This document shows positions 1-57,777 of a stretch of DNA of 57,777 bases, in pieces; the stretch's first letter is position 1; each line of letters starts with the position of its first letter. The translations under genes and the position numbers were made by a program. This DNA is from Candidatus Microgenomatus auricola (GTDB lineage: Bacteria; Patescibacteriota; Patescibacteriia; SBBC01), in assembly GCA_005239865.1 (NCBI GenBank), contig SBBC01000033.1, forward strand, positions 1-57,777. Direction: 5' to 3'. Under the pieces are notes generated by a model. It had not been told where the DNA came from and did no database searches. It saw nothing but the letters and a program-made list of their open reading frames with translations.

Positions 1-84
1 AAGGAATGCGAGTTCCGCTTCAACTACCGACACGCAAATCTCTTTCGAACACTCATGAAACTTGTCAAGGGACTACCCCTCTAA
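1..84 (+). pseudogene. IS1595-family transposase, C-terminal end (cut by window start)
   Basis: The frame is open from base 1 to a TAA at 82-84 and gives 27 residues containing ECEFRFNYRHANLFRTLMK. The E-x-x-FRFN-R signature is typical of the C-terminus of IS1595/ISXO2-type DDE transposases. Only the tail is inside the window, so whether the element is intact upstream cannot be judged. The same frame stays open without a stop through the next ORF, so the element may have landed in an older gene. Confidence 0.6.
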
Positions 85-207
85 ACTAGTCTTGACCCAT
101 TACAATATGTCTATACCGCGGCAATTCGAGACCTCGATAAACTTTCGACATTTTATGTCAAGACAGATTCATACCTCTTCGATAAGGATGAAAAACAACA
201 GCAGAAT

Positions 208-522
208 ATGATAGGTTCTTTTGGGGGAGAGCAAGGACGAATTAACCCTCCTGAAGTACTCGAAGCGTTTCGTAAGCACGAGCCGATTCCTAGGGACAAG
301 TGTCGGTCCTATGAGGCATACATGCTCCAGTATCTGTCATGGATTTTTGATCTCAACTTATCAGACAGTCTACAAGCATCTGTTTCGTCAGGAATGATTA
401 GCAAAACACTCCGTTATTTGAAAAGTCGTCTTTCACGTGAAGAGTATGGAGTAATCGAGGATACTATTCAGGGATATGTAACGGAGCGAGGGCTCGGTAG
501 TATTCGCGGACCACAAGAATGA
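208..522 (+). CDS. hypothetical protein, possibly the 3' part of an interrupted gene
   Basis: This 104-residue ORF starts at ATG 208 with no clear ribosome binding site. It is mostly polar and helical (LRYLKSRLSREEYGVIEDTI), with no membrane segment and no family that I recognise. The same frame is open back to the transposase stop at 84, adding about 41 codons without a start in a usual context. The N-terminus may therefore have been lost when the neighbouring IS1595 element inserted. The 179 bases after it, up to the next gene, hold only a possible promoter. Confidence 0.45.
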   Translation: MIGSFGGEQGRINPPEVLEAFRKHEPIPRDKCRSYEAYMLQYLSWIFDLNLSDSLQASVSSGMISKTLRYLKSRLSREEYGVIEDTIQGYVTERGLGSIRGPQE

Positions 523-626
523 CGATCAGTAAATGAATAACCGAGTGCGGAGTTACGGAAAAGTAGAAACAGTATTATCGTGGTAGGGACGCTACCAAGG
601 AGGGACTTGATCAATTAAAGTTCGTC

Positions 627-656
627 TTGACCAATGTTAGTGCGATATGGTAAAAA
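627..656 (+). promoter_or_regulatory. possible promoter of the glycosyltransferase block
   Basis: TTGACC at 627-632 is a good -35 element. An 18-base spacer leads to TAAAAA at 651-656, a weak -10. It would give a leader of about 40 bases before ATG 702. The weak -10 keeps confidence low. Confidence 0.25.
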
Positions 657-701
657 TACTTGTAAGACGATGATAACGATGACAACGACGGAGCAGCGCC
701 G

Positions 702-1385
702 ATGAAAATCGCGGTCGTCATCCCTGCCTTCAACGAAGAGCGGGTGATTGGCTCAGTTCTCAAGCAGCTTCCTCGGAAACTTCCCGGGATTGAGACTATC
801 GATATGATTGTTGTGAATGATGGATCGACCGACGCGACAGAAAACATCGCCAAAACATTTGATGTGGTTGTCCTTCGTCATGTGATCAACCGTGGTCTTG
901 GCGCCACCCTCGGGACTGGTCTTGCGTATGCTCGGGACCACGGCTACGATCTCGTGGTGACTTTTGATGCTGATGGCCAGCATGATCCGGCAGAGTTGAA
1001 AGACGTCATTCAACCCGTCCTTCAGGGACGTGCCGAGGTGGTGGTCGGAACGAGGTTGAAAAAACCGGATGGCATGCCCTGGCATCGACGGATTGGAATT
1101 TGGGCATTTAACCTTATAACCTTCGTACTCTTCGGGGTCTGGACGACCGATTCCCAGTCGGGATTGCGGGTCTTTAGCCGACGCGCGCTCGAGCAGATGG
1201 AAATCGATTTTCAGGGGATGGAAGTTTCCTCTGGATTATTTTCGGAGATCGGGCGGTTGAAGCTTCGTTACGTCGAGGTTCCCATTCAGGCTATTTACAC
1301 CGATTACTCTTTGGCCAAGGGGCAACGACCCGGAAATGGGTTTTCTATCCTCTTCCGATTGCTTTGGCACAAATTCGTTAAATGA
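702..1385 (+). CDS. family 2 glycosyltransferase (dolichol-phosphate mannosyltransferase-like)
   Basis: This 227-residue GT-A fold enzyme should transfer a sugar from a nucleotide sugar, probably to a lipid carrier or a growing glycan at the inner membrane face. The N-terminal PAFNEE (residues 8-13), NDGSTD (39-44) and the metal-binding DADGQHD (89-95) are the classic GT2 motifs, and the length fits the DPM1-like subgroup without C-terminal membrane helices. The stop is followed one base later by the ATG of a DUF2304 membrane protein. That pairing is common and suggests that the small protein anchors or assists the transferase. The acceptor and sugar cannot be read from the sequence. Confidence 0.88.
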   Translation: MKIAVVIPAFNEERVIGSVLKQLPRKLPGIETIDMIVVNDGSTDATENIAKTFDVVVLRHVINRGLGATLGTGLAYARDHGYDLVVTFDADGQHDPAELKDVIQPVLQGRAEVVVGTRLKKPDGMPWHRRIGIWAFNLITFVLFGVWTTDSQSGLRVFSRRALEQMEIDFQGMEVSSGLFSEIGRLKLRYVEVPIQAIYTDYSLAKGQRPGNGFSILFRLLWHKFVK

Positions 1386-1386
1386 C

Positions 1387-1743
1387 ATGAGTGTCGAGTT
1401 ACCGTTTCCGCTAACACCGTTCAAGGTAATCCTCAGTATCTTTGTTATTTTTACTTGGACTCGAGTCCTCAAACGATATCATGAGAGAACTTTTACCATA
1501 GGGGAATTCCTAGTATGGACGCTTCTTTGGGGTGGGGGGGTCGTGGCAATATATATTCCAGGGAAGACAGATTTCATTGCGCGTCTCCTCGGTGTTGGTC
1601 GTGGTGCCGATGCGATTTTTACTTTGAGCATTTTGACTTTGTTTTACATTATTTACCGACTGTACGCACAGATTTATGCGCTTCGTCGTGATGTGACAAA
1701 ACTAGTACAACGGCTTGCGCGAGAGCGTACAGAGAGGATGTAG
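1387..1743 (+). CDS. DUF2304 family small membrane protein
   Basis: A 118-residue protein starting at ATG 1387, immediately after the preceding GT2 stop. An in-frame upstream ATG at 1336 lies inside the GT2 gene and is less likely. Three hydrophobic segments are visible (near residues 8-27, 36-54 and 70-95), followed by a basic cytoplasmic tail with a short coiled-coil character (YALRRDVTKLVQRLARERTE). This matches DUF2304 proteins, which repeatedly sit next to DPM1-like transferases. Their biochemical role is unknown, and a partner or anchor function is an inference from position. Confidence 0.75.
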   Translation: MSVELPFPLTPFKVILSIFVIFTWTRVLKRYHERTFTIGEFLVWTLLWGGGVVAIYIPGKTDFIARLLGVGRGADAIFTLSILTLFYIIYRLYAQIYALRRDVTKLVQRLARERTERM

Positions 1744-1836
1744 CATCGTTCGTCCGATGCGAATACAGGACTTTATCGTGTTGACACTACATGTTCTCAA
1801 GAGTTCACTTGGTGGTCAGGCAAAAGAGCTTCGGAC

Positions 1837-2991
1837 ATGACGATCGTGCTGGTGACCGAATTTTTTCCGATCACCCTCGGACTCGACGTTCGAGGCGGGG
1901 TTGAAACCGTCAGCGTCTACTGGACTCAGGTTTTGCTGCGTCGGCAACATCGTGTAATTGTACTTGCATCACGCGAGTACGGGACACCAAAACGCAGCTT
2001 GAATGGATCGCTTTCAGTCATCCGATGCGGGTTTCCTCGCGCCTTTAGTCAATCGGGATTTCTTCTCGAGAGACTCAGTTTTTTATTTCACGCGTCACTC
2101 TTGCGACTGCAGGAAAAACCCGATGTGATTATCGGAATGAATTTTCTCGGATACCTACCTGCCTTGGCACTCAGTCGACGATATCGTGTGCCCGTAGTAG
2201 CGGCCTACCATGACGTATGGATTGGCAAGTGGATCAAGAACGTCGGTTTGCTCCCCGGGATTCTCGGTGAGATGTATGAGCGAATGATTCTTCGTGCCGG
2301 GTGGAGTTTTTTTATCGCAAACAGCAACATCACCAAACAAAAATTAATTAGATGCGGTCGTCTTGCTGCCGAACAAATTGCCGTAATCTACAACCCGATC
2401 GATCTTGTTCGGTACCGGTCGCTGCGTGTCAATAAATCTGGTCATCCAACGGTCTGCTATGTAGGTCGTTTGGTCCGCTATAAGCGTATTGATGACCTCC
2501 TGCGGGCATTTGCAGTTGTACATCACTTGATTCCCCTACTCAAAGGTCGAATCATCGGTATCGGACCGGAAGAACAACGATTGCGCAAATTGACCCAAGA
2601 TCTTGGTCTTGAGTCAAGCGTAAACTTCCTGGGGTCACTGCCGAAACACGAAGACGTTATGGTAGAGATCGGACGAGCCCATCTGTTTTGCCTTCCTTCC
2701 GCAGTTGAAGGGTTTGGAATTGTCACCATTGAGGCCATGGCGATGGGGACGCCTTACGTCAACACCGCCATTCCCGCGACGACCGAAATTACCGACAATG
2801 GGATTGGCGGTATTCTTTATCCGGTGGGTGACATTCAGGCATTAGCTGAAGGGATTATCAAGCTCATCAGCGACAAGAACATGAACGAACGTAAGCGACG
2901 TGAGGGCCGTGCATTCGTCGAGCGATATAATCTTGAGTCAATAGGCGCAACTCTTGATCAAGCGCTCTTATCTCTGACCACATCGATCTGA
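1837..2991 (+). CDS. glycosyltransferase family 4
   Basis: This 384-residue GT-B enzyme is expected to act at the cytoplasmic membrane face in glycan assembly. The N-terminal domain opens with a beta strand and a glycine-rich stretch (LGLDVRGGVETVS) typical of the acceptor domain. The C-terminal domain begins near residue 205 with VCYVGRLVRYKRIDDLLRAF and carries the retaining E-x7-E motif in AVEGFGIVTIEAMAMGTP, which binds the nucleotide sugar. The start is ATG 1837 with only a weak AGAG upstream. The next GT4 gene begins 10 bases after the stop, so the two are probably co-transcribed. Confidence 0.88.
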   Translation: MTIVLVTEFFPITLGLDVRGGVETVSVYWTQVLLRRQHRVIVLASREYGTPKRSLNGSLSVIRCGFPRAFSQSGFLLERLSFLFHASLLRLQEKPDVIIGMNFLGYLPALALSRRYRVPVVAAYHDVWIGKWIKNVGLLPGILGEMYERMILRAGWSFFIANSNITKQKLIRCGRLAAEQIAVIYNPIDLVRYRSLRVNKSGHPTVCYVGRLVRYKRIDDLLRAFAVVHHLIPLLKGRIIGIGPEEQRLRKLTQDLGLESSVNFLGSLPKHEDVMVEIGRAHLFCLPSAVEGFGIVTIEAMAMGTPYVNTAIPATTEITDNGIGGILYPVGDIQALAEGIIKLISDKNMNERKRREGRAFVERYNLESIGATLDQALLSLTTSI

Positions 2992-3001
2992 CTTCGCAGA
3001 A

Positions 3002-4144
3002 ATGATTTCCTCGCTCCACAATCGTCGAACAGGACAAGAATCTCGCGTTGATCACGACCGTCATTCACATGCCGAACATCCTTCAAAGTCCATTGCGTTA
3101 CTTGTTAGCACCTTCGATGCTTTTAGTGGTATCGACCGTGTGGTCGAACTTCAGGCGATCGAACTGGCGGGGCGAGGCCATCATGTGACAATTATTGCTC
3201 TCGCAGCCACAATGCCAGCACCTCGCGGTACACGTCTACTCACCCTCGGACTTCCATCGTCGACACTGCTCCAACGTCTCTACCGATTATTGATGTTTCT
3301 CGATCAGTCAAAAATCCAGCAGGCGGCTAATCTCCTTAGAGATACTGATATTGTGTACAGTCATCAGTATCCAATGAACCTCATCGCCCTGGAAGCACGA
3401 AAACGCTATGGGTCGACATTTATCTATTATGACCACGGCCTGCCCCCCGCGCGGGTTTTCGGTAGTATCGTTGAACGGGTGTACATTATCCTTTTTCGGT
3501 GGTTCGCCAAGTGGACTGTCCGCCGCGCTGACCGTATAATAACGATCAGCTATTTTCTCCGCCAGGAACTTCAACGACAGACCGGCAAGAAGGCCGAGGT
3601 GATTTACGATCGAATTGACGAACGTCGGTATCATCGAGGCCTTGATCAGGACACGGCCCGAAGATTTATTGGCATCGACGACCGGTTAATGGCGCTATTC
3701 GTCGGTCGCCTCTCACCACATAAAGGAGTTCATCTTCTCCTCCAGGCATGGTCAATTGTCTTTCGGAAAATCCCAAACGTAAAACTCGTGATCGTTGGCA
3801 AGGCAACTTTTCCCCGATATTTACGCAAACTCCACAACCTAGGAAAGGGGATTAACGTCTTGTTCACCGGTGTCGTTTCTGACGAAGACCTTCCGCGATA
3901 CTTCGCCGCCTGCGATATTTACGTCACCGCTTCACTCTGGGAAGGGTTTAATTTACCAATGGCCGAAGCGCACGCATGCGGTAAACCAATCGTTGCCTTT
4001 GACGTCGGTCCCCACAGAGAAATAGCCCGCAAGCGGTCGCGTTTTGTAGCTGCAGGAAACATCACCGAACTCGCCCACGCCATCATCGCGGTCTTCGAAG
4101 AAATACGGGACGATCTTTCGGTTGAACGAAGCGCAAGACCGTAG
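3002..4144 (+). CDS. glycosyltransferase family 4
   Basis: This 380-residue GT-B enzyme shows VGRLSPHKGVHLLLQAW at the start of its nucleotide-binding domain and the E-x7-E pair in WEGFNLPMAEAHACGKP. The first 28 residues are polar and unlike the family, so translation may really begin further in, close to SIALLVSTFDAFSGID. ATG 3002 is the only in-frame ATG early in the gene. It sits 10 bases after the preceding GT4 and 8 bases before the next gene, in an apparent operon. The donor sugar is not predictable. Confidence 0.85.
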   Translation: MISSLHNRRTGQESRVDHDRHSHAEHPSKSIALLVSTFDAFSGIDRVVELQAIELAGRGHHVTIIALAATMPAPRGTRLLTLGLPSSTLLQRLYRLLMFLDQSKIQQAANLLRDTDIVYSHQYPMNLIALEARKRYGSTFIYYDHGLPPARVFGSIVERVYIILFRWFAKWTVRRADRIITISYFLRQELQRQTGKKAEVIYDRIDERRYHRGLDQDTARRFIGIDDRLMALFVGRLSPHKGVHLLLQAWSIVFRKIPNVKLVIVGKATFPRYLRKLHNLGKGINVLFTGVVSDEDLPRYFAACDIYVTASLWEGFNLPMAEAHACGKPIVAFDVGPHREIARKRSRFVAAGNITELAHAIIAVFEEIRDDLSVERSARP

Positions 4145-4152
4145 AGGTCAAG

Positions 4153-5637
4153 ATGAAGCGTACAACTGTTGTGGGAACGTTCCAACTCATCATCCTCGCA
4201 CTCGTTATCGTTTTTGTGCAGTTGTACTACAACGCTGACCATCAATTGCCACCCTGTTGTGATACCGCCCATACGCTAGTTCGGGCAAAGGCGATCACAA
4301 TGAATGAGTCGGTCAGCGGGATCTTGCCATACAACCCTTCATTCAGAGAACCAATGTACGGGGGCTTCATTTCGACCGAATTTCCTGTTCACGTTTTCCT
4401 TTCGCTATTCTATCAAGTTCAACCTGACCTCATTGGTGACCTAGCATTCGGTAAAAAGTTTTTTGTCGGGATGTTTCTCCTACCCGCCCTGTCTATCTAC
4501 ATTCTGGCCAACCGACTTCTCCACTCATCCATCGCCGGTATAATCGCGGTTCTCATCGTATATTTCGCCTACTGGTTTGGCAATGCCTATTGGACTGGTC
4601 ATGTTGCACAAATTCTCGGCATGTTCATTATTCCGTTCTATATATACTTTATTGTTCGCTACGAAGAGGAGGGCATGATTTTTTTCCTCTACTTTCCTCT
4701 GGTCATACTCCTTTTTTCTTTCTGGGTACATGTCTTGACCTTTCTCATTCTCCTTCTCGTTACAGCCAGTTACGCGATGATTAAAATTTTTTCAACTGGC
4801 GGGAAAGCCAAGGCGGCGATCGCCTACACTGCATTTAGCACCGCCACAATTGTCTATTTTTTGCTCGCACCATTAAATCTCCTCCCTCATTTCGAAGTCA
4901 ATGCGATGTACAATCAGTTTGGAAGCATCATCGAAAGTTCATTCGGGGGAGTGGTATTCCTGACGTTATTGATGGTCGGCTCATTCTTCGCCATCCGAAA
5001 AAGAAGAATACTCATAGTCTGGTTCCTCGTAACCTATTTTTTGACCCAATCGACTTGGCTCGGAGTGCCCTTTTTCGGGATTCGTTTCACCGAGTTCATT
5101 ATTACCCCAATCGCCATCATAGTAGTTTATGGTATGAAGGAATCTTTTAAGGCGATTGGAATGAGAAAAACTGGTTCAGTAGCGATGGCGGTTCTTCTCC
5201 TCATCTTTTTGCCCTTCGGCTTGATGCAGCAGGAGAGGTTGAAATCCTGCTACATTGACAATTGCCTGGGCCTCAACCCGACGCAAATCCCGCCAGACGA
5301 TCTCCAGGCGATGTCATGGATCAAAACAAATATCCCCCGAGAAAGCGTTTTTATCGGACCTCAAAAGTTCGGGTACTATCTTCCTTTCATCACCGATAAT
5401 ACCATTGAGTTTCCAGTGCTTGAACGAATTTCAATTTTTACCGCGCCGACGTCAGCTGAACGATGGCAAATTGCAAAGGGTATCGGCATTGACTATATAT
5501 TTTGGGACGCGATCATTGATTCGTACAAGAACGAACACCCCGATTTTAACAACTACGCGATCGAACCCCTTGAGAACGAAAAGTACTTTGCAAAAGTCTA
5601 TGACGAAGGAAACGCAAAAATATTCGCTGTTCGTTGA
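4153..5637 (+). CDS. polytopic membrane protein, GT-C-like
   Basis: A 494-residue protein with about ten hydrophobic helices and a soluble C-terminal part of about 110 residues (from roughly 385). The first loop after helix 1 carries an acidic and histidine-containing stretch (CCDTAHTLVRA) where GT-C glycosyltransferases hold catalytic acidic residues, and the length fits that superfamily. The start is supported by AGAGGT eight bases upstream of ATG 4153. The gene follows two GT4 genes and overlaps the next by 38 bases. A role as a polyprenyl-phosphate-sugar-dependent transferase on the outer membrane face is an inference; a polymerase is the alternative. Confidence 0.55.
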   Translation: MKRTTVVGTFQLIILALVIVFVQLYYNADHQLPPCCDTAHTLVRAKAITMNESVSGILPYNPSFREPMYGGFISTEFPVHVFLSLFYQVQPDLIGDLAFGKKFFVGMFLLPALSIYILANRLLHSSIAGIIAVLIVYFAYWFGNAYWTGHVAQILGMFIIPFYIYFIVRYEEEGMIFFLYFPLVILLFSFWVHVLTFLILLLVTASYAMIKIFSTGGKAKAAIAYTAFSTATIVYFLLAPLNLLPHFEVNAMYNQFGSIIESSFGGVVFLTLLMVGSFFAIRKRRILIVWFLVTYFLTQSTWLGVPFFGIRFTEFIITPIAIIVVYGMKESFKAIGMRKTGSVAMAVLLLIFLPFGLMQQERLKSCYIDNCLGLNPTQIPPDDLQAMSWIKTNIPRESVFIGPQKFGYYLPFITDNTIEFPVLERISIFTAPTSAERWQIAKGIGIDYIFWDAIIDSYKNEHPDFNNYAIEPLENEKYFAKVYDEGNAKIFAVR

Positions 5638-5929
5638 AGAACGGATCGCGACTCTCATAGTTTTTATAGTTGCAGCTTCCTTGTTTATTTGGATCGATGT
5701 TCGCGTTGGTGATATTCCAAAAATTCTTCAATGGGCGGTCTTCCTGCCCCTTCGACTAGGACAACGATTGAGCGCAATGCTTCCGTTGAAGGAAGATTTC
5801 GAAATTCTCCTCTCTATCCTTCTGGGCGTACCGCTCCTTCTTGTGTACTGGGTTTACCTTTACTCCTCGGTTGAGTCGTTTCTTCGCTACCTCATTCGTA
5901 ACGCTAAACAGACAGCAAGCATTGAATGA
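5600..5929 (+). CDS. small membrane protein, unknown function
   Basis: This 109-residue protein begins at ATG 5600, inside the end of the preceding gene in another frame. Its composition changes at that point from a shadow frame to a clear protein: a hydrophobic helix (TLIVFIVAASLFIWIDV), an amphipathic linker, and a second helix (LLSILLGVPLLLVYWVYLY) before a basic tail. It is probably translationally coupled to the GT-C-like gene. No family is recognised. It ends 42 bases before the convergent end of the epimerase/GT2 fusion, and no convincing terminator is visible between them. Confidence 0.55.
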   Translation: MTKETQKYSLFVEERIATLIVFIVAASLFIWIDVRVGDIPKILQWAVFLPLRLGQRLSAMLPLKEDFEILLSILLGVPLLLVYWVYLYSSVESFLRYLIRNAKQTASIE

Positions 5930-5971
5930 ACTCGTTCGTTGAAACCGGTCGTCACTCGCCGAATGTCGGTT

Positions 5972-8074
5972 CTAGGTTGACGGCGACCGTTCCGGCGTAA
6001 CGTACGCACGCCGGATGAGATGTCGTTCGATGTCCGGGATCGGCACTCGACGAATAGCCTGGATAGCGCTTCGTTTAGCGAGCATCTTGGGAATGCCTCG
6101 CAGGGCGTCCCACTTAGCACGGATGATGACCCTCAAGCGTCGCCGTTTTGCGTAGAGCAAGAAGGTTCCAAACTGGGTGGCGATGATACCCGGCAGGTAT
6201 TTCCACCACAGCGCCGTTGGGAAATCTTTAACCAAGAACCACAGGTTGTTGCGGTGACCGTGGTAGATGGAGAAATCTGAAGACGGCCCCCCGGACGTCG
6301 CGCCCTCTTTGTGATACCCAACCGCCGTTGGGACGTAAACCGCTTCGTAGCCATTCATCCGGAGCCGGAAACCGACGTCTTGTTCGTCGAAATAAGCGAA
6401 GAAATCGTTATCCCAGACTTGACCGTCAGGCGTCATGATTTTACGCAAGCCCTCAGTTCGGTAAAGACCAAGCCCAGAGCATGGACAAAAGAGTGGATAC
6501 CATTCGCTTTTTCGGTTATATCCAAGTCCAGCGGTGGTCATCGCGATACCCAAATTATCAATTCGTTCGCGCTGAAAGTAGTTCATCATCCGTCCAGCTA
6601 CCATCCCAATTCGTTCGTTGACTTCGGCCGGAGCCACAAGATGAGCGATCGTGTCCGCTTCGACCATGAGATCATTGTTCACCATGGCGACGTACTTTAC
6701 CGTCCGATCATTCAAGGCCTGACGGATACCAGCATTATTTCCACCAGCCACCCCTAGATTTTTAACGTTTTGTACTACCTCGATTGTCTGGGCAAACTTC
6801 TCTTTCAGACGGTCACCCTCGCGGTTGTTGGAACCATTGTCCACAATGATGATCTTCAGGTTTGGGTACGATGATTGTTGCAGCGACTCAACACATTCAA
6901 CTGTTTGATCATAGGCGTTCCAGTTCAGGACGACGATGGCGACCGTTGGTTGCTCGCGTTTAGCAAGCAATCCACGTTGTCGCATTTCTTCAAGCGCTAT
7001 GTAGAAACGGTCTTCTGCCATTTGATCTTTTGACCAACGGTGAAGTTCAGACATTCCATCAACGAAATCGATTTGCGGCACGAAATCCAACATGCGTCGA
7101 ATTTTTGCGATATCAGCTCGACTGTGCCGAAAGTCGTTCTTGCGATATTCATGATTCACAACTGGTTCCATCGTCGCGTCGTGGAGTTTAATAAGAAGCT
7201 TTGCTAGTGCCAAAATCTCGATTCCTTGGCCCGTGCCGACGTTAAATATCTGTCCATTGGCTTCGTCCTTTTCATATGCCAGAATGCAAGCCCGGACTAC
7301 ATCGTAGACCGATATGAAATCGCGCGATTCATGGCCATCCTCGATGACAAGTGGCGAATTTCCGTTTTTAATCCGTGAAGAGAAAATCGCAATCACGCCG
7401 GTATATGGATTTGAGAGTGATTGTCGCGGTCCGTAGACGTTAAAAAATCGGAGAATGGTATAGGGGATATCGTATGTACGCGCCACCGACTCGAGCAATT
7501 CTTCACAAGCTTTTTTATTTAATCCGTAAACGAACCTCGGGCGCAACGGCTGGGTTTCGGGGATCGGGGACGGGACCATCACACGTTGGCAGTGTTGACA
7601 ATGAAGCTCCCAGTCTCTCTGTTCTAGCTGTTCAATCGAACGCAAACCTGGAAACTGAAGTCCATGTTCTGGGCAGGTGTGGGCGCACTCGCCGTAGCTC
7701 GTAGCACTTCCGGCAAAAATGATCTTTGGTCGCCAACCGGTTTCAACCAGTATATCAAGTAGTTGTGCCAGTCCACCGAGGTTGACCGAGACGTATTTCT
7801 CAATCTGGTACATTGATTGTCCAGTGCCGACAGCAGAAGCAAAATGGAAGACGGCGTCGACACCATCAAGCGCACTCCGGAGGACTTTGCGATCGCGAAC
7901 ATCGCCTTCAATGAACTCACAGGAAGGACTAAGGTACGTCGGTATGCCGTTTGGATGAATCTGTGGATCGAGGTTGTCGAGAATTCGAACACGATACCCG
8001 GCTTCAACTAACCGATCTGTCAAATGCGATCCGATGAATCCTGCACCACCGGTGATGAGTACACATTTAGGCAT
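5972..8074 (-). CDS. fusion: dTDP-L-rhamnose 4-epimerase-like SDR + family 2 glycosyltransferase
   Basis: A 700-residue two-domain protein. Residues 1 to about 340 are an extended SDR with the NAD-binding TGGAGFIGSH near the N-terminus and YGLNK as the catalytic YxxxK. An inserted region with CAHTCPEHG and CQHC resembles dTDP-L-rhamnose 4-epimerases, which make dTDP-6-deoxy-L-talose. From about residue 376 a GT2 domain follows, with VVLNWN, VDNGSN and VNND, closest in style to rhamnosyltransferases. The ATG at 8074 overlaps the upstream GT4 stop by 8 bases; a TTG 21 bases earlier is less likely. The fusion suggests that the sugar is epimerised and transferred by one polypeptide, which is an inference. 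Confidence 0.85.
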   Translation of the reverse strand: MPKCVLITGGAGFIGSHLTDRLVEAGYRVRILDNLDPQIHPNGIPTYLSPSCEFIEGDVRDRKVLRSALDGVDAVFHFASAVGTGQSMYQIEKYVSVNLGGLAQLLDILVETGWRPKIIFAGSATSYGECAHTCPEHGLQFPGLRSIEQLEQRDWELHCQHCQRVMVPSPIPETQPLRPRFVYGLNKKACEELLESVARTYDIPYTILRFFNVYGPRQSLSNPYTGVIAIFSSRIKNGNSPLVIEDGHESRDFISVYDVVRACILAYEKDEANGQIFNVGTGQGIEILALAKLLIKLHDATMEPVVNHEYRKNDFRHSRADIAKIRRMLDFVPQIDFVDGMSELHRWSKDQMAEDRFYIALEEMRQRGLLAKREQPTVAIVVLNWNAYDQTVECVESLQQSSYPNLKIIIVDNGSNNREGDRLKEKFAQTIEVVQNVKNLGVAGGNNAGIRQALNDRTVKYVAMVNNDLMVEADTIAHLVAPAEVNERIGMVAGRMMNYFQRERIDNLGIAMTTAGLGYNRKSEWYPLFCPCSGLGLYRTEGLRKIMTPDGQVWDNDFFAYFDEQDVGFRLRMNGYEAVYVPTAVGYHKEGATSGGPSSDFSIYHGHRNNLWFLVKDFPTALWWKYLPGIIATQFGTFLLYAKRRRLRVIIRAKWDALRGIPKMLAKRSAIQAIRRVPIPDIERHLIRRAYVTPERSPST

Positions 8075-9269
8075 AGAGTTGACGATAGAGCTCAATCAGC
8101 TTTGGGAATACTTTTGTAGTATCGAAACGTGTTAGCACTGTTTCTCTCGCCCGGTGGCCGAGACGCTCTCGCAAGGAGTTGTCATTGATCAGACGACGGA
8201 GATCTTTCGTCAATTCCTCAACTGAACCAGGAGAAAAGAGTAAACCGTTTTCACCATCAGTTACCACATCAACATTCCCACCAATCGCACTGGCCACCAC
8301 CGGTAAACCAACGCTCATCGCTTCAAGAAGTGCATTCGGAAGTCCTTCTCGACGAGATGGAAAGATAAAAATATCGCTTGCTTGTAGCGCATTGAAGACA
8401 TCCTTTCGTTCACCGAGAAACAGTATACTCGAGGTTAGGGCGCGTTGTCGAACTTCGTTTTGCAACTGGTCTTCTACGCTATCCAGACTTCCTCTCCCAC
8501 TTCCCACAATCAAAACCATCGCTCGAGAATGCAGATCGGGCGCCGTCGCCCAAGCGCGTACAAGAAGATCAATGCCCTTACGGTGAATTAAGCGACCACT
8601 GAAAGTGATGGCGATTTTGTCGTTTGGAATCTTAAATATTGCACGGAGGGAGTTGCGTGTCCACCGGTCGGCCGGAGAGAATACCTCGGCGTCAATAGCG
8701 TTGGGGATAACCACAAGTTTGTCTTGTAGGAATCCGTGATTCTGGAGCTCAACACTGATTTCTCGACTAATGCCGATAATCCGATCGGCCATCTTCAGGA
8801 TACTATTAATCACTCGGTTAACGATACGATGAATGAACGACGGATGAGCATTGACGTTTGCGCTCGTTTCCACCAGCTCCTTATGAATGTCTCCGGCCGT
8901 AGCAATTTTCACGACGGATTTTTTCCGAAGGAGTCGCACCACGAGAATGGCTACCGCGCCTGCAATTGAAGTGCCACTATGAAGGTGAACAACATCAAAA
9001 CGATGTCGAAGAGCGACGAGTTCCCAACTAGCGGAAAAGGCAAAGATAAACTCATACCAGATTCGACCGTAACCCGATGGCGGAACCCGGTAGACGTCGA
9101 CATGATCAATGACTTCGTGCGCTGGCAGTTCTGGCGAAAGTTTTCTCGTCAAGACGAAGACCGCAGTCCCCTGTTGACGTAGGAAGTTCGTAAGCAAACG
9201 ACATTGGACTTCAGAGCCGCCGATAAACGGTTCATAGCGCTCGATGAGCATGCAGATGCGAGGAATCAT
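8067..9269 (-). CDS. glycosyltransferase family 4
   Basis: A 400-residue GT-B transferase. MIPRICMLIERYEPFIGGSE is a typical GT4 start with the glycine loop. The donor domain begins with ITFSGRLIHRKGIDLLVRAW, and PSRREGLPNALLEAMSVGLP carries the E-x7-E motif. I chose ATG 9269 because it forms an ATGA overlap with the upstream asparagine synthase stop; an in-frame ATG at 9290 exists. The gene is coupled on both sides, so it is part of one polycistron with the amidotransferase and the epimerase/GT2 fusion. Confidence 0.88.
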   Translation of the reverse strand: MIPRICMLIERYEPFIGGSEVQCRLLTNFLRQQGTAVFVLTRKLSPELPAHEVIDHVDVYRVPPSGYGRIWYEFIFAFSASWELVALRHRFDVVHLHSGTSIAGAVAILVVRLLRKKSVVKIATAGDIHKELVETSANVNAHPSFIHRIVNRVINSILKMADRIIGISREISVELQNHGFLQDKLVVIPNAIDAEVFSPADRWTRNSLRAIFKIPNDKIAITFSGRLIHRKGIDLLVRAWATAPDLHSRAMVLIVGSGRGSLDSVEDQLQNEVRQRALTSSILFLGERKDVFNALQASDIFIFPSRREGLPNALLEAMSVGLPVVASAIGGNVDVVTDGENGLLFSPGSVEELTKDLRRLINDNSLRERLGHRARETVLTRFDTTKVFPKLIELYRQLYA

Positions 9270-11140
9270 CGTTGAAATTCTTTCTGCCATAGCGCTAGAC
9301 AGAGGAGCGCCCAGATTTTAATTCCGTGGTGTGCGTGATTCGAAAAATGTTCAGCTAACAAGCGGTCGATGGATGCGAAATTGAAGTATGGCATCGAGCG
9401 GAACGATTGAGAAGATAGAGTTTCTACCACGAACGGTTTCAACGTTCCGCGAATCCAAGCATTTACTGGTAGATCGAAACCACGTTTCCGTTGGTGGAGA
9501 AGTTCGGGCGGCAGAAGATGGCCGAACTGTCGGCGGAGCAGGTATTTCCGCATACCATCGCGAATTTTATAGTCATCCGGCAGCGTGGCCGTGAAATCGA
9601 TTACTTCTTGATCAAGAAATGGTGAACGTGCTTCTAGGGAATTCGCCATAGTCGCGATGTCTGTTTTCGTCATTAACCCTTCGGGAAGGTATAACCGAAG
9701 ATCGAGTGCAGAAACTTGACGTATAAATGAAGTATCGTTTTGAAGGTCACTAATACGAGCAGCAGCCAGCGACTCGGCTGATTTGCTACGTTCGGGGTAG
9801 TATTTGGGTATGAGAACTTGCTGTAATTCTGGGTCAGAAAAAACAGAGAAGAGGTCGATGTACTGACTGACAAGACTCCCGCCGAGAAGTTGACTGCCAA
9901 CTGTCACCTTGCGTCCGAAAGCCGACGGTAAAACCATGCCCACATTCTTCATGACTTTGCCGGCAAGTTGTCGCAGTGATTGGGGTATCCACATGAGGGG
10001 TTGGAGCAGAGAAAGCAGCGAGAATTTTTCGTATCCGGCGAAATTTTCGTCACCGCCGTCCCCCGTTAGCGCAACCGTAACGTATTTTCTCGTTTCTTTG
10101 GCAACGTAGTACGTGGCAATCGCCGAAGAGTCGGCGAACGGCTCCCCATAGTGTCGGAGAAGCTTCGGCAGGACCGCTACCACGTCTGGCTGCATCACGA
10201 ACTCGTGGTGATTTGTACGGAATCGTTCGGCCACCAACCGGGCGAGCGGAAGTTCATTATGGCTTTCTTCCATGAAACCAATAGAGAATGTTTTCACTGG
10301 CTCCGAAACCAACTCAGCCATCAGTGCGGTGACGATGGTTGAATCAAGTCCGCCGCTCAAGAACACTCCAAGAGGAACATCGCTCACGAGCCGAAGGCGA
10401 ACGGCTTCACGAAAACGCCTCTCGAATTCTCGACCGGCTTCGTCAATCGTCAGACCCGAATGTCGCGAGAAATCAAGGTACCAGTATGGCTCAATTGAAA
10501 GTGTCCCATTCTTCCATAGCAATCGATTTCCAGGCGGCAATTTGTGAATTCCTTGGTAGATTGTGAAGGGACTGGGGATGAATTGGAAGCGGAGGTAGTA
10601 TGTCAGCGCGGTCGCGTTAACTTCCGGGGACGGCAACACCTCCAAGAGCGCCTGAAGTTCCGATGCAAAGTAAATTGTATTATGGCGGACGGTGTAGAAA
10701 AGCGGTTTCTTGCCGAATCGATCACGAGCCAGGAGAAGCGTCTGCTTTTTTTTATCCCACAAAGCGAAGGCAAACATCCCACGAAGCTTCTCGAGGCAGG
10801 CAATTCCGTGCTCCTCATAGGCGTGAACGATGACCTCGCTGTCGGTAGACGATCTGAAGCGGTGTCCACGTTCCTCGAGCGGCTTACGGAGTTCTCGAAA
10901 GTTGTATATTTCGCCGTTGAAAATAAGCCAGAGAGCCCCGTCTTCGTTAGACAGGGGCTGGTGTCCGGCTGGTGAAAGGTCAATGATTGCCAGTCGGCGA
11001 AAGCTAAGACCGGCTTGGTTATCGATATACTCACCATCGTCATCCGGGCCACGATGCTTAAGCACGTTGCGCATGCGTCGGAGTTCAGCCGAGTCGATTT
11101 TACCAGGCGAAGATCGTATTATTCCGCTAATTCCGCACAT
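9266..11140 (-). CDS. asnB: asparagine synthase (glutamine-hydrolysing) family amidotransferase
   Basis: A 624-residue AsnB-type enzyme: glutamine is hydrolysed in the N-terminal Ntn domain and ammonia is passed to a carboxylate activated by ATP in the C-terminal domain. MCGISG gives the catalytic Cys2, which sets the start at ATG 11140 rather than at an upstream in-frame start. The ATP loop SGGLDS lies near residue 262. The gene lies between a methyltransferase (14-base overlap) and a GT4 (ATGA overlap). In polysaccharide loci such paralogs often amidate uronic acid sugars rather than aspartate, which fits the pathway genes here but is an inference. Confidence 0.88.
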   Translation of the reverse strand: MCGISGIIRSSPGKIDSAELRRMRNVLKHRGPDDDGEYIDNQAGLSFRRLAIIDLSPAGHQPLSNEDGALWLIFNGEIYNFRELRKPLEERGHRFRSSTDSEVIVHAYEEHGIACLEKLRGMFAFALWDKKKQTLLLARDRFGKKPLFYTVRHNTIYFASELQALLEVLPSPEVNATALTYYLRFQFIPSPFTIYQGIHKLPPGNRLLWKNGTLSIEPYWYLDFSRHSGLTIDEAGREFERRFREAVRLRLVSDVPLGVFLSGGLDSTIVTALMAELVSEPVKTFSIGFMEESHNELPLARLVAERFRTNHHEFVMQPDVVAVLPKLLRHYGEPFADSSAIATYYVAKETRKYVTVALTGDGGDENFAGYEKFSLLSLLQPLMWIPQSLRQLAGKVMKNVGMVLPSAFGRKVTVGSQLLGGSLVSQYIDLFSVFSDPELQQVLIPKYYPERSKSAESLAAARISDLQNDTSFIRQVSALDLRLYLPEGLMTKTDIATMANSLEARSPFLDQEVIDFTATLPDDYKIRDGMRKYLLRRQFGHLLPPELLHQRKRGFDLPVNAWIRGTLKPFVVETLSSQSFRSMPYFNFASIDRLLAEHFSNHAHHGIKIWALLCLALWQKEFQR

Positions 11141-12006
11141 ATTCGGGCGGTGATTTCGGAGCCAGTCGGGCAACGGCTTGGATGTAAATTCCTCCGCCAA
11201 GGCGATCGATAATCTTCGTTGTTAGACGTCCGAGCATACGAAGCAGCGGCGGGAAGTTGCGGTAAGGGACGTCGAGGGAGTAGGTGGTCACCTCGGCCAG
11301 AAATCCGGCTTGACGCAACGCATTATCCAGCGTGCGTGGTGTGAAAAAGTAGACATGGTGCATTGACGGGCGAGTGGACGGTTGGAAGCGACCCAAACCC
11401 CGACCAAGACGAACGAACAAGTTATAGAACTCGTACGGTACTTCAATCACAACAAGACCAGTCGGTTTTAAGAATGAGGCGATTGTTTTCAGCATCGCTT
11501 GAGGGCTTGGGACGTGCTCCAGAACATGACTCAAGTGAATGACATCAAATGAATGTTTAGAAAATGACGCTTGATCAAGCCAGCCGTGGAAAATATCGAG
11601 CTGGCGTTTCTCCTTTGCTATGGTCACAGAAGAATCGGAAATTTCCGTGCCGCTAACAGTCCAACCTCGCTTCCTTGCTTCCACGAGGAATTCGCCGGTG
11701 GCAGTTCCGACATCGAGAAGCCTGCCAGGTGGTCGCTGTCGCTGTTCAATCTGATCGAGCGCTCGATTGAACTCTCGAATTCTGGATATCGCTAAAAGGT
11801 TTTTTATAGCCGTACTCATTGAGGTATTCTTCACCGGCGTAGAAGTTCCGGTACTCCTGAGCGGTCACTCGCGGGTTCATGAAGGCTAGTCCGCAGTTTC
11901 GACAACGGACCACTGCGTACGGTGGTTGGAGTGCAACCGATTGCGTTGCCGTTCGATCGAAGACCGTCTGGCCACTATGGCATGAATCACACTGAACCAT
12001 TTCCAT
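11127..12006 (-). CDS. zinc-ribbon class I SAM methyltransferase, frame broken at a 6-base A run
   Basis: Two adjacent frames form one recognisable protein of about 292 residues. Codons from ATG 12006 give CDSC..CRNC-GLAFMNPR, a zinc-binding head typical of sugar or lipid methyltransferases, up to EYLNEYGYK. The continuation (NLLAISRIREFNRALDQ, then LLDVGTATGEFLVEA) is in the +1 frame. The switch lies at the T run 11800-11805 (A6 on the coding strand). Removing one A restores a continuous family-like protein. This can be a real frameshift, transcriptional slippage or a sequencing error. The SAM motif and HVLEHVPSP are intact. It overlaps asnB by 14 bases. Confidence 0.75.
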
Positions 12007-12122
12007 TGCGGAGTTGGGATGTTTTAACGATAGTGAAAATCAACTGAACGATATCATCAAAGCAGTTTTTAAAGCCAAGTGGTCACATCGATACCAATCA
12101 CAGCGAACATATACTACGCCAA

Positions 12123-12965
12123 TCAAAATAGTTGACTGAAGCGACTTTGGTGTCCAGTTTTTACAGTCACATAGGCGTAGACCGAGGTTTGTCCGAGACG
12201 TTCAAGCCACCGAGCGAGGCGCCGCCACCCCAGACCGTTACCAGAGGCTACCGGACCAGCAATAATCTTGATAATGGTAAAACCCACCATTTCGAATTCT
12301 TTCAGCCACCGTCGTTGACTGAACGCCCAAAATTCTTGGATGTGATGCCGCGAGACACCATGCGGTGGTGGAAAGAGGTGACGGAGAAAAGGAATCCGCC
12401 GACGCCAAATCTTTTGGTTATTTTCGAAATACTGACCCTCCAATTCTGATTGATGATGTATTTCGCGGGATAGAATCTTTCGTGCCTGTTGCCCACTGAG
12501 CAGCTGCAAAGTAGTCAACAGCAGATTTGGATAGTAGGTTGTCATCCACGCTAGCTTCCAGAAAGTAGTTGGCATAATATGAACGGCAATGCCATCATCT
12601 TTAAGCACAGCGTGAACTCCGCGCAAGACCTTTTGCGGTCGCGACACATGCTCAAGCAAACTAGAAGAAAACACCAGATCGAACGACCGGGGTGGAAATT
12701 GACTATCTACCTCCTCCGCATCACAGACTTGGTAGCTAAGGTTCAACCCCGCCTCATTTTTTTGAACTAAGGGGCTATAATCAGTACTAATTAACTTTTT
12801 TGTCAACGGCGCTAATAATCTAGATTGGTAGCCGTCGCCAGCTCCAAGTTCCAAGGCTTTGGGGAAGGTCCCAGGGGGCACTCGAGCAAAAATTAGTTGG
12901 AACTCTCGATGCCTGTAATCATGTAGATATGTTGACCAGTCGGGCTTGAGGCGCATGAGCAACAT
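12123..12965 (-). CDS. class I SAM-dependent methyltransferase
   Basis: A 280-residue protein. Motif I is ALELGAGDGYQSRLL near residue 38, the acidic motif II follows at STDYSPL, and FDLVFSSSLLEHVSRPQ marks motifs III-IV of the UbiE-like class. The start is ATG 12965, with an alternative three codons in. The gene is divergent from the GT4 gene at 13047 and lies 116 bases upstream of the zinc-ribbon methyltransferase. The methyl acceptor is unknown; within this locus a sugar or lipid-linked glycan is plausible. Confidence 0.8.
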   Translation of the reverse strand: MLLMRLKPDWSTYLHDYRHREFQLIFARVPPGTFPKALELGAGDGYQSRLLAPLTKKLISTDYSPLVQKNEAGLNLSYQVCDAEEVDSQFPPRSFDLVFSSSLLEHVSRPQKVLRGVHAVLKDDGIAVHIMPTTFWKLAWMTTYYPNLLLTTLQLLSGQQARKILSREIHHQSELEGQYFENNQKIWRRRIPFLRHLFPPPHGVSRHHIQEFWAFSQRRWLKEFEMVGFTIIKIIAGPVASGNGLGWRRLARWLERLGQTSVYAYVTVKTGHQSRFSQLF

Positions 12966-12988
12966 TGAGTGCTAGTAACGGTAACCAC

Positions 12989-13017
12989 TTGTTTATATCA
13001 CGTTTTTTTGTTATCAT
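12989..13017 (+). promoter_or_regulatory. promoter for the plus-strand GT4 gene
   Basis: TTGTTT (12989-12994) is followed by a 17-base spacer and TATCAT (13012-13017), 5 of 6 matches to the -10 consensus. It lies in the 81-base divergent gap and would start transcription about 22 bases before ATG 13047. Confidence 0.4.
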
Positions 13018-13046
13018 CAAGCTTCGAATCTTTATCGCACCCAGTC

Positions 13047-14258
13047 ATGCGCATTGTCTATCTGTTAGGAATGTTCGAGTTCTTTGGCGGTCAGGAACTC
13101 TACTTGGCCCGTCAACAAGCCAGACAGGGGCATCAAGTTGCCGTCGTTACTTCCAACACACCCTACCTATTTCCCAATATCGTTGAGCGGTATCGTTTGG
13201 AGGGGTTCCCAGAGCAAATGGCAAGCCACCGGCCAGGCAAGTTTGATTTCGAAGGCCTGCGGATCATCCGGCTCCCCACACTTTTTCACTACCAGGACTT
13301 CGTCGTGGTGCGAGGAGTGAAGAATATCTTGGAAGAACTGCGTCCAGATGTTGTGTTTGGGCATGAACCGCGTACCATTGCCCCCATCCTCGGTGCTCGC
13401 TATAAGCGGCGATTAGGCTATCTTTACTATCTAGACAGTCACGATTTTTTCCATACCGTTCAGAATCATCGCTGGTGGCAACGGTGGCTGCGTTACGCCG
13501 AGTATTTCTGGTGGCGAAGGTGGTTCGTTGACTACGCCCTGCGCCGTGCCGACCGCATTATTGCCGTAGCCGAAGAGTGTCGGAGGTTCCTGGTTGAGCG
13601 ACATGGCATTCCAAATTATCGTATTGAATCCCTGCCGCTCGGCGTGGAAACTGATTTCTTCCAGTACGACGAAACCGCAAGACGTGAAATTCGACAAAAA
13701 CTCAATTGTGGTTCACGAGATGTTATTCTACTCTTTGCTGGCTATATGTTTCGTCGTAAGGCCTTAGAGAGTTTAATCGATCTAATCGCGCAGGTGCGCG
13801 ACTTTCCCTTACGCTTGGTTTATGCTGGCGAGGGACCACCTGACTATTTAAACGAATTGAAACATCACGCCCTCATGAAAAACGTCGCTGACCGCGTGCA
13901 CTTTACCGGTTTTCTTTCCCGAAAAGAGATCGCTCGGTACTATGCTGGGGCTGACATTGGTGTTTGGCCAGGAAACAACTCTTTGGCTATCCTCGAAGCC
14001 ATGGCTTGTCGCCTACCAATCATTATGGCTGATATGCAGCTCGCCCACCTTGTTTCGCATGGAAACGGTTTTGCTGTACCATATGCCGACGTCGGGGCGT
14101 TAGAGCAACGGATTCGAGAATTGGCAGTTAACCGAACTCTGCGCCATGAGATGGGCCAGATGAGTCAAGCGGCGGCCTTAGAGCAATATAGTTACGCCAG
14201 TCTAGCACGGCAGGTATCAGGCTGGATGGAAGCGGACCTGGCCAAGATGAAGCGTTAA
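13047..14258 (+). CDS. glycosyltransferase family 4
   Basis: A 403-residue GT-B transferase and the only plus-strand gene inside the long minus-strand block. MRIVYLLGMFEFFGGQE is a normal GT4 N-terminus, so I place the start at ATG 13047 rather than at the in-frame GTG 78 bases earlier. The donor domain begins near LLFAGYMFRRKALESLI, but the E-x7-E region is degenerate: GADIGVWPGNNSLAILEAMACRLP keeps the second Glu and lacks the first. It converges on, and overlaps by 4 bases, the methyltransferase that follows. The orientation and its own promoter suggest that it was added to the cluster independently. Confidence 0.82.
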   Translation: MRIVYLLGMFEFFGGQELYLARQQARQGHQVAVVTSNTPYLFPNIVERYRLEGFPEQMASHRPGKFDFEGLRIIRLPTLFHYQDFVVVRGVKNILEELRPDVVFGHEPRTIAPILGARYKRRLGYLYYLDSHDFFHTVQNHRWWQRWLRYAEYFWWRRWFVDYALRRADRIIAVAEECRRFLVERHGIPNYRIESLPLGVETDFFQYDETARREIRQKLNCGSRDVILLFAGYMFRRKALESLIDLIAQVRDFPLRLVYAGEGPPDYLNELKHHALMKNVADRVHFTGFLSRKEIARYYAGADIGVWPGNNSLAILEAMACRLPIIMADMQLAHLVSHGNGFAVPYADVGALEQRIRELAVNRTLRHEMGQMSQAAALEQYSYASLARQVSGWMEADLAKMKR

Positions 14259-15193
14259 GCTTTCTCTCCGGATATTGCGACCGGTAGTTCGAGCACGCGA
14301 ATGTTTTTTAATCCGGCCTCTTCGAACCAGGTAAAAACTTCGTAATCAGTGTGCCACCACTGATACTTCGGCGAGTACCAGTCGAAAGTGTCGAGCACAC
14401 GCCAACGCCAATCGGGCCACGGAGCGGTCGGCAAGATGGCGCGAAAGACGTGGCGCAGGAAGGGAGTTTTGAGGAGGTAATAGTATGGAACCGCGATAAA
14501 GGAAAGGTAGTAGAGCAACCGCCTGGGCAGCCGAGTCGTGATTTTCCGGTAGTATCGTGACATGATGACCGGGAGGTGGCTGTAGTAGTCGTAGACCCAG
14601 ATGGCGATTTTGCCCCCCCTCTTTAGTAGTCGGGGCAGCTGCGAGAAAGCCTTTTTTGTGTCTGGGGTGTGGTGGAGAACACCTATACTGTAGATGGCAT
14701 CAAAAATTTCCGGTTTGAAGGGAAGACGGAAAATGTCGGCTTGAATGATGTGAACCTTTGGGTCTTTCCCGAAGTTGGCGAATGCCGCTTCAACGGCGTA
14801 GGATAAATCAATGCCAATTACTTCACCGCCGTACTTTTTTGCGATTTCCAAAAAACGACCGGTGCCAACGCCGACGTCGAGTACGAGTTTGCCGTCAAGG
14901 TCTGACCGTGTGAAGCTGCACTTCCGCCGGAAGGTATCCTCCGAGTCATCACGTTTGGTATGAGAGTCGATCTGCGTTGTTCGGTTTTTCAGCCACTCCA
15001 GGGAAAAGTTGCCCACGTACTCATCGCTCTCGACAAATCGTGGAATTGATCGTACGACCGAGAAACGGTGCCCGCCGCGAGAACAGCGGAGTTCACCGCT
15101 TTTGATCCCGTCGTCGACTCGTTCGGTCACCTTGAGCGTGAAGTTCCCCCCACACTCCGGACAGGCCAGCCACTGCACCAGACGTTCTTTCAT
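14255..15193 (-). CDS. SAM methyltransferase with N-terminal Trm112-like zinc domain
   Basis: A 312-residue protein. The N-terminal domain (LACPECGGNFTL ... LRCSRGGHRF) is a Trm112-type zinc ribbon with three Cys and one His visible. Residues from about 110 form a class I methyltransferase (VLDVGVGTGRFLEIA, then GVLHHTPDTKKAF). The C-terminal stretch with tyrosines and tryptophans is typical of methyltransferases in glycan clusters. I prefer ATG 15193; a GTG three codons earlier is possible. It lies 70 bases downstream of the epimerase gene and ends in a 4-base convergent overlap with the GT4 gene. Confidence 0.8.
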   Translation of the reverse strand: MKERLVQWLACPECGGNFTLKVTERVDDGIKSGELRCSRGGHRFSVVRSIPRFVESDEYVGNFSLEWLKNRTTQIDSHTKRDDSEDTFRRKCSFTRSDLDGKLVLDVGVGTGRFLEIAKKYGGEVIGIDLSYAVEAAFANFGKDPKVHIIQADIFRLPFKPEIFDAIYSIGVLHHTPDTKKAFSQLPRLLKRGGKIAIWVYDYYSHLPVIMSRYYRKITTRLPRRLLYYLSFIAVPYYYLLKTPFLRHVFRAILPTAPWPDWRWRVLDTFDWYSPKYQWWHTDYEVFTWFEEAGLKNIRVLELPVAISGEKA

Positions 15194-15263
15194 GGGGTGC
15201 ACACGCTAAAATTTCCTTTCAGTTACTTAGGTACAGGCAGTATACCGGCGTTTCCTAACGCGG

Positions 15264-16358
15264 TCAACGGTCCTGGATGAATCGGAACAGGTAAGTGGCA
15301 ATTTTTTCGCTTGCGTGACCGTGACCATACACAAACCGGTGTTCTCTCGGTTGATCCACACCGTAAAGTGCCCGGAGAATTCGTCGTGGACCAGTTCCAA
15401 CGAGAGTGTTCCAGCCAAGATCAACGGTCTCGGTCCACTCGGTACTGTCACGCAGCGTAACGCATGGAACTTTAAGGGAAAATGCTTCTTTCTGGACGCC
15501 GCCGGAATCGGTCAGGATGACTCGCGCCGAGGACATGAGTCGTAACATGTCGAGATAGCCGACAGGATGGATGAGCTTGATATATTGACTTCGATGAAGC
15601 GCTGGAAGCAGACGGAAGCGATTCAGTGCGTGTTTCGTTCGCGGGTGGATCGGGAAGACGACCGGCTCGCGGATAGCTTGGAGCGCATGGGCCAACGAAG
15701 ACAGCGATCTCCAGTCATCAGTGTTACCAGCACGGTGTATTGTAACGAGAAGGAATTGTTTTAATGTTACACCCAGTTTTTCCAAAACGCGAGAACGCTT
15801 TTTTGCTTTGGGGAGTAATCGGAAGAGGATGTCGAGCATGTTGTCGCCGACGAAGTGTACATGACGCCGAATCCCTTCGCGCTTGAGGTTATCGACTGCG
15901 GTTGGCGAGGGACAAAAGAGCAGGGAGGAGAGGTGGTCGGTGAGCACGCGGTTTAGTTCTTCCGGCATTGCGCGATCAAAGCTTCTCATCCCTGCTTCGA
16001 CATGTGCAACCGGAATCTGAAGCTTTGCGGCGGCCAGGGCACCGGCGAGCGTGGAATTCGTGTCTCCATAGACAAGGATCAGATCGGGTTGTTCAGTCAG
16101 GAGCACTTCCTCGATTTTCGCAAGCATGCGCCCGGTCTGCTGTCCGTGGGAATCAGACCCGACATTGAGGTTGTACTTTGGTTTTGGGAGGGCGAGTTCT
16201 TGAAAGAATTGATCGGACATCTCCCAGTCGTAGTGTTGACCAGTATGGATGATGGTTTCCCGTGCGTGCTTCCTTAAAGCAACAGACAATGTCGCAGCTT
16301 TGATAAACTGCGGTCGCGCACCGATGATAGTGATAATGTGAATGCGTCGTTTTTTCAT
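15264..16358 (-). CDS. wecB: UDP-N-acetylglucosamine 2-epimerase family (WecB/WbpI type)
   Basis: A 364-residue non-hydrolysing C2 epimerase. The N-terminus IGARPQFIKAA and HTGQHYDWEMSDQFF, together with YGDTNSTLAGALAA, HVEAGMRSF and DSGGVQKEA, are the family signatures, including the acidic active-site residues. It interconverts UDP-GlcNAc and UDP-ManNAc, or the 2,3-diacetamido uronate analog in WbpI. The presence of WbpB, WbpE and WbpD homologs 10 kb away favours the WbpI-like role, but the sequence alone does not separate the two. Its ATG overlaps the stop of the frame-restored propeller gene as ATGA, so the genes are coupled. Confidence 0.88.
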   Translation of the reverse strand: MKKRRIHIITIIGARPQFIKAATLSVALRKHARETIIHTGQHYDWEMSDQFFQELALPKPKYNLNVGSDSHGQQTGRMLAKIEEVLLTEQPDLILVYGDTNSTLAGALAAAKLQIPVAHVEAGMRSFDRAMPEELNRVLTDHLSSLLFCPSPTAVDNLKREGIRRHVHFVGDNMLDILFRLLPKAKKRSRVLEKLGVTLKQFLLVTIHRAGNTDDWRSLSSLAHALQAIREPVVFPIHPRTKHALNRFRLLPALHRSQYIKLIHPVGYLDMLRLMSSARVILTDSGGVQKEAFSLKVPCVTLRDSTEWTETVDLGWNTLVGTGPRRILRALYGVDQPREHRFVYGHGHASEKIATYLFRFIQDR

Positions 16359-17490
16359 TGTCTAGCTGAAACACAGTTCAGGGTAGCAAGTCCAATCTGT
16401 CCTCTACCGTACGTTGTGTAAAATCCTCTAATCCAACCCTCGGTTTGACCGAACATGTTGTACCACATCTGGTAAGTCGTACCGACCTTCATGACAAACG
16501 GGCCATAAATGAGGAAGTCGATGGCCTGCTCTTGTGACGAACCACGTAAAACAGGTTGACGCTTCCAGAACGTCCATTTTTTGGATTCTTCATTTCAGCA
16601 TAGAAAACATCTTTTGATTCTGGTAAGGTGTTTGGAGAAAACCACATGCGGTACACCGCCCCTTCACGAAGAACTGTTGTGGTATATATATCAGATTTTG
16701 AATCTCTGTTGGTATCGACGAAAAATGCCGGGGAATAAAAAACGGTCCAATCGTAACCATTTGATGATTCCGCGTATTTGATCAGTCTCCCACGGTCTTC
16801 GTCGAGTACATTGAACCACATTTGGTAAAATCCTGAGAATTGTTGGATGATGGTGGGGTCGATATGGTGAAGCTCATAGGAATTCAGATCAAAAACAGGT
16901 CCGAATTTGGCCCAGTGAAGTCCATCCGGGGATGAGGCGTAACCAATTCGGTACCTTCCTCCGACAGCTTCTGCTTCTCCAGTCAGGCCGCGACCGCTGT
17001 ACCACATCTTATATCGCTCACTTTCTGGAGCATTTTCGTCTTTCAGCACGAACGGATAGGCAACGCTTTTGCTGTCCCACGACCCGTTTTCTCCTACGTC
17101 GATGACCGTTCCGAGTTTGGTCCAGTGAACACCGTCCAAGCTTTCGGCGTAATTGATTTTCCATGCAACGACTTCGTCGCTTGAGTACCACATTTTGTAC
17201 ACGCCGTCGGAGTAAAGAACCGAAGGACATTCAACCTCAAGAACCGCACCCCAACTTTCCTCTCTAGTGATAGTCCGTGTGTCATCACTTTCTAACACCG
17301 AGTTTTCGGCAGAGGGAATCCACTCGTTTCGCTTGTGGCAATTCGAAGCGAAAAAACTATCTGTTCCAGTCGACGACTGGAAGATAGACACAGGGAATTG
17401 CAAGAAGAGGAGAAGGGTCCCAAAAGTTTTTACGATTGAGCGGGAACGTCGATCAGGTTGTTGCTGCATTGTCACAAGAGAGCTACCCAT
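16355..17490 (-). CDS. secreted beta-propeller glycoside-hydrolase-like protein, frame broken at a 6-base A run
   Basis: The protein has an N-terminal hydrophobic segment (TFGTLLLFLQFPVSIF) and then repeated MWYS ... HW-TK blades, as in GH43/GH32/GH130-like five-bladed propellers. The uninterrupted frame stops at 16489 with an unrelated tail. Shifting frame at the T run 16577-16582 gives another repeat (WTFWKRQPVL ... IYGPFVMKVGTTYQMWYNMF) and ends at 16355, forming an exact ATGA overlap with the epimerase gene. That match shows the intact gene was about 378 residues. One extra A restores it. The start ATG overlaps the upstream asnB stop; an ATG 21 bases later is possible. The substrate is unknown. 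Confidence 0.75.
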
Positions 17491-19342
17491 ACCAACGTTG
17501 TAGCCACTTTTCTAAATTGTACCAACGCCAAAGCGGAGCAGCAAGCGATGCTGTGCCGGTCTGGAACCGTTGCCATTGTATCCGCACCTCTTTCGGATTC
17601 GTGTACTTACCGATCCGCAAGTTGGATGCGGAGAATGACGCCTCGAGGTCATCCGTGAGTTCATGACGGAACCATTCCGTCTGCGGAACGACGAATCCGA
17701 ACTTATCCCGACGACGTCTAATCTGATCTGGAAGAATTTCTCCTAACGCTTTGCGGAGGATGCGTTTTGTCTCCCCTCCGCTCATCAGCATATCGTCAGG
17801 CAGTGAAAGCGTGAATTCCGCCAGTCGATGATCGAGAAAGGGGACGCGGGCCTCGATCGAGAACGCCATCGAATTCCGGTCTTCGTAGTGAAGGAGTGCC
17901 CGTACGCCTGTGGTAGTGAGCAACCGGTAGAGGTGGTTTTTAAACTGATTTTGGAACGGCGAGGGAAGGTCAGGATAGCGGAAGTTCGTAGTTCGAAAAC
18001 GCGGCTCGAGGATGTCGAGTTCAATTCGATTGGAGCGATTGAAAAACCACCGCCCGATACTTGGTGGGAGTACATACAATGCGAAAGTTGGAATGATGTG
18101 AGGAATCGACCGGCGGTGATGGGTGAGCACACCCCACAGCTCTCGTGCAAACCCAGGAACATTTCCGCGACGAAGTTGCTGCGCGAGCAGGGATCCGAAA
18201 ATCGGAATATACCCCGCCAGGATTTCGTCGCCGCCTTGTCCGTCGAGAAGCACCTTCACACCGCGCTGGCGGACTCGCTTCATGATTTCCCACTGCGCAA
18301 AAATACTCATCGAAAGGAACGGCTCTTCCTGATGCCAGAGGAGGCGGTGGAATTCTTGGCGGAAGATTTCTGGATCAGGGAACACCTCGTTTTGCTCCGC
18401 CCCGATCATTCCGTTCACGAGCCGACTGTACTGTCGTTCGTCATAATGTGGGTTGGTTGAACAGGCGGTAAAGGTTTTTTGTCCGAGGTGTACATTTTCA
18501 CTCCGCAAAAGCTTATGGGCAATGAGCGCGATGCTGGAAGAGTCAAGACCGCCGGAGAGGCACGTGCCGATTGGAACATCACCGCGTAGACGAACTCGAA
18601 TGCTGTCAATGAGGAGTTCGCGGAATCGCTCCGCCGCCTCATCGAACGAAACATCAATCTTGGCCTGATTACGGAGCGTCCAATATGGTTTAATTTCCAT
18701 CCCCTGGTCGGTGATGACTGCGTAATGTGCCGGAGGAATTTGCTCGATGCCGCTGAAAAAGGTTTCGGTTGTGTGATCGTGGAACCCGAAGACGAGGTAG
18801 TCGAAGACCACCCGATCGTTCGGTTGAGGAACATTTGGTAGTAAGTGAAACAGGGCTTTTATCTCCGAACCAAAGATGTAGCCGCTGTCGCGCTGTATGT
18901 AATAGAGCGGTTTTTCGCCAAAGCGATCTCGCGATAGCACGAGCCGCCCATTCCTCTTGTCCCTGATTGCCATTGCCCACATGCCGTTAAATCTCTTGAA
19001 GCAGGCGTTGCCCCAGGTGATGTAGGCGGCGAGAACGACCTCTGTATCGCTATGGGAGAGGAATTTCCACTTGACAGATGACTCGAGTTCTTGACGTAGT
19101 TCGAGGTAGTTATAAATCTCTCCGTTGAAAGCGACAGTCACTGACCCATCCGGCGTGGACATTGGCTGATGACCAGCCGGCGACAGGTCAATGATCGCCA
19201 GGCGTTGAAACCCGAGGGCAAGCAGGTCGTCATGATACATTCCCGCGTCATCAGGTCCGCGGTGTCGAAGAAGTTCGGCCGCCTGGCGGACCGCCTGTTC
19301 CCGATGTGTGGGTAATCTGAACTCGCCAACGAAGCCGCACAT
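17483..19342 (-). CDS. asnB: asparagine synthase family amidotransferase, second copy
   Basis: A 619-residue paralog of the enzyme at 9266-11140. Cys2 (MCGFVGEF) is the glutaminase nucleophile, RGPDDAG and FNGEIYNY are glutaminase-domain motifs, and SGGLDSSS near residue 255 is the ATP pyrophosphatase loop. It starts at the base after the flippase stop and overlaps the propeller gene by 8 bases. Two divergent copies in one glycan locus suggest amidation of two sugars or two sites, or asparagine made for peptidoglycan-like linkages. The amidated substrate is not visible from the sequence. Confidence 0.88.
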   Translation of the reverse strand: MCGFVGEFRLPTHREQAVRQAAELLRHRGPDDAGMYHDDLLALGFQRLAIIDLSPAGHQPMSTPDGSVTVAFNGEIYNYLELRQELESSVKWKFLSHSDTEVVLAAYITWGNACFKRFNGMWAMAIRDKRNGRLVLSRDRFGEKPLYYIQRDSGYIFGSEIKALFHLLPNVPQPNDRVVFDYLVFGFHDHTTETFFSGIEQIPPAHYAVITDQGMEIKPYWTLRNQAKIDVSFDEAAERFRELLIDSIRVRLRGDVPIGTCLSGGLDSSSIALIAHKLLRSENVHLGQKTFTACSTNPHYDERQYSRLVNGMIGAEQNEVFPDPEIFRQEFHRLLWHQEEPFLSMSIFAQWEIMKRVRQRGVKVLLDGQGGDEILAGYIPIFGSLLAQQLRRGNVPGFARELWGVLTHHRRSIPHIIPTFALYVLPPSIGRWFFNRSNRIELDILEPRFRTTNFRYPDLPSPFQNQFKNHLYRLLTTTGVRALLHYEDRNSMAFSIEARVPFLDHRLAEFTLSLPDDMLMSGGETKRILRKALGEILPDQIRRRRDKFGFVVPQTEWFRHELTDDLEASFSASNLRIGKYTNPKEVRIQWQRFQTGTASLAAPLWRWYNLEKWLQRWYG

Positions 19343-20809
19343 TTATTGTCGTTTTAAACGTTGCAATGCGGACTGGAAAAGATTTTTAACAGCTGCCAAC
19401 TCTCCGGTTTCAACAATCTGGAGAGAAAGAAGCAGCAGGGGAAAAATCGCAATGACCGCGGTCTTGAGAAGGAATGTCGTTGGCTGAACTTCTTGGGGTA
19501 ACAGAAACAAGATTAAGGTAGAGGTGATAAGCAGTAGCCAGGTTAACAATATTTTTCGAGATTCGAAAGGGATCGGGTAGTACTTCTGTGAAACTTGATA
19601 GAGGAGCCAGGCCGAAGCAATGTAAGATAGTAGCGTGGCGATCGCAGCGCCAACCATACCGTAGGGTGGAATCAGGATGAAATTAAGAACGATATTAAGA
19701 ATAGCGGCAGCAACAGTTGTCCAGGCCAAATGTGAAGTTTTTTTGCTGATCGCTACACCAATTGAAACAATGTAGTAACTCCCGTACGCGATAAGTCCGA
19801 GACAAAGCCATCCGACGACGCTGGCTGATCCAAAGAATGCCTCGCTGCTCGTGACCTTGATAATTTCTGGAGCGTAAGCCGTCAGGAGTAATGCCAGGAA
19901 ACCAGCGACAAGGGTGTATAGCGAGAGAACTTTTGCATATGTTAGTTTGGCCTCGGGTTCCTTCGCCAGTGAGAGGGCAAAGGGTCCCCAAGCGAGTTGC
20001 AAGGCGGCGATGCCGAGGCCGAGCACACTCGAGAGTTTGACGCCTAGGGAATAGAGTCCGAGCTCGTGCAGTGAATAGCGGCTAATAAAAAAACGGTCGA
20101 TCAGCGAAAGTGACCAACCGGCGATGGCTGCGGGGATGAGCGGTAATCCAACGGCCAATAGTTTTCGAAGAATTATTACAGAAAAGCGAGCGCTAAGGTT
20201 GCGTTGGGCAAGCGCGAGCGTAATGGCGCCGGTGACAGCCACGCTGACGAACCAAGCAATGAAGTATCCCAGCATACCCGCTTGGACCGGTACGAGCAGT
20301 ATCACTGTCAGGGTGATGGTCAGGATGACTTGGATGAGGATTGATAGCAAATAACGGCTGCGTGCAAACCGGAAACGGAGCCCATTAAGGGCGAAACCAA
20401 GCAGGAGGTTGAAAGGGATAATTGCTAGAGCCAGTTGCACCGGGCCAATATATATTTTGTTCTGAAAAAGTAGCTTCGACCATACCCCACTGAGCGGCAA
20501 GAGGACTAGAATCACTATTGACGACGCGATAAAAATAAACCAGATGGCGGTTGACAACACGTTCACTCTTTCTTCTTCTCGCTCGACCTCAAAAAAGAGG
20601 ATGGCCGCCGCCGAATCGAATCCAAAGGAGAGAAAGGCAATTGCCAGGGACGATACGGTTACGAGCAAATCGATTACCCCGTATTCCGAGGGCGAAAACA
20701 ATCGAGTCAATATCGGAACGAGGGCAATGCCAACGAAGCTCGACAGCGCGCTGCCAAAACCGTAGACAAGCGAATCTCTTGAGAGTTGCAAAATTCTGGA
20801 GCCAATCAT
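19343..20809 (-). CDS. oligosaccharide flippase (Wzx/MOP superfamily)
   Basis: A 488-residue integral membrane protein with about 12-14 hydrophobic helices. SRDSLVYGFGSALSSFVGIALV and LTRLFSPSEYGVIDLL are the typical first helix and loop of Wzx/RfbX-type flippases (the F-P-S-E-Y-G motif). It should move the undecaprenyl-linked oligosaccharide made by this locus to the outer leaflet. I place the start at ATG 20809, 11 bases after the preceding gene; an upstream in-frame start at 20881 would add an unusual basic leader. It is the only clear flippase in the window. No Wzy-type polymerase is recognised with confidence. Confidence 0.88.
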   Translation of the reverse strand: MIGSRILQLSRDSLVYGFGSALSSFVGIALVPILTRLFSPSEYGVIDLLVTVSSLAIAFLSFGFDSAAAILFFEVEREEERVNVLSTAIWFIFIASSIVILVLLPLSGVWSKLLFQNKIYIGPVQLALAIIPFNLLLGFALNGLRFRFARSRYLLSILIQVILTITLTVILLVPVQAGMLGYFIAWFVSVAVTGAITLALAQRNLSARFSVIILRKLLAVGLPLIPAAIAGWSLSLIDRFFISRYSLHELGLYSLGVKLSSVLGLGIAALQLAWGPFALSLAKEPEAKLTYAKVLSLYTLVAGFLALLLTAYAPEIIKVTSSEAFFGSASVVGWLCLGLIAYGSYYIVSIGVAISKKTSHLAWTTVAAAILNIVLNFILIPPYGMVGAAIATLLSYIASAWLLYQVSQKYYPIPFESRKILLTWLLLITSTLILFLLPQEVQPTTFLLKTAVIAIFPLLLLSLQIVETGELAAVKNLFQSALQRLKRQ

Positions 20810-20819
20810 GCTGATAAAG

Positions 20820-21893
20820 TCATCGCGGTGGGGACGGCGACTCAAACGAACGGGCGTAGTCCGTAATGAGCTGTTGAGCAACGAGCATTGGATTGTACGC
20901 TCGTTCTATAAACGTTCGTCCCCGCCGTCCCAACCCCTCCCAACGCTCCGGATGCTTGAGGAGATCTTCCAAGACGTTGACAAGAGTGCTAGTTGTCACA
21001 TTGATAACGGGGAAATCTTTTCGCGCATATTCCGGAAGCAAGTCGATATACTCATTCTTGATGTAGCAAAGAAGCGGCTTTCCTAACGCCATCATTTCAA
21101 TTCCAAACGAACCATACCAACCGACCAGTACTTGGTCAACGGTCAGGTGTGCTTGCGCGGCCCGCGCGTAAAGCTCCTTATGGGGGACTCGTTTCGGCAT
21201 ATCAAGCCGGATTTTGTATCCCCGACCTTGAAGTTTAGCCACTGCACGCTCGATATGTTTAGTCCCTTTTATTATTGGGTCAGTCGGAGCATGGAAGAGC
21301 ATTACTTCTTCGCCGGCACGGTAGCTTCGGTAGTGAGGTTTCCAGTTGTTGAGGTCAACCGAGATCGGCGGAGAAAGTTTCGAGTCTGGGGAGAACGCCA
21401 GAAGGTCAGGCGTAGAAACGTATGTTTGCGAAGCGTAGCGGAGAAAATATCTAAGGCGACGACGCTGAACATGATTCGGTGCATGGCGGTGTCCTTTAGG
21501 GTTGAGCCTGGCCGAAAAACAGGCTTCAGTTGGACGGATGTCGCATCCCTGGAAAGTAAAAAAAATTTTCTTCCCGAGCGAATGGAGAATGGGAATGTCG
21601 ATATTGTTGGGGAAGAAGGTGGTGGAAAAATAGAAGTGGAAGACATCAAAGTTTCGGATGGCGAATAGAAAAAACCTGATGGCGCGCGCAAGGTCGATGA
21701 TTTTAGGATACCTTTCAAAGTGAAGGTTATAATCGCTTTGGAAGCCCTGGTTATGTTGGACATAGACAATCACTCGGCTAAAGTGACCGAGCGCGCGCTC
21801 CGCTTGGGAGATAGCCCAAGGGTTACCAACGTCAGTCGGCGCATGGAGAATACGTAAACGGCGTTTGGCGAATGACGTCCCCATAGTCAACAT
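20820..21893 (-). CDS. glycosyltransferase (GT4-like)
   Basis: A 357-residue protein with a GT-B layout: an N-terminal Rossmann-like half beginning LRILHAPTDVGNPWAISQAERAL and a C-terminal half with LFHAPTDPIIKGTKHIERAV and GSFGIEMMALGKPLLCYI, where the second Glu of the E-x7-E motif is present but the first is replaced. Such proteins are usually annotated only as glycosyltransferases. The start is ATG 21893 or the ATG three codons later. It lies between a methyltransferase (27-base gap) and the flippase (10-base gap) in the minus-strand operon. Confidence 0.72.
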   Translation of the reverse strand: MLTMGTSFAKRRLRILHAPTDVGNPWAISQAERALGHFSRVIVYVQHNQGFQSDYNLHFERYPKIIDLARAIRFFLFAIRNFDVFHFYFSTTFFPNNIDIPILHSLGKKIFFTFQGCDIRPTEACFSARLNPKGHRHAPNHVQRRRLRYFLRYASQTYVSTPDLLAFSPDSKLSPPISVDLNNWKPHYRSYRAGEEVMLFHAPTDPIIKGTKHIERAVAKLQGRGYKIRLDMPKRVPHKELYARAAQAHLTVDQVLVGWYGSFGIEMMALGKPLLCYIKNEYIDLLPEYARKDFPVINVTTSTLVNVLEDLLKHPERWEGLGRRGRTFIERAYNPMLVAQQLITDYARSFESPSPPR

Positions 21894-21920
21894 GTGGTTA
21901 CCGTTTGCGCCTGCGCCCGG

Positions 21921-22631
21921 CTACTGCTTTGAGAATACGACAACGGCTTCTGCGCAGTAGTCTGGCAGCTCTTTCCCCAGCTCGTATAATGAATCGCAGT
22001 ATGTCTCGGCCAGAGTTTCCATCTTGTTGTTAGGTAAGGGCTTGAGAAGAATCCCACCGGCGTGGCGCAGGCGATAGCCGGCACGGCGAACAAGGGTTTG
22101 TAGCATATCCGCATCGTAATAGCGTTTGTGCCCGACTCGACGGTCCGCTTCACCGAGCTCATGGAGGTTTCTGATGAGTCCCATATGGAGCCCGATGCGC
22201 CGATGGAGTGATCGTGCATTCGGCACAACGAGTAGACCATACCCACGAGCGGATAACAGCGAATGAATTTTTTTCATCACCGCCAGAGGACTCGGCAGAT
22301 GTTCGAGCAGATCAATCATAATAATCAGATCATAAGGACCACGGGTCGCGAGGCTCTCAATTTCTCCTCTCACAAATTCAAATTGTCGATATTGACTGAA
22401 CCGGCGGCGTGCTATACGAAGATACGTCAAATCCGTGTCGATCATGGAGATCCGCCGAACACATTGGATGATGCTCGATGTACGGAGAAGGCGTTTGATG
22501 ATATCGCCGGTACCGCAGCCAACATCAAGAATAGTTCGAATCTTTTTTCGGCCAAAATACTCTTGAATCCATCGCGCTCGATACTTGCTCATGAAGGAGT
22601 TGAAGCCCTCGTTGTACTGTCCTTGATGCAT
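21921..22631 (-). CDS. class I SAM-dependent methyltransferase
   Basis: A 236-residue enzyme. ILDVGCGTGDIIKRLL near residue 35 is motif I, MIDTDLTYLRIA holds the acidic residue that binds the SAM ribose, and YDLIIMIDLLEHLPSPLAV is the UbiE-like motif. The C-terminal half contains GHKRYYDADMLQTLVRRAGY, as in many glycan or lipid methyltransferases. Its ATG is 12 bases after the stop of the upstream epimerase. The acceptor cannot be named. Confidence 0.8.
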   Translation of the reverse strand: MHQGQYNEGFNSFMSKYRARWIQEYFGRKKIRTILDVGCGTGDIIKRLLRTSSIIQCVRRISMIDTDLTYLRIARRRFSQYRQFEFVRGEIESLATRGPYDLIIMIDLLEHLPSPLAVMKKIHSLLSARGYGLLVVPNARSLHRRIGLHMGLIRNLHELGEADRRVGHKRYYDADMLQTLVRRAGYRLRHAGGILLKPLPNNKMETLAETYCDSLYELGKELPDYCAEAVVVFSKQ

Positions 22632-22643
22632 GTTGAGGAATAA

Positions 22644-23654
22644 TCAGTAGAAGAGTTTTTGCCAGAGCGCTGGATCGGTGGAACGTGAATCACGGTACCA
22701 TTTGAATTCCTCCTCAATTCCGGTTTTAAAATCGACGGTCGGCTGCCAGCCCAGTTCTTTCTTAGCTTTTGTATTGTCCTGACAAAGATACTCGAGGTTA
22801 CCTGGCAAACGAATTCTGCTATTCCTTAAGAGTTTCGATGGCTCTCCCTCTTTGACGTCCTCATGGAGAACACGGCAGCCACTTAAATCTCGAATCAACG
22901 CGGCGAGTTCTTTGATTGTCGTTTTGGTCATCGAGGAAACATTGTAAATGTGGTTGGCAGGTGCCAGCTTGCTGGAGAGGAGCAATTCATGGAACCTAAC
23001 GACATCTTTGACATGGCAGTAGTCGCGGACCTCATGGCCGTCCCCAAATACGACAATTTTTTTATCATGAATACTATGCTTAATGAACAGCGTAAGCACT
23101 CGTCCGAACCATTCACGAACCCCATAGATGATTGAGTACCGTAAACCAATAAAAGGGATGTTGAGGTAATGGGAATAGATATTGCCGAGTAACTCGGTTG
23201 CGTATTTCGACACACCATAGACCCAGTGTGGTTGAAGCGGGGCATCAGATTCCCGTTGGAACCCCCCTTTTGATCGACCGTAGACCCCAGCCGAGGAGGC
23301 GTAGACAACTAGCTTCAGATTTTTACATCTTTTTGCAAACTCTAAAATATTCGTTGTTCCCAAGATATTCGACGTGAGGTCTTCTTGGGGATATTGGATG
23401 CAACGGGTGATTTCGAGCTGTGCCGCCTGGTGATTGATGATATCAACGTTAGTCGGGAGGGAGGCGACGAAAGTTTCGTCCAAGATGTCGCCGAAGACGA
23501 ACTCGACGTTCCTGTTCTTCAAAAGATGATTAATGTTTTCGATGCGACCACTGCGAAAGTTATCGACAACCACAACTTTGTGATGGTGACGAACATACAT
23601 GTCGAGGACGTGGCTGCCGATAAACCCAGCACCGCCGGTGAGGAGTATTTTCAT
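22644..23654 (-). CDS. NAD-dependent epimerase/dehydratase (UDP-glucose 4-epimerase-like)
   Basis: A 336-residue extended SDR. TGGAGFIGSHV at residues 6-16 binds NAD, YASSAGVYG carries the catalytic Ser/Thr region, and YGVSK is the YxxxK dyad. WYRDS near the end fits GalE/WbpP-like enzymes acting on UDP-hexoses. The start gives a normal N-terminus (MKILLTGGAGF) only four bases after the HAD gene stop. It is one of three SDR enzymes of this type in the locus, so several nucleotide sugars are probably made here. Confidence 0.85.
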   Translation of the reverse strand: MKILLTGGAGFIGSHVLDMYVRHHHKVVVVDNFRSGRIENINHLLKNRNVEFVFGDILDETFVASLPTNVDIINHQAAQLEITRCIQYPQEDLTSNILGTTNILEFAKRCKNLKLVVYASSAGVYGRSKGGFQRESDAPLQPHWVYGVSKYATELLGNIYSHYLNIPFIGLRYSIIYGVREWFGRVLTLFIKHSIHDKKIVVFGDGHEVRDYCHVKDVVRFHELLLSSKLAPANHIYNVSSMTKTTIKELAALIRDLSGCRVLHEDVKEGEPSKLLRNSRIRLPGNLEYLCQDNTKAKKELGWQPTVDFKTGIEEEFKWYRDSRSTDPALWQKLFY

Positions 23655-23658
23655 GATG

Positions 23659-24258
23659 TTAATGGGATGTTACGGGTTGGATTATTGAGCGAAACTCGTT
23701 CGTGGTCAGAAAGCTAACGCGCGCTAGTTCAGCACTTTTTTTGTCGTTTTCAGTGTCGCCAACGAAGAGGACATCGTTTGAATTAACGCCCCAGTACTGA
23801 AGGATTTTTTGGAGGTCAGCCCCGGTCGGCTTTGGACCGCTACATGTCTCTTTGGCGATGACAACACTGAACTTATCAGGAAATTTGTTCTCGAGGAGTG
23901 TGCGGACACAACGCTCGGTGTTCATTGAGTATACTGCAAGTTTTTGATCAGTGGCAGTGTGGATGAACTTGTTAACATCGTCGAAAAAAACATGACGGTC
24001 GACAGTGAGTTCGTGCGATGTCACGATCTCGAGCAGTCGACGGAAGAATGTTTCGCCGAATTTCGTACGGGCCCGAAAGAGTTGTTGGTCGAGCGGGGTA
24101 AAGGTAAAACGCTGTCCGGTTTTTTTCAGGACATATTCTGAAAGCTGTTTCTTCAATGCTGTCCAATCAACGCCGAGATCAACGATCGTTCCGTCGAGAT
24201 CGAACACGACTCCGCGATACGCTCCGATCGGTTTCCTTACACCTTTTTGCTTGTCCAT
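23659..24258 (-). CDS. HAD-superfamily hydrolase
   Basis: A 199-residue phosphatase-like protein. FDLDGTIVDLGVDW (residues 19-32) contains the DxD nucleophile motif, and a cap of helices follows. GPKPTGADL provides the motif III Lys, and LFVGDTENDKKSA is the acidic motif IV. The size and cap match the phosphoglycolate phosphatase/beta-phosphoglucomutase-like subgroup. It overlaps the ATP-grasp gene by 22 bases. A phosphatase acting on a sugar phosphate made in this cluster is plausible but unproven. Confidence 0.82.
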   Translation of the reverse strand: MDKQKGVRKPIGAYRGVVFDLDGTIVDLGVDWTALKKQLSEYVLKKTGQRFTFTPLDQQLFRARTKFGETFFRRLLEIVTSHELTVDRHVFFDDVNKFIHTATDQKLAVYSMNTERCVRTLLENKFPDKFSVVIAKETCSGPKPTGADLQKILQYWGVNSNDVLFVGDTENDKKSAELARVSFLTTNEFRSIIQPVTSH

Positions 24259-25307
24259 TCATCATCCCTGATGAGTTTGTATCCCATATCCATCATTCGC
24301 ACCCAGTACCATCCCGCCGGAATGTTATTGTACGGTTTCATTCCATGTTTCACCGGTTCACCAAGACCGAGCTTGACGTAATAGTACGGCATATTGCAGC
24401 CCGCGAACGAAAAGAAAAAACTAGTCGTAAAAAAGCGGCCCGCATTTACTTCAGTCACTACTACCCGACCCTCTCTAGTTGTCTTGAGATCAGCACAAAA
24501 AATACCGGTGGCATGCGAATCGAGAGCTCGTATACCACTAGTGACCACGTTGTTGACCTCGTCGCTATGAACAGTGACTGCCACAGATGGGCTTGATGAC
24601 TGACCGCTGACCGTGAGGTGGCCGAAGATATATTCGATCCGCTCTCGGGCTTGGGACATGAGTAATTTACCGTTATGCCAGATACTCTGGAAGGCATATT
24701 CCTTTCCGGGGAGAAATTCGCTGACCATGAAATCGCCATACGACAATCCCTTCATCACTCGCCAGTAATCGATCCACATCTTTGCATGATTGATGTTTTT
24801 TACTGGGATTGCACCGCGTGAGCCAGCCCCCCGAATGGCTCGAAGCCATGCTTTTTCGTTATGTTTTAAAATCGTCTGGAGCGCCATTTCCAGGTCATGC
24901 TCGGTTTCAATGAAATACGCCTCTGGGACCGGAACACCTCTTTCCCGGAGGATCCGATTAAACTCCATTTTATTTTGACTCAACTCTATCGTTTCGTAGT
25001 TTGGTAAAAGCGTTTTTGTTTGAATTTCCTGAACGTGCTTGGCAAGGAAATTTACCTCAGCGTCTGGTTGACTATGGAGAAAGTGGATCCGTTCTTGTTT
25101 AATGAGCGTATTAAGCGTCGAGAGATACCGCGGTTCGGTGACCTTCGGCACGACGTATCTTTTATCAACATGAGAAAGCTCGAGGTGGTACCGGCTGACA
25201 TCAGTCCCGACGATGTAGAGTTGCTCTTGTGCTGGGTTGTGTCGTAACGACTCAATGAAATTGTACGCGGCTGATCCGCCAGCGCCGGTAACGAGAATGC
25301 GTTTCAT
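24237..25307 (-). CDS. ATP-grasp ligase (carbamoyl-phosphate synthase large-subunit-like)
   Basis: A 356-residue protein. An N-terminal Rossmann-like pre-ATP domain (ILVTGAGGSAAYNFIESL) is followed by a central ATP-grasp region with KAWLRAIRGAGSRGAIPV (glycine-rich loop) and DFMVSEFLPGKEYAFQSI. The metal-binding end has GIFCADLKTTREGRVVVTEVN, with E and N ligands. These enzymes couple a carboxylate to an amine through an acyl-phosphate. In this locus it could attach an amino acid to a uronic acid or similar group, which is an inference. It overlaps the HAD gene downstream and is 10 bases from the dehydrogenase gene upstream. Confidence 0.82.
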   Translation of the reverse strand: MKRILVTGAGGSAAYNFIESLRHNPAQEQLYIVGTDVSRYHLELSHVDKRYVVPKVTEPRYLSTLNTLIKQERIHFLHSQPDAEVNFLAKHVQEIQTKTLLPNYETIELSQNKMEFNRILRERGVPVPEAYFIETEHDLEMALQTILKHNEKAWLRAIRGAGSRGAIPVKNINHAKMWIDYWRVMKGLSYGDFMVSEFLPGKEYAFQSIWHNGKLLMSQARERIEYIFGHLTVSGQSSSPSVAVTVHSDEVNNVVTSGIRALDSHATGIFCADLKTTREGRVVVTEVNAGRFFTTSFFFSFAGCNMPYYYVKLGLGEPVKHGMKPYNNIPAGWYWVRMMDMGYKLIRDDEWTSKKV

Positions 25308-25317
25308 AGGAATGGTG

Positions 25318-26295
25318 CTAAGTTTTTGAAGGCGTCAGGGCAATGCGAAGAGCGTCGAGCGCGAAGGTCGAATCGCTCCGCTTTCCTTCGCGGAGGTCAT
25401 TTAAGAAACAGAGAATTTCTTCGCGCAAGGGCTCTTTTTTGGCAACGGCGATAACAACCCTATCCGGTTCAGAGAACCGGAGGATGAAGTCGGAATAATC
25501 ACTCGTTTCGATACGGAGTTTTTCGTAACGGCTCTTATAAAATTCAATTTGTTGATTCACGTAGTCCATCTCAAGATATCCTTCGGAACCAGTGATGTTG
25601 AGTTTTCGTATTTTCACTGGCGTAATCCAGTTCGCCTGAATGTAAGCAGAGGTTCCATCGTATTGAAGAAAGAACTCAACAGAATCCTCGCGTCGTTCAG
25701 CGTGGTTACGTTTTTTATGCACCGCGACGTTAGCGGGAAGCCGTCCGAGGATGTAGTTGACAATGTCGATATCGTGGATAGCGAGGTCGACGGCGATGTT
25801 GGCATCTTTGATCTGCGGCGGAAAACCGCCGACACGACGTGCCATAATTGCGGTAAGCTGTCCGAGCTCTCCGCGATCGAGCATCTCTTTTACACGTCTG
25901 ACCGCCGGATTGAATCGTTCGATGTGCCCTACCATGAGATGGAGATTGTTTTTCTTTGCCAGAAACAAGAGTTCTTTTCCTTCTTCAAGAGTATACGCTA
26001 TCGGTTTTTCCAGAAGTACATTGACGTTGTGTTCTAAGCAGTACTTAGCAACATCATGGTGAAGGGTTGTCGGGACACAGACTGAAACAAAATTAGGTTG
26101 CGTCCGCTCTACCATTTCGCGGTAGTCGCTATACTGTGGAACTTTGTACATTGCTGAAATTTCCTTACCGATTTCCGCGTTGGTGTCTGCCACACCGACG
26201 ATTTCGACCTCGGAAATCTCGGCATAGGTTCGGACATGGTTCTTACCCATGTTGCCGACACCGATAACAGCAACTTTAAATTTACCTTTCGACAT
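25318..26295 (-). CDS. Gfo/Idh/MocA family oxidoreductase
   Basis: A 325-residue NAD(P)-dependent sugar dehydrogenase. VAVIGVGNMGKNHVRTY is the nucleotide-binding loop and LLEKPIAYTLEEG contains the conserved EKP. GHIERFNPAVRRV and AVDLAIHDIDIVNYI carry the usual catalytic His/Asp region. I start at ATG 26295 (MSKGKFK), because the residues before it in the longer frame do not resemble the family. About 196 bases without a gene separate it from the aminotransferase upstream, so it may head its own transcript. It is distinct from the WlbA-type enzyme at 28193, and its substrate is unknown. Confidence 0.85.
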   Translation of the reverse strand: MSKGKFKVAVIGVGNMGKNHVRTYAEISEVEIVGVADTNAEIGKEISAMYKVPQYSDYREMVERTQPNFVSVCVPTTLHHDVAKYCLEHNVNVLLEKPIAYTLEEGKELLFLAKKNNLHLMVGHIERFNPAVRRVKEMLDRGELGQLTAIMARRVGGFPPQIKDANIAVDLAIHDIDIVNYILGRLPANVAVHKKRNHAERREDSVEFFLQYDGTSAYIQANWITPVKIRKLNITGSEGYLEMDYVNQQIEFYKSRYEKLRIETSDYSDFILRFSEPDRVVIAVAKKEPLREEILCFLNDLREGKRSDSTFALDALRIALTPSKT

Positions 26296-26491
26296 GTTTG
26301 CGAACAGGCAAGACGATAGAGGCAACATTTTTCGGGATTACTCCAGATTGAGTGGATAGTAGCCCTAGGGGAGATTTAGTAATTGGTCTCTGTGTAAGCA
26401 TACTGATCGGAAAGATGGAAAGCACTGCGCCTGTTTCCCTTCGGCAATTGATGGAGATATCGAAAATCATTTTTTGTATCTTTCTTTGTGA

Positions 26492-27601
26492 TTAAGATGT
26501 CTGCGAAAAAAATTGGAGAATGCTATTTACCGACCTTCTGATTTCGGTATTTGGTAATTCGGGATAGATAGGAAGCGAGAGTACTTCCGCGGCTGCCCGC
26601 TCCGCAAGCGGAAGGCTTCCACGCCGGTACCCCAGATGACGTAGAGCGGGTTGAAGATGGAGAGGTAACGGATAGTAGATGGCTGTGGGAATTCCTTTCC
26701 TTTGCAGGTAGTTGGCGAGTTGATCCCGGCGCTCTTTCACGCGAATAGTATATTGGTTATAGACGTGGGTTAATCCGGGTACTGATGACGGTGTAACGAC
26801 CGATCGGCAGCTTCTGAGTAAAGAGGTATATAACAGGGCTTTCTTTGCACGGGTAGCATTCCAGGAGGTAAGATGCGGCAGCTTGACATTAAGAATGGCC
26901 GCCTGCAATGCATCTAGTCGCGAACATACCCCGACAAAGTCATGGATGTATTTCACCACAGAACCATGGACCCGCCATTTTCTAACGAAGGCAGCGAGCT
27001 TAGGATTGTTTGTCAATACTACCCCACCATCGCCGTAGGCGCCGAGGTTTTTTGAGGGGAAAAAAGATACACACCCAATGTCGCCGAGCGAACATACTCT
27101 TTTCCCTTGATATGTTGACCCGAGCGCCTGCGCGGCATCCTCAATTACTGCCAGTCGGTATCCCCGTGCAATTTGAAGAATCTCGTGCATCTGGGCGGGG
27201 AGCCCGAAGAGGTGGACCGGAATCAGGACGCGCGTCCGTTTTGTGATCCGTTGCTCGATGGAACCTGGGTCGATATTGAACGTAGTAGGATCTATGTCAA
27301 CGAAGACCGGTTTCGCACCAGCTAGGAGAATCACTTCGGCGGTAGCAAAAAAAGAGAAAGGCGTGGTGATTACTTCGTCGCCTTTCCCAATCCCAAGGGC
27401 AAGGAGCGAAGCAAGGAGGGCGTCGGTTCCGGAATTCACGCCGATCGCATAACGAACACCACAGAATTGAGCCATTGCTACTTCAAATTTCTCAACCGTT
27501 GGCCCGAGGATGAATTCACTTCGTTCGAGGGTCTGGCGGATTGCTTTCTCCATTTCCGGCTTTAACGCAATAAATTGTTTTTGAAGATCGAGAAATTTCA
27601 T
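26492..27601 (-). CDS. DegT/DnrJ/EryC1/StrS (WbpE-like) sugar aminotransferase
   Basis: A 369-residue PLP enzyme that transfers an amino group from glutamate to a keto sugar nucleotide. MKFLDLQKQF at the N-terminus, GVNSGTDALLASLLALGIG (phosphate-binding region), VIEDAAQALGS (PLP ring contact) and SFFPSKNLGAYGDGG with the Schiff-base Lys are the family signatures. ATG 27601 overlaps the stop of the acetyltransferase gene as ATGA. Together with the WlbA-type dehydrogenase and the acetyltransferase directly upstream it forms the dehydrogenase-aminotransferase-acetyltransferase trio that makes a 3-acetamido uronate. Confidence 0.88.
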   Translation of the reverse strand: MKFLDLQKQFIALKPEMEKAIRQTLERSEFILGPTVEKFEVAMAQFCGVRYAIGVNSGTDALLASLLALGIGKGDEVITTPFSFFATAEVILLAGAKPVFVDIDPTTFNIDPGSIEQRITKRTRVLIPVHLFGLPAQMHEILQIARGYRLAVIEDAAQALGSTYQGKRVCSLGDIGCVSFFPSKNLGAYGDGGVVLTNNPKLAAFVRKWRVHGSVVKYIHDFVGVCSRLDALQAAILNVKLPHLTSWNATRAKKALLYTSLLRSCRSVVTPSSVPGLTHVYNQYTIRVKERRDQLANYLQRKGIPTAIYYPLPLHLQPALRHLGYRRGSLPLAERAAAEVLSLPIYPELPNTEIRRSVNSILQFFSQTS

Positions 27602-28188
27602 TGATTGACTCTCTTTACTATCATATCGTTCTTCACATACTCTCGTTTGCATCGATTGCACCGGCTAGAGTCCTTGTCGGCGAAGTCGAGTTTTGTCCCG
27701 CACTCACAGATCCAGCCTTTTAATTCGGCGGGAACACCATAAACGAGTGCATAGTCAGGGACGTCTTTAGTCACGACCGATCCCGAACCAATAAAAGCGT
27801 GCCGACCAATTGTAATGCCGCAGATAATTGTTGCATTTGCACCAATCGAAGTACCTTCTTTAACGAGCGTCGGTTTGTACTTTCCATACTTCGGGTATTT
27901 TGCTCGCGGGTTGATATCGTTGATGAACACCATTGAAGGTCCGCAGAAAACGTAGTTTTCAAGAGCGACGCCGTCGTAGACTGATACGTTATTCTGGATC
28001 TTGACGTGATGACCTATGACCGCTCGTCCCCCGACGAAAACGTTCTGACCTAAAACACAATTCCGGCCGATGGTGGCACCGCGGCTGATATGACAGAAAT
28101 GCCAGACCTTTGTTCCAGTGCCGATTGAGGCACCTTCATCAACGACGCTCGAGGGGTGAATAAAGGCTGTTGTCTGATCGCTCGGCAT
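27598..28188 (-). CDS. left-handed beta-helix N-acetyltransferase (WbpD-like) with C-terminal zinc ribbon
   Basis: A 196-residue hexapeptide-repeat acyltransferase. The start is ATG 28188 (MPSDQTTAFIHPSSVVDEG), since the longer frame overlaps the upstream dehydrogenase with unrelated residues. The repeats run from about residue 9 to 150 (GASIGTG, GATIGRN, ITIGRHAFIGSGSV). The C-terminus has CECG and CNRC, a small zinc ribbon found in WbpD-type enzymes. It should acetylate the 3-amino group of a UDP-sugar uronate using acetyl-CoA. It lies 4 bases after the WlbA-like gene and is coupled to the aminotransferase. Confidence 0.87.
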   Translation of the reverse strand: MPSDQTTAFIHPSSVVDEGASIGTGTKVWHFCHISRGATIGRNCVLGQNVFVGGRAVIGHHVKIQNNVSVYDGVALENYVFCGPSMVFINDINPRAKYPKYGKYKPTLVKEGTSIGANATIICGITIGRHAFIGSGSVVTKDVPDYALVYGVPAELKGWICECGTKLDFADKDSSRCNRCKREYVKNDMIVKRVNQ

Positions 28189-28192
28189 ATCT

Positions 28193-29101
28193 TTAGTCGG
28201 CCAGAGGTGTGACCGGATGCTGAAATGTTCGAATCGTTTGGCAGAGTTCGATCGCCGGTACCGCCTCCTCGAGTCCAAAGCCACGGCCAGCAAAGATATC
28301 TTCGTAGACGTGAGTATGGAGTTGATCGAAGCCACTGGTGAAGTCGATGGTTTCGCCATCAACAAGCATCATTCGATTCCGATCCTGTCCTGGTTCAAGA
28401 TCGCCTCGGTCGATGGACAAAAACCAGTCAACGTCAGCCCGCTCAAGCTTCAATAATCCGGTGACACGCGTCGGTTCCGATTGTCGGACCTTCACTGATT
28501 GTACTTTGCCGAAGAGCCACAACAGCGTATCGAAGAGATGAATCCCGATGTTTGTGGCTAATCCCCCAGATCGTTCAACTTGCCCCTTCCAGGAGGCATG
28601 ATACCAGTTGCCCCGCGGCGTAATATAACGCAGTTCAACGGCACGCCTTTTGTTTGTAGATGACGACCGCAATTTTTCCCGTAGCGCCACTATGGTGGGA
28701 TGAAGACGGAGTTGAAGAACGGTGTAGACGCGTTGGTGGTGTTCTTTCTCTAGATCGCGGAGAGCATTGATGTTCCATGAGTTGAGGACGATCGGTTTTT
28801 CGCAGATGGCATCAGCCCCGACGCGGAGAGCGAAACGAATGTGCGCGTCATGAAGGTAGTTCGGCGAGCAGATGCTAACGACGTGTACGCGCTCGGAATC
28901 CGGTCCACGGCGAAGTTTTTCCACGTGACGATCAAACCGTTCGAACTCGGTAAAGAATCTTGCATCAGGGAAAAACGAATCAAGAACCCCTACAGAATCG
29001 TGAGGATCAAGAGCGGCAACGAGTCGGTGACCAGTGTCCTTGATCGCCTTCAGGTGTTTTGGCGCGATGTACCCGGCCACGCCAATCAGTGCGAAATTCA
29101 T
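28193..29101 (-). CDS. WlbA/WbpB-type UDP-sugar 3-dehydrogenase (Gfo/Idh/MocA)
   Basis: A 302-residue oxidoreductase. FALIGVAGYIAPKHLKAIKD is the characteristic WlbA/WbpB N-terminus with the NAD loop, CEKPIVLN holds the EKP motif, and GNWYHASWKG plus GIHLFDTLLWLFG are subfamily features. In the known pathway it oxidises UDP-GlcNAc-uronate at C3 to supply the keto group for the aminotransferase. The UDP-GlcNAc 6-dehydrogenase (WbpA) that should precede it is not in this window. The gene is first in a tight trio with the acetyltransferase and aminotransferase. Confidence 0.87.
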   Translation of the reverse strand: MNFALIGVAGYIAPKHLKAIKDTGHRLVAALDPHDSVGVLDSFFPDARFFTEFERFDRHVEKLRRGPDSERVHVVSICSPNYLHDAHIRFALRVGADAICEKPIVLNSWNINALRDLEKEHHQRVYTVLQLRLHPTIVALREKLRSSSTNKRRAVELRYITPRGNWYHASWKGQVERSGGLATNIGIHLFDTLLWLFGKVQSVKVRQSEPTRVTGLLKLERADVDWFLSIDRGDLEPGQDRNRMMLVDGETIDFTSGFDQLHTHVYEDIFAGRGFGLEEAVPAIELCQTIRTFQHPVTPLAD

Positions 29102-29135
29102 CGCTGGTGAGTGTAGAAGAAAAAACTGCGTGGTG

Positions 29136-29921
29136 TCAAGCGCGAATCCTCTCGTGGGAGATTATCTCGAAGGTCACTTGTTGGTTGTTGAGTAGTGACG
29201 ACGCTTCCCGATCGAGGATGAAGGTACAGGCGGGGTGAGTTTGTAAAAAAGAAGCCGGAAGATCATCGCTCGGCGGTTCCTGAAGCGCTCTTTTGATGGC
29301 CAACGATTTGCCGCTGCCTGTCGCCAGAAGAAGAATTTCTCTCGCTTCCATAATAGTTTCAATGCCCATCGACAGCGCCTCATGCGGAACTACGTTTGAA
29401 TTTTTAAAAAAGCGACCATCGCCATTGGCGGCAATAGTGTCGTCACTAAGACGTACCTTCCTGGTTCGTGAGTTTCGTTTTGCTCCCGGCTCGTTGAATG
29501 CAATGTGGCCGTTTCGACCGATCCCAAGGATCTGAAGATCGATACCACCGGTTGCTGCGATTGCCGTCTCGTAGTCGCGGCACTCCCGCTTAGTATCTTG
29601 TGCCATGCCATTCAAAAGGTGGATGTGTGAGCGGGGAATGTTGATGTGCGAAAAGAGATGCTTAAACATGAAGGTTTGATAACTTTGCGGGTGGTACGGC
29701 GGTAGACCGACGTACTCATCGAGGTTAAAGGTGGTGACGTGGTTGAAGTCGATTTCGCCTGCCTTATATCGGCGTACCAGTTCGGAGTAAAGATCGATTA
29801 CTGTTCCACCGGTCGCTAGACCTAAGACGAGATTTGGACGGCGAAGAAGGCGCCCGGCGATAAATTGCGAAGCGGCGATAGCAAGAGTATGCGCGTCGGG
29901 CGTGATGATCACCTTAATCAC
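29136..29921 (-). CDS. nagB: glucosamine-6-phosphate deaminase
   Basis: A 261-residue enzyme that interconverts glucosamine-6-phosphate with fructose-6-phosphate and ammonia. LVLGLATGGTVIDLY, FNLDEYVGLP (catalytic Asp/Glu), GIGRNGHIAFNEPG (active-site His loop) and LLLATGSGKSLAIKRAL are the NagB signatures, and the length is normal. The GTG start overlaps the stop of the upstream alternative GlmU as GTGA, so the two are coupled. With no GlmS visible here, it may run in the aminating direction to feed UDP-GlcNAc synthesis, which is an inference. Confidence 0.9.
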   Translation of the reverse strand: MIKVIITPDAHTLAIAASQFIAGRLLRRPNLVLGLATGGTVIDLYSELVRRYKAGEIDFNHVTTFNLDEYVGLPPYHPQSYQTFMFKHLFSHINIPRSHIHLLNGMAQDTKRECRDYETAIAATGGIDLQILGIGRNGHIAFNEPGAKRNSRTRKVRLSDDTIAANGDGRFFKNSNVVPHEALSMGIETIMEAREILLLATGSGKSLAIKRALQEPPSDDLPASFLQTHPACTFILDREASSLLNNQQVTFEIISHERIRA

Positions 29922-31183
29922 AGTAGCTTTACTCCGGCTGCCTGACCGTAGTTGCGTTCAACTTGGGTTAGTTGAAAAATGCTTTTAAACAAGCGTTCAT
30001 CGCTGTCGGTAAAGGTCACATTTCGTCGTTCCATCACTCGCTTGGCGACCTCAATCGCTTTCTCCAGTCGGTACTCGGAGGGTGATATCGCGTTATCGTG
30101 CCAGGTGAATGATGGGATGTATTTTGGGAGATAGCCGGCACCGAAAACATTGCAAGAGAATCCGACGGTTGCACCGGTGTTGAACATCGTATTGATACCT
30201 GACTTTGAATGGTCGCCCATGATTAGTCCGACGAAGAGTAGTCCAGTTTCGACCTTTTTTCCGTTCAGCACGACGTCAACTGGACGGTAGTTGTTTTTTA
30301 AGTCACTGTTATTGGTGTCGGCACCAATGTTGCACCACATGCCGATGTACGAATGTCCAAGAAATCCCTCATGTTGTTTGTTCGAATACGCATGAATGAT
30401 AGACCCTTCGATTTCTCCGCCAGCCTTGCACATTTCCCCAATGGTTGTTCCAGCATAGATCTTGGCGCCCATTTTTACTTTCGTTTTCTTGCCAATATAA
30501 GCCGGTCCTTGGATCGTTGCGCTTGCCATTATTTCCGCTGCTTCATCGATGATGATTGGACCAGTTTCGGCGTCGAGTACAGCACCAGGTTTGACGACAG
30601 CGTTTTTTCCAATATATACGTTGTTTCGGTCGACGATGTGCGCACCTATATGCACCGTCCCTTCAACTTGCCCGAGGTGATATAGGTATCGTGCGTCGGC
30701 CTCGAGAAGTTCAGCATTCTTATGAATGAACTCCCATGGGTAGTTGAAAAGTGTGGCTGAAACCTCTCGGTCATCCAGTCCTTCTTTATCAAATAGGGGC
30801 GAAGCATTGTTGAGTTCGTTGGCTTCTGCCATCACTAGACGAACAGCAACGACGTTTCCATGCTGATCACGCAGACGGGTATTCGGTGGAAGTTGGCGAA
30901 GGGAAGTAACGACATCTGGAGTAGTCAGGAGTCGACCATTGACAAAAAGCGCGTCGCCTTTGTCGATGTAATTAATCGATGTCTCTCGCGTCGATTGACG
31001 GAATGTCTCCGTGACCTCGGCTCGGCAGATGTAGCCAGGAGGATTTGACGCCCCCCAGAACAATTTGAATCGTTCTCGAAGGGACATCGTGCCCGTGCGT
31101 AATTCAAACACCGGGCGCGAATACGCGAGTGGAAAAAAGTTCTTCACACGATAATCTTCTATAAGGTAAACTGTCTGGTTCAT
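29918..31183 (-). CDS. alternative GlmU: putative sugar nucleotidyltransferase/acyltransferase
   Basis: A 421-residue two-domain protein of the GlmU-like type found in some bacteria. The N-terminal domain starts IEDYRVKNFFPLAYSRPV and has LREREF-like and NGRLL stretches of this divergent transferase. From about residue 190 hexapeptide repeats form a left-handed beta helix (VHIGAHIVDRNNVYIG, ASATIQGPAYIG). SYIGMWCNIGADTNNSDLKN and GDHSKSGINTMFNTG carry the acetyltransferase features. The likely product is UDP-GlcNAc from glucosamine-1-phosphate, acetyl-CoA and UTP. It is coupled to nagB, which would supply the amino sugar. Confidence 0.82.
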   Translation of the reverse strand: MNQTVYLIEDYRVKNFFPLAYSRPVFELRTGTMSLRERFKLFWGASNPPGYICRAEVTETFRQSTRETSINYIDKGDALFVNGRLLTTPDVVTSLRQLPPNTRLRDQHGNVVAVRLVMAEANELNNASPLFDKEGLDDREVSATLFNYPWEFIHKNAELLEADARYLYHLGQVEGTVHIGAHIVDRNNVYIGKNAVVKPGAVLDAETGPIIIDEAAEIMASATIQGPAYIGKKTKVKMGAKIYAGTTIGEMCKAGGEIEGSIIHAYSNKQHEGFLGHSYIGMWCNIGADTNNSDLKNNYRPVDVVLNGKKVETGLLFVGLIMGDHSKSGINTMFNTGATVGFSCNVFGAGYLPKYIPSFTWHDNAISPSEYRLEKAIEVAKRVMERRNVTFTDSDERLFKSIFQLTQVERNYGQAAGVKLL

Positions 31184-31192
31184 CGAGTCTGG

Positions 31193-31573
31193 TTACGGTG
31201 AACGCGTTGTACGTACCGTGGAATGACGTTTGGCGCGAAGCAGAAGGATGATGAAACCGATGATAATCACGGCAAGGATTTCTAGAAAAGAATTTCTGGA
31301 GTTGATCGGAACGCCGATTTTTGCCAAAGAGAAAATTGTCATTGAAATAAAGAAGATGGACAGTCCAATTGAGAGCGTGATCCGTTCAGCAACGTCAATG
31401 TCCGACTTACGCCAGAAGATTTGACTCCAGATAAGACCGGGTAGAAAAAAACTATAAAAGAACATGCCTACGTTTCTTATAGGACTCGGGAGAGCAAGAA
31501 GAACGATGATGACAGCGATTGTCAGCCAGAGCGGTAATTGAGAACGAAGAAACGGTAGTTGTTCCGCTATCAT
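31193..31573 (-). CDS. small membrane protein (DUF1616-like)
   Basis: A 126-residue protein with four hydrophobic segments: residues 14-28, 34-51 (FFYSFFLPGLIWSQIFW), 64-84 and 95-112. PGLIWSQIFWRKSDIDVAERITLSIGLS resembles the DUF1616 segment in which a P-G pair precedes a loop and a conserved D/E-R-x-x-L-S-x-G-L. The start is ATG 31573; the next gene begins 10 bases after its stop. The function of the family is unknown. In glycan loci it often neighbours sugar-processing membrane proteins. Confidence 0.55.
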   Translation of the reverse strand: MIAEQLPFLRSQLPLWLTIAVIIVLLALPSPIRNVGMFFYSFFLPGLIWSQIFWRKSDIDVAERITLSIGLSIFFISMTIFSLAKIGVPINSRNSFLEILAVIIIGFIILLLRAKRHSTVRTTRSP

Positions 31574-31620
31574 GAGTGTGTATTATACCATTGAACGAGG
31601 AGCGGTCAAAGTACGATCGA

Positions 31621-32541
<921 letters not shown>

Positions 32542-32596
32542 GAACCGTGAAGAAGCTACAACACGCGTGCCATCTGCTATGGTATAGTGTAAATTG

Positions 32597-32604
32597 AGTA
32601 TACT
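32597..32604. promoter_or_regulatory. symmetrical -10 element between divergent genes
   Basis: AGTATACT is a perfect palindrome that offers TATACT as a -10 element on both strands. On the minus strand TTGAGC at 32621-32626 lies 18 bases upstream and makes a fair promoter for the epimerase gene. On the plus strand there is no good -35, and TATACT ends 8 bases before ATG 32613, so that transcript would be nearly leaderless. Confidence 0.35.
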
Positions 32605-32612
32605 ATAAAACA

Positions 32613-34259
32613 ATGACACAGCTCAAGATTTGGCGTAACGAACTCCTGGTAATCGGTGGGCTTGCCACTTTGATACTTATATCTAGTTCCTTGTTATGGT
32701 ACTCATTTCCAGGAAAATTCGATTCGCCAGATGAAAACGCGAATTTTTTTCTTACGCAGCGTTTCGCTCAAGGGTTGTCGTTGAGCATCAAAGAACCACT
32801 GACCGAAATTGCAGACATCGTCGCGCCACGAAGTTTGGTCGTCAGCCAAGGAGCAATTCTACCCGGCAGCTTCTTGGGTCTGATTCTTCTATATGGATTT
32901 TTCGGAAAGATTTTTGGACTTTCGATTCTTGGCTTTTTAACGCCTCTTTTTTCAGCCATTGGCGTTGTTGCCTTCTATGTTTTGGTTAAAAAGTTTTTCC
33001 AACCATCGACTGCCATCCTATCCGCCCTACTCCTCGCCGTCCATCCGGCGTTCTTGTACTGGTCGGCCCGAAGTTTTTTTCATAATGCCCTCTTTTTCGA
33101 TCTTTTCGTTATCGGACTTTCCCTGCTATCTGTGGTGTTGATGAAATCACCATTCGAAGCGATGAGCGAAAGGAAGCGAAAAGCGATATTGTTTGGTTCG
33201 GGTCTGTCGATCGGGGCTGCCGTGGCTGTGAGAACATCCGAGGTAATCTGGATTGCATTGGTATTGGTTTTTTTTATCGTATATTTCCGGACTACCTTTC
33301 TACGCAGCGGCGGTTGGTGGGTATTCCCGTTAGGAATCGCGATTCCACTGATCCCAATTGTTGTTTTAAACGGTCAGCTATATGGCAACCCGTTGTCGTT
33401 CGGTTATAGCATCGGTCTAGACGATGAGACAACAACTCAGGTTGCATCCCCGGCCAGCTCGTTTTTCAGGGCGGTTGAGCTGATTTTTCCGTTCGGTATT
33501 CAATTTGAAACCGCAGCCGTGAATTTTTGGAATTACGGCCTCAAGCTACTATGGTTCCCCTCCCTTCTCACTCTACTCGGCATCTTTATGACTTGGCGGT
33601 CGTCATCAGCACAACAAATGGGTAAGCTCTGGGCGACGACGCTAGGATTCATCTCATTGTGGCTTGTTGTTTATTATGGCTCCTGGGAGTTTCATGACAA
33701 CCCCGACCCAACGAAAATAACGCTCGGCACTTCCTATACCCGTTATTGGCTCCCGCTGTATGCATTTGGCATTCCATACGCAGCGATAGCACTCCGTCGA
33801 CTTCTCACGCTGTCGGTGTTACCATTTTCCATTTGGCACCGGGTTCGACCAGTGATTGTAGTTGTCACCGTGCTCATTGTTGTTCAATTCTCGTCATCCC
33901 TCGTCATTACCGACGATGAGGAAGGACTTGTCGCTGTTCGGACACATACCATAGAATATAGAAACATGGCGGCCCGTGTCGTCCGCGAGACACCGGAGAA
34001 CGCCGTGATCATAGCGGGAAGGGCTGATAAAGTGTTGTTTCCTGAGCGTAAAGTGATATATCGCGTTGACCGCCCGGAGGAATTTGCTGGCGTCCGAAAC
34101 TTGCTTGAAACGGTGCCGGTATTCATCTATGTACCTCCAACCGAAGCGCTTCGTACGGTGAGACGGTTTTGGGAGGAACGAGGATTTCGAATCGAAACCG
34201 AGACTTCGTTGTCGGAGAATGAGTTGTTGCTACGATTATCGTCGGCGAGACGGGGTTAA
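32613..34259 (+). CDS. ArnT/PMT-like membrane glycosyltransferase (GT-C)
   Basis: A 548-residue polytopic protein with about eleven transmembrane helices and a C-terminal soluble tail. After helix 1, FDSPDENANFFLTQRFAQG places acidic residues in the first outer loop, where GT-C transferases bind the lipid-phosphate sugar. HPAFLYWSARSFFHN in the central part resembles PMT-type proteins. It should transfer a sugar from a polyprenyl phosphate donor on the outer face. No Shine-Dalgarno is visible; the -10 element lies just before the ATG. It is followed after 5 bases by an unknown surface protein gene, and the three plus-strand genes look like one operon. Confidence 0.7.
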   Translation: MTQLKIWRNELLVIGGLATLILISSSLLWYSFPGKFDSPDENANFFLTQRFAQGLSLSIKEPLTEIADIVAPRSLVVSQGAILPGSFLGLILLYGFFGKIFGLSILGFLTPLFSAIGVVAFYVLVKKFFQPSTAILSALLLAVHPAFLYWSARSFFHNALFFDLFVIGLSLLSVVLMKSPFEAMSERKRKAILFGSGLSIGAAVAVRTSEVIWIALVLVFFIVYFRTTFLRSGGWWVFPLGIAIPLIPIVVLNGQLYGNPLSFGYSIGLDDETTTQVASPASSFFRAVELIFPFGIQFETAAVNFWNYGLKLLWFPSLLTLLGIFMTWRSSSAQQMGKLWATTLGFISLWLVVYYGSWEFHDNPDPTKITLGTSYTRYWLPLYAFGIPYAAIALRRLLTLSVLPFSIWHRVRPVIVVVTVLIVVQFSSSLVITDDEEGLVAVRTHTIEYRNMAARVVRETPENAVIIAGRADKVLFPERKVIYRVDRPEEFAGVRNLLETVPVFIYVPPTEALRTVRRFWEERGFRIETETSLSENELLLRLSSARRG

Positions 34260-34264
34260 CCTTA

Positions 34265-35809
34265 ATGATTAGTCCTCAACCAAGAACATATCGCTATTCA
34301 ATTTTCATCATCCGTCTTGTTATTTGGCTGATACCAGTCGTGTTGTTGCTGTGGGTTATTAACCAAAATCTCGTCGCTTTCGGGAGCGTCACTTACCGTT
34401 GCACAGCCAACGGATGCGATCGGAAAGTTAAAAACTTTGCCTCTAAAGAACCAGAGAAGCTTGTCGGAACGACGAAAGAAAACGGCGGCGATCAGTACCG
34501 GTTGATAACTGTTGACCCCTTTTATTTCGACATCAAGACGTTTCGTGAAACTCAGCGGGCGACTGTCCGTTTAACATACCAATTTACCGATGGACAAGGT
34601 CGACTCCGACTGGGTGTGATCACAAAAGGAAGTAAAGCGGAGTTTTACGATTTCGCAGATCAGAGTACCCAGTTCGCGGAACTGGAACAAGAGTGGCATC
34701 AGGTTCGTGAGGGGGACATCACGCTGTTTACTCGCCCTGGCACCGGATTACGACTATATTCTTCGATCGAGGACTTTCTACGAGACCCACCAGCTAAGTC
34801 ATCAACTGCGATCTATAACCTTGATCCAACTGGTCTTATTCGATTACCTTCATATATCTCTATCCCAGATAAACGAAAGTACGTGTTTGATATCCGTGGT
34901 ACCCATCTGCTGTATGTTTACGTTGGAAAGGACGAGCCACTCAATCTACAATTTTCTGTCCAGGATATCAATCGCCACGAAGGAAAAGACGACGTGGTTG
35001 TCGACGTCTTTCAGGGATCGAAAGTTATTCAAAACGTTGCTCTTCGTGACGATGGTGATACAAAACGAAGCGGTATTCCCTCCCCCGAAAGATCATTCGA
35101 TGTGACTATCCCCAATCTCTCGGAAGGCGTATATGGCATTAGAGTATCAGCGAACGACGACGCTTTCATTAGGTCACTCACTACTAGCCACCGCCTAATA
35201 GTTTTTGATAAAAAACTCTACTTGGCTGGCAGCAAGGAATATGAAATTCTCGGCGGGATGAGCAATGATCCGATCACGCTGTACGTTAGAGGTACTTTTT
35301 TAAGCGTTTTAACTTCACACAAGAATTCGCTCCAAACAATTACCGTTGGTTCGCGGAAGATCACCCTGACAAAAACATTGCGGAAAGTGACCATCCAATT
35401 ACCGCGCGGGCGAGATTTCGTACCGGTGACTGTTCCAATCCGCGACGTTGTTCTTGAGACCGACGGAACGTTTGTCTTTTCACGAGACCAGCATTTTGAC
35501 GGGAATTCACCGATTGCCACAACTCTCCGGAGCGGTGATGATATTTCCGGATACGACTACGTCTTGGCGTCATATCCACGTGTCTCACAAGAAGGAAGAT
35601 GGTTTATCGCCAAAAAAAACCTCGATCTCGTTCCGGCAGGACGCAACCTCCATTTTCTTATTGTCGGCGATCCATCTCTCGGTGAGTCAAAGGCGTCGGT
35701 ACGTATGAAAGAATTGAGTATTCGTCTTGAGGGCTCAGCTCTGTCACCGAAAAAAATCAGGCATTACATTTCTACCCTTTTTAAACGTGCCCGATCGGGA
35801 GGTGAATAA
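34265..35809 (+). CDS. membrane-anchored extracellular protein, unknown
   Basis: A 514-residue protein with a single N-terminal membrane segment (FIIRLVIWLIPVVLLLWVI) and then a long, beta-rich, polar domain. Recurrent short strands such as RLRLGVITKG, KYVFDIRGTHLLYVYVG and PLNLQFSVQD suggest beta-sandwich modules outside the cell. Two Cys close to the membrane (CTANGCDRK) could form a disulfide. It lies 5 bases after the GT-C gene and 17 bases before a small membrane protein, so the three probably act together in glycan export or attachment. No known family is recognised. Confidence 0.6.
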   Translation: MISPQPRTYRYSIFIIRLVIWLIPVVLLLWVINQNLVAFGSVTYRCTANGCDRKVKNFASKEPEKLVGTTKENGGDQYRLITVDPFYFDIKTFRETQRATVRLTYQFTDGQGRLRLGVITKGSKAEFYDFADQSTQFAELEQEWHQVREGDITLFTRPGTGLRLYSSIEDFLRDPPAKSSTAIYNLDPTGLIRLPSYISIPDKRKYVFDIRGTHLLYVYVGKDEPLNLQFSVQDINRHEGKDDVVVDVFQGSKVIQNVALRDDGDTKRSGIPSPERSFDVTIPNLSEGVYGIRVSANDDAFIRSLTTSHRLIVFDKKLYLAGSKEYEILGGMSNDPITLYVRGTFLSVLTSHKNSLQTITVGSRKITLTKTLRKVTIQLPRGRDFVPVTVPIRDVVLETDGTFVFSRDQHFDGNSPIATTLRSGDDISGYDYVLASYPRVSQEGRWFIAKKNLDLVPAGRNLHFLIVGDPSLGESKASVRMKELSIRLEGSALSPKKIRHYISTLFKRARSGGE

Positions 35810-35826
35810 TACTGACTAAATTACGA

Positions 35827-36258
35827 ATGGAGATTTTACCAAAAACCAACCCACCCCCCGTCTACCGGAAACTACTCAGTGATATTTTTATTGCGTCGTT
35901 ACTTCTCTATGTCCTTTTTTTTCTTCTTGAGGAATTTTTCTCGGGATTTGTCGTTGATCATATTAATCTCAACGTCCTACTGGCTGTTGTTTTTATCAGC
36001 GGCACCGTGCTCGCCCTGACCCGGACAAAGATTACCGAGTCAACTGGCGACATGACGCGCGTTTACTCGGTATCAACAACACTATTCATTAGCATCGGGG
36101 TTGGTATTCTCGGTGGTGGAATCGTCTGGCTTCGGACCGTGCGAACGCTCGGCTCCCTCGCCACCCCAATTTCATTCTTCATCACCTTTGTGATTACGAT
36201 AATGATTTTTTTTCTCTTGACCGAGGATCACCGAGATCTTCAGGACAAGGACCAATAA
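35827..36258 (+). CDS. four-helix membrane protein, unknown
   Basis: A 143-residue protein with four hydrophobic segments: about residues 18-34, 41-57, 79-95 and 112-130. The loops are short and the N- and C-termini polar (MEILPKTNPPPVYRK; TEDHRDLQDKD). The start is ATG 35827. It is the last gene of the plus-strand trio, and base composition becomes clearly GC-richer right after its stop. No family is recognised; a subunit or chaperone of the adjacent GT-C system is possible. Confidence 0.55.
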   Translation: MEILPKTNPPPVYRKLLSDIFIASLLLYVLFFLLEEFFSGFVVDHINLNVLLAVVFISGTVLALTRTKITESTGDMTRVYSVSTTLFISIGVGILGGGIVWLRTVRTLGSLATPISFFITFVITIMIFFLLTEDHRDLQDKDQ

Positions 36259-36277
36259 GCGGTACGATGCAATATCA

Positions 36278-36769
36278 ATGAAACGCTACATTGTTACCGC
36301 CCTCTTGCCCGAACCTTTGCGAGGCAAACTCGCGGCGCTGCGACGTCATCACGACCGCTTCACGCGGCAGTGGCTGCCGCCGCACATCACGATCATTCCG
36401 CCGTTTGAAACTATTCTTTCCCGCGACGAAATGCAAGCCATCCAGACCATGCCGGTTGATGTCAAGGCGTCGTTCGGTGGTTGGGGTTCGTTCCGGCGCG
36501 ATACCACGAGCGTCCTGTTTTTGAAGATTGTGAACGACGTTTTCGGCGAGCTCCGGACGAAACTCCTGTCGACGCTTCCCGGTCTCGCGCCATACGCCTC
36601 GACTGATACGACGTTTCACGTAACAGTCGTCAGTAGAATTCCCAACGAATTGTTTGATGAGGTCTCGTCAGTTGTGACAAAGCAAGAAATCGCTGGCGAT
36701 TTTACGGTTGACCGCCTGACCCTCTACGAATGGGATGACGAGTATCGGCGGTGGATCGAAGTCACGTGA
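36278..36769 (+). CDS. 2'-5' RNA ligase family protein (LigT/ThpR-like)
   Basis: A 163-residue protein of the 2H phosphoesterase superfamily. The two signature motifs are visible: HITIIPPF near residue 34 and HVTVVSR near residue 113, each giving the catalytic H-x-T. The length is normal for LigT-like cyclic phosphodiesterases or RNA ligases. It begins 19 bases after the preceding stop but belongs in composition to the GC-rich region that starts here. Its cellular substrate is unknown. Confidence 0.82.
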   Translation: MKRYIVTALLPEPLRGKLAALRRHHDRFTRQWLPPHITIIPPFETILSRDEMQAIQTMPVDVKASFGGWGSFRRDTTSVLFLKIVNDVFGELRTKLLSTLPGLAPYASTDTTFHVTVVSRIPNELFDEVSSVVTKQEIAGDFTVDRLTLYEWDDEYRRWIEVT

Positions 36770-36847
36770 GGCGATGACCCAAAACACCAGCGAGGAGCTA
36801 GATCCCTGCCTCCCGCTGTCGCCAGGGGCTGGGGCCATGGTCAGATC

Positions 36848-37642
36848 ATGAAGCGATTCTTGCTTTGGATCTGGAAGGACCCCCGACGTCGGGTGACGAT
36901 CGTCCTCGTCGCGACCTGGCTGGTTGCGCTCACCCGCTTTTCCGAGCCAGTATACGTTTGGGTGCCGCTTTTTGTCGTGAGCGTCGGCGCGGTTGCGGAC
37001 CTGGTGGTCCAACGGATGCTGTTGAGACGGTGGAAATTCCCTTCATCTGCTGGCGTGACTAGTTGGTTGGTGGCACTGATCCTCGACCCGACCACTGGCA
37101 TGGCGCCGATGGTGGCGGCGGTGCTGCTGGCGCTCGGATCGAAATACCTGCTGCGCTTCCGGCGTCACTGGTTCAACCCAGCGGCCTTCGGCATTCTGAC
37201 GAGCGCCTGGATTTTTGATGTGCCGGTGGCCTGGTGGGTAGTCTCCTGGTCGTGGATACCGGCGGCCATGCTCCTGGTTGGGATGTTCTCTATTTTGCAA
37301 CGGCTGAAACGATTGTGGTTGCCTGCAATTTTTTTTGTCATCTACGCGGTCTGGCTTGCGGCAACGAGTGGTAATACGAATCTGGTCTCGCGCACCCTGC
37401 TTGATGGAACAGTCATCCTCTTCGCGGTGGTCATGGTCACGGAGCCAATGACGTCGCCGGCTCACGGCAAATGGCGGTACGGTTTCGGCGCACTGGTGGC
37501 GGCGATGATCGTGCTCTTGATCGCCTTCCGTTTTACCGGCCCCCCCGATCTCTTCTTGCTGTCATTGCTGCTGGCTGACGCGGTCGCCGGAATTTTGCTG
37601 ACGGTCAGGCGATCGCGGCCGACCGTGTCGCCGGCTGCGTAG
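36848..37642 (+). CDS. RnfD/NqrB-like membrane protein
   Basis: A 264-residue protein with about eight hydrophobic helices. HWFNPAAFGILT and VMVTEPMTSPAHGKWRYGFG match the conserved regions of the NqrB/RnfD/RnfE family. The S/T-G-A-T motif used for covalent FMN attachment in RnfD is not seen, so the flavin site may be lacking. It is followed 42 bases later by a Rieske protein gene, and no other Rnf subunit is nearby. A small redox or flavin-handling membrane unit is possible, but its partners and direction of electron flow are unknown. Confidence 0.7.
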   Translation: MKRFLLWIWKDPRRRVTIVLVATWLVALTRFSEPVYVWVPLFVVSVGAVADLVVQRMLLRRWKFPSSAGVTSWLVALILDPTTGMAPMVAAVLLALGSKYLLRFRRHWFNPAAFGILTSAWIFDVPVAWWVVSWSWIPAAMLLVGMFSILQRLKRLWLPAIFFVIYAVWLAATSGNTNLVSRTLLDGTVILFAVVMVTEPMTSPAHGKWRYGFGALVAAMIVLLIAFRFTGPPDLFLLSLLLADAVAGILLTVRRSRPTVSPAA

Positions 37643-37684
37643 AGGTTTGCGGGAAACGCGACCAGCGCTACACTACAGCATGGT

Positions 37685-37936
37685 ATGGCACATGAAGACC
37701 TAAAACCCGGCGAAGGCAAGGTGCTCGAAGACAGGCATGTGGCTTTGTACCGCGACGAACACGGGAATCTTCAGGCGGTGAGTTCGATTTGCACGCATGA
37801 GGAATGTGAAGTGGAGTGGAACAACGGAGACAAGACCTGGGACTGCCCTTGCCACGGCTCGCGGTTTACACGAGACGGTCATGTGATCAACGGGCCGGCA
37901 GTGGAGCCGCTCGCCCCAGCAGAGGTTCCGGAGTGA
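37685..37936 (+). CDS. Rieske [2Fe-2S] domain protein
   Basis: An 83-residue protein that is almost entirely a Rieske fold. CTHEECEV and CPCHGSRF provide the Cys-x-His and Cys-x2-His ligand pairs of the iron-sulfur cluster. There is no signal peptide or membrane anchor, so it should be cytoplasmic and act as a small electron carrier or an oxygenase-type ferredoxin. ATG 37685 is used here; another ATG 5 bases earlier is out of frame. The next gene begins with GTG overlapping its stop. Its partner may be the preceding RnfD-like membrane protein. Confidence 0.85.
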   Translation: MAHEDLKPGEGKVLEDRHVALYRDEHGNLQAVSSICTHEECEVEWNNGDKTWDCPCHGSRFTRDGHVINGPAVEPLAPAEVPE

Positions 37937-38142
37937 ACGAACCAGCACTAGGTATCTACGAGCACTACAGCGGTACGCAGTACCGCGTTATCGGCGTTGC
38001 ACGTCATAGCGAATCGAAAGAACAGCTCGTCGTCTACCAGCGTCTCGACGACCATGCGCTGTGGACGCGGCCACTGACGATGTTTCTCGAAGACGTTGAG
38101 GTCGAGGGCCGGCGCGTTCCGCGTTTCAGGCGCGTGGGATGA
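37933..38142 (+). CDS. DUF1653 family protein
   Basis: A 69-residue protein starting at GTG 37933, which overlaps the Rieske stop as GTGA. GIYEHYSGTQYRVIGVARHS, EQLVVYQRLDDHALWTRPL and FLEDVEVEGRRVPRF reproduce the DUF1653 family over its full length. The fold is small and beta-rich and the biochemical role is unknown. The tight coupling puts it in the same transcript as the Rieske gene and the alkyltransferase-like gene 12 bases further on. Confidence 0.82.
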   Translation: MNEPALGIYEHYSGTQYRVIGVARHSESKEQLVVYQRLDDHALWTRPLTMFLEDVEVEGRRVPRFRRVG

Positions 38143-38154
38143 GGCGTTCGCACA

Positions 38155-38484
38155 ATGCCCCGCGGTCAAAACCTTTATTTCCGGATCTACAACGCCGTCC
38201 GCAAGATTCCGCGCGGTAAAGTCGCGACGTATGGGCAGATCGCGGCGCTGATTGGGAGTCCGCGTTCTGCTCGAATTGTCGGCTGGGCGCTGCGGTCGCT
38301 TGATCCAGGAACGAAAGTCCCGTGGCAACGGGTGATCAACGGCCAGGGGATGATCTCGATCGAGAATATGAACTGCCCGAAGGAGCAGCAGGCGCTGGTG
38401 TTGCGGCAGGAGGGCGTTGAGGTCATGCAGCGGGACGGGAATTTTTGGGTGGATTTGGGGAAGTATGGATGGCAGACAGATTAA
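38155..38484 (+). CDS. alkyltransferase-like protein (MGMT family, no active-site Cys)
   Basis: A 109-residue protein matching the DNA-binding domain of O6-alkylguanine-DNA alkyltransferases. IPRGKVATYGQIAALIGSPR is the helix-turn-helix region and VPWQRVINGQGMIS replaces the usual PCHRV, so the acceptor cysteine is a tryptophan. That is the hallmark of ATL proteins, which recognise alkylated guanine and pass it to nucleotide excision repair. The His following the Cys is also changed, to Gln. A Tag-like glycosylase gene follows, giving a small alkylation-repair pair. Confidence 0.87.
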   Translation: MPRGQNLYFRIYNAVRKIPRGKVATYGQIAALIGSPRSARIVGWALRSLDPGTKVPWQRVINGQGMISIENMNCPKEQQALVLRQEGVEVMQRDGNFWVDLGKYGWQTD

Positions 38485-38562
38485 AGTTGTTAGTTGAAAG
38501 TTTTAAGTTAAGGTACGATGCATCAACCACCTCCTGACAACCTTCAACTTCCTCCTAAAGCC

Positions 38563-39015
38563 ATGCCCCGCAGTTACATGATTCCCAAAAAATTCGTGCC
38601 AAAGTCAGATAACGGGTATTTCGAGGTATTATCGAAAACCGTGTTTCAGGTGGGATTCAACTGGCGGGTAGTGGAAAAGAAGTGGCCGGACATCCACAAG
38701 GCGTTTCATGGATTCAGGATCGAGCTAGTCGCCAAGATGGATATTGACGACGTTGACGCACTCTTAAAGAACAAACAGATCATTCGGAATGGTCGAAAAA
38801 TCATGGCTGTTATCGCCAACGCGCAGAAGTTTTTGGAAATTAAAAAAAAGCACGCTGCGGTAAAGAAATTCCTACGGTCACTGCGAAAGAAGCCCTACCG
38901 TGAGCGTCGAAAAATCCTGTCGAAAATGTTCGCGGGTATTGGTCCGACCGGCGTGTTTGTGTTTCTCTATACGGTCGATGAACCAGTGCCGCACTGGCAC
39001 CAACGTAACGATTGA
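38563..39015 (+). CDS. DNA-3-methyladenine glycosylase I-like protein
   Basis: A 150-residue protein. YFEVLSKTVFQVGFNWRVVE, DVDALLKNKQIIRNGRKIMAVIANAQ and GIGPTGVFVFLYTVDEPVPHW correspond to successive blocks of the Tag family of helix-hairpin-helix glycosylases. The N-terminal zinc-binding Cys of classical Tag is absent, so it is a divergent or shortened member. ATG 38563 (MPRSYMIPKK) is preferred over ATG 38518, because the codons before it form a low-complexity stretch that looks like the tail of the intergenic repeat. It should remove alkylated adenine from DNA. Confidence 0.72.
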   Translation: MPRSYMIPKKFVPKSDNGYFEVLSKTVFQVGFNWRVVEKKWPDIHKAFHGFRIELVAKMDIDDVDALLKNKQIIRNGRKIMAVIANAQKFLEIKKKHAAVKKFLRSLRKKPYRERRKILSKMFAGIGPTGVFVFLYTVDEPVPHWHQRND

Positions 39016-39051
39016 CGCGTGACTTTTGACTGCTGACTAATAGGCAGGAGG

Positions 39052-39079
39052 TTGATTTTTTCTTTATTTTTGTTACAAT
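39052..39079 (+). promoter_or_regulatory. promoter of the MazG-like gene
   Basis: TTGATT (39052-39057), a 16-base spacer and TACAAT (39074-39079, 5 of 6 matches) make a good housekeeping promoter. Transcription would begin at about 39086, only a few bases before ATG 39089. Confidence 0.5.
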
Positions 39080-39088
39080 GCTTGCGTC

Positions 39089-39475
39089 ATGGATCGAGTA
39101 GCAATGAGAAAAATTCAGTACAACAAGTTGATTCGTGACAGGATTCCGCTGGTCATGAAGAAGAACGGCGCGGCGTTCAAGGTCAGAAGGTTGAAGTTAT
39201 CTGCATTCAAGCGTGAACTCTTGAAGAAAGTCGGCGAGGAGGCCAGCAGCCTCCCGCGTCTCAAGAAGAAGGATGACATCACCGATGAGTTGGCTGACAC
39301 GCTCGACGTCATCAAGGAGCTTCAGAGCGTATTCAAGATTTCCAATGCGGATATTCGCAAAGCGCAACAGCAGGCGATGAAAAGGAAGGGCGGATTTCGG
39401 AAGCGGATCTACCTGTACTGGTCGCAGGATACTGGCTACCGGACGAATGAGCGAAGGTATAAAAAACAACAATAG
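39089..39475 (+). CDS. MazG-like nucleotide pyrophosphohydrolase
   Basis: A 128-residue all-alpha NTP-PPase. YNKLIRDRIPLVMKKNG is the family N-terminus. GEEASSLPRLKKKDDITDELADTLDVI supplies the EE ... E-x2-D metal-binding helices of MazG/phosphoribosyl-ATP pyrophosphohydrolase-like enzymes. It probably hydrolyses a nucleoside triphosphate, perhaps as house-cleaning. ATG 39089 leaves almost no leader after the promoter; ATG 39104 is an alternative start that keeps the whole domain. Confidence 0.78.
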   Translation: MDRVAMRKIQYNKLIRDRIPLVMKKNGAAFKVRRLKLSAFKRELLKKVGEEASSLPRLKKKDDITDELADTLDVIKELQSVFKISNADIRKAQQQAMKRKGGFRKRIYLYWSQDTGYRTNERRYKKQQ

Positions 39476-39479
39476 GCGC

Positions 39480-39762
39480 GCGGGTGTCGTATTACGGCTA
39501 TTATGTCACCCTTCTCCCGTAAAACGAGGAGCGTGAGCGACGAAGTTTTACTGATCCCGTACGACGAGCTCTTGTGACAATCCTGGCGCAGGTATCGTAT
39601 AATGGTAATACCTCAGCTTTCCAAGCTGATGCCGGGGGTTCGATTCCCCCTACCTGCTCCAAGATTGTCACGGGATCCTCGCAACCAGACGGGCTCGTTC
39701 GTAGCCTCGTCGTTGCGGGACAAGGGGTAGAAGCCCCGCCGAATGGCGGGTCACCCGCTCCA
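39480..39762 (+). other. split tRNA-Gly-like envelope enclosing an intact tRNA-Gly
   Basis: The 5' part (39480-39514) reads like a tRNA-Gly: acceptor GCGGGTG, D-arm region CGTATTACGGCTATTATG and TCACC-CTTC up to the middle of the anticodon loop. The 3' part (39720-39762) resumes with CCAA, a modified T-arm and CACCCGC-TCCA, whose 7 bases pair perfectly with GCGGGTG. CTT plus CCAA rebuilds a tRNA-Gly(UCC) anticodon loop. The roughly 205 bases in between fold well: GTAAAAC/GTTTTAC (39519-39551), GTGACAATC/GATTGTCAC (39574-39582 with 39662-39670) around the inner tRNA, and CGCAAC...GTTGCG (39679-39716) with inner GACG/CGTC and GGCT/AGCC. It could be a structured insertion or a decayed duplicate. 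Confidence 0.5.
39588..39661 (+). tRNA. tRNA-Gly (anticodon TCC)
   Basis: A complete cloverleaf: acceptor GCAGGTA pairs with TACCTGC, D-stem GTAT/ATAC, anticodon stem TCAGC/GCTGA with loop TTTCCAA (anticodon TCC at 39620-39622), T-arm GGGGG-TTCGATT-CCCCC, discriminator T and an encoded CCA at 39659-39661. It decodes GGA (and probably GGG by wobble). Immediately outside, a 9-bp perfect inverted repeat encloses the gene. Confidence 0.95.
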
Positions 39763-39779
39763 GTGAGTTGCCCACCGTG

Positions 39780-41396
39780 ATGAACCAACGCTGGCAGCTC
39801 GTTGGTGTGTTTGCGGTCGTGGTGTTGGTTGCGCTCACGGCGTATTTCTGGAATCTCGGAGTGTCATCGATTGCCAACGCCGACGAGGGCGTGCACGCAC
39901 TGGTCACGCGAGAGCTCCGCGAATCAGGCGACTGGCTGACCTTGCACATCCGCGGGGTCGAGTACTTTCGGAAACCGCCGCTGTCATTCTGGATTCGCGG
40001 CGTCACGCAGTTGGCGCTGGGTGAAAATGAGTTCGCCACCCGGCTGCCGTCGGCGCTGGCCGGCGCGGGGACGACGTTGCTGATCGCGTGGTGGGCCTGG
40101 CTCTGGACGCGGCGCTGGCCGGCGGCGCTCGTCGCTGGGGTCATGTTTCCGCTTTTACCAGTCACGTTCACCCACACCTTTCGCACCGGCGAAACGGACG
40201 GCCTCCTGATATTTTTCCTGACGCTGGCCGCGTGGCTGTTCTGGCGAAGCGTCAAAACACCGTGGCTCGTAGTGCCTGCGGCCGGCGTGATCGGCTTGGC
40301 CTTCATGACGAAATCAGTGGCCGCGGGCGTCGTGCCGATTGGGTTTATGCTGACGTTGTGGCTGCAACGAAAATGGCCATACACTTGGAAGCACGTGGTG
40401 CTGACAGTTGTCCTGTTCCTGGCGGTGATTTTGCCGTGGCACGTTTACGAATATGCGAAGCACGGACAGAAGTTTTGGAACGAGTACGTCGGCTATCATA
40501 TTCTCCAGCGCGTCGAGGAACGGTTGCACGTCACGCCGAAAACCCACGGACCGTTCTGGTACCCGAGCGCGCTCGAACGCGGCATGTTCCCGTGGTCGTG
40601 GTTGGTCGTGCCGGCCTTGGCGCTGGCAATCGTCAGGGTGAGAAAACGCGAGGATGATGCATTCGTCCAGACTTTTCTCTTGGCTTGGGGCGTCGGCACG
40701 GTCGTCCTGTTCTCGCTGGCGGCCACGAAGCTGGCTTGGTACATCGCCCCGGCCTATCCGGCCCTGACCTTGCTCTTGGCGCGATTCCTGACACAACCGT
40801 TCTGGTCGCTGCCGCGCTGGCTGCTTGTGTTGAGCGTCGCGGCGGCAGTCGGTTACCTCATGCGGGTCACTCAACAATTCCAGACCGGTGCCAGCAAGTA
40901 CCTGTCGTTCGACTTCCTGCCCGCCTGGGTGAGCGTCAGCGCGATGGTGGTTGTGGCGGCGGGGGTCCTGACGATGGCCTATCGGAAATCAACGGCCGCG
41001 GGTCAACGGACGCTCAAAGTCATGGCCTTGCTCCTCGTGCTGCACATGGCGCTGGTCAGCGCCGCGCTGTTCTCGCGGAACGTCCGGAGAATCTACGACA
41101 GCCCGTTCCGCGTATTTCGCAACGAGGCCGTGGCGCGCGATCCGAAGGCGAACGTCTACATCTACGACATCGGTTATTATACCAGTCCGCTGGCCCACCT
41201 CTACCTGGTCGGTCCGCGGCAACAGCGGATACTCACGCCGCTGCGGGAACAGCCCGACAAACTGCAAGAAATCTTGGCCAGCCGAGCCGGCGCTTTCGTC
41301 ATTTTTGAGAAGACCAGGGAACATGAGCTAGAGGGACTGGCCGATTTGGAAAAAATCAGTGAATTTGGATCGCTCGCGCTGTACCGAGTTCGATAA
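39780..41396 (+). CDS. ArnT-like membrane glycosyltransferase (PMT_2 family)
   Basis: A 538-residue GT-C protein with about twelve membrane helices. IANADEGVHALVTRELRESG after helix 1 holds the acidic pair typical of ArnT/GT83 enzymes, and VEYFRKPPLSFWIRG corresponds to the conserved loop with R-K-P-P-L. HTFRTGETDGLLIFFLTLA and WYPSALERGMFPWSW further support the family. It should move a sugar from an undecaprenyl-phosphate carrier to an envelope acceptor such as a lipid or protein. ATG 39780 lies 18 bases after the 3' end of the tRNA-like envelope. An unrelated TTG upstream is not used. Confidence 0.85.
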   Translation: MNQRWQLVGVFAVVVLVALTAYFWNLGVSSIANADEGVHALVTRELRESGDWLTLHIRGVEYFRKPPLSFWIRGVTQLALGENEFATRLPSALAGAGTTLLIAWWAWLWTRRWPAALVAGVMFPLLPVTFTHTFRTGETDGLLIFFLTLAAWLFWRSVKTPWLVVPAAGVIGLAFMTKSVAAGVVPIGFMLTLWLQRKWPYTWKHVVLTVVLFLAVILPWHVYEYAKHGQKFWNEYVGYHILQRVEERLHVTPKTHGPFWYPSALERGMFPWSWLVVPALALAIVRVRKREDDAFVQTFLLAWGVGTVVLFSLAATKLAWYIAPAYPALTLLLARFLTQPFWSLPRWLLVLSVAAAVGYLMRVTQQFQTGASKYLSFDFLPAWVSVSAMVVVAAGVLTMAYRKSTAAGQRTLKVMALLLVLHMALVSAALFSRNVRRIYDSPFRVFRNEAVARDPKANVYIYDIGYYTSPLAHLYLVGPRQQRILTPLREQPDKLQEILASRAGAFVIFEKTREHELEGLADLEKISEFGSLALYRVR

Positions 41397-41444
41397 TTTC
41401 GCCAACTGTATCCAGAATTACATTAACTGCAGAGGCCAAAGGGG

Positions 41445-41473
41445 TTGACAAAACTATCACACCGACGTACCAT
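41445..41473 (+). promoter_or_regulatory. promoter of the 3D-domain gene
   Basis: TTGACA at 41445-41450 is a perfect -35. A 17-base spacer leads to TACCAT at 41468-41473 (4 of 6 to the -10). Transcription should start near 41480, giving a leader of about 87 bases with two hairpins. Confidence 0.6.
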
Positions 41474-41494
41474 ACGTAAAGTTTTCTAAAACCT

Positions 41495-41544
41495 GCGGGT
41501 CATCCCGCGAGTTTTTGAACCCGGATTTTTCATGCCCAATCCGG
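41495..41544 (+). promoter_or_regulatory. two-hairpin leader of the 3D-domain gene
   Basis: The first hairpin is GCGGG (41495-41499)/CCCGC (41504-41508) followed by five T, like a short intrinsic terminator. The second is CCGGATT (41521-41527)/AATCCGG (41538-41544), 7 perfect pairs. Both lie in the predicted leader upstream of ATG 41567. An attenuator or ligand-sensing leader is possible. The leader is too short for a complete ydaO-type riboswitch, the class often found before 3D-domain genes. Confidence 0.35.
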
Positions 41545-41566
41545 CACTTACCAGTAGCGCAACTCC

Positions 41567-42082
41567 ATGATTCGACTACGACGATTTGTCCGACGAAACA
41601 GAAGGAAGTTGTACATTTACATAGCGCTTCTGTCCCTAGCTAATTTTTTAGTCCCGCACCCAGCTTCGGCCAAATCATTGCTGTCAGATGCGGAGACGCC
41701 AGTCGCGGAGGTAGTACCGGAACAGTCAGTGCCGACCATGAGCTGGCGTGAGGATCGACCGCTGTTCCCGGTGCCAGCCAACCTACCGGTGCAACGTACG
41801 GTTTGGGTTACGGCCACCGCCTACACCCCATCAGTTGATGAAACTGACAGCGATCCGCGGACCACGGCTTCCGGTGCAAAAGTAGATGATGGCGTGATCG
41901 CCTTTAACGGCCTATCGTTCGGCACGAAAGTGCGCTTACCCGATCAGTACGGCGATAAAATATTTATCGTCCTCGATCGAATGAGCCCGCGTTACGGTAA
42001 TCGGTACATCGATATCTGGATGCCGACCAAGCAAGAAGCGAAGCAATGGGGCGTGAAGTCGGTCCGGATGGAAATACTTTAA
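41567..42082 (+). CDS. 3D-domain protein (cell-wall-associated)
   Basis: A 171-residue exported protein. An N-terminal basic stretch and hydrophobic segment (LYIYIALLSLANFLV) end in PHPASAKS, which looks like a signal peptidase site. The C-terminal domain VTATAYTP ... TASG ... LDRMSPRYGNRYIDIWMP is the 3D domain, a double-psi beta barrel with catalytic aspartates related to MltA-type lytic transglycosylases and Rpf C-termini. It probably cleaves or remodels peptidoglycan outside the membrane. It is a single gene with a strong promoter and a structured leader. A short ATCCTT/AAGGAT hairpin follows its stop. Confidence 0.85.
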   Translation: MIRLRRFVRRNRRKLYIYIALLSLANFLVPHPASAKSLLSDAETPVAEVVPEQSVPTMSWREDRPLFPVPANLPVQRTVWVTATAYTPSVDETDSDPRTTASGAKVDDGVIAFNGLSFGTKVRLPDQYGDKIFIVLDRMSPRYGNRYIDIWMPTKQEAKQWGVKSVRMEIL

Positions 42083-42106
42083 CATCCTTACCAAGGATTA
42101 CCGACC

Positions 42107-42135
42107 TTGATCGTGTCGGAGATTTTTGGTATGAT
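42107..42135 (+). promoter_or_regulatory. promoter of tRNA-Cys
   Basis: TTGATC (42107-42112), a 17-base spacer and TATGAT (42130-42135, 5 of 6) end 26 bases before the first base of the tRNA. This is a near-ideal stable-RNA promoter position. Confidence 0.6.
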
Positions 42136-42161
42136 GGCGGGGCTTCATCACCGAGTCAATC

Positions 42162-42236
42162 GGCCTGGTAGCCAAGTGGTAAGGCAAGGGTCTGCAAAAC
42201 CCTTATTCAGGGGTTCGAATCCCCTCCAGGCCTCCA
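42162..42236 (+). tRNA. tRNA-Cys (anticodon GCA)
   Basis: The acceptor GGCCTGG pairs with CCAGGCC, the anticodon stem AGGGT/ACCCT holds loop CTGCAAA with GCA at 42194-42196, and the T-arm is AGGGG-TTCGAAT-CCCCT. Discriminator T and encoded CCA end the gene at 42236. A shortened copy of its ends follows 12 bases later. Confidence 0.95.
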
Positions 42237-42248
42237 ACAGAAATGAGC

Positions 42249-42284
42249 GGCCTGGTGCGGGGCGAATTCCCCTCGTGGCCTCCA
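42249..42284 (+). pseudogene. tRNA-Cys-like minihelix remnant
   Basis: GGCCTGGTG repeats the first bases of the tRNA-Cys. A T-arm-like GGGG-CGAATT-CCCC follows, and GGCC-TCCA closes it. The D-arm and anticodon arm are absent. The outer four bases of the acceptor still pair (GGCC/GGCC). It looks like an internally deleted duplicate of the neighbouring tRNA, ending 4 bases before the next ORF. Confidence 0.55.
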
Positions 42285-42288
42285 TCGC

Positions 42289-42804
<516 letters not shown>

Positions 42805-42920
42805 GGACTTTTCCGTAACATATTGAATGGTACGGGATCACCCACTTTTGGGATATGGAAACCCCGATGAACATCCTGTCCATCTGGGCACTACATGGGC
42901 TGGTGAAGATGGCGGTGCTC

Positions 42921-43835
42921 CTACATCCAGTCGGGCACCGGTTCCCCGCACTTCGCACAGCATCGTGAGCGAAGCACGGGAACGTTGCCGTCTGGGGGTA
43001 GGTATCTAGAGGGAATGAACTCTGTGCTCCCGCATCGAGGACAAGCATGCATTCCGGAGTCGCTGGGAGGAGTATGTTCTTCCGCACGAGTGCGGCCGCT
43101 GCTTTCAACGTCGGGATCGGTTTTCGTTGCTTGCTCCGTTCCACTGGAACCACTTAACTCCACGATGATGAAGACAGTATCGAAACCGAGAACGAGCTTG
43201 TTATTCGGGTTGAAGTGGATGTCGAATTCCCACGTGGAGAGCGAGAGCATTCGGCGCCCATCCAAGATTACCGAATGCCAACAGGTCGGATCGTCGTACT
43301 CCTGCTTCATCACTCCAGTTACCGGATGTTCGTTCGACCGTCCGGTGCCAATGACGAACGCAACGTGAGCACAATCCGGAGAGAAGATTGGACCATCGCC
43401 AACGTCACTGAACGGTCCCAAGGGTTGTTGATCAACGTAGACAAACCATGGACCCGGCGATTCCCGCACAGTGATCGTGTCGTACTCGTCGTCCCCCTCG
43501 ATGGTCCTAAGCGGTGGCGCAGCCTTCGGGCTCCACGCCGCGTAGGCGATGTGACGTGAATCAGGTGAGAATGTTGCGCGCTCGATGTGGCAAGCCCAGT
43601 TTTCCAACACCTTGTCAACGAACATTGCCTCCATGTAATACACTTGCCCACCAGAGATTTCCAAGTTGACATCGAACCGTGCGATATCGATGGTCCGCAT
43701 TCCGTCCGGGGACTTGATTGTTTCGAGCAGAGACACTACCGTGCCCGGAAGGTTTCCTGAATGATCTTTGAAATAATCCCTCGCTTGAGGTCCGAATAAC
43801 ACCTCTTTTCGTATCGGTCGGTTACCACGCATCAC
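42921..43835 (-). CDS. WD40/TolB-like propeller protein with C-terminal zinc ribbon
   Basis: A 304-residue protein. ATFSPDSRHIAYAAWSP and PIFSPDCAHVAFVIGTG are PD40-type beta-propeller blades, with other weaker repeats between residues 60 and 220. A polar linker rich in T, S and E leads to a zinc ribbon at the C-terminus (CPRCGSTEF ... CCAKCGEPVP). No signal peptide is seen, so it is probably cytoplasmic. It is an isolated minus-strand gene beside tRNA remnants and is convergent with nothing obvious. The combination of domains is unusual; the function is unknown. Confidence 0.65.
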   Translation of the reverse strand: MMRGNRPIRKEVLFGPQARDYFKDHSGNLPGTVVSLLETIKSPDGMRTIDIARFDVNLEISGGQVYYMEAMFVDKVLENWACHIERATFSPDSRHIAYAAWSPKAAPPLRTIEGDDEYDTITVRESPGPWFVYVDQQPLGPFSDVGDGPIFSPDCAHVAFVIGTGRSNEHPVTGVMKQEYDDPTCWHSVILDGRRMLSLSTWEFDIHFNPNNKLVLGFDTVFIIVELSGSSGTEQATKTDPDVESSGRTRAEEHTPPSDSGMHACPRCGSTEFIPSRYLPPDGNVPVLRSRCCAKCGEPVPDWM

Positions 43836-43973
43836 GCATCTCCTTGTTGTTCGAGTCCGCGTTGTATAAGGAACACCCCACTGCTTGCGAGCCTACTTGC
43901 GCTCCTGGTAGTTGCCAATCAGGCCTTGATCCGGCCCCCCGCTCCAGTCATCAACTCGATGTACTGGCTGTAC

Positions 43974-44002
43974 TTGACAGCCGTGTTTTGGGCTGTTAAC
44001 AT
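43974..44002 (+). promoter_or_regulatory. promoter of the csoR-type gene
   Basis: TTGACA (43974-43979), a 17-base spacer and TAACAT (43997-44002) make a good promoter. Transcription would start near 44009, inside the operator palindrome, leaving about 12 bases before ATG 44021. Confidence 0.55.
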
Positions 44003-44017
44003 ACCCCCCAGGGGTAT
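44001..44017 (+). promoter_or_regulatory. CsoR-type operator
   Basis: ATACCCC-CCA-GGGGTAT is a perfect 7-bp inverted repeat with a 3-base centre. The G/C-tract palindrome is the type bound by CsoR-family tetramers, and it overlaps the -10 element and start site, so binding should block transcription of the gene for the repressor itself. Confidence 0.65.
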
Positions 44018-44020
44018 ATA

Positions 44021-44290
44021 ATGCCAATTTCCCAATTGAAGAAAAGGTCATCCCGCACGGTCGCGGCGCGAATCCACAAGCTGTCCGGACAACTGGAGGC
44101 GATTGAGCGGATGGTCAATGAGAAACGGTCATGCCACGAGCTGCTAGCACAGATCGAAGCGGTCCGGGCCGGCTTGGCCAGCGTGGCCGCGATTTTGGTG
44201 AATGAGGAGATTTGCCGGATGGCAAAAAACAAGCGGCTGGAGCCGCATGACGTGGTCCAACTTACCAGGACGTTTATTGAGCAAACGTGA
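44021..44290 (+). CDS. CsoR-family metal- or sulfur-sensing repressor
   Basis: An 89-residue all-helical DNA-binding protein of the CsoR/RcnR/CstR/FrmR family. ARIHKLSGQLEAIERMV is the first helix with its conserved R and G-Q, and SCHELLAQIEAVRAGLASVA is helix 2 with the sensor Cys38. A second Cys (65) lies two residues off the position of the second copper ligand in CsoR, so a classical copper site is doubtful. Persulfide or thiol sensing (CstR-like) would fit the thioredoxin and thioredoxin reductase genes downstream. A matching operator overlaps its promoter. ATG 44021 has no Shine-Dalgarno sequence. Confidence 0.82.
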   Translation: MPISQLKKRSSRTVAARIHKLSGQLEAIERMVNEKRSCHELLAQIEAVRAGLASVAAILVNEEICRMAKNKRLEPHDVVQLTRTFIEQT

Positions 44291-44378
44291 GGACGGAGCT
44301 GGGGATGGCGTTTTGGAATTTTGGGCTCAAGAGTAAGGAATTAAGAATTACGAATTAAGGCAGGCGAGGGAGAAAACA

Positions 44379-44702
44379 ATGGCGGAAATTACGTTGACCG
44401 ATCAAAGCTTTGAGCAGGAAGTACTGAAAGAGAGGTCAAAACCAGTGCTGGTGGATTTTTGGGCGAAGTGGTGTGCGCCGTGTAAAATGCAGAGCCCGAT
44501 CGTCGAGGAAATCGCCAAGGAATATGAAGGTAAAGCAAAGGTCGGCGGTTTGGAGGTCGACGAAAATCCGGAATTCGCACAGAAGTTCGGGATTTTGTCC
44601 ATTCCGACGCTCGTGATATTCAAGCACGGGAAGGTCGTCTGGCAGGGCGTCGGCTTGCACCGAAAGGAGCAGATCAAGCAGGCGCTGAATTCACAGCTCT
44701 AA
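44379..44702 (+). CDS. trxA: thioredoxin
   Basis: A 107-residue thioredoxin. VDFWAKWCAPCKMQSP carries the redox site as WCAPC instead of the common WCGPC. The cis-Pro is in FGILSIPTLVIFKHG. It reduces protein disulfides in the cytoplasm with electrons from TrxB. GGGAG nine bases before ATG 44379 is a good Shine-Dalgarno site. The trxB gene starts at the base after its stop. About 88 bases, including a low-complexity AT-rich linker, separate it from the csoR-type gene, so shared regulation is possible. Confidence 0.92.
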   Translation: MAEITLTDQSFEQEVLKERSKPVLVDFWAKWCAPCKMQSPIVEEIAKEYEGKAKVGGLEVDENPEFAQKFGILSIPTLVIFKHGKVVWQGVGLHRKEQIKQALNSQL

Positions 44703-45677
44703 ATGTACGATGTGATCATCATCGGCGGTGGCGCCGCTGGATTAACCGCCGCCCTCTATGCCGGCCGGCGGGCGCTAAAAACGCTGGTCTTGTCGCAGGA
44801 TATCGGGGGGCAGGCGTCTCTGACGTCGGAGATCGGGAATTACCCGGGCTTCGAGAGCGTTGATGGACTCGAGCTCATGGACAAATTCCGCAAACAGGCG
44901 GAGAAGTTCGGAGCCGAGGTCCGGCTCGAAGAGGCCCAAAGCGTGGAGCGAAACAGCGATGATTTTACAGTCACGACGTCGACCGGTAAATACGAGGCGC
45001 ACGCCGTGATTCTAGCGTTCGGTTTGACGCACAAGCATCTTGATGTCCCAGGCGAAAAACCGTTGATTGGCAAGGGCGTAGTGTTCTGCGCAACCTGCGA
45101 CGCGCCACTTTACAAAGGGAAAAGAGTAGCGGTGGTCGGCGGCGGGAACTCGGCCATGGACGCGGCTTTGCTATTAAGCAAGCTGTGTCCAGAGGTTCAC
45201 CTGTTGAACAAAAATCCGGAACTTCGCGGTGAACACGTTCTCATGGAACGCCTAAAGAAAACCAAGAACGTCACGGTCCACTACAGTGTGACGGTGGAGG
45301 AAGTACTGGGACCAGAGCGCGTTCAGGGGATCAGATTCACCCAAGACGGCCACGCGCAGACGCTCGACGTGGACGGCGTGTTCGTGGAAATCGGATTCAC
45401 CGTGAATTCTAAACTGGTTGACAATCTGGTCGAGCTTGACGACCGCAAACAAGTCATCATCACGAACGACAACGGGACAAGCATCCCGGGCGTGTTCGCC
45501 GCTGGCGACGTGACCACGATCGAACAAAAGCAGATCGTCATCTCCGCCGGCGAAGGCGCGAAAGCGGCGCTAGCTGCTTATCAGTACTTGCAGGCGCGGG
45601 GACTTAAGAAGAAAGCGGCTAAGATCGACTGGGGCGTGAAGACGCCGAAGCATCATGAGTCCGTTACCGTAGAGTAA
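44703..45677 (+). CDS. trxB: thioredoxin reductase
   Basis: A 324-residue flavoprotein of the low-molecular-weight type. IIIGGGAAGLTAALYAGRR binds FAD, VFCATCDAPLYKG holds the redox Cys pair (C-A-T-C), VAVVGGGNSAMDAALLL binds NADPH, and GVFAAGDVT is the second FAD motif. It passes electrons from NADPH to thioredoxin. The ATG follows the trxA stop directly, so the two are one transcript. The extra basic C-terminal tail (KKKAAKIDWGVKTPKHH) is slightly longer than usual. Confidence 0.93.
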   Translation: MYDVIIIGGGAAGLTAALYAGRRALKTLVLSQDIGGQASLTSEIGNYPGFESVDGLELMDKFRKQAEKFGAEVRLEEAQSVERNSDDFTVTTSTGKYEAHAVILAFGLTHKHLDVPGEKPLIGKGVVFCATCDAPLYKGKRVAVVGGGNSAMDAALLLSKLCPEVHLLNKNPELRGEHVLMERLKKTKNVTVHYSVTVEEVLGPERVQGIRFTQDGHAQTLDVDGVFVEIGFTVNSKLVDNLVELDDRKQVIITNDNGTSIPGVFAAGDVTTIEQKQIVISAGEGAKAALAAYQYLQARGLKKKAAKIDWGVKTPKHHESVTVE

Positions 45678-45688
45678 CAGACAGTGCG

Positions 45689-46963
45689 GTGTCACCCACA
45701 AATTTTTTCCAGAACGTTATGCATGAGCTTCGTCAGGCCGCCGAGATCGGTCATCTGCCGCAGCACGCACTCGAGATCCTGAAACAGCCGCAACGGATTT
45801 TCCAGGTGGCCATTCCGGTTCGGATGGATAAAGGGACGACAAAAATCTTCACCGGTTTTCGCGTCCAGCACAACGACGCTCGCGGTCCCTTCAAGGGCGG
45901 GATTCGTTTTCATCCGCGGACTGATTTGAGCGAAGTCAAAGCGTTAGCCCTCCTGATGTCAATGAAGTGCGCGGCCGTCAATATCCCTTTTGGCGGGGCC
46001 AAGGGCGGGGTGGCGGTTGATCCGAAATCCCTTTCAGCGCGCGAACTCGAGGACTTGTCTCGGGGCTGGGTGCGGGCGATGTACAAGTACTTGGGTCCGG
46101 AAGTGGATATCCCGGCGCCGGATGTCTATACGACGCCGAAGATCATGGCTTGGATGGTTGACGAGTACAGCCGGTTGACCGGCAAGTGGCAGCCCGGCGC
46201 GTTCACTGGCAAACCTCGGGAAATTGGGGGATCAGTCGGACGCGAATCCGCCACTGGCCTCGGAGGAGCAATCATGTTGAAGGCGCTCTTGCAGAAACTT
46301 CGGCGGTCGCCGAGACAGACGACGGTCGCGGTTCAGGGGTTCGGAAACGTCGGCTACCACCTGGCCGAAGAACTCCATCGGACCGGCTACAAAGTCATTG
46401 CGATTTCCGATTCGCGAGGTGGGATCGCTGACCTCCGTCGCCAGGGGATGGATCCGGCGCACGTGCTGGCCACGAAACAGAAGCGGGGAATGATCGCTGG
46501 CGTGTACTGCGTCGGGACAGTTTGCGATTTCAAGAACTACAAAGCCATCTCAAACGAGGACGTGCTGACGATGAAGGTTGACGTGCTCGTTCCGGCGGCT
46601 CTCGAGAACGCGATCACGAAGGACAACGCCGGTCGCGTCCAAGCCAAGATTATCTTGGAGATGGCGAATGGCGCGATTACTTCGGAAGCCAACGCCAAGC
46701 TCCAGCGGAAGAATACGGTCATCGTGCCGGACATCATCGCCAACGCCGGCGGCGTTGTTGGCTCGTACTTCGAGTGGGTCCAGAACTTGACGAACAGCTA
46801 CTGGCCGGAGGAGAAATTCGAACAACGCTTGAGGTCGGTCATGGAAAAAGCCTTCACCAGCGTGTGGTCGATGGGGACGGAGCTAAAAACGAATCTTCGG
46901 GTGGCTGCCTGGATTATTGCGACGCGAAGAATTGCGCAAGCGATTGAGGCACGGGGATGGTGA
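45689..46963 (+). CDS. gdhA: glutamate dehydrogenase (Glu/Leu/Phe/Val family)
   Basis: A 424-residue enzyme that interconverts glutamate with 2-oxoglutarate and ammonia using NAD(P). GPFKGGIRFHP and NIPFGGAKGGVAVDP contain the substrate-binding lysines, PAPDVYTTPKIMAWMVDEY the catalytic Asp region, and VAVQGFGNVGYHLAEEL the nucleotide-binding loop. The likely start is GTG 45689, 11 bases after trxB; ATG 45719 is an alternative. The length matches the hexameric small type. It would supply glutamate for the aminotransferase and amidotransferase steps and for central nitrogen use. Confidence 0.92.
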   Translation: MSPTNFFQNVMHELRQAAEIGHLPQHALEILKQPQRIFQVAIPVRMDKGTTKIFTGFRVQHNDARGPFKGGIRFHPRTDLSEVKALALLMSMKCAAVNIPFGGAKGGVAVDPKSLSARELEDLSRGWVRAMYKYLGPEVDIPAPDVYTTPKIMAWMVDEYSRLTGKWQPGAFTGKPREIGGSVGRESATGLGGAIMLKALLQKLRRSPRQTTVAVQGFGNVGYHLAEELHRTGYKVIAISDSRGGIADLRRQGMDPAHVLATKQKRGMIAGVYCVGTVCDFKNYKAISNEDVLTMKVDVLVPAALENAITKDNAGRVQAKIILEMANGAITSEANAKLQRKNTVIVPDIIANAGGVVGSYFEWVQNLTNSYWPEEKFEQRLRSVMEKAFTSVWSMGTELKTNLRVAAWIIATRRIAQAIEARGW

Positions 46964-46972
46964 TGCTCGGGT

Positions 46973-46991
46973 GGGAAACCTACGGTTTCCC
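46973..46991 (+). repeat. perfect hairpin after gdhA
   Basis: GGGAAACC (46973-46980), loop TAC and GGTTTCCC (46984-46991) form an 8-bp perfect stem 9 bases after the gdhA stop. No T run follows, so it is more like an mRNA 3' end stabiliser or a small repeat than an intrinsic terminator. The next 120 bases up to ATG 47112 hold no gene. Confidence 0.45.
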
Positions 46992-47111
46992 CCTCCGATG
47001 CTCCGCTTTTCCCTGTACGGTGTCGCGCTGCCTCGCTCGTCTAGGGTCCCGTCCTTCGGACACCCTGATCCTCGCTCCGGCGGACGCGACAATTGTCTTT
47101 GAAGTAAATCC

Positions 47112-47537
47112 ATGATGCAGAAACTTCATCACTGGCCACTCAAAGCTGTCCACCCGTGGGTGTCGAAGCACTATCACTACGCCGTGGTTGGCGCTTCGGC
47201 CAATCCGGAAAAGTTCGGGAATATTATTTTTTTCGATCTCAAGAACGCCGGCTTTATGGTGACGCCGGTGAATCCCCGCCTACGCGAACTCGGTGGCGTC
47301 AAGGCCGTATCTCGTCTTCAAGATATGATGCCGAAACCAGAGGTGGCAATTGTCGTCGTTCCGCCTGACGTGGGCATGAAAGTGATTGATGATGCGGTTG
47401 AGGCGGGAGTCAAGAAACTGTGGTTCCAGCCGGGGGCCGAGTCGCCGGAACTCCAAAAGAAAACCGCTGACGCCGGCCTGGACGCGATCACCGACGGCTC
47501 GTGCATCATGGTTGTCCGTCGGCAAATCGAACGGTAG
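47112..47537 (+). CDS. CoA-binding domain protein
   Basis: A 141-residue Rossmann-fold protein of the CoA_binding_2 family. HYAVVGASANPEKFGNIIFF is the nucleotide-binding loop, YTVTPVNPRL-like residues (FMVTPVNPRL) follow, and KKLWFQPGAESPELQKKT and GSCIMVV complete the fold. Members resemble the CoA-binding part of succinyl-CoA synthetase alpha, but their role is unknown. Two ATG codons (47112 and 47115) can serve as start. The gene is followed by the promoter of the large untranslated region. Confidence 0.82.
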   Translation: MMQKLHHWPLKAVHPWVSKHYHYAVVGASANPEKFGNIIFFDLKNAGFMVTPVNPRLRELGGVKAVSRLQDMMPKPEVAIVVVPPDVGMKVIDDAVEAGVKKLWFQPGAESPELQKKTADAGLDAITDGSCIMVVRRQIER

Positions 47538-47584
47538 TCAATCGCGGATCAGTTCCTAACCTTAGCCAAAAAACAAACCCCGGA

Positions 47585-47613
47585 TTGACCAAATTAATAA
47601 AAAGGGATATAGT
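47585..47613 (+). promoter_or_regulatory. strong promoter of the structured RNA region
   Basis: TTGACC (47585-47590, 5 of 6), a 17-base A-rich spacer and TATAGT (47608-47613, 5 of 6) form one of the best promoters in the window. It points at a 1.3-kb stretch without a convincing gene. Confidence 0.65.
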
Positions 47614-47619
47614 CCTAGA

Positions 47620-48947
47620 TTGTAGTTTTGTTTTTCCACAACCGCAGGACTACATGAGGGATTTTCCCTCTTGAGATCTTTGATAGCGCGAGACAAGCGA
47701 GAAAGCGGTTTTTCCCCCATCCTTCAAGGACGGATGGTCGAAAGGAGCAGAGTACATGACGTGCTCGCTGAAGTTTCCTTCATGAGGATGTTGCCTGAGA
47801 AACCCCGCCATGGAATTCTCGAGTTCCATCCGCAATGACCGGGATACGGTCGCGAGTCCCTTTTGGGCACGGGGAATATCGAGCGTTCGCATGAACAGGT
47901 TTTTTGGGCGATCACTCCACAGCGCATGGAGCAGGCACAGCTGTCCAGGTGCTAGCGGCCCTCCCTCCAACCTGTGAGCCGCGGCGACGTTTCAAAACGC
48001 CGCCGCCGAACTTTCCGTAGCAACAGTTCAAGGAAAGGAACTGATGCATGAACACGGAAAGGGCGCCCCCCAGCTAGGGCGGGCAGTACGTTCCGACAGC
48101 CGTGGGTTCAGTTGGTTTGTTGGTGGCGCAAAGGCCTGACCGTTGTGAACCGACGGTTGTCGCGGTTGACCCAAGGCCAGCGGTGTCGCTGGAAGTCAAA
48201 TGGACTTGGGAAGAACTTACGGAGTTCCGGCACACCGCGGCCTTGGAAGGTTTCACCCAAGCGAGCTTGGTGTCAGGTTGTTTCCTGAAGACCGTGGACG
48301 CTCCACACCATGCACTCTCGGACCGAGAAACGGTCGTTCATAAAAAGCATGTGGTCGCTGGAGGATACGTCAAGCGGTTCTTCGGGACGTTCCCCCGCGA
48401 ACGGCTGACCAGAGTCCGTGAACTTTGGACAACCGTTCGCTCGACGGACCAGCGCAATCCAAGGAGGAGGATTGCAAGCCATGTGTATTCGTGGTCCGTA
48501 AGAAGTTTGGACTGGGAGCCAGGTGCGCCGGGCGAAACCAAGTCCCGGAAGTTCCCGGCGCACCACTCCCGGCACTTCCGCACACCTTGTGCACGTACGC
48601 GGCGGCATGGCGTTCCAATGCCTGGTCAACAAACCCGGAGTCCACGTAGGACACCATGTCGCCGTCTTTTTCACCAGGAAAGGTGAACTGCCACATGCCG
48701 ATGCCGAAGCATCTCTTTCGGACGTACCGGTTCATCCAGAGGCAGAGTGGGTACAAGATCTCCAAGCGCAGTCAGCGCCGCGGCTGGCACCGGGCCAGGG
48801 ATTGCCCGTAAATCGCTTTCAATGCTTGAGAGGCGAGCGTCACCAACACGGTGAAGTGCCCTTTCGCCAAGGTCAGGGCATCAAGATCCGGGGCGCTCGC
48901 CCCGCTGTTCTCCTGAAGGGTTTCCGATTTTCGGCCCCTTCTTTTTT
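47620..48947 (+). ncRNA. candidate large structured RNA (about 1.3 kb), unknown class
   Basis: No frame on either strand gives a convincing protein here. The plus strand is rich in perfect hairpins: GAGGGA/TCCCTC (47656-47670), CCATCC/GGATGG (47717-47737), ATGGAA/TTCCAT (47810-47829), GACCG/CGGTC (47837-47851), CAGTTC/GAACTG (48024-48043), CCAAG/CTTGG (48257-48270), GCAATCC/GGATTGC (48454-48475), an 11-bp stem 48522-48532 with 48554-48564, TTCACC/GGTGAA (48670-48687), CCGAA/TTCGG (48704-48721), TGCCCT/AGGGCA (48857-48880) and GGGGC/GCCCC (48890-48903). A near-consensus promoter precedes it and an intrinsic terminator ends it. RNase P, tmRNA and SRP signatures were looked for and not seen. A minus-strand ORF of 106 codons (47650-47970) is the main competing reading. 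Confidence 0.5.
48915..48947 (+). terminator. intrinsic terminator
   Basis: GAAGGG (48915-48920) pairs with CCCTTC (48936-48941), with CCGA (48924-48927) and TCGG (48931-48934) stacked inside around a TTT loop. Six T (48942-48947) follow at once. It ends the transcript coming from the promoter at 47585, 42 bases before rnhB. Confidence 0.8.
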
Positions 48948-48989
48948 ATTGCCTCTGGATAGTTCACGGCGTACAATAGAGGTGATTGT

Positions 48990-49628
48990 ATGGTTGTGCC
49001 TCACACGAAAGAAGAGCAGGCCCTGCGTCAGGCCGGTCACCGACACGTCGCCGGAGCGGACGAAGTGGGCAAAGGCGCATGGGCCGGCCCGCTCGTGGCC
49101 GCGGCAGTCATCCTACCGACCGAGTTCGCGGTCGCCGGCGTGCGCGATTCAAAGCAGTTGAGCCCGCGTCAACGTCAAGCGCTGTTCGTGCGGATTACCA
49201 AGCGCGCAGTCAGTTGGGCGGTCCACGTCGTACCGAATTCCGTCATCGATCGCCGTGGCATCAAGCACGCCAACGTTCAAGCGTTGCAGCAAGCCCTGCG
49301 AAAATTGCACATCCAGCCCGACGCCGCGTTGGTTGACGCGATCCGCGTGAAGCACGGGAAGAAACCGGTCAAGGCGATCATCAAGGGCGACGAAAAGGTT
49401 TTGAGCATTGCGGCCGCATCGATTGTTGCGAAGGTCGTCCGCGATACACTGATGTCCGGTTTCGAACGTCAGTATCCCGGCTACGGCTTTGCGCGACACA
49501 AGGGGTATGGGACGGCAGAGCATGAACTACGTTTGAAAGATCTCGGCCCATCCGACATTCACCGGAAAAGCTTTGCGCCGGTCAAGAGGGTCGGGAAGAA
49601 ACAGACCTCACGGAAAGTAAAACCATGA
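48990..49628 (+). CDS. rnhB: ribonuclease HII
   Basis: A 212-residue RNase H2-type enzyme that removes RNA from RNA-DNA hybrids, including single ribonucleotides in DNA. AGADEVGKGAWAGPLVAAAV has the first acidic pair (D-E), and VRDSKQLSPRQR and ALVDAIRVKHG provide the other metal ligands. GDEKVLSIAAASIVAKVVRD and YPGYGFARHKGYGT are further signatures. AGAGGTGA five bases before ATG 48990 is a strong ribosome binding site, and TTGCCT-17-TACAAT (48949-48977) may be its promoter. The stop overlaps the next ATG as ATGA. Confidence 0.93.
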   Translation: MVVPHTKEEQALRQAGHRHVAGADEVGKGAWAGPLVAAAVILPTEFAVAGVRDSKQLSPRQRQALFVRITKRAVSWAVHVVPNSVIDRRGIKHANVQALQQALRKLHIQPDAALVDAIRVKHGKKPVKAIIKGDEKVLSIAAASIVAKVVRDTLMSGFERQYPGYGFARHKGYGTAEHELRLKDLGPSDIHRKSFAPVKRVGKKQTSRKVKP

Positions 49629-50188
49629 CCGAACTCGTCGCCACCGGTCGAACATTTCTTGATCCGGCAAAACTCCTGGAACGCGCCGGGATTGCGCCGG
49701 GCATGCGAGTCGGCGACTTTGGGGTCGGCGGGGCGGCGTACTTCGCCGTGCAGGCGGGAAAGATGATCGGCGAACACGGCCTCGTGTACGGGATCGATGT
49801 GTTCAAGCCGGCCCTGTCGGGAGCGATGAGCAAAGCGAAGCTCGCCGGTTGCAGGAACTTCAGGCCGGTTTGGTCGAACCTTGAAATGTTCGGCGCCGCC
49901 CGCTCGGTTCCGAACGACTCGGTTGATCTTGGCATTCTTGTCAACGTGCTCCATCAGTCAAAAAAGCAAAAGGACGTTTTGAAAGAGTGTGCTCGGATGC
50001 TCAAACCCGGCAGTCGCCTACTGATCGTCGACTGGATGAAGGGCGGCGAGCGCTTCGGGCCAAAACGCGAACAAATCGTGCCGGCTAATCGGGTGGTCGA
50101 CCTGTGTACCCAGGCAGGACTGGCCTTGTTCGACCAGTTCGAGGCCGGTCCGTATCACTACGGGATCGTGGTGGTCAAGGCGGGGTAG
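49625..50188 (+). CDS. class I SAM-dependent methyltransferase
   Basis: A 187-residue methyltransferase. The SAM loop is GMRVGDFGVGGAAYFAVQAG (with GVGG instead of GCGTG), YGIDVFKPAL gives the ribose-binding acid, and VDLGILVNVLHQSKKQKDVL corresponds to motif IV of the UbiE-like class. KPGSRLLIVDW is the usual fifth strand. It is coupled to rnhB by ATGA overlap and lies 2 bases before the yraN-type gene. The substrate is unknown. Confidence 0.82.
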   Translation: MTELVATGRTFLDPAKLLERAGIAPGMRVGDFGVGGAAYFAVQAGKMIGEHGLVYGIDVFKPALSGAMSKAKLAGCRNFRPVWSNLEMFGAARSVPNDSVDLGILVNVLHQSKKQKDVLKECARMLKPGSRLLIVDWMKGGERFGPKREQIVPANRVVDLCTQAGLALFDQFEAGPYHYGIVVVKAG

Positions 50189-50190
50189 GC

Positions 50191-50544
50191 ATGCCGACCG
50201 GCGCAACGCGACTCGGGTGGCGCGGCGAGGAGATCGCGCGTTCTTCCCTCGAGCGGCAGGGCTGGGTGCTCGTACAGAAGCATTTCCGAACGCGCGAGGG
50301 AGAAATCGATTTGGTCATGAAAGACGGCCGGACGTTGGTGTTCGTGGAAGTCAAAACCCGACGCAGCCCGAAGTTCGGTCTACCTGAAGAGTCGATTACT
50401 CCGAAAAAACTGGAGCGAATGTTCGCCGCTGGAGAACGGTATCTGCAACGGCATCCGCATCATGGACCGATTCGATTTGATCTGATGGTCCTTGACTCAA
50501 GCGCGGGGGAGCAAAAAGTTCGACATCACCGGAACATCTCCTGA
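50191..50544 (+). CDS. UPF0102 (YraN) family protein
   Basis: A 117-residue protein with the restriction-endonuclease-like fold of YraN. LGWRGEEIARSSLERQGW, EGEIDLVMKDGRTLVFVEVKTR (E-x-D and E-V-K catalytic-type residues) and PIRFDLMVL are the family blocks. I place the start at ATG 50191, two bases after the methyltransferase stop. Members are linked to Holliday-junction or DNA processing through domain similarity, but their function is not established. Its usual neighbour RNase HII is two genes upstream. Confidence 0.9.
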   Translation: MPTGATRLGWRGEEIARSSLERQGWVLVQKHFRTREGEIDLVMKDGRTLVFVEVKTRRSPKFGLPEESITPKKLERMFAAGERYLQRHPHHGPIRFDLMVLDSSAGEQKVRHHRNIS

Positions 50545-50555
50545 ATGATCGGCTA

Positions 50556-50583
50556 TTGACAGAAAACAGCGACTTGCTATGAT
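50556..50583 (+). promoter_or_regulatory. nusA promoter
   Basis: TTGACA (50556-50561, perfect), a 16-base spacer and TATGAT (50578-50583, 5 of 6) predict a start near 50590, directly at the base of the hairpin that follows. Confidence 0.7.
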
Positions 50584-50591
50584 ACCAGTAG

Positions 50592-50615
50592 ACGAGCATC
50601 AAGCTCGTTGTTTTT
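50592..50615 (+). terminator. terminator-like hairpin at the nusA transcript 5' end
   Basis: ACGAGC (50592-50597), loop ATCAA and GCTCGT (50603-50608) form 6 perfect pairs, followed by TG and five T (50611-50615). It begins one or two bases after the predicted start of nusA transcription and ends 11 bases before ATG 50626. It could be an attenuator sensitive to NusA itself or a 5' stabilising stem. Confidence 0.5.
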
Positions 50616-50625
50616 GAGTACCCCG

Positions 50626-52074
50626 ATGGCACAATCACCCCTGAAAGCTGCAATTCAGCAGATCACGGAAGAAAAGAACATTTCGTACGAATCCGTCATT
50701 GAAACGATCGAAGCGGCCTTGGCGGTCGCCTATCGCAAAGATTTCGGCGAGAAGAACGAAAATGTCAAGGTCGAGTTTAATCCGGAGGACGGGACCTCGC
50801 GGGTGTTTGACGTGAAAACGGTGGCGGCGGACGAGTTGTATGAGAAGTATCTGCAAGAGCAGGCCGAGCGGGAGGCGCGAGCGACGGCGGAAAATGAAGC
50901 CGAGAAAGCGGGCCTCAAGACCGAATCGATCACCAGCGAGCCAAAGGAGATGGCCAAGGGAAAATCGGACGAAGGCAGTGCGGACGAAGTAAAGGAAGAG
51001 CGCTTCGATCCAAAGACAATGATCGCCTTAAAGGTGATTCGTGAGAAAAACCCCGATGCTCAACTCGGAGAGGTCATCCGAACGGAACTCTTCCCGCCGG
51101 CGGCGTACGGCCGGATGGCGGCGCAGACGGCGAAGCAGGTCATCATCCAGCGCCTGCGCGAAGCCGAACGCGACACGATGTACAAGGAGTACAAGTCGCG
51201 GGAAGGCAAGATTATCACCGGGACCGTGCAGCGGGTTGAGGGTCGGCTGGTGTTCGTCGATTTGGGACGTGCCACCGCGATCATGCCGCCGCCCGAACAG
51301 ATCGGCAATGAGCGGTATCAACCAGGCGAGCGCCAAAAGGTGTTTCTCGTCTCGGTCAATACGACGCCGAAAGGACCGGAAATCGTTGTTTCTCGCTCGC
51401 ATCCGGAAATGGTGCGCAAACTTTTTGCAATCGAAGTGCCGGAGATCAGCGCTGGCTCCGTCGAGATTCGGGCGATTGCGCGGGAAGCCGGCTCGCGCAC
51501 GAAGATCGCCGTCTTTTCCAATCAGAAGAATATCGACCCGGTCGGTTCGTGCGTCGGGCAGCGCGGCACGCGCGTCCAAACCGTGATTAACGAACTGGGT
51601 GGCGAAAAGATTGACATCATCGAGTGGTCGGACGACCCGATCAAGTTCATTTCGAACGCCCTCTCGCCGGCGAAGATTCTGTCGATTAAAACGAATCCGG
51701 ACGAGCGGTCGGCAATTGCCGAAGTGCGAGAGGACCAGATGTCGTTGGCGATCGGACGGAATGGTCAGAATGTCCGGCTAGCAGCAAAACTGACTGGCTG
51801 GAAGATCGACATCGTTGGTGAAGGTCAGGATCTTGAAGCGCGGATGAAAGAACGCGAGGCAATGGCCGCGGCAAAGTCCGGCGAAGCCTCGCCTGCTGAA
51901 GCGCCAAAAGCCGCCGCCCCGGTGGAAGCTGAAAAAACAGGCGAGCCGGAAACCCCTGCGGCCGAGGAGGCAGTCACTGAAACTCCGAAGGCAGAAACGA
52001 CGGTCGTGGAAATTCCGACCGAAAGGCCAGCTTCGGAAGAGGTCAAGGACCCCGGAAAAGGGAATGACGAATAA
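50626..52074 (+). CDS. nusA: transcription termination/antitermination protein NusA
   Basis: A 482-residue NusA. The N-terminal RNA-polymerase-binding domain (LKAAIQQITEEKNISYESVI) contains an acidic, low-complexity insertion around residues 85-130. The S1 domain (GKIITGTVQRVEGRLVFVDL) is followed by KH1 and KH2 (RTKIAVFSNQ, PVGSCVGQRGTRVQTVINEL, SLAIGRNGQNVRLAAKLTGW). The last 70 residues are rich in A, E, P and T and probably disordered. ATG 50626 is chosen; a TTG 18 bases earlier lies in the leader hairpin. It controls pausing, termination and antitermination. Confidence 0.95.
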   Translation: MAQSPLKAAIQQITEEKNISYESVIETIEAALAVAYRKDFGEKNENVKVEFNPEDGTSRVFDVKTVAADELYEKYLQEQAEREARATAENEAEKAGLKTESITSEPKEMAKGKSDEGSADEVKEERFDPKTMIALKVIREKNPDAQLGEVIRTELFPPAAYGRMAAQTAKQVIIQRLREAERDTMYKEYKSREGKIITGTVQRVEGRLVFVDLGRATAIMPPPEQIGNERYQPGERQKVFLVSVNTTPKGPEIVVSRSHPEMVRKLFAIEVPEISAGSVEIRAIAREAGSRTKIAVFSNQKNIDPVGSCVGQRGTRVQTVINELGGEKIDIIEWSDDPIKFISNALSPAKILSIKTNPDERSAIAEVREDQMSLAIGRNGQNVRLAAKLTGWKIDIVGEGQDLEARMKEREAMAAAKSGEASPAEAPKAAAPVEAEKTGEPETPAAEEAVTETPKAETTVVEIPTERPASEEVKDPGKGNDE

Positions 52075-52102
52075 AGAATAAGGGATAAAGGAATCATCAC
52101 GT

Positions 52103-54172
52103 ATGAACCTTGAAGTTCTTGCCTTGAGCATCAGCATCATCGGGATTATCTTTGCCTGGTGGCTGACCACCTACGTCCGGAAACAAGGTGAAGGGACCGA
52201 GGCGATGACGAAGGTCGCGCAGGCGATCCGCGCCGGCGCCAAGGCGTTCCTCCGCCGCCAATACAAAACCATCGCCGCGTTGACGATTCTTCTGGCAATC
52301 CTTATTTTTGCCGTTTACGCCATCATCGGCAAGATGAACGTGGCCATCGAAACCAGCAGCGCCTTCTTGTTCGGCGCCTTGTGCTCCGGGATGGCCGGGT
52401 TTACCGGCATGTACGTCTCGGTCCGGGCGAACAGCAAGGTCGCGGCCGCGGCCAACCGCCAGGATTTAAACGCGGCCCTCCGGACGGCGCTGCGGGGCGG
52501 CGCGGTCTCCGGAATTTTGGTGGCCGCCCTGTCCCTGTTGGGCGTAACCGTGCTCTATCTTTTGTATCGCAATGTTTTCCATTTTGATGATCGACAAATT
52601 CCCGAAGCCATTATCGGCTTCGGTTTCGGCGCTTCTTTCGTGGCGCTGTTTGCCCAACTCGGCGGCGGAATTTACACCAAAGCGGCGGACGTCGGCGCGG
52701 ATTTGGTCGGCAAGGTTGAAGCCGGAATTCCCGAGGACGACCCGCGTAACCCGGCGGTCATCGCCGACCTGGTGGGCGACAATGTTGGTGATTGCGCCGG
52801 CCGTGGCGCCGACCTATTCGAGTCGACCGCCGCCGAAAGCATCGGCGCGATGATTCTCGGCGTGGCGCTCTATCCGGCCTTCGGAGTGAAGGGCATTCTC
52901 GTGCCGCTGATCATCAACGCCTTCGGTTTGATTGCCTCGGCGGTCGGCGTCATGAGCGTCAAGGTTAAGCACGATGAGGATCCGATGAAAGCGCTGAACC
53001 GTGGTTACTACGTGACGCTCCTCTTGGCGGTCCTGGTGATGTTCTTTGTGACCAAGGGAATGCTCGGGCCTGCATACCTGTGGTTCTTCAGCGCTGGCCT
53101 GGTCGGTTTAGCCATGAACACGGTTTTCGTGTGGCTGACGCAATACTACACCGATCACAAGTACCGTCCGGTCAAGGAAATCGCTCGCGCCTCGGAGACC
53201 GGTCCGGGCACAAACATCATTTCGGGGCTGGCCGTCGGCTTTGAAAACACCGCTTTTCCGATCATGGCGATTGCCGCCGCCCTGCTCGGTGCCTATAGTT
53301 TGGGTCAGGCCAGCGGACTTGAGCATGGCGGGCTCTACGCGACCGCGATTGCGACCATGGGCATGCTGTCAACCGCTGGATATATCTTGGCGATGGACAC
53401 CTTCGGTCCGATCACGGACAACGCTGGGGGGATCGTGGAAATGGCCGGCGGCGAAGATGCCACGCGGAAAATTACTGATCGTCTTGACGCGGTGGGGAAC
53501 ACGACGAAAGCGCTGACCAAGGGTTACGCCGTTGGTTCGGCCGCCCTGGCCGCCTTCCTGCTGTTCTCGGCGTACCTTGAAGTGGCGGACATCACCGCGG
53601 TCGACTTGTCGAAAGTACCGGTCTTCATCGGCGCCATGCTCGGCGCGATGCTCGTGTTTTTGTTCTCGAGTTTGGCGATTCGGGCGGTTGGGAAGACGGC
53701 CCAGTACATCATTGAGGAAGTCCGGCGCCAGTTCCGTGAGCATCCGGGAATCATGCAGAGCACGGAGCAACCGGACTACGGCCAAGCCGTTGATATCACC
53801 ACACGCGGCGCTTTGCGGAACATGGTCTTTCCCGGCGTGATCGCCGTAGTCGTGCCAGTCATCGTGGGGTTGGTTCTTCGGGCCGAGGCCGCGGCCGGGT
53901 TTCTGATGGTCGCCACCATTGCCGGCGTGATCATGGCGCTGGTCATGAACAACGCCGGCGGCGCCTGGGACAACGCGAAGAAATACATCGAGTCAGGCGA
54001 GTTCAGAGATTCGAAAGGTGAGGTGCAAGGCAAAAAAACACCGGTCCACGCCGCAGCCGTGGTTGGCGATACGGTCGGCGATCCGTTCAAGGATACGGCT
54101 GGCCCATCGCTGCATGTCTTGATCAAGCTGTTGTCGACCTTAACGTTGGTGCTGGCGCCGTTGTTTGTGTAG
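52103..54172 (+). CDS. hppA: membrane-bound proton-translocating pyrophosphatase, K+-independent type
   Basis: A 689-residue integral membrane pyrophosphatase with about 16 helices. GIPEDDPRNPAVIADLVG, DNVGDCAGRGADLFES and TDNAGGIVEMAG bind pyrophosphate and Mg2+. The determinant of potassium dependence reads GNTTKALTKGYAVGSA, with Lys469 where K+-requiring enzymes have Ala, so it is predicted to be K+-independent and to pump protons. It turns the pyrophosphate from biosynthesis into a membrane gradient. AAGGA upstream of ATG 52103 is a good ribosome binding site. A diverged copy of its last 16 codons lies 540 bases further on. Confidence 0.95.
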   Translation: MNLEVLALSISIIGIIFAWWLTTYVRKQGEGTEAMTKVAQAIRAGAKAFLRRQYKTIAALTILLAILIFAVYAIIGKMNVAIETSSAFLFGALCSGMAGFTGMYVSVRANSKVAAAANRQDLNAALRTALRGGAVSGILVAALSLLGVTVLYLLYRNVFHFDDRQIPEAIIGFGFGASFVALFAQLGGGIYTKAADVGADLVGKVEAGIPEDDPRNPAVIADLVGDNVGDCAGRGADLFESTAAESIGAMILGVALYPAFGVKGILVPLIINAFGLIASAVGVMSVKVKHDEDPMKALNRGYYVTLLLAVLVMFFVTKGMLGPAYLWFFSAGLVGLAMNTVFVWLTQYYTDHKYRPVKEIARASETGPGTNIISGLAVGFENTAFPIMAIAAALLGAYSLGQASGLEHGGLYATAIATMGMLSTAGYILAMDTFGPITDNAGGIVEMAGGEDATRKITDRLDAVGNTTKALTKGYAVGSAALAAFLLFSAYLEVADITAVDLSKVPVFIGAMLGAMLVFLFSSLAIRAVGKTAQYIIEEVRRQFREHPGIMQSTEQPDYGQAVDITTRGALRNMVFPGVIAVVVPVIVGLVLRAEAAAGFLMVATIAGVIMALVMNNAGGAWDNAKKYIESGEFRDSKGEVQGKKTPVHAAAVVGDTVGDPFKDTAGPSLHVLIKLLSTLTLVLAPLFV

Positions 54173-54174
54173 TT

Positions 54175-54233
54175 CCCACCCCCTCGGCTACGCCGTACCC
54201 CCTCCCTAATTAGGGAGGGGGCTTGGGGGTGGG
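54175..54233. repeat. nested palindrome at the DUF559 element edge
   Basis: A 24-base perfect palindrome (54198-54221, C-rich half, central TAATTA, G-rich half) lies inside a second inverted repeat, CCCACCCCC (54175-54183) with GGGGGTGGG (54225-54233). It begins 3 bases after the hppA stop and overlaps the 3' end of the DUF559 gene. It could act as a bidirectional terminator or as the end of a mobile unit. Confidence 0.75.
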
Positions 54234-54590
54234 AGTAAGCAGGATGCGCTCCAACTTCCGAAGGACGCCCCGGATGTTCCTCATCACTTCGTTATTCCGA
54301 AACCGAACGACGCGAATGTAGCAGGAGCGGAGAAACCGTGTGCGTTCGTGGTCGTAGTCTTTTTGCTCAGGTGCATCATGATTGTCCCCATCAATCTCAA
54401 TCGCCAATCGTTTCGCCGGACAGTAGAAATCAACAATATACCGTCCGATTCCTTCTTGCCGTCTGAACTTGAAGCCATGAAACTGCCGCTGACGCAAATA
54501 CCGCCACAACAACCTTTCGGCATTGGTGGCATGATTTCGTAACGACTTGCGTAGCGACGTGTATTGGTTGAGGTGATATAAACGCGGCAT
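54210..54590 (-). CDS. DUF559 (VSR-like endonuclease fold) protein
   Basis: A 126-residue protein. NHATNAERLLWRYLRQRQFHG, FRRQEGIGRYIVDFYC and KRLAIEIDGDNHD are the DUF559 blocks. The D ... E-I-D-G-D-x-H acidic residues resemble Vsr-type endonucleases. The last residues (LLTPTPKPPP) are encoded by the palindrome, a feature I associate with DUF559 copies that spread with such repeats. It is the only minus-strand gene among the core genes here, consistent with insertion. A function in DNA cleavage or mobility is inferred. Confidence 0.78.
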   Translation of the reverse strand: MPRLYHLNQYTSLRKSLRNHATNAERLLWRYLRQRQFHGFKFRRQEGIGRYIVDFYCPAKRLAIEIDGDNHDAPEQKDYDHERTRFLRSCYIRVVRFRNNEVMRNIRGVLRKLERILLTPTPKPPP

Positions 54591-54664
54591 ACGGTCCTTT
54601 GCCGCGCCACCATAGACACAATATCGGATTGTTTAATTTCGTCAATACTCGGTATGCGTTGCTT

Positions 54665-54712
54665 AAACTGCTATCCATCCTGACTATGGTCCTGGCGCCG
54701 TTGTTTGTGTAA
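54665..54712 (+). pseudogene. diverged copy of the hppA C-terminus
   Basis: The 15 codons KLLSILTMVLAPLFV plus stop repeat the end of HppA (KLLSTLTLVLAPLFV) with two amino-acid changes. The first ten codons differ mainly at silent positions, while the last 20 bases (54692-54711) are identical to 54152-54171. The pattern suggests a fragment of another hppA allele left beside the DUF559 element. The bases from here to plsC hold a GGGC/GCCC hairpin and a low-complexity AGCTAA-like tract, and no gene. Confidence 0.6.
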
Positions 54713-54847
54713 CGTCAAATCGAACGTCGTTTCCCGGCGCGGGCTTTTAGCCCACGCTGTAGTTTGGTTGGTTAAATATCAAATTTTTCCCATGTACAAA
54801 CCTCTCTTCAACCTATAAGCTAAAAGCTAACAGCTATCAGCTAACTC

Positions 54848-55486
54848 ATGGCTTACCCGATCGCCCGCCACAGCTTGCTCCCCTTCGTTCGCGTGTTCGC
54901 GAAAAACATCGAGGGGATGGAGCGGATTCCGAACGGTCCGGTGGTAGTCGCGGCCAATCACCTCGGCTTGTTCGATCCGTTGTTCATCGGCGCAATCTAT
55001 GTCCAACAGACGAAACAGAAATTGCGTTTCCTCGTGGGTACCGCAAACATGTTCTGGCGCGCACTCGGGTATTTCCTCCAGCACTGGACGAACACTATTC
55101 CGGTTCGCCGCCATCGCGAAGCCGAAGCGGTTGAGCAAGCGGTCATGGCTTTGCGGAGGGGCGAAAGCGTGGCGGTTTTTCCCGAGGGCAAGGTGAACCG
55201 CTTGCCCGCGTTGCTGACCGGAAAGACCGGCGCGGTTCGGATGAGTTTATTGGCACCGGCGCCGATCCTACCGGTCGGCATTGAAAACACGAACGTGCGA
55301 TTGCTGACTATTCTGGGCCGGAGATTTCTCAACCGGCAAGAAGGGATTTCCATCCGTTTCGGCGAACCGTATCAACCGCAGGGCGACGTCAATGAACCGC
55401 ATGCGGTCAGGAAGCTGACTGACGATCTCATGGAGGAGATTGCCCGCTTGAGCGGTAAAGTTTTCCCGAACAGCCATGCCGCATGA
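54848..55486 (+). CDS. plsC: 1-acylglycerol-3-phosphate O-acyltransferase-like (PlsC), copy 1
   Basis: A 212-residue membrane-associated acyltransferase. NHLGLFDPLF carries the catalytic H-x4-D, and AVFPEGKVNRLPAL has the phosphate-binding E-G. The arginine-rich patch near TIPVRRHREAEA and the later PVGIENTN complete the family layout. It should add an acyl chain to a lysophospholipid or related lipid. It is the first of three consecutive paralogs and overlaps the second by 11 bases. An AT-rich quasi-repeat lies directly upstream of ATG 54848. Confidence 0.88.
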   Translation: MAYPIARHSLLPFVRVFAKNIEGMERIPNGPVVVAANHLGLFDPLFIGAIYVQQTKQKLRFLVGTANMFWRALGYFLQHWTNTIPVRRHREAEAVEQAVMALRRGESVAVFPEGKVNRLPALLTGKTGAVRMSLLAPAPILPVGIENTNVRLLTILGRRFLNRQEGISIRFGEPYQPQGDVNEPHAVRKLTDDLMEEIARLSGKVFPNSHAA

Positions 55487-56138
55487 TTTCCTGCGCCGGA
55501 CCATTCTGCCGCGGCTCGCCCGTCGCGTGCAGGTTGAGGGCTGGGAGCATGTACCGCCAGCCGGACCGTATATCATCGTCGCCAATCATCAGAGCTACCT
55601 CGACGCCGTCCAGCTTGCCTTTCCTTTGCTCGTCGAGCGCAATCAAGACGTCTGGTTTTTGACGACCGAGCGCGTCTGGCGGACGTTTGCCAAGTTTGGC
55701 GGACGACGGTTTCTCCGCTGGCTCGGGATGATCCCCATCCTTAACTCACAAAAAGCCGAGAGTTTGGAGCGGGCCAGCGAAGTCTTGCAGCACCGCGGCG
55801 TCATCGCCGTCTTCCCCGAGGGAAAACGGAACCAGCCGAGAGTTAATCCCGATTGGGAAAAGGTCTTGCTGAAGGGAAAGACCGGGGCGGCGCGGCTGGC
55901 GCTCAAAACCGGCATTCCGGTCGTGCCAGCTGGCATCATTGCGCCACAGGGGTTCACGGCCGGACAGGCGATGAAGAATTACCTGCAGCGGAAGCAACCG
56001 GCCATTGTTCGCTTCGGACAACCTCTGCAATTTTCAAAAACGGACATGCCCGCGGTCACGAAAGACCGGCTCGATCAGGCGACGAAAACAATGATGCTCG
56101 CGATCGCCAAGTTGTGCGGTAAGAGTTATCCTTTTTGA
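55476..56138 (+). CDS. PlsC-like acyltransferase, copy 2
   Basis: A 220-residue paralog. VANHQSYLDAVQ provides the H-x4-D motif and IAVFPEGKRNQPR the E-G motif. The core (KTGAARLALKTGIPVVPAGI) is well conserved. Compared with copy 1 it has a longer basic linker (RRFLRWLGMIPILN). Its ATG lies within the last codons of copy 1, and copy 3 starts 3 bases after its stop. Distinct acyl chains or acceptors for the three enzymes are possible but not readable from sequence. Confidence 0.88.
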   Translation: MPHDFLRRTILPRLARRVQVEGWEHVPPAGPYIIVANHQSYLDAVQLAFPLLVERNQDVWFLTTERVWRTFAKFGGRRFLRWLGMIPILNSQKAESLERASEVLQHRGVIAVFPEGKRNQPRVNPDWEKVLLKGKTGAARLALKTGIPVVPAGIIAPQGFTAGQAMKNYLQRKQPAIVRFGQPLQFSKTDMPAVTKDRLDQATKTMMLAIAKLCGKSYPF

Positions 56139-56141
56139 TTC

Positions 56142-56753
56142 ATGGCCTACGTCTCCGCCCGCACAATTCTTTTTCCGCTCTTCCGTAGCCGTCTGGCCGA
56201 GGCCCTCGGCACCGAGCACCTGCCCCAGCAGGGGCCGTACCTCCTGGCAGCCAACCACATTGACTTCCTCGACGGTTTTTTCATTGCCACCGTTGTTCAT
56301 GACACGCGCAGTCACAACGTCTACTTCCTGACAAAGACCCGGAACTACTGGTGGACGAAGGCGACGATTCCGATTGACGCGCAGCACCGGTCCGTGAGCC
56401 TGGACGAGGCATTGGTGTGCCTGCGGCAAGGCAAGGTGATCTGTAATTTCATCGAGGGACAGCGGAATCCGGCTAAGACCTTAGGGTCGGCGAAAACGGG
56501 GACGGCGCGCCTGGCGCTGCATGCCAACGTGCCGGTCATTCCCGTCGGCATCACCGGTCCTTCGAGCAGGAATTTCGCTCAAGCATTGACGACGCTGATG
56601 ACGTCAAAAGGATACGTTTCGCTCCGGTTCGGCCGGGAGCTCGATCTGTCCAGCTTCCGCGGACAGCCGCTGAATGCGGCCGTTCTTGACCATGCGACGC
56701 ACGCCATCATGCGCGCGCTCGCGCCTTTGACTGGCAAGGCCTATGCTGGCTAA
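56142..56753 (+). CDS. PlsC-like acyltransferase, copy 3
   Basis: A 203-residue paralog. AANHIDFLDGFF has H-x4-D, but the second motif reads FIEGQRNPAKT in place of FPEG, a subfamily difference. GTARLALHANVPVIPVGITG follows as in the others. The N-terminus is short and contains a membrane-facing hydrophobic stretch. It ends 59 bases before the PaaK-like gene. Whether it still uses acyl-ACP or acyl-CoA is unknown. Confidence 0.85.
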   Translation: MAYVSARTILFPLFRSRLAEALGTEHLPQQGPYLLAANHIDFLDGFFIATVVHDTRSHNVYFLTKTRNYWWTKATIPIDAQHRSVSLDEALVCLRQGKVICNFIEGQRNPAKTLGSAKTGTARLALHANVPVIPVGITGPSSRNFAQALTTLMTSKGYVSLRFGRELDLSSFRGQPLNAAVLDHATHAIMRALAPLTGKAYAG

Positions 56754-56778
56754 CCACGCTTTCAGGAAAGTGCGATGA

Positions 56779-56806
56779 TTGTTTTCCATGGCGGTTTTGT
56801 TACACT
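56779..56806 (+). promoter_or_regulatory. promoter of the PaaK-like gene
   Basis: TTGTTT (56779-56784), a 16-base spacer and TACACT (56801-56806) end 6 bases before ATG 56813. Transcription would begin at the start codon itself, implying a leaderless mRNA. No Shine-Dalgarno sequence is present. Confidence 0.4.
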
Positions 56807-56812
56807 TATGAT

Positions 56813-57777
56813 ATGGCCTTAACCTGGCAACGGGTTGCGCACCTGCGAACGGACGAGCGGAAGGAGCTGCAGAATCATCTGCTTCGGAAATTCTTCCGGC
56901 ACCAACTGCCGTACTCCCCATACTACCGGCAGCTGTTCGAGCAGCACAAACTCAAGTTTGAAGACATCAAAACCGTCGACGACTTGCAGCGCGTGCCGTT
57001 CACTTCGAAGGCCGATTTAGCGCCGACCGAAGAAGACCGGGCCAAGCCGCGAACGTTTATCTTGCAGCCAGACGAGCGCCTGATCAAGCACCACGCTGCT
57101 AAAAGCACGCTCCTCAAAATCGTCTGGGGGAAAATCACCAAGCAGGACGTCAAAGCCAAACTCGAATGGCAGTACAAGCCGGTCCACATGCACTTCACCA
57201 CTGGTCGGACCGCCCTGCCGACACCATTCGTCTACTCCAGCCGCGACCTCGAAACGTTGAGGGAGACGGCCCGCCGTCTGTTCGACGTCGGCGGCTTTAC
57301 CAAAGACCTTCGAGCCTTGAACGGTTTTCCCTACTCGCCGCATTTGGCTTTTTGGTTGGCCTACTACGCCATGGTGACCGTTGGCATGACGAGCTTGGCG
57401 ACCGGCGGCGGCAAGGTCATGGGTACGCAGAAGATCATTGATGCCATGGAACGGCTGAAGATCAACCTCGCTACGTTCATTCCCGGTTACTGCTACCACC
57501 TGCTGCGCGAGGCGGTTAAGCAGCAACGCGATTTCTCCGATTTGAAGTTTTTGGTGTTCGGCGGCGAGCGGGTGAGCGATGGGTTGCGGCAAAAGGTGCG
57601 CGAGATGACTGATCAGCTCAAAGCGCGGGAAGTGCAGATTTACGCCACCTACGCTTTGACCGAGGCGAAGACGGCCTGGCTGCAGTGCAGCGAGACCACC
57701 GGCTACCATCTGTACCCGGACATGGAATACATCGAACTCGTTGACAAGGACGGTAATCGCGTACGCGATGGCGAGCC
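56813..57777 (+). CDS. PaaK/CapK-like adenylate-forming enzyme, 3' end missing
   Basis: The frame is open from ATG 56813 past the window end (321 codons). HQLPYSPYYRQLFEQH near residue 30 and VDDLQRVPFTSKADL are the phenylacetate-CoA ligase/CapK N-terminal blocks. HMHFTTGRTALPTPFVYS is the phosphate-binding loop in a T-T-G-R-T variant, and YATYALTEAKTAW matches the adenylation motif Y-G-x-T-E with A-L-T-E. Such enzymes activate a carboxylate as an acyl-adenylate. Its position after three acyltransferases hints at fatty acid activation for lipid synthesis, which is an inference. Confidence 0.75.
   Translation, partial: MALTWQRVAHLRTDERKELQNHLLRKFFRHQLPYSPYYRQLFEQHKLKFEDIKTVDDLQRVPFTSKADLAPTEEDRAKPRTFILQPDERLIKHHAAKSTLLKIVWGKITKQDVKAKLEWQYKPVHMHFTTGRTALPTPFVYSSRDLETLRETARRLFDVGGFTKDLRALNGFPYSPHLAFWLAYYAMVTVGMTSLATGGGKVMGTQKIIDAMERLKINLATFIPGYCYHLLREAVKQQRDFSDLKFLVFGGERVSDGLRQKVREMTDQLKAREVQIYATYALTEAKTAWLQCSETTGYHLYPDMEYIELVDKDGNRVRDGE

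Follow-up and report, generated by a model that had tools for sequence, protein, structure and literature searches.

Working tRNA genes on hairpins inside broken copies of the same kind suggest recurring one-step break-and-replace in a Ca. Kerfeldbacteria-like order

Many working tRNA genes in one order of tiny bacteria were found on a hairpin inside a broken tRNA gene of the same kind, a pattern that suggests recurrent breakage and replacement of these genes in a single step. Inner and outer genes mostly agreed in isotype, palindromic arms flanked the inner gene, the same site was hit in relatives, and the outer halves often resembled the tRNAs of relatives. One such locus was a tRNA-Gly(TCC) gene nested in a second tRNA-Gly, in a stretch of 57,777 nt (the window) belonging to a genome (G000) of 1.0 Mb in 58 contigs. 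The parts of this locus were as follows.

39480–39514, forward strand: 5′ half of the outer tRNA-Gly (GCGGGTGTCGTATTACGGCTATTATGTCACCCTTC), ending in ...CACCCTTC, with the break between anticodon positions 35 and 36
39515–39720, forward strand: insert of 206 nt in the outer anticodon loop, starting with TCCCG and ending with CGGGA, its ends without duplication
39515–39554, forward strand: extra hairpin-like stretch at the 5′ junction (TCCCGTAAAAC...GTTTTACTGA)
39555–39568, forward strand: 5′ arm of the outer inverted repeat (TCCCGTACGACGAG), partner of 39706–39720
39574–39582, forward strand: leader strand of a 9-bp helix around the inner tRNA (GTGACAATC), partner of 39663–39671
39588–39661, forward strand: complete inner tRNA-Gly(TCC), presumably the gene in use (ARAGORN; Rfam, 65.7 bits)
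39663–39671, forward strand: trailer strand of the same 9-bp helix (GATTGTCAC)
39706–39720, forward strand: 3′ arm of the outer inverted repeat (CTCGTCGTTGCGGGA)
39721–39762, forward strand: 3′ half of the outer tRNA-Gly (CAAGGGG...TCACCCGCTCCA), ending in CACCCGC-T-CCA
39735–39750, forward strand: hairpin replacing the outer T arm (CCCGCCGAATGGCGGG)

The inner tRNA-Gly(TCC) was enclosed by two nested inverted repeats, the helix of 39574–39582 and 39663–39671 lying within the arms at 39555–39568 and 39706–39720. The acceptor strands of the outer gene paired at 7 of 7 positions, and its halves joined as CTTC-CAA, with no base duplicated, into the loop CTTCCAA, both as claimed by an earlier reading of the sequence only; about three of the five anticodon stem pairs were kept, as read from the sequence, and two were broken. 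That reading correctly ended the 5′ half with CTTC at 39514, whereas the 3′ half, which it resumed at 39720, starts at 39721, because A39720 closes the CGGGA of the insert. The structured insert of about 205 bases that it described, with an intact tRNA-Gly(TCC) on a 9-bp stem, was recovered at 206 nt, and the predicted fold of a 301-nt region around the nested gene had a z-score of −5.5, better than that of every shuffle. Hairpins of the same type as CCCGCCGAATGGCGGG recurred in other relic tRNAs, and a TCCCGCTC..GCGAGA-type hairpin was present in G007 and G005 at the position matching the 5′-junction stretch.

Inner and outer gene at this locus agreed in isotype, Gly(TCC) within Gly(TCC). The insertion rebuilt the outer tRNA at neither junction, and the junctions (CTTC/TCCCG and GCGGGA/CAAG) contained no common core, as was also the case for the tRNA-Ile of G001. 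The 206-nt insert contained no transposase, integrase or integrase remnant and was too short to hold a tyrosine integrase. It matched no family described in Rfam, introns included, and the only matches above the gathering scores were those to tRNA. Between 39380 and the inner tRNA, no promoter-like site was found except one overlapping the inner tRNA itself; this lack of a separate site hints faintly that the inner gene may be read through from upstream. A methyladenine glycosylase gene (Pfam Adenine_glyco) was located at 38518–39015 of the window; in G003 its homologue was directly 5′ of tRNA-Gly, which supports a conserved gene order.

The window contained a second nested case, next to a tRNA-Cys gene with a relic of its own.

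42249–42284, forward strand: relic tRNA-Cys acceptor/T-arm minihelix with CCA, just downstream of the intact tRNA-Cys at 42162–42236
42603–42804, forward strand: whole of the second nested case (ARAGORN, Rfam), the 5′ part of the outer tRNA-Gly(GCC) starting at 42603
42651–42664, forward strand: 5′ arm (TCCCGCACCACTTG)
42686–42760, forward strand: inner tRNA-Gly(GCC)
42779–42792, forward strand: 3′ arm (CAAGTGGTGCGGGA)
42793–42804, forward strand: end of the outer gene (TCACCCGCTCCA)

The arm pair of this case was perfect over 14 bp. It had been counted as one of two independent examples, and it was real, but its inner tRNA occupied the T-arm position of the outer gene, not the anticodon loop, and the pattern was far wider than two loci. 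In G001, which belongs to the same family as G000, intact Cys and Gly(GCC) genes were adjacent. The nesting at Cys/Gly(GCC) in G007 was the mirror image, the broken outer gene being tRNA-Cys.

The flanks of 39 tRNAs of G000 (ARAGORN, fetched loci) and of 112 tRNAs from four genomes of the same family or order, the latter being the better-scoring tRNAs that were listed, were analyzed. All five genomes belonged to the Ca. Kerfeldbacteria-like order and were drafts, that of G007 comprising 6 contigs. Relic tRNA halves flanked a large share of the sampled tRNA genes in these genomes. Strong relic halves beside intact tRNAs were of the same amino acid in 78 of 90 cases and of the same anticodon in 68 of 90; for the amino-acid match, 2000 permutations gave about 7 expected and a maximum of 17. 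A perfect leader–trailer helix of at least 9 bp was present at 24.5% of the 151 loci of the order, compared with 0.7% when flanks were swapped between loci, and relic halves and leader–trailer helices co-occurred (odds ratio 5.3, p = 5e-5). Outside this order, such a helix was seen in the class at a single locus among 45, the tRNA-Ile of G014, which was itself nested. With same-isotype relics and hairpin flanks in five or more of the order's genomes and shuffled controls near zero, the earlier argument for a mechanism over chance gained strong support.

The junctions were located in the anticodon loop and also in the D and variable loops and at the T-arm position. At the tRNA-Gly(TCC) locus, G000, G003, G005, and G007 displayed differing combinations of inner and outer subtype with the same junction between positions 35 and 36. 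The outer halves did decay, as simple pseudogenes would, yet relatives showed the arrangement again with tRNAs newly combined. The arms shared the short ends TCCCG, CCCCGCACC, and CCCGCC, and the remainder varied between loci, which would be unusual for a transposon. Nineteen CCCCGCACC-type hairpins were found in G000, about half of them adjoining tRNA genes. A tRNA-His-like gene in G000 (G000:C58:490-600, L037) was situated on a perfect 20-bp palindrome (GATGCGCAAAGCGGTGGCTA..TAGCCACCGCTTTGCGCATC), with two 3′ relics after it. General hairpin abundance was rejected as the cause, as the 57.8-kb window had just 6 perfect hairpins of at least 10 bp (loop <90 nt), none of the tRNA-associated type. 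Duplication of locus flanks was likewise rejected as the source of the inner flanks, a 9-base resemblance being seen (by eye) in one locus only. When G000 was checked for tRNAs present solely in interrupted form (Asp, Ala-TGC, Lys-CTT, Arg-CCT, Gln-TTG, Ile-TAT, and Ala-CGC), none was shown; the sole find was a decayed interrupted tRNA-Lys, and the rest may be in assembly gaps.

At several loci, relic tRNAs held hairpins without a tRNA in their D, variable, T, and anticodon loops, and three structured families (A, B, and C) recurred in relic tRNAs of different isotypes. Family A was ~110 nt long, with a conserved GAACTGCTTC loop and GAGACGGGC, and was found in the D, T or anticodon loops of many isotypes (L091:15170-15290, L126:540-640, L228:1995, and others) in Ca. 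Kerfeldbacteria, Uhrbacteria, and other Patescibacteria. In an alignment of 19 copies, compensated changes were observed in 17 of 23 predicted pairs, which suggests that family A may be a maintained stem-loop design. Element A was not found in viral contigs; a 14-base pattern searched there was too loose to discriminate. Family B (~80 nt, GGGCAGGAGCGA..GCCAGTGGC..CGCTGCCCAGG) was found in T loops of relic tRNAs at L098 and L102 in G007, L087 in G008, and L073 in G013. Family C (TCCCGCCACCTTGATT, an AT-rich stretch and AAGGCGGGA, then TCCCGCNNNNGCGGGA) was likewise found in T loops of relic tRNAs, at L136, L142, L144, L147, and L135. A tRNA-Lys copy of G000 (G000:C33:5190-5410, L187) had three different hairpins in its D, anticodon, and T loops and no inner tRNA. 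In G005, a tyrosine-integrase island of ~5.4 kb in tRNA-Gly(GCC) (L119:800-6400), bounded by a 41-nt repeat of the 5′ tRNA, adjoined a relic tRNA-Gly into which a family A element was inserted.

At 72 loci where a relic was present, the outer halves were scored against their own inner tRNA and against intact same-anticodon tRNAs from other genomes. The outer half was closer to the tRNA of another genome in 35 loci and to its own inner in 13, with 24 ties (p = 0.002); taking the best of several genomes favours the former somewhat, and the largest margins exceeded 20 points. The outer 5′ half of the window Gly(TCC) scored 28.4 against an intact tRNA-Gly(TCC) from a different order and 11.2 against its own inner, and the window Gly(GCC) outer scored 45.8 against the intact Gly(GCC) of G007 and 32.6 against its own inner. 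The corresponding scores were 72.6 and 40.8 for the Val(CAC) outer of G003, and 36.0 (against the intact tRNA-Cys of G000) and 19.2 for the broken tRNA-Cys of G007. Because outers often matched the intact tRNAs of other genomes better than their own inner, the outer gene looked like the resident and the inner gene like a newcomer that took its place. The 13 outers nearest their own inner, among them Phe (G000), Pro(CGG) (G005), and Ile(GAT) (G001), indicated that local duplication had given rise to some copies or that gene conversion had homogenised them. The outer tRNA-Phe genes of G000 and G001 shared a common insertion, yet each matched its own inner, a pattern that suggests gene conversion. 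Taken together with the intact Cys–Gly(GCC) pair of G001 and the varied Gly(TCC) subtype combinations at a common break site, the outer/inner comparison points away from a single ancient duplication and towards resident genes being displaced repeatedly by other cognate tRNAs.

Here, we consider it moderately probable that a palindromic insert broke the resident outer tRNA-Gly and brought, or arrived with, a working tRNA of the same isotype. The resident anticodon loop would have been broken between positions 35 and 36, and the insert would have carried, or come together with, the intact tRNA at the centre of its hairpin. Such an insertion would survive because the incoming tRNA at once replaces the broken one. 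An insertion into a single-copy essential tRNA gene that brought a different tRNA or none would be lost, and the survival of matching cargo only would explain the near-constant isotype agreement of inner and outer genes. The inner tRNA would be the present working gene, possibly transcribed by read-through from upstream, and the outer halves would decay and gain further small hairpins in their loops. We infer that arrival and disruption were a single event, with selection for rescue.

The junctions of nested loci rejoined cleanly, and this, together with the confinement of inserts to loops and the pairing of their arms, suggested that the insertion step may see the folded tRNA, as single-stranded DNA or RNA. 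Outside tRNA genes, no donor element combining a tRNA with a hairpin turned up. It is possible, though we hold this only tentatively, that minute mobile elements of an undescribed class recognise the folded cloverleaf (RNA or single-stranded DNA), put hairpins in D, anticodon, variable, and T loops and can carry a cognate tRNA, and that the tRNA genes of the order were repeatedly overwritten by those of other lineages. Two candidates for a common machinery were rejected: Y1 transposase had no match in G001 or G005, both with nested tRNAs, and RtcB ligase was found in G000 and in no other genome of the order.

Other routes to the same anatomy were weighed. Tandem tRNAs of one isotype might arise stepwise by ordinary recombination, the outer copies being hit by small mobile hairpins and deletions leaving half-genes around the survivor. 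The tandem identical tRNA-Trp copies of G005, the many loci with one half only, the common tRNA-less hairpins in relic loops, and the identity of outer and inner in Phe (G000) and Ile (G001) agree with such duplication and decay. However, it repeatedly needs separate events to place 5′ and 3′ halves around the same break point, and it predicts neither mutually complementary arms nor outer halves of a different subtype, so we regard it as rather unlikely. That the loci are scars of integrase elements, which entered the anticodon or T loop carrying a complete cognate tRNA or just a piece of a tRNA, and later lost nearly everything but the tRNA, appears quite improbable. The 206-nt insert has no duplicated core and no integrase remnant, some junctions lie in D or variable loops, and this route would not predict palindromic arms; on the other side stand the tyrosine-integrase island in the tRNA-Gly(GCC) of G005, with its 41-nt repeat, and the known same-isotype rescue by an element-borne tRNA after insertion into a host tRNA gene (PMC10865867).

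The outer gene might instead be a working tRNA from which an intron containing the inner tRNA is spliced, giving two tRNAs per transcript. The description of a tRNA split in its anticodon loop, made from the sequence alone, holds for the DNA, and the spliced outer tRNA it implied was not supported: ARAGORN called no tRNA in the joined window copy, whose T arm is lost. Clean rejoining of the halves, inserts located in loops, the covariation of family A inserts, RtcB encoded in G000, and the tRNA-Ile outer of G001, which is identical to its inner and rejoins as a perfect tRNA, all fit splicing. The other genomes of the order, however, yielded no RtcB, Rfam gave no intron match, and in G007 the anticodons checked among interrupted copies are present in intact copies as well. 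Splicing as the general account is very unlikely; the outer gene in the window probably does not give a spliced tRNA, and a few undamaged outers, such as the tRNA-Ile of G001, may be spliced.

The self-rescuing insertion favoured here, if true, means that in one order of tiny bacteria tRNA genes have time and again been disrupted by insertion into their own loops and exchanged for cognate tRNAs, the displaced genes staying behind as relics. Such loci would document naturally how tRNA genes are replaced and would point to an insertion machinery with affinity for tRNA shape, in genes often treated as conserved, vertically inherited anchors. No earlier description of nested or tRNA-in-tRNA genes was found in the open-licence papers searched.

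REP/MITE-like palindromic elements (Y1 transposase hairpins) are short hairpins scattered over the genome, some of them away from tRNA genes. The hairpins of nested loci, in comparison, had a strong preference for tRNA loops, variable arms, and no consistent transposase association. Archaeal intron-containing and split tRNA genes also have halves parted by structured stretches, in the anticodon loop and at other positions, but they are spliced to a working tRNA, whereas the outer gene of nested loci is mostly defective and the "intron" would hold the working tRNA. Genomic islands that target tRNA genes likewise split the gene, leave a displaced fragment as a marker, and keep its function through the incoming sequence (Islander database, PMC4383910). 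They regenerate the same gene at one end via a long direct repeat, whereas nested loci have a whole second tRNA inside the split gene; no such repeat was present at the window locus, where the outer 5′ half scored just 11.2 against the inner. In phage tRNA-dependent lysogeny, an essential host tRNA gene is disrupted and not rebuilt, and a phage tRNA of the same isotype rescues it (Guerrero-Bustamante and Hatfull, 2024, PMC10865867). Nested loci resemble this in that the host tRNA is rebuilt at neither junction and the incoming tRNA is of the same isotype. The phage case involves a phage-sized element with a tyrosine integrase and a core of ~10 bp (about 8–11 bp), whereas nested loci are ~200 bp, with palindromic arms and many isotypes per genome. 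Though set apart from that class by having neither integrase nor duplicated core, the nested loci appear to share the logic of tRNA-dependent lysogeny.
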